DNA from: Deltaproteobacteria bacterium
Lineage (GTDB): Bacteria; JAUYMQ01
DNA length: 11,767 nucleotides
Direction of reading: 5' to 3'
NCBI GenBank assembly: GCA_030698575.1
Contig: JAUYMQ010000091.1
Coordinates: forward strand, 1 to 11,767
This document shows positions 1 through 11,767 of this stretch, piece by piece. The notes below the pieces were generated by a model, which saw only the letters and a list, made by a program, of their open reading frames with translations, did not search any database and was not told the origin of the DNA. Within the stretch, counting starts at the first letter, position 1; every line of letters begins with the position of its first letter. Made by a program: the position numbers and the translations under genes.

Positions 1-342
1 CTCGATCTCACCGGACTGGACGAGGTCGAGCAGCTCCAGCACGCCGCCGGCGGCGAGGAGGGCGATCTCGTAGCTCCGGTCTCTTGCTTAAGTGTCGGGA
101 TCGTTCTTGTTGTTTTTCAGCGTCGCGGTCTGCTTCTCGCTATCGAGCAGCTGCTCGCCGTGGTTGAGCAGGATCTCCTCGGGGATGGCGGCGCGAGGGG
201 GGATCCTGCGAGTGCGGCCAAGGAGGCCGGTCGCTTCCAGGCCAGCGTGCACGGCCTCGAGCCGATCGGGATTCTCCGGATGCGCGTGGGGCGGCCTGTG
301 TTCGAGATAGCGCGGGTCGAGGACGACCCCGGTTCCGGCCAT
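1..342 (-). pseudogene. Histone deacetylase / acetoin utilisation (AcuC-like) family gene, 5' part, interrupted by an in-frame stop
   Basis: The minus-strand reading frame begins at ATG 342-340, preceded by GGAGA seven bases upstream, and runs off the left edge. The N-terminus carries the class II HDAC/AcuC signature: YLEHRPPHAHPENPDRLEAV, then a segment ending in DPDT, then SYEIALLAAGGVLELLD. These enzymes are Zn-dependent deacetylases acting on acetylated lysine or small acetylated amines; the catalytic His pair and Zn ligands would lie beyond the window. Codon 85 from this ATG is TAA (bases 88-90), between DPDT and ARDRSYE, yet the frame is uninterrupted on both sides and the family pattern continues with its usual spacing. 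A single substitution (for example a Tyr codon to TAA) therefore explains it better than a frameshift. An upstream in-frame start near 381 exists, but the Shine-Dalgarno sequence favours 342. It could be a pseudogene or a sequence error. Family call is good; functional state is unknown. Confidence 0.66.
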
Positions 343-403
343 GAAACCATCTCCCTGCGCGGTCGGCCGCGCCGCCGCCAACCGGGGTGACGCGAACCCG
401 CCT

Positions 404-432
404 ATCCTAGTCGATGAGCGGGCAAGGGGAAA
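404..432 (-). promoter_or_regulatory. Candidate sigma-70-type promoter for the HDAC-like gene
   Basis: Read on the minus strand, TTTCCC (432-427) is followed after 17 bases by TAGGAT (409-404). The -35 box matches poorly (3 of 6) and the -10 box moderately (4 of 6). The predicted start of transcription, about 397, leaves a leader of about 55 bases before ATG 342. The -35 box lies back to back with that of the plus-strand promoter, 7 bases away. Pattern match only. Confidence 0.33.
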
Positions 433-439
433 GCGTCCG

Positions 440-469
440 TTGACACCCGCCTCCGCGCCTTCCTATCAT
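440..469 (+). promoter_or_regulatory. Candidate sigma-70-type promoter for the acyltransferase paralog
   Basis: TTGACA (440-445, perfect -35) is followed after 18 bases by TATCAT (464-469, 5 of 6 to TATAAT). The predicted transcription start is about 476, only a few bases before ATG 480. The mRNA would thus be nearly leaderless for ATG 480, or have a leader of about 25 bases with a GGGGG element for the in-frame TTG at 501. This is the best sigma-70 match in the window. Confidence 0.6.
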
Positions 470-479
470 CCTTTGCCGG

Positions 480-1556
480 ATGAATCACGGGGGAACTGAA
501 TTGAGCAAGGATGAACGGACCATCGTCGCCGAGCGCGTTGCCGCCCTGGAGAGTCGTGTGAACGGCCTCATGGAGGCTCGCCGCGCCCGCGTAACCGGCG
601 GGAAGCGCGGGGCGCGATCCTCGAGCGCGGGCTCCGCCGAGATCGAGGCGACCCGTGAGCGGCTTGCGAAGGAACTGGCCGGGCTGGCCGCGCGCCTCGA
701 GAAATTCGAGCGGGCCGATGAGGAGCGCGGCCGCAAATCCAAGGACGGCAGCGGGAGCCTGTCGAGTTTCCGCGAGGTCGTCCGGCAGGCCAGGCGGCTC
801 GGCGACGCCGAGGAGATTGACGATTTCGGCCTCGACCGCGGCTTCTTCGAAACGGTCCGGCCGCTCGTCGATCTGCTCTACGATCGTTACTTCCGCGTCG
901 AAGCCGAAGGCGCGAAAGCGAACGTGCCCGCCGAGGGGCCCGCGATTCTCGTGGCGAACCGCGGCGGCCCGGTGGCTTACGACGCGCTGATGATCGCCGA
1001 GGCTGCCAGGCGGGCCCATCCCGGCCGGCGGATTCGCTTCCATGTCGATCCGCACCTTGGCTCCGCGCCCGGCATAGGACCGATCATGGTGCGCCTCGGC
1101 GGCGTCAAGGAGGCCGGGGACAATGCCGAGCGCCTCGTCGAGGAAGGGCAGCTGTTTCTCTTCTTCCCGGAGGGGTTCCGGGGGGCCGTGAAGACGCTCG
1201 GCGAGCGCTATCGGCTCGCCGAGTTCTCGACGGAGTTCGCCGAAGCCGCCGAGCGCCTTGGGGTTCCGGTAATTCCGGTCGCGCTCATCGGGTCGGAAGA
1301 GGCGCAGCCGGTCATCGGGGGTATCACGTTCCTCGCCCGTGCGCTTGGCTGGCCCGCCTTTCCCCTGGCCCCGCTCGGCGTGCTCCCTCTGCCGGTGAAG
1401 TTCAGGATTCGCTTCGGCAAGCCCCTCACACCTTCGGGGGCACGCGGGCGCGCCCTCAAGACCCGTGCGAGGGCCCTTCGACAACGGACGCGCGATTCGG
1501 TTCAGGCGAGTCTCCGAGACCTCCTGGCCAGCCGACGATCCGTCTTTCTCGGCTAG
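480..1556 (+). CDS. PlsC-like lysophospholipid acyltransferase paralog lacking the catalytic His (probable pseudoenzyme)
   Basis: A 358-residue protein of the PlsC/LPLAT glycerolipid acyltransferase superfamily. Residues 10-85 are charged and likely helical or coiled coil; the acyltransferase domain spans about 125-315. Motif I, normally NHxxxxD, reads NRGGPVAYD: Asn160, Arg161 in place of the catalytic His, and Asp168. The acyl-acceptor motif FPEG is intact at 229-232, as is a VPVIPVALIG segment (262-271). It is clearly homologous to the two acyltransferases at 5110 and 6384, down to the closing RRSVFLG, but lacks their N-terminal LGxDPLxR peptide and their GRGG segment. His-to-Arg (CAC to CGC) is a single transition and, by family knowledge, should abolish His/Asp charge-relay catalysis. 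It may be a regulatory or structural partner of the active paralogs. ATG 480 has no Shine-Dalgarno sequence; TTG 501 (GGGGG seven bases upstream) would remove 7 residues and fits the promoter better. Family membership is secure; activity is doubtful. Confidence 0.85.
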   Translation: MNHGGTELSKDERTIVAERVAALESRVNGLMEARRARVTGGKRGARSSSAGSAEIEATRERLAKELAGLAARLEKFERADEERGRKSKDGSGSLSSFREVVRQARRLGDAEEIDDFGLDRGFFETVRPLVDLLYDRYFRVEAEGAKANVPAEGPAILVANRGGPVAYDALMIAEAARRAHPGRRIRFHVDPHLGSAPGIGPIMVRLGGVKEAGDNAERLVEEGQLFLFFPEGFRGAVKTLGERYRLAEFSTEFAEAAERLGVPVIPVALIGSEEAQPVIGGITFLARALGWPAFPLAPLGVLPLPVKFRIRFGKPLTPSGARGRALKTRARALRQRTRDSVQASLRDLLASRRSVFLG

Positions 1557-1560
1557 GCCT

Positions 1561-2964
1561 TTGAACGATCCCGCGTCCTCAACTTTCCGCCGCTGCCTTC
1601 TCCTTTCAATTTTCGCCGTCCCGATTTATCTCGCGGCGCTTGGAGCGCCGGCGATCCACCGCCACCAGGAGGCACGGGTGGCCGAGGTGGCGCGTGAGAT
1701 GCGGGTTTCAGGCGATGCTCTCATTCCCCGCCTGAACGGCATGCTCCGGCTCAACAAGCCGCCGCTCGTCTACTGGGCCGCCCTGGGAGGGTACGGAATC
1801 TTCGGCGAAGTGAGCGAGCTTGCCGCCAGATTTCCGATGGCGCTCTCGGCGATCGCCTGCATCCTGCTGACCGCGGCTCTGGCCGCGCGCCTGTTCGGCC
1901 CGCGAGCCGGGCTCTTCGCCGGCGCCGTTCTTGCGACCACGCCGCTCTACGTCTCGCTCGGAAGGCGCGCTGAGACCGACGTGCCGATGACCCTCTTCAT
2001 CGTTCTGGCGATGTACGCCTTCGAGCGCGCGTTCCGCGAAAAACAGGCCGGCTGGCGATGGCTGTTCTTCGCGGCGATGGGCCTCTCCTTCATGTGCAAG
2101 GGCGTGCCCGGCGTGGTGGTCCCCCTGCTCGCGGCGATCCTCTACCTGTTGTGGGAAGGGCGCGCGCGTGAGCCGCTTCGTCTTTCCTTCCTGGGCGGTC
2201 TCCTCCTGACCGCGCTCATCATTGCGCCCTGGTACGCACTCGTCTGGGCGACTTTTCCCGACGCGGGGGAAGTCTTTCGGTTCGAGACCCTGCACCGCCT
2301 CGGCGCGGACGCGCCGCACGCCAATCCGTTTTATTTCTACTTCTACGTGACGCCGATCCAGGTCCTTCCCTGGAGCCTGGCGATCCCCCTCGTCTGGACG
2401 GCCCTGCGCGGCGACGAAAAAGCGCGCCGCGCCGCGCGGCTTCCGGCCGCATGGCTCGCGGGGGGGCTCGTGTTTCTGACGCTTCTCGAAACCAAGCAGC
2501 CGCACTATCTGGTCCCTCTTCTGCCCGCCATCGCCATTCTCATCGGCGCCGGCATCGACCGGGCTCTTGCCTCGGCGCGCTGGCCCTGGCTTACGGGCCG
2601 GCTTCTGGCTCGCTTCACGGCGGTGTTTTCTCTCGGCATCGTTCTTTTCGCCTTTTTCTTCGAGGCGCGGTTCGTCGAACGCGACTCCCCCCGGGGCGTC
2701 TGCGGCCGGGTGCTCGATGAGGTGGGCGAGCGGCCGCTCATCTACTACCGCTTCGACGATTCGGCTTGCACCTTCTATCTTAAGCGGACGGTTCACGTAG
2801 CCGCCGACGAGGCGCTTCTCATGAAGGCGCTTCAGCGCACGCCGGGCGCCCACGTGTTCACCCGCGAGGAGTACGCTGCGGGGCTGGAGCTCCCGAGCCA
2901 TCGGATCCTCTGGACGAGCGACGACTACAAGCGGCGGATGGTTCTTCTCGGTCCGCGCGGTTGA
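1561..2964 (+). CDS. Multispanning GT-C glycosyltransferase, ArnT/PMT (dolichyl-phosphate-mannose mannosyltransferase) family
   Basis: A membrane protein of about 467 residues resembling the ArnT/YfhO/PMT GT-C group, which transfers a sugar from a polyprenyl-phosphate donor to a lipid or protein at the outer face of the inner membrane. After a first membrane helix (12-29) comes the first periplasmic loop HQEARVAEVAREM (35-47), which keeps the family Glu (37) but has Gln where Asp is common. Next are the SGDALIPRLNG and NKPPLVYW signatures, a second acidic motif ETDVPMTLF (138-146), about ten further hydrophobic segments, and TKQPHYLVPLLPA (311-323). The C-terminal 100 residues are soluble. 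The reading frame is open back to GTG 1465, but that start overlaps the previous gene by 92 bases. TTG 1561, four bases past the upstream TAG, places the first helix where the family has it, so I chose it. It is probably co-transcribed and translationally coupled with the acyltransferase paralog. Acceptor and sugar cannot be told. Confidence 0.84.
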   Translation: MNDPASSTFRRCLLLSIFAVPIYLAALGAPAIHRHQEARVAEVAREMRVSGDALIPRLNGMLRLNKPPLVYWAALGGYGIFGEVSELAARFPMALSAIACILLTAALAARLFGPRAGLFAGAVLATTPLYVSLGRRAETDVPMTLFIVLAMYAFERAFREKQAGWRWLFFAAMGLSFMCKGVPGVVVPLLAAILYLLWEGRAREPLRLSFLGGLLLTALIIAPWYALVWATFPDAGEVFRFETLHRLGADAPHANPFYFYFYVTPIQVLPWSLAIPLVWTALRGDEKARRAARLPAAWLAGGLVFLTLLETKQPHYLVPLLPAIAILIGAGIDRALASARWPWLTGRLLARFTAVFSLGIVLFAFFFEARFVERDSPRGVCGRVLDEVGERPLIYYRFDDSACTFYLKRTVHVAADEALLMKALQRTPGAHVFTREEYAAGLELPSHRILWTSDDYKRRMVLLGPRG

Positions 2965-2975
2965 GGGGCGAGGGC

Positions 2976-2993
2976 GCGGTGACACGACACCGC
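2976..2993 (+). terminator. Possible weak hairpin terminator after the glycosyltransferase
   Basis: GCGGTG (2976-2981) and CACCGC (2988-2993) form a perfect 6-bp stem with a 6-base loop, 12 bases after the TGA stop. The following bases (TCTTGCGG) are not a proper U tract, so it is at best a weak or Rho-assisted terminator. Confidence 0.25.
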
Positions 2994-3022
2994 TCTTGCG
3001 GTCCGGCCGCGGCCTTCGCCGA

Positions 3023-3051
3023 TTGACACCCCGGGGCTTTTAAATTAATCT
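3023..3051 (+). promoter_or_regulatory. Candidate promoter of the SDR-ParA-acyltransferase operon
   Basis: TTGACA (3023-3028) is a perfect -35 box. After 17 bases comes TAATCT (3046-3051), which keeps the first T, the A and the final T of TATAAT, inside an AT-rich island unusual for this region. The sequence shares TTGACACCC with the promoter at 440. The predicted leader to ATG 3283 is about 225 bases. Pattern match only. Confidence 0.4.
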
Positions 3052-3282
3052 GCGACGTATCTAAAAGTTCAATGAATTTCAGAACCTAGGGCGGTTCCGG
3101 CGCATTCCGAAGGCGCCATCCGAGGGAGGCCGCCGGGCCGCGCCACGACGGAGCCGCGCGCGGAGCACCCGCAAGTCCGGTCACGACAGCTAGCCAGACA
3201 GTTTGCAGATACCCGGGTCGAGGCCCCGCGGGGCGGAGCATATCGCCCGGCGGCCCTGGTTCCCGATCTTGGAGCGTGTGCC

Positions 3283-4314
3283 ATGGAGAAGGAGAGCAGC
3301 AAGGGCGGGCGCGCGAAGCGGAGGCGCGGCGCTGAAGCCCGCGAGGGCGGCGCCCTGGCCCTGACGGGCGCCTCGGGATTCATCGGGTCGCGCATTCTCG
3401 GCCGGCTCGTCGAAAGCGCGGACGATCGCCCCATCCTCGTGATCGACAATCAGAAGCCGCCGGTCGAGCACCGGCGCATACGCTTCTTTCGGGTCGACTT
3501 CACTGAGCCGACCGCCGACGCGACGCTGGCCGCCATCCTGAAGAAGGAAGGGTGCGACACGTTCATCCACACTTCCTACCTGTCGAACCCGACTCACGAC
3601 CAGGCCTACGCGCATGAGCTCGAGGCAATCGGCACCATGCACGTGCTGCACGCCGCCAGCGAAGCCGGGATCCGAAAGCTGATCGTCGCAGGCACGACGA
3701 TGTCCTACGGCGCGCTTCCGTCCAATCCGAATTTCCTGACCGAGGAGCACCCCCTGCGGGCGAACAGTCGTGTCGCCTCGCTGCGCGATCGCGTCGAGGC
3801 CGAGCAGGAAGTCGCGCGCTTCTCGCGGAAGAACCCGGACACCATCGTCACGGTCCTCCGGTGCTGCTGGATCATGGGACCGACGGTGAGCGGCTTTGTC
3901 ACCACCTTTTTCAGCCGCTCCGTGGTGCCGACGCTCCTCGGATATGATCCGCTGCTCCAGTTCATTCACGAGGAGGACGCGGTCGATGCCTACGAGCGCG
4001 CGGTGATCCACGATTTCCGGGGGGCCTACAACATCGTGGGACGCGGCGTTCTGCCGCTCAGCACGCTGCTCAAGCTCGCAGGCAAGCCATCGATTCCCAT
4101 CCTGCACTTCGCGGCCTATCCCTTTGCCGAAGCGCTCTGGATGAGCCAGCTCAGCGAGGCGCCGGGACCCTACCTGGATTACCTCCGGTATCTCTGGGTG
4201 GCCGACGGGGACAAGGCGCGCATCGAGATGGGATTCGAGCCGAAGTACTCAACGAAAGAAGCCTGGATGAGTTTCGTGGGGGGCCGGAGGCTGCGCAAGT
4301 ATCAGAACCGCTGA
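3283..4314 (+). CDS. Extended SDR / NAD-dependent epimerase-dehydratase family protein with non-canonical active site
   Basis: A 343-residue Rossmann-fold protein of the atypical/extended short-chain dehydrogenase family. A basic tail (residues 1-22, with AKRRR) precedes the dinucleotide-binding motif GASGFIG (29-35). The acidic residue after the second strand (ILVID, Asp55) favours NAD(H). The family FIHEEDAVDA motif is at 227-236. The usual catalytic YxxxK should fall just before VEAEQEV, but the sequence there is SLRDR (166-170): Tyr is replaced by Ser and Lys by Arg. The upstream GTTMSYG retains the Ser/Thr-like position. It may bind NAD without classical oxidoreductase chemistry, or use other residues. 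ATG 3283 has GGAG eight bases upstream. It is the first gene of a tight plus-strand operon with parA 40 bases downstream, suggesting a role in lipid or envelope metabolism together with the acyltransferases. Substrate unknown. Confidence 0.83.
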   Translation: MEKESSKGGRAKRRRGAEAREGGALALTGASGFIGSRILGRLVESADDRPILVIDNQKPPVEHRRIRFFRVDFTEPTADATLAAILKKEGCDTFIHTSYLSNPTHDQAYAHELEAIGTMHVLHAASEAGIRKLIVAGTTMSYGALPSNPNFLTEEHPLRANSRVASLRDRVEAEQEVARFSRKNPDTIVTVLRCCWIMGPTVSGFVTTFFSRSVVPTLLGYDPLLQFIHEEDAVDAYERAVIHDFRGAYNIVGRGVLPLSTLLKLAGKPSIPILHFAAYPFAEALWMSQLSEAPGPYLDYLRYLWVADGDKARIEMGFEPKYSTKEAWMSFVGGRRLRKYQNR

Positions 4315-4354
4315 CGGCATTGGGGGGTGCCGTGGCTGCGGTTCCAGGGAGCCC

Positions 4355-5128
4355 ATGGTGCGCCGGATCGCCTTCATCAACGAGAAGGGCGGGAGCTGCA
4401 AGACCACGCTCGCCGTGAACCTTGGCGCGTTCTACGCCCACTACCGGCGCAAGCGCGTCCTGATCGTCGACATGGATCCCCAGGGACAGGTCGGCAAAGC
4501 GCTCGGCTTCGAGGTAAAAAGCCTCGACCAGACGATCCTCGATCTGCTCGAAGATCCGGATCGGCCCGTCCAGGAATTCATCCGTTCGTCCCGGGTGTCC
4601 AGCCTCGACATCATTCCGGCCAACAAGCGGCTGGCGGAGTACGCCTCGACGGCGGGCTCCCTTCCCGATCACCCGCACCGCCTGGCCCGCGCGCTGCGCC
4701 AGCTCGAGGGGTACGACTACCTGCTCTTCGATTCACCCCCGTCCCTGGGCGTGAGCATCCTCAACATCATGCTCGCCACCGAGGAGATCGTCATACCGGT
4801 ATCGCTCACCTACTTCGCGCTGGACGGCTGCGCGGAGATTCTCGACACAGTGGGACGGGTGCGGGAGCGCTACGGGAACGAGGCGCTGCGGGTGAGCCTG
4901 GTGGTGCCCGCCCTCTACCGGCGGACCCGGCTGGCCGATGCTATTCTCGAACGGCTCCGGGAGCACTTCCCCGACAATCTCTCGCAGACCGTCGTGGGCT
5001 ATGACGTGAAGGTGGACGAGGCGCAGAGTCACGGGCAGACTATCTGGGAGTACGCACCCACGAGCCGGGGCGCGGAGTTGTTCGCGCGCCTGGCGATGGA
5101 GCTGGAACGTTGGCCGGCGGCCCGCTAG
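4355..5128 (+). CDS. ParA/Soj-family positioning ATPase (orphan, no ParB nearby)
   Basis: A 257-residue ParA/MinD-superfamily P-loop ATPase of the small chromosomal (Soj-like) type, without an N-terminal DNA-binding domain. The deviant Walker A is KGGSCKTT (11-18, including signature Lys11), Walker A' is VDMDPQG (38-44), and Walker B is LLFDSPPSLG (123-132). The C-terminal helix begins with the typical SRGAELFARL (238-247). Such ATPases dimerise on ATP and position cargo (DNA, protein clusters, carboxysomes) over the nucleoid or membrane, stimulated by a short N-terminal peptide of an adaptor. No parB or parS-like gene is visible; its neighbours are an SDR protein and two acyltransferases. 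The acyltransferase start (5110) overlaps its 3' end by 19 bases, indicating coupling. ATG 4355 lies only 3 bases from GGGAG; GTG 4358, one codon later, has better spacing and could be the real start. Family assignment is very secure; cargo is unknown. Confidence 0.93.
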   Translation: MVRRIAFINEKGGSCKTTLAVNLGAFYAHYRRKRVLIVDMDPQGQVGKALGFEVKSLDQTILDLLEDPDRPVQEFIRSSRVSSLDIIPANKRLAEYASTAGSLPDHPHRLARALRQLEGYDYLLFDSPPSLGVSILNIMLATEEIVIPVSLTYFALDGCAEILDTVGRVRERYGNEALRVSLVVPALYRRTRLADAILERLREHFPDNLSQTVVGYDVKVDEAQSHGQTIWEYAPTSRGAELFARLAMELERWPAAR

Positions 5129-6363
5129 GAAACGATCCCCTCTCACGTTTGAGCACACCGGGCGAGCCCGCCCGGCGGGAGGCCACCGTGCGTCTGCTTC
5201 CCCGGCGCGAGTCCCCTCCCGGCGGCGAATCAGCCATGGGGAAGACGCCCGCGGAGGCGGGATCGGGTCGCGGCGGCGGCCCCGATCTGGAGGCCCTTGA
5301 ACGGCGCTTGGCCGAGATCGAGCGGCGACTCGACGATGAGCTGGCCGGACTGCGCCGCGGGGCGGTGCGGAGATCGAATCCGCCCGCCGAGCGCGAAGAT
5401 ATCGTCGGCGCCATCCGCGATTTCGACGATCGCCTGGTTGAGATAGCGAACCGGACCTCGCACCTGGCGAGAGGACAGCGCCGCGGGCTGTTCCGTGGCG
5501 CCCGGAACGTGGCCAAGCTGGCGGGCGAGCTGGTCACGCCGGACTACTACTCGCGGAAGCTCGCCGAGTTCGGCCTTCGAGATCGCTCGGTTCGGGTGGA
5601 CGAATTCGGGATGGATCCCGCCTACCGGGCGAGCATCCGCCCCTTCATGGAATTTCTCTTCAGGCGGTGGTGGCGGGTGCGCATCGAGGGAATCTCGAAC
5701 ATCCCCGAGCGAGGCGCCGCACTCCTTGTGGGCAATCATGCGGGCGTGATTCCCTACGACGCCGCCATGGTCTCTTTCGGCGTCGAGATGCGGCATCCTG
5801 CCAGGCGTCGCGTCCGGTTCCTCATAGAAGACTGGTTTTCGACCCTCCCCTTCGCCAGCCCGCTCATCGCGCGCGCGGGAGCGGTGCGAGCCAACCGTGA
5901 GAACGCCGAGCGGCTCCTCCGGACGGGACATCTTGTCGGCGCCTTTCCCGAAGGGACGAAGGGCTCGCTCAAGTACTACAAGGATCGCTACAAGGTTCAG
6001 CGCTTCGGACGGGGAGGCTCGGTGCGGCTGGCAATGCGGACGGGGGTGCCCATTATTCCCTTCGCGGTGGTGGGCTCCGAGGAGATCTATCCGGTGCTCG
6101 CGAAGGCCAATCTGCTTGCGCGCGCCGTCGGGCTCGGAGAGCTGCCGATCGCGGCGAACACGCTGCTGGGCCCGCTGGGCCTCATTCCGCTCCCCTCGAA
6201 GTGGATCATCCGCATCGGCAAGCCGATTGATGTGGCTCGCCGCGGCGCCCGGGGAGCCGAGAACGATATCCTGGTGAACAAGATTGCCAATGAACTGAGA
6301 GAGAACGTGCAGGAGATGGTCGACGACCTTCTCACCAGGCGAAAGAGCGCCTGGCGCGGTTAA
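5110..6363 (+). CDS. PlsC-like lysophospholipid acyltransferase with coiled-coil N-terminal extension (first tandem copy)
   Basis: A 417-residue protein of the PlsC/LPLAT family, which acylates lysophospholipids or related glycerolipids at the membrane. Residues 1-60 are a linker, 58-120 charged helix or coiled coil, and 175-375 the catalytic domain. Motif I is NHAGVIPYD (His210, Asp217), the substrate-loop motif is FPEGTKG (279-285), and IPFAV (316-320) corresponds to motif IV. All key residues are present. The start is TTG 5110, inside the end of parA: GGAG lies eight bases upstream, and the resulting N-terminus (PLGNDPLSRL) matches that of the next paralog (VLGSDPLARM). The internal ATG (codon 43) would delete this shared peptide. 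The protein is much longer than a minimal PlsC (about 240 residues) because of the N-terminal extension. It ends in RRKSAWRG, like its paralogs. Acyl specificity cannot be read from sequence. Confidence 0.9.
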   Translation: MAGGPLGNDPLSRLSTPGEPARREATVRLLPRRESPPGGESAMGKTPAEAGSGRGGGPDLEALERRLAEIERRLDDELAGLRRGAVRRSNPPAEREDIVGAIRDFDDRLVEIANRTSHLARGQRRGLFRGARNVAKLAGELVTPDYYSRKLAEFGLRDRSVRVDEFGMDPAYRASIRPFMEFLFRRWWRVRIEGISNIPERGAALLVGNHAGVIPYDAAMVSFGVEMRHPARRRVRFLIEDWFSTLPFASPLIARAGAVRANRENAERLLRTGHLVGAFPEGTKGSLKYYKDRYKVQRFGRGGSVRLAMRTGVPIIPFAVVGSEEIYPVLAKANLLARAVGLGELPIAANTLLGPLGLIPLPSKWIIRIGKPIDVARRGARGAENDILVNKIANELRENVQEMVDDLLTRRKSAWRG

Positions 6364-6383
6364 CCTCGGGCAGGGACAAGGTT

Positions 6384-7613
6384 ATGGCCAAGTCGGTTCT
6401 GGGCTCCGATCCTCTGGCGCGCATGAAGGCGCGATCGCCGAAGCTCATCGATGAGGTGGCGGGGGAGCGCCCTGGAAATGAAGCGCCGGAAGCCGAGGGG
6501 CTGCCCGCGGAGATCTTCGAGCGCGCCGTCGACGATCGCATCGCGACCTTCGAGAGGCGCATCAAGGCCAAGCTCAACCGCTTCGATTCGGAGATCGAGG
6601 AGGAAATCGGCCAGGCGCGCAATCTCGATCCGACCCTCGAGCGCCGTCTCGGCGAAGCGCTCCATCGGATCGAAGGCCGCTTCCAGAAGCTCGGCTCGCT
6701 CGTCGGCGAGCTCGAGGAGGAAGAGCGCCAGGGGCTGCTGGAATCGATCATCGCCTTCGGCGACGCGTTCGAACGCGCCTTCCGGCTCGACACCTACCGC
6801 CACTACCTGAACAACTTCGGAATGCGCGACAGGAATTACGACGTCGACGAATTCGGCGTGGAGGTGGATGCGCACGCGTCGATCCAGCCCCTCGTGGAGT
6901 TCCTGTTCCACAAGTGGTGGCGCGTCGAGGTCGAAGGTATCGAGAACATCCCGGACGAGGGAGCCGCGCTGCTCGTGGCGAACCACGCGGGGGTGCTCCC
7001 CTATGACGGCGCGATGATCACTTACGCCGTGGAGCATCTGCATCCCGCGAGGCGGCGCGCGCGGTTCCTCGCCGAGGACTGGTCGGCCGAGATCCCATTC
7101 GCGACAAGCCTCGTCACCCGGCTGGGTGGGGTGCGCGGCAGCCGTGAGAACGCCGAGAGGATACTGCGCGCAGGCGAGCTGGTGACGGTATTCCCCGAGG
7201 GCGTGAAGGGGTCGGGGAAGTACTATCACGAGCGTTACCGGCTACAGCGGTTCGGGCGCGGCGGGTTCGTGCGGATGTGCCTCGAGACGGGCGCCGCCAT
7301 CATCCCCGTCGCCGTTCTGGGGGCAGAGGAGGCCCACCCCGTGCTCTACAAGGTGAACTGGCTCGCGAACCTACTTCGCGTTCCGTTCTTCCCCGTGAGC
7401 CCGACCTTCCCGTTGCTCGGGCCGCTGGGCCTGATCCCGCTCCCCGCGAAATGGACCATCGTATTCGGGGAGCCGATCACGCTCGAGAAGCACGGCCCGA
7501 CCGACGGGACAAACGATTTTCTGGTGAGCCAGCTGAAGGAGCGCGTCCGGAACGCCATCCAGCAGATGCTCAATGAGCGGCTCGCCGAGCGCCGGTCCAC
7601 CTGGCTCGGATGA
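6384..7613 (+). CDS. PlsC-like lysophospholipid acyltransferase with coiled-coil N-terminal extension (second tandem copy)
   Basis: A 409-residue paralog of the preceding gene, 20 bases downstream, in the same operon. Motif I is NHAGVLPYD (His201, Asp208), FPEGVKG is at 270-276, and YRLQRFGRGG (285-294) and AAIIPVAVLG (304-313) follow. Residues 40-130 are strongly charged and predicted helical or coiled coil (for example IEEEIGQ and ELEEEERQ). The N-terminal peptide SVLGSDPLARM (4-14) is shared with the first copy, and the protein ends in RRSTWLG. The start ATG 6384 is preceded by AGGGA at suitable distance. Long regions align without gaps to the first copy, indicating tandem duplication followed by divergence; the two may form a heteromer or differ in acyl donor or acceptor. 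No terminator with a U tract is evident after the TGA. Family is certain; precise reaction is not. Confidence 0.92.
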   Translation: MAKSVLGSDPLARMKARSPKLIDEVAGERPGNEAPEAEGLPAEIFERAVDDRIATFERRIKAKLNRFDSEIEEEIGQARNLDPTLERRLGEALHRIEGRFQKLGSLVGELEEEERQGLLESIIAFGDAFERAFRLDTYRHYLNNFGMRDRNYDVDEFGVEVDAHASIQPLVEFLFHKWWRVEVEGIENIPDEGAALLVANHAGVLPYDGAMITYAVEHLHPARRRARFLAEDWSAEIPFATSLVTRLGGVRGSRENAERILRAGELVTVFPEGVKGSGKYYHERYRLQRFGRGGFVRMCLETGAAIIPVAVLGAEEAHPVLYKVNWLANLLRVPFFPVSPTFPLLGPLGLIPLPAKWTIVFGEPITLEKHGPTDGTNDFLVSQLKERVRNAIQQMLNERLAERRSTWLG

Positions 7614-7632
7614 TCCCGCCGGCCGGTCTGCC

Positions 7633-7656
7633 AACCAGGAAGTGATACCTCTGGTT
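7633..7656 (+). repeat. Inverted repeat AACCAG / CTGGTT after the acyltransferase operon
   Basis: Perfect 6-bp arms are separated by 12 bases, 20 bases past the acyltransferase stop. There is no U tract, so it may be a weak terminator hairpin or a regulator-binding dyad upstream of the peroxidase promoter. Confidence 0.3.
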
Positions 7657-7743
7657 ACACGATCTGGGCAAAAAACTTCCCATTTCGTTTGTGAAGAACT
7701 TGCACTGGCCGCGATTCTGTTGATTTGGCGGGCCACCCCGGCG

Positions 7744-7759
7744 TGGCCTGAAAATTGCA
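7744..7759 (+). promoter_or_regulatory. Candidate sigma-54 (RpoN) -24/-12 promoter of the peroxidase gene
   Basis: TGGCCTG-AAAA-TTGCA matches the sigma-54 consensus TGGCACG-N4-TTGCW at the invariant GG (-24) and GC (-12) with the required 10 bases between them. Transcription would begin near 7770, about 100 bases before ATG 7872. An inverted repeat (7731-7736 / 7743-7748) overlaps the -24 element. If correct, expression needs a bacterial enhancer-binding protein. Confidence 0.6.
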
Positions 7760-7871
7760 CTGTTTAGCTTGGCTTCGTCTGTCGTGAGGGGAAGTCGGCC
7801 ATCGAGAGGGGCCGTTTCACCGGCTGGTGGGTCCGGCCGCCAGGGCGCCGGGGGGCGATCAGGGAGCTTCC

Positions 7872-9545
7872 ATGTTGGATGCGTTTCAGATCCGGGTCCG
7901 TTTTCGGAAAGCCGGTCGTCTGCTGGTTGCCTCGGCGGGATTCATTTTCGCCGCCGCTCTCGTCACGCCCGCCCCGGCGGCGGCGGAGACCGAATTCCGC
8001 GCAATCGACGGGACGGGCAACAATCTGTCGAACTCCGCCTGGGGCTCCGCCGGCGACCAGCTGCTTCGGACGACCACGGTCGACTACGGTGACGGCGTAT
8101 GGACGCCGGCCGGCGCAGATAGGCCGAGCGCCCGCGAGATCAGCAACCTCGTCTGCGCCCAGGGCTCGCTCCTGCCCATCTCCGTTCCCGTGACGAGCTT
8201 CGTCTGGCAGTGGGGGCAGTTCCTCGATCACGACATCGACCTCACCGCGGGCGGCGCCCCGGCGGAACCCTTCGACATACCCGTGCCCCTGGGTGACCCC
8301 TACTTCGATCCCTTCGGGACCGGAACGCAGGTGATCGCGGTCGACCGCTCCGTCTACGATCCGGCTACGGGAACCGCCTCCGGCAACCCGCGGCAGCAGA
8401 TGAACCTGATCACGGCTTACATCGACGCGTCCAACGTCTACGGTTCCGATTCCGTTCGCGCCGCGGCGCTCAGAACGAACGACGGCACGGGGCGCCTGAA
8501 GACGAGCGCCGGTGATCTGCTCCCCTTCAACACCGGCGGTCTTCCCAACGCGGGCGGGACGAGCCCGAGCCTCTTCCTGGCCGGCGACGTGCGGGCGAAC
8601 GAGCAGGTGGGCCTCACGGCGCTGCACACGCTCTTCGTACGCGAGCACAACCGCGTCGCCGCGAGGATCCATCACCACGAGCCCGAGCTGTCTGACGACG
8701 AGATTTACGAACGGGCGCGGCGCATCGTGAGCGCCGAGATGCAGGTGATCACCTACAAGGAGTTCCTGCCGTACCTGCTGGGCCCCGGCGCGCTGGCCCC
8801 CTACACCGGCTACGATCCAGACGTCGATCCCGGGATCGGCAACATCTTCTCGACCGCTTCCTATCGCTTCGGCCACAGCATGCTTCCCGACGAGCTTCTC
8901 CGGCTCGACCAGAAGGGGGTGGACATCCCCCAGGGCAATCTGCCTCTCCGGAACGCCTTCTTCGCGCCCGGCGTGATCGTGAACGAAGGAGGGATCGATC
9001 CCCTTCTACGCGGGCTCGCCGCGCAGCGGCCACAGGAAGTCGACGCGATGCTCGTAGATGACATCCGGAACTTCCTCTTCGGGCCGCCCGGATCCGGCGG
9101 CTTCGACCTGGCCTCCCTCAATCTTCAGCGCGGCCGGGATCACGGGCTCCCGGGCTACAACCAGACCCGTGCCGACATGGGCCTGGCTCCGGCCGCCACC
9201 TTCGCGGACATCACTTCCGACCCGGCGCTCCAGGCGGCACTCCAGCAGGCCTACGGGACGGTGGATCAGGTGGAGGCCTGGGTGGGCGGGCTTTCCGAGG
9301 ATCACCTGCCCGGTGCGCTCGTCGGCGAGCTGGTCTTCACCGTGCTCAGGGAGCAGTTCGAAAGGCTGCGCGACGGGGATCGGTTCTGGTACGAGAATTC
9401 CTTCTCGAAGTCCGAGATCTCCCGGCTCGAGAAGACGCGGCTCTCGGACATCATCCGTCGCAACACCGGGATCGGGGGGGAGATCCAGAAGGACGTCTTC
9501 GTCCTGCGCGGCCAACATCTCCATCATCACGATCACGGCCACTGA
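7872..9545 (+). CDS. Secreted animal-type haem peroxidase (An_peroxidase family) with His-rich C-terminus
   Basis: A 557-residue exported haem peroxidase of the peroxidase-cyclooxygenase superfamily, related to myeloperoxidase and peroxinectin; it uses H2O2 to oxidise halides, phenols or tyrosine. The signal peptide runs to about residue 38 (basic RVRFRKAGR, hydrophobic core, APAAA then ETEF). The distal side is WQWGQFLDHDIDLT (112-125) with distal His120, Asp119 at the haem-ester position and Asp121 at the Ca position. LFVREHNRVA (254-263) supplies the conserved Arg and Glu. The proximal His335 is in YRFGHSML, and LNLQRGRDHGLPGYN (416-430) holds the Asn partner and family signature. Only one Cys (95) remains, so the disulfides of animal enzymes are absent. 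The last nine residues contain six His. ATG 7872 has GGGAG five bases upstream; the in-frame GTG 7827 would place residues before the signal peptide and is less likely. All haem-site residues look intact, so it should be active. Confidence 0.94.
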   Translation: MLDAFQIRVRFRKAGRLLVASAGFIFAAALVTPAPAAAETEFRAIDGTGNNLSNSAWGSAGDQLLRTTTVDYGDGVWTPAGADRPSAREISNLVCAQGSLLPISVPVTSFVWQWGQFLDHDIDLTAGGAPAEPFDIPVPLGDPYFDPFGTGTQVIAVDRSVYDPATGTASGNPRQQMNLITAYIDASNVYGSDSVRAAALRTNDGTGRLKTSAGDLLPFNTGGLPNAGGTSPSLFLAGDVRANEQVGLTALHTLFVREHNRVAARIHHHEPELSDDEIYERARRIVSAEMQVITYKEFLPYLLGPGALAPYTGYDPDVDPGIGNIFSTASYRFGHSMLPDELLRLDQKGVDIPQGNLPLRNAFFAPGVIVNEGGIDPLLRGLAAQRPQEVDAMLVDDIRNFLFGPPGSGGFDLASLNLQRGRDHGLPGYNQTRADMGLAPAATFADITSDPALQAALQQAYGTVDQVEAWVGGLSEDHLPGALVGELVFTVLREQFERLRDGDRFWYENSFSKSEISRLEKTRLSDIIRRNTGIGGEIQKDVFVLRGQHLHHHDHGH

Positions 9546-9595
9546 GCGCCCTGCAACGTTTACATCCCGAATAACGCTTCCCGCCAGATGTCACT

Positions 9596-9624
9596 TTGAC
9601 GCGACAGGACTCAGGGCCTAGGAT
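9596..9624 (+). promoter_or_regulatory. Candidate sigma-70-type promoter of the PAN-domain gene
   Basis: TTGACG (9596-9601, 5 of 6) is followed after 17 bases by TAGGAT (9619-9624, 4 of 6). The predicted start, about 9631, gives a leader of about 70 bases. It implies that the PAN gene can be expressed independently of the peroxidase. Pattern match only. Confidence 0.45.
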
Positions 9625-9700
9625 GGCTCCGGGTGGAGTTCCTGGCCGTTGGCCGCCCGATGATCGTCCGAGGTCCGCACCGTTTTAGGAGGGGGGAGAC

Positions 9701-10372
9701 ATGAATCCGCGAACACCGATCAGGAACGCAATCTGGGCCGTCACGATCCTGCTTGCCTTCGGAACGCTCGGAAGCAACGGGAGCTGCGCCGACATGGCGG
9801 GGCCGAATTACGGCCCCGGGAACCAGGGGGGCTACGGGCAGCCGGGCTCGGGAGGGGGCCAGACCTACAACCAGCCCACCTTCAACAATTACCGGGTCGA
9901 CTGGTGCCTCAACTGGGGGGCAAACTGCGGGGGACCCGCCGCGACGGAGTTTTGCCATCGTATGGGCTACTCGCAAGCCACGGCGTGGACCCAGGCCCAG
10001 AACATCGGGAGCTTCTCGCCCACCCTGTTGCTGGGCGACGGCGCCGTGTGCAACCAGCCGGGCTGCGACGGATTCGACAGCATCACCTGCACCAGTGGCG
10101 GAGCGCCTCCGGGCCAGGGGGGCGGCCAGCAGCAGGGTACCTTCTTCGAGGAGCCCGGCACCGACCGGCCGGGAATGAACTACCGGAACGTTGTTCTCAA
10201 CAACCCCGACCCCAAGAACTGCAAGAACCTCTGCCGGAAGGACGGGGCCGTCTGCCGTGCGTTCACCTATGTGAATCCCGGGGTGCAGGGGCCCCAGGCG
10301 CGCTGCTATCTGAAGAACGGGGTGCCGGCCCCGGTGGCCGACAACTGCTGCCACTCGGGCGTCAAAAAGTGA
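9701..10372 (+). CDS. Secreted Cys-rich protein with C-terminal PAN/Apple domain
   Basis: A 223-residue exported protein. A signal sequence (basic start, hydrophobic IWAVTILLAFGTLG) is followed by NGSC at 26-29, a poor lipobox, so a lipoprotein fate is possible but uncertain. Residues 33-64 are rich in Gly, Gln, Asn and Tyr (GPNYGPGNQGGYGQPG). A first six-Cys module (65-130: Cys69, 76, 85, 117, 122, 130; CLNWGANCGGPAATEFC) belongs to a recurring secreted-protein module that I cannot name. A Gly/Gln linker (133-146) leads to a PAN/Apple domain (148-221) with Cys174, 178, 185, 202, 216 and 217 and the hallmark CRAFTYVNPGVQGPQARCYLK. PAN domains bind proteins or carbohydrates, so an adhesive or matrix role is likely. 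The ribosome-binding site AGGAGG, eight bases before ATG 9701, is excellent. It lies downstream of the peroxidase and may share its extracellular setting. Confidence 0.87.
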   Translation: MNPRTPIRNAIWAVTILLAFGTLGSNGSCADMAGPNYGPGNQGGYGQPGSGGGQTYNQPTFNNYRVDWCLNWGANCGGPAATEFCHRMGYSQATAWTQAQNIGSFSPTLLLGDGAVCNQPGCDGFDSITCTSGGAPPGQGGGQQQGTFFEEPGTDRPGMNYRNVVLNNPDPKNCKNLCRKDGAVCRAFTYVNPGVQGPQARCYLKNGVPAPVADNCCHSGVKK

Positions 10373-10373
10373 G

Positions 10374-10934
10374 TCAGGCGTTCGACCGGCGCCCGGAGGT
10401 AAAACTTTCCGCCAATTCCGGCGGCGCCGGTTCGAGATCAACGCCGAGTGTTTCCAGGAAGCGCGCGATCAGCATGTAGTAACCGATGGTGATCACGAGT
10501 TCCGCGATCTCCTGGGATGAGAACCGACCGAGCGCCTCGGCGAAGATCGGATCGGAGACCCGGACCTGGCGGACGCACTCGTCTGTGAAGCGGACGACGA
10601 GGCCCGCCGCATCATCGAGCCCGCCCGGCGCCTCCTCGCGAATCGCCGCAATCTCGTCATCGGTCACGCCGACCGCCCTTCCGATCGCCTCGTGCTGTGT
10701 CCACTCGTAGTCCGCGCGGGAGAGCACGGCCACGCGGAGGATGGCAATCTCGCGAAGGCGGGCGTCGAGCCTCTGCCGTCCAAGCACCGATGCGCCGAGC
10801 CGCAAGAGGTCGGGCATGCAGGTAGGCGCCTGGAGCATCATGCGCATCACGTTGAGCTTGACCGGGAGCTTCTCGAACATCGCTCGGGCCTTCTCCGGCG
10901 CTTCCTGTGGATCGGGATAGGGTATCCTGGCCAA
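10374..10934 (-). CDS. Carboxymuconolactone decarboxylase (CMD/AhpD-like) family protein without CxxC
   Basis: A 186-residue all-helical protein of the CMD/AhpD-like superfamily. The core motif is REIAILRVAVLSRADYEWTQ then HEAIGRAVGVTDDEI (61-95), with the conserved YEW and His81; the family helix around LVITIGYYMLIARFLETLGVDLE (147-168) follows. The peroxidatic CxxC pair of true AhpD enzymes is missing (the only Cys are 39 and 120), so an alkylhydroperoxidase-type redox role is unlikely and a decarboxylase-like or unknown role more probable. The start is TTG (10934-10932), with a perfect AAGGAGG six bases upstream. It converges on the PAN gene with one base between the stop codons and is divergent from the sulfatase-like gene across 54 bases. 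Substrate unknown; many members are annotated only by family. Confidence 0.88.
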   Translation of the reverse strand: MARIPYPDPQEAPEKARAMFEKLPVKLNVMRMMLQAPTCMPDLLRLGASVLGRQRLDARLREIAILRVAVLSRADYEWTQHEAIGRAVGVTDDEIAAIREEAPGGLDDAAGLVVRFTDECVRQVRVSDPIFAEALGRFSSQEIAELVITIGYYMLIARFLETLGVDLEPAPPELAESFTSGRRSNA

Positions 10935-10988
10935 AGCTGTCCTCCTTGAGTTGTGGAATTTCAGGGATTTCCGGGAAGGAGAGCACGT
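10935..10988. promoter_or_regulatory. 54-bp divergent control region with two Shine-Dalgarno sequences and a central dyad
   Basis: The gap carries AAGGAGG for the minus-strand TTG start and AAGGAGA (10976-10982) for the plus-strand TTG start at 10989. Between them is GGAATTTCAGGGATTTCC (10955-10972), an imperfect dyad with near-matching ends GGAATT/ATTTCC. It is too short to hold two complete promoters plus leaders outside the genes, so promoters probably lie inside or overlap the neighbouring coding regions. Confidence 0.4.
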
Positions 10989-11767
10989 TTGAAACGCCTC
11001 TGCTTTCTTATCATGGCTTTCCTCTCAATGTTATCCCTCACGGGCTGCGGGGAGCGCCCCGCCCCCCGGCCCAACGTCATTCTCATCACCGTCGACACCC
11101 TGCGCGCCGATCGGCTCGGCTGCTACGGCAATTCCCTCGGCCTCACGCCGAGCATCGACGCGCTGGCGCGCCGGAGCGCGCGCTTCGCTGCCGCATACGC
11201 ATCAGCCCCCTCCACCTTTCCCTCCGTTGTTTCGCTGTTGACGGGAAACCATCCCGAGAGCAGTGGCGCCGTGAACAACTACGGCTTCCTGCCTCCGGAC
11301 GTCCCGACAATCGCCGGGCATCTTCGCGGGATGGGGTGGCGGACGGCGGCCGTCGTGAGCAACTACGTCCTCTCGGAGCGCGCGGGACTCGGCGCGGGGT
11401 TCGACCGCTACGACGCGACCTTTCCGCAGACCGAGGCGGTGTGGAAGAATCCGGAGCGCATCGCAGCCGAGACGCGATCCGCGGCGCTGGCGCTGGTCGA
11501 CTCGTTCGACCGGGGCAGTTCGCCGCTCTTCCTGTGGGTCCACTTCCAGGATCCGCACGGGCCCTACGTGCCGCCGGACGATCTCGCGGACCGCTACCTC
11601 GAAGCTGAGCGCGCCGCGCCCGACGGACAGGTTCTGTTGCCCCTTTCGAATAACGTCCGCGGGCTAGGGGGGATCCCGACCTATCAGGTGGTCGCGGGCC
11701 GCAGGCACGCCGCGGAGTACCGCGCCGCGTACGACGGCGAGGTGCGCTACGCGGACGCCGAGATCGG
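10989..11767 (+). CDS. Lipoprotein of the sulfatase / alkaline-phosphatase superfamily, 5' part (runs off window)
   Basis: About 259 N-terminal residues are present. The start TTG 10989 has AAGGAGA six bases upstream and gives a basic n-region (KR) and a perfect lipobox LTGC (17-20), so lipidation at Cys20 is expected; ATG 11013 would remove the charged end. VILITVDTLRADRLGCYG (30-47) is the sulfatase metal-binding start (Asp36), followed by LTPSIDALA, a nucleophile region ASAPSTFPSVVSLLTG (71-86), and FLWVHFQDPHGPYVPP further on. In formylglycine sulfatases the nucleophile motif is CxPxR; here the aligned residues are T-F-P-S-V (76-80), with Thr in place of Cys and Val in place of Arg. It could therefore be a phosphohydrolase or transferase that uses Thr, or an inactive enzyme, rather than an FGly sulfatase. 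The C-terminal metal ligands lie outside the window. Confidence 0.88.
   Translation, partial: MKRLCFLIMAFLSMLSLTGCGERPAPRPNVILITVDTLRADRLGCYGNSLGLTPSIDALARRSARFAAAYASAPSTFPSVVSLLTGNHPESSGAVNNYGFLPPDVPTIAGHLRGMGWRTAAVVSNYVLSERAGLGAGFDRYDATFPQTEAVWKNPERIAAETRSAALALVDSFDRGSSPLFLWVHFQDPHGPYVPPDDLADRYLEAERAAPDGQVLLPLSNNVRGLGGIPTYQVVAGRRHAAEYRAAYDGEVRYADAEI

Follow-up and report, generated by a model that had tools for sequence, protein, structure and literature searches.

ParA/MinD ATPases position cargos that include DNA, carboxysomes, chemotaxis arrays, flagella and division proteins. In the 11,767-nt stretch of deltaproteobacterial DNA analysed here (the window), a gene for an orphan ATPase of this type lies in an operon with an SDR-like gene and two genes for PlsC-type acyltransferases, which raises the question of what this ParA might act upon. 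Our leading reading, drawn from sequence comparisons, is that the acyltransferase would be the cargo or the adaptor of the ParA, since the gene order is conserved and since an N-terminal motif of the acyltransferase follows ParA linkage and turns up again on a CheW protein.

The cassette and its ParA

The SDR-like, ParA, PlsC1 and PlsC2 genes form a tight operon (Table 1), with intergenic gaps of 40 nt (SDR/parA), -19 nt (parA/PlsC1) and 20 nt (PlsC1/PlsC2). This agrees with the first-pass annotation, which had described a tight four-gene operon in which parA and the first acyltransferase gene overlap by 19 bases; all of its ORFs were recovered at the positions given there, on the + strand. 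PlsC1 starts with a TTG codon at 5110, inside parA. Given that this is the sole in-frame start that retains the LGNDPL motif discussed below, the 19-nt overlap is probably real. A scan for promoters and terminators yielded a signal no higher than in shuffled sequences.

Table 1. Features of the window and their coordinates.
Feature	Position	Strand	Match or remark
SDR-like protein (extended SDR/epimerase fold)	3283-4314	+	Pfam Epimerase 3.6e-21
Orphan ParA ATPase of a separate ParA family	4355-5128	+	AAA_31 8e-40
PlsC1, lysophospholipid/acylglycerol acyltransferase-like, with N-terminal extension	5110-6363	+	Pfam Acyltransferase 5e-18
PlsC1 N-terminal motif LGNDPL, residues 6-11, candidate ParA-docking peptide	5125-5142	+	overlaps the end of parA
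PlsC2, acyltransferase: disordered N-terminus, helical middle, LPLAT domain	6384-7613	+	Pfam Acyltransferase 3.8e-18
PlsC2 N-terminal motif LGSDPL, residues 6-11, context MAKSVLGSDPLARM	6399-6416	+	
Third PlsC-like paralogue, degenerate	480-1556	+	Pfam Acyltransferase 1.1e-12
Contig end dovetailing with contig C610	11510-11767	.	98% over 258 nt

Both acyltransferases carry the NH...D and FPEG motifs of LPLAT/PlsC enzymes (NHAGVIPYD in PlsC1, NHAGVLPYD in PlsC2) and match the Pfam family above its cut-off. They differ from PlsC/LPLAT enzymes in their NHxGxxPxD spacing, which is HX6D rather than HX4D, in an N-terminal extension of ~150 residues that bears the motif LGxDP[FL], and in matches to the DAGAT (DGAT2-type) profile that lie weakly above its cut-off of 22 (24.7 bits for PlsC1 and 30.8 bits for PlsC2). 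The AlphaFold2 model of PlsC2 has a disordered segment (residues 1-41), a helical region (42-146) and a confident LPLAT domain; with a pLDDT of about 50-72 for the helices, the coiled-coil extensions that had been proposed for the acyltransferases find moderate support. The best fold match of the model is the PlsC of Thermotoga maritima (5kym, Z 17.8), with which it shares the acyltransferase domain fold and the FPEG motif; GPATs are also among the close matches. Two full-length PlsC-like genes had been reported for this locus and both are present, but the third, degenerate copy had been left uncounted. In this paralogue the catalytic His is replaced by Arg (NR for NH; ANRGGPVAYD) and the LGxDP motif is missing; it is probably enzymatically inactive.

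The SDR-like protein retains the Gly-rich NAD motif TGASGFIG. The YxxxK dyad of catalytic extended SDRs is absent from it and, in a comparison of active sites across the family, is not conserved in its relatives; hence, a structural or NAD-sensing role seems more likely than dehydrogenation.

The window ParA has the deviant Walker A motif with its signature lysine (KGGSCKTT), the Walker A' motif (DMDPQG) and the Walker B motif (LLFDSPPSLG) of the ParA/MinD (Walker A cytoskeletal) ATPases, all of them intact. The segments NEKGGSCKTT, DMDPQG and LLFDSPPSLG align to Soj (1wcv) and to 6iub, with the Gly of GKT changed to Cys, and 1wcv is also the nearest PDB entry (2e-40). The protein thus resembles the ParA-ParB (Soj-Spo0J) systems in its Soj-type core, but belongs to a separate clade and has no ParB at its locus. 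A tree of 56 ParAs resolves its family as a clade of 46 rows with 100/100 support, apart from the chromosomal ParAs; the chromosomal ParA of the same genome, encoded with ParB on contig C345, falls outside this clade and is ~37% identical in the core. A profile search of the genome gave three ParB_N matches (C345, beside the chromosomal parA, C368 and C116), with none on C415 and no parB adjacent to the window parA. Given the parAB pair on C345 and the separate clade of the window ParA, a role in chromosomal partition was rejected. An origin from a plasmid or phage is likewise unsupported: the comparison, for which the CheW-linked ParA of locus L071 and not the window ParA served as the query, gave at most 39% identity among 72,556 plasmids and no relative on viral contigs.

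Neighbourhoods of the ParA family

A GTDB scan gave 80 loci, whole-genome searches contributed further ones, and we mapped 90 loci of the window ParA family in all. Many of these loci are from MAGs, and genes in the relatives were called with a simple ORF caller and with HMMs built in this analysis. PlsC lies directly downstream of parA at 24 of the 90 loci, and 23 of these also have the SDR gene, in the order SDR-ParA-PlsC (five loci) or ParA-PlsC-SDR (18 loci). The first arrangement, (phasin-like)-SDR-ParA-PlsC-(<PhaR), with the bracketed genes present in some cases, occurs in the window and in genomes G035, G044, G065 and G049. G035, G044 and G049 belong to three different phyla, established only as differing from one another, and G065 shares its phylum with G044. 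The second arrangement (class 2), EtfB-EtfA-ParA-PlsC-SDR-EFP-patatin, occurs at the 18 loci and at L097, mostly in uncultured Myxococcota-like MAGs and with an incomplete set of flanking genes at some loci. The third, ArsA<-ArsA<- phasin-like-> ParA-> <-PhaR, is found at about 45 Myxococcota loci, including that of Myxococcus xanthus, and has no PlsC adjacent to ParA; indeed, most Myxococcota loci of the family lack an adjacent PlsC.

The expectation that the four-gene order would be conserved therefore holds in part: ParA-PlsC linkage is found in deeply separated lineages, but the exact SDR-ParA-PlsC-PlsC order, with its tandem acyltransferases, was seen at the window only among the 90 loci, and the conserved unit contains one PlsC, not two. 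On the tree of 56 ParAs, PlsC linkage requires at least three changes, which may reflect losses from an ancestral state or several gains. PlsC and SDR are also paired without ParA in G014, G020 and G024, so that PlsC-SDR looks like a core pair joined by ParA.

A phasin-like gene lies directly upstream of parA at 53 of the 90 loci, none of which has an adjacent PlsC, and precedes SDR-parA-PlsC at three further loci; a PhaR-type gene is convergent with parA, again at 53 of the 90. Matches to PF05597 (Phasin) were obtained for 19 of 22 aligned phasin-like members at E values up to 0.01 (best 9.7e-10), and homology to this family is supported to a moderate degree, because single matches fall below the curated cut-off. 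The PhaR-type neighbours match PHB_acc_N at around 1e-26. In the genome of the window, the end of the contig dovetails with the start of contig C610 (Table 1), a join inferred from the sequence overlap. C610 begins with a phasin-like and a PhaR-type gene (PHB_acc_N 6e-26), followed by three ArsA-type ATPase and zinc-ribbon genes, which is the same gene set as that around ParA in Myxococcus; across this putative join, the operon is followed at a distance of ~5 kb by the phasin-like and PhaR genes. The earlier statement that no ParB or adaptor is present is thus true of the window, but not of the locus, because the dovetail brings in these genes. The prospect that this ParA has a dedicated partner elsewhere, which the first-pass annotation had held to speak against the acyltransferases, was partly borne out, with the phasin-like and PhaR-type proteins of 53 loci each as the candidates.

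The C-terminal tails of PhaF and AlgP bind DNA (PMC13052382). Those of the phasin-like proteins of G035, G044 and G049, which are Lys/Ala/Pro- or Lys/Ser/Thr-rich, resemble them. PHB granules are placed by PhaM, PhaF and PhaH, none of which is homologous to ParA, and whether this placement needs energy is still open according to a 2025 review (PMC13052382). The present loci resemble these systems in that phasin-like proteins occur beside PhaR-type regulators, some with histone-like Lys-rich C-terminal tails; they differ in that PhaF, PhaM and PhaH tether PHB granules to the nucleoid without ParA (PMC13052382), whereas here parA is adjacent. They differ also with respect to PHA synthase: no PhaC_N match was obtained in the window genome (G000, 92% complete, so that a gap is possible) or in the Myxococcus-like G028. 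Since PhaC was not found in the window genome, a granule here would not be an ordinary PHA granule.

An N-terminal motif shared by acyltransferases and CheW

The N-termini of PlsC1 (LAGGPLGNDPLSRL) and PlsC2 (MAKSVLGSDPLARM) both contain LGxDP[FL]. The same motif is present in 18 of the 19 ParA-adjacent PlsCs of class 2, the remaining one having LVRDPF, and its columns there show identities of 1.0/0.89/0.35/1/1/1, compared with about 0.1 in most of the flanking columns. Four class-2 loci encode a second PlsC that is not linked to ParA; these proteins have a short extension or none, and lack the motif. On a tree of the PlsC cores, the window-type and class-2 proteins are separate, with motif-less clades between them, and the distribution of the motif needs at least two changes. 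The ParA-adjacent PlsCs of G035, G044, G049 and G065 are without it, and G044 and G049 each encode another PlsC that has it.

On the chemotaxis side the evidence consists of two loci. At L071, a CheW (9.8e-38) encoded right after a window-type ParA carries LGxDP[FL] at its N-terminus, and at L076 the motif stands at the start of a truncated ORF that follows CheA-ParA. A further chemotaxis ParA, that of L106 (36% identical), has no LGxDP neighbour. The fetched loci contain 1227 called ORFs, and the motif occurs within the first 80 residues only in PlsCs and in the CheW of L071; in 800 kb of G028 (578 called ORFs and all six-frame ORFs of at least 100 aa), a PlsC of the LGNDPF type is the sole N-terminal case. 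Given that the regular expression was picked after the data had been seen, these background counts are descriptive and not a test; taken with the conservation of the motif, they make a chance occurrence unlikely. The SDR family contains an internal LLGYDPL, a match that is coincidental and distinct from the motif.

ParB-type partners exert their effect on ParA/MinD ATPases by way of short N-terminal peptides that are mostly basic (PMC7993993). The N-terminus of the genome's own ParB, MAERQALGRGLSALI, loosely resembles that of PlsC2. This likeness stays a lead, because roughly half of the class-2 motifs lack basic residues before LG.

A possible positioning system and its alternatives

To the view that the cassette is a ParA/McdA-type positioning module, whose cargo would be a lipid-synthesising complex or a lipid/polymer granule, we give about an even chance; on the best reading, its candidate adaptors are the N-terminal part of PlsC and the phasin/PhaR proteins. 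From the genes, linkage, motif and phasin/PhaR association computed here, we infer the docking, the ATPase stimulation, the positioning and the lipid nature of the cargo. As its intact Soj-type motifs suggest, ATP-bound ParA would form dimers that attach to the nucleoid in a non-specific manner. PlsC acyltransferases, located on the membrane or at the surface of a granule, would present the disordered N-terminal LGxDP[FL] peptide, which would bind to ParA and possibly raise its ATPase activity, in the manner of ParB-type N-terminal peptides. The phasin-like and PhaR-type coiled-coil proteins may cover the cargo or act as linkers to it and, in some lineages, anchor it to DNA via histone-like tails, and sites of lipid synthesis or storage would as a result be evenly spaced or inherited. 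A bolder extension, which we offer tentatively and regard as somewhat doubtful, is that LGxDP[FL] is a portable N-terminal docking tag for one ParA family, serving cargos as unrelated as lipid acyltransferases and CheW/CheA arrays and giving energy-driven placement of lipid synthesis or storage granules.

As in McdA/McdB and other ParA/MinD cargo systems (PpfA, ParC, PomZ; PMC10241942, PMC13052382), an orphan ParA-type ATPase is encoded here with a putative protein cargo, nucleoid binding is expected, and partners would act through short N-terminal segments. The difference lies in the candidate cargo genes, which are lipid acyltransferases and an SDR-like gene with phasin/PhaR neighbours, and no carboxysome or flagellar genes are present. 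The text of a ParA/MinD survey makes no mention of lipid or acyltransferase cargo (PMC10241942), and in open-licence papers we found no described system that combines ParA with lipid droplets, phasins or acyltransferases, in line with the earlier remark that none of this composition was known.

The abundance of phasin-like and PhaR-type genes around parA, the Phasin family match and the fact that phylum mates of G035 keep phasin-like -> ParA without PlsC or SDR would all follow if the true partner were the phasin-like and/or the PhaR-type protein. ParA would then position a storage granule, and the acyltransferases would be mere operon-mates, granule or membrane enzymes without contact to ParA. 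We regard this as unlikely, though worth keeping in sight, for PlsC-SDR is kept at class-2 loci even though a phasin-like gene is missing there next to ParA, and the presence of LGxDP[FL], conserved on PlsC and found on the ParA-adjacent CheW, would be left unexplained.

The motif itself might instead act as a general tag for localisation and be recognised by some other factor, for instance a hub at the pole or on the nucleoid, or the SDR-like protein; ParA and PlsC would then share an operon as both serve that hub. Such a tag would account for the motif-bearing PlsCs encoded away from parA (C590 of the window genome, G028, C172 of G044 and C226 of G049) and for the SDR-PlsC pairs without ParA in G014, G020 and G024. 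However, the four PlsCs examined in these last three genomes, where only chromosomal-type ParA was found, lack the motif, which appears again on the CheW right after parA in L071, and we consider a generic tag improbable. That the ParA is incidental to a metabolic operon, as an ATPase that regulates lipid enzymes or their expression and positions nothing, appears improbable as well: metabolic genes do lie on both flanks, and the class-2 neighbours are EtfA/B, EF-P and patatin, but the linkage is retained over deep lineages in differing gene orders, the ParA keeps its signature lysine and Soj-type motifs, and the same family is linked to CheA/CheW.

Taken together, the set of ParA and acyltransferase genes with phasin/PhaR genes suggests a previously undescribed way in which bacteria may position storage granules or the synthesis of lipids. 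With acyltransferases and phasin/PhaR genes as companions of one ParA family, energy-driven granule placement becomes directly testable, and the separate lineages with such ParA-linked genes include Myxococcus xanthus, where the linked genes are those for phasin/PhaR. The short N-terminal motif is a precise, mutable handle for this purpose, and it might serve to identify other cargos of the family.

Contig ends and flanking genes

Since both ends of the window dovetail with contigs of the same assembly (C610, which carries phasin-like, PhaR-type and ArsA-type ATPase genes, and C367), strain variation is suggested as the cause of the assembly split there. Within the window, an ArnT-like glycosyltransferase gene lies downstream of the PlsC-like paralogue, which is probably a non-catalytic member of the family. 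The haem peroxidase gene is followed by a gene for a PAN-domain protein, and no haem peroxidase gene was found beside the cassette in the other loci compared.

Features in the window and in compared loci
Feature	Position	Remarks
Dovetail with C367	window 1-368	95%
PlsC-like paralogue	window 480-1556	NR replaces catalytic NH (ANRGGPVAYD)
Animal-type haem peroxidase gene	window 7827-9545	Pfam 5e-160; directly after PlsC2
Dovetail with C610	window 11510-11767	98%
Second ParA, cassette family	L154:3089-4114 (G000:C457)	48% identical
CheW	L071:7318-8157	130-residue N-terminal extension beginning MSQQDILGRDPL; directly after cassette-family ParA
Truncated ORF	L076:3624-3938	MVNKPGGQNPLGTDPL; after CheA-ParA
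2 or 3 ArsA/Get3-type ATPases, Myxococcota	L035:2705-4776, L181:2341-5749	kept next to phasin-like/ParA/PhaR genes

A second ParA in the same genome

The second ParA adjoins a molybdopterin oxidoreductase gene on a short contig that carries neither PlsC nor SDR.

PlsC N-termini lacking LGxDP

In SDR-PlsC pairs (L160, L161 and L159, from genomes G024, G014 and G020, respectively), histone-H1-like Lys/Arg-rich N-terminal tails replace LGxDP, the candidate ParA-docking motif, on PlsC; the ParAs found in these genomes are of the chromosomal type only. The PlsC of the Myxococcus-like genome G028 carries such a tail together with LGxDP. The histone-H1-like tails may possibly tether PlsC directly to DNA, replacing ParA docking.
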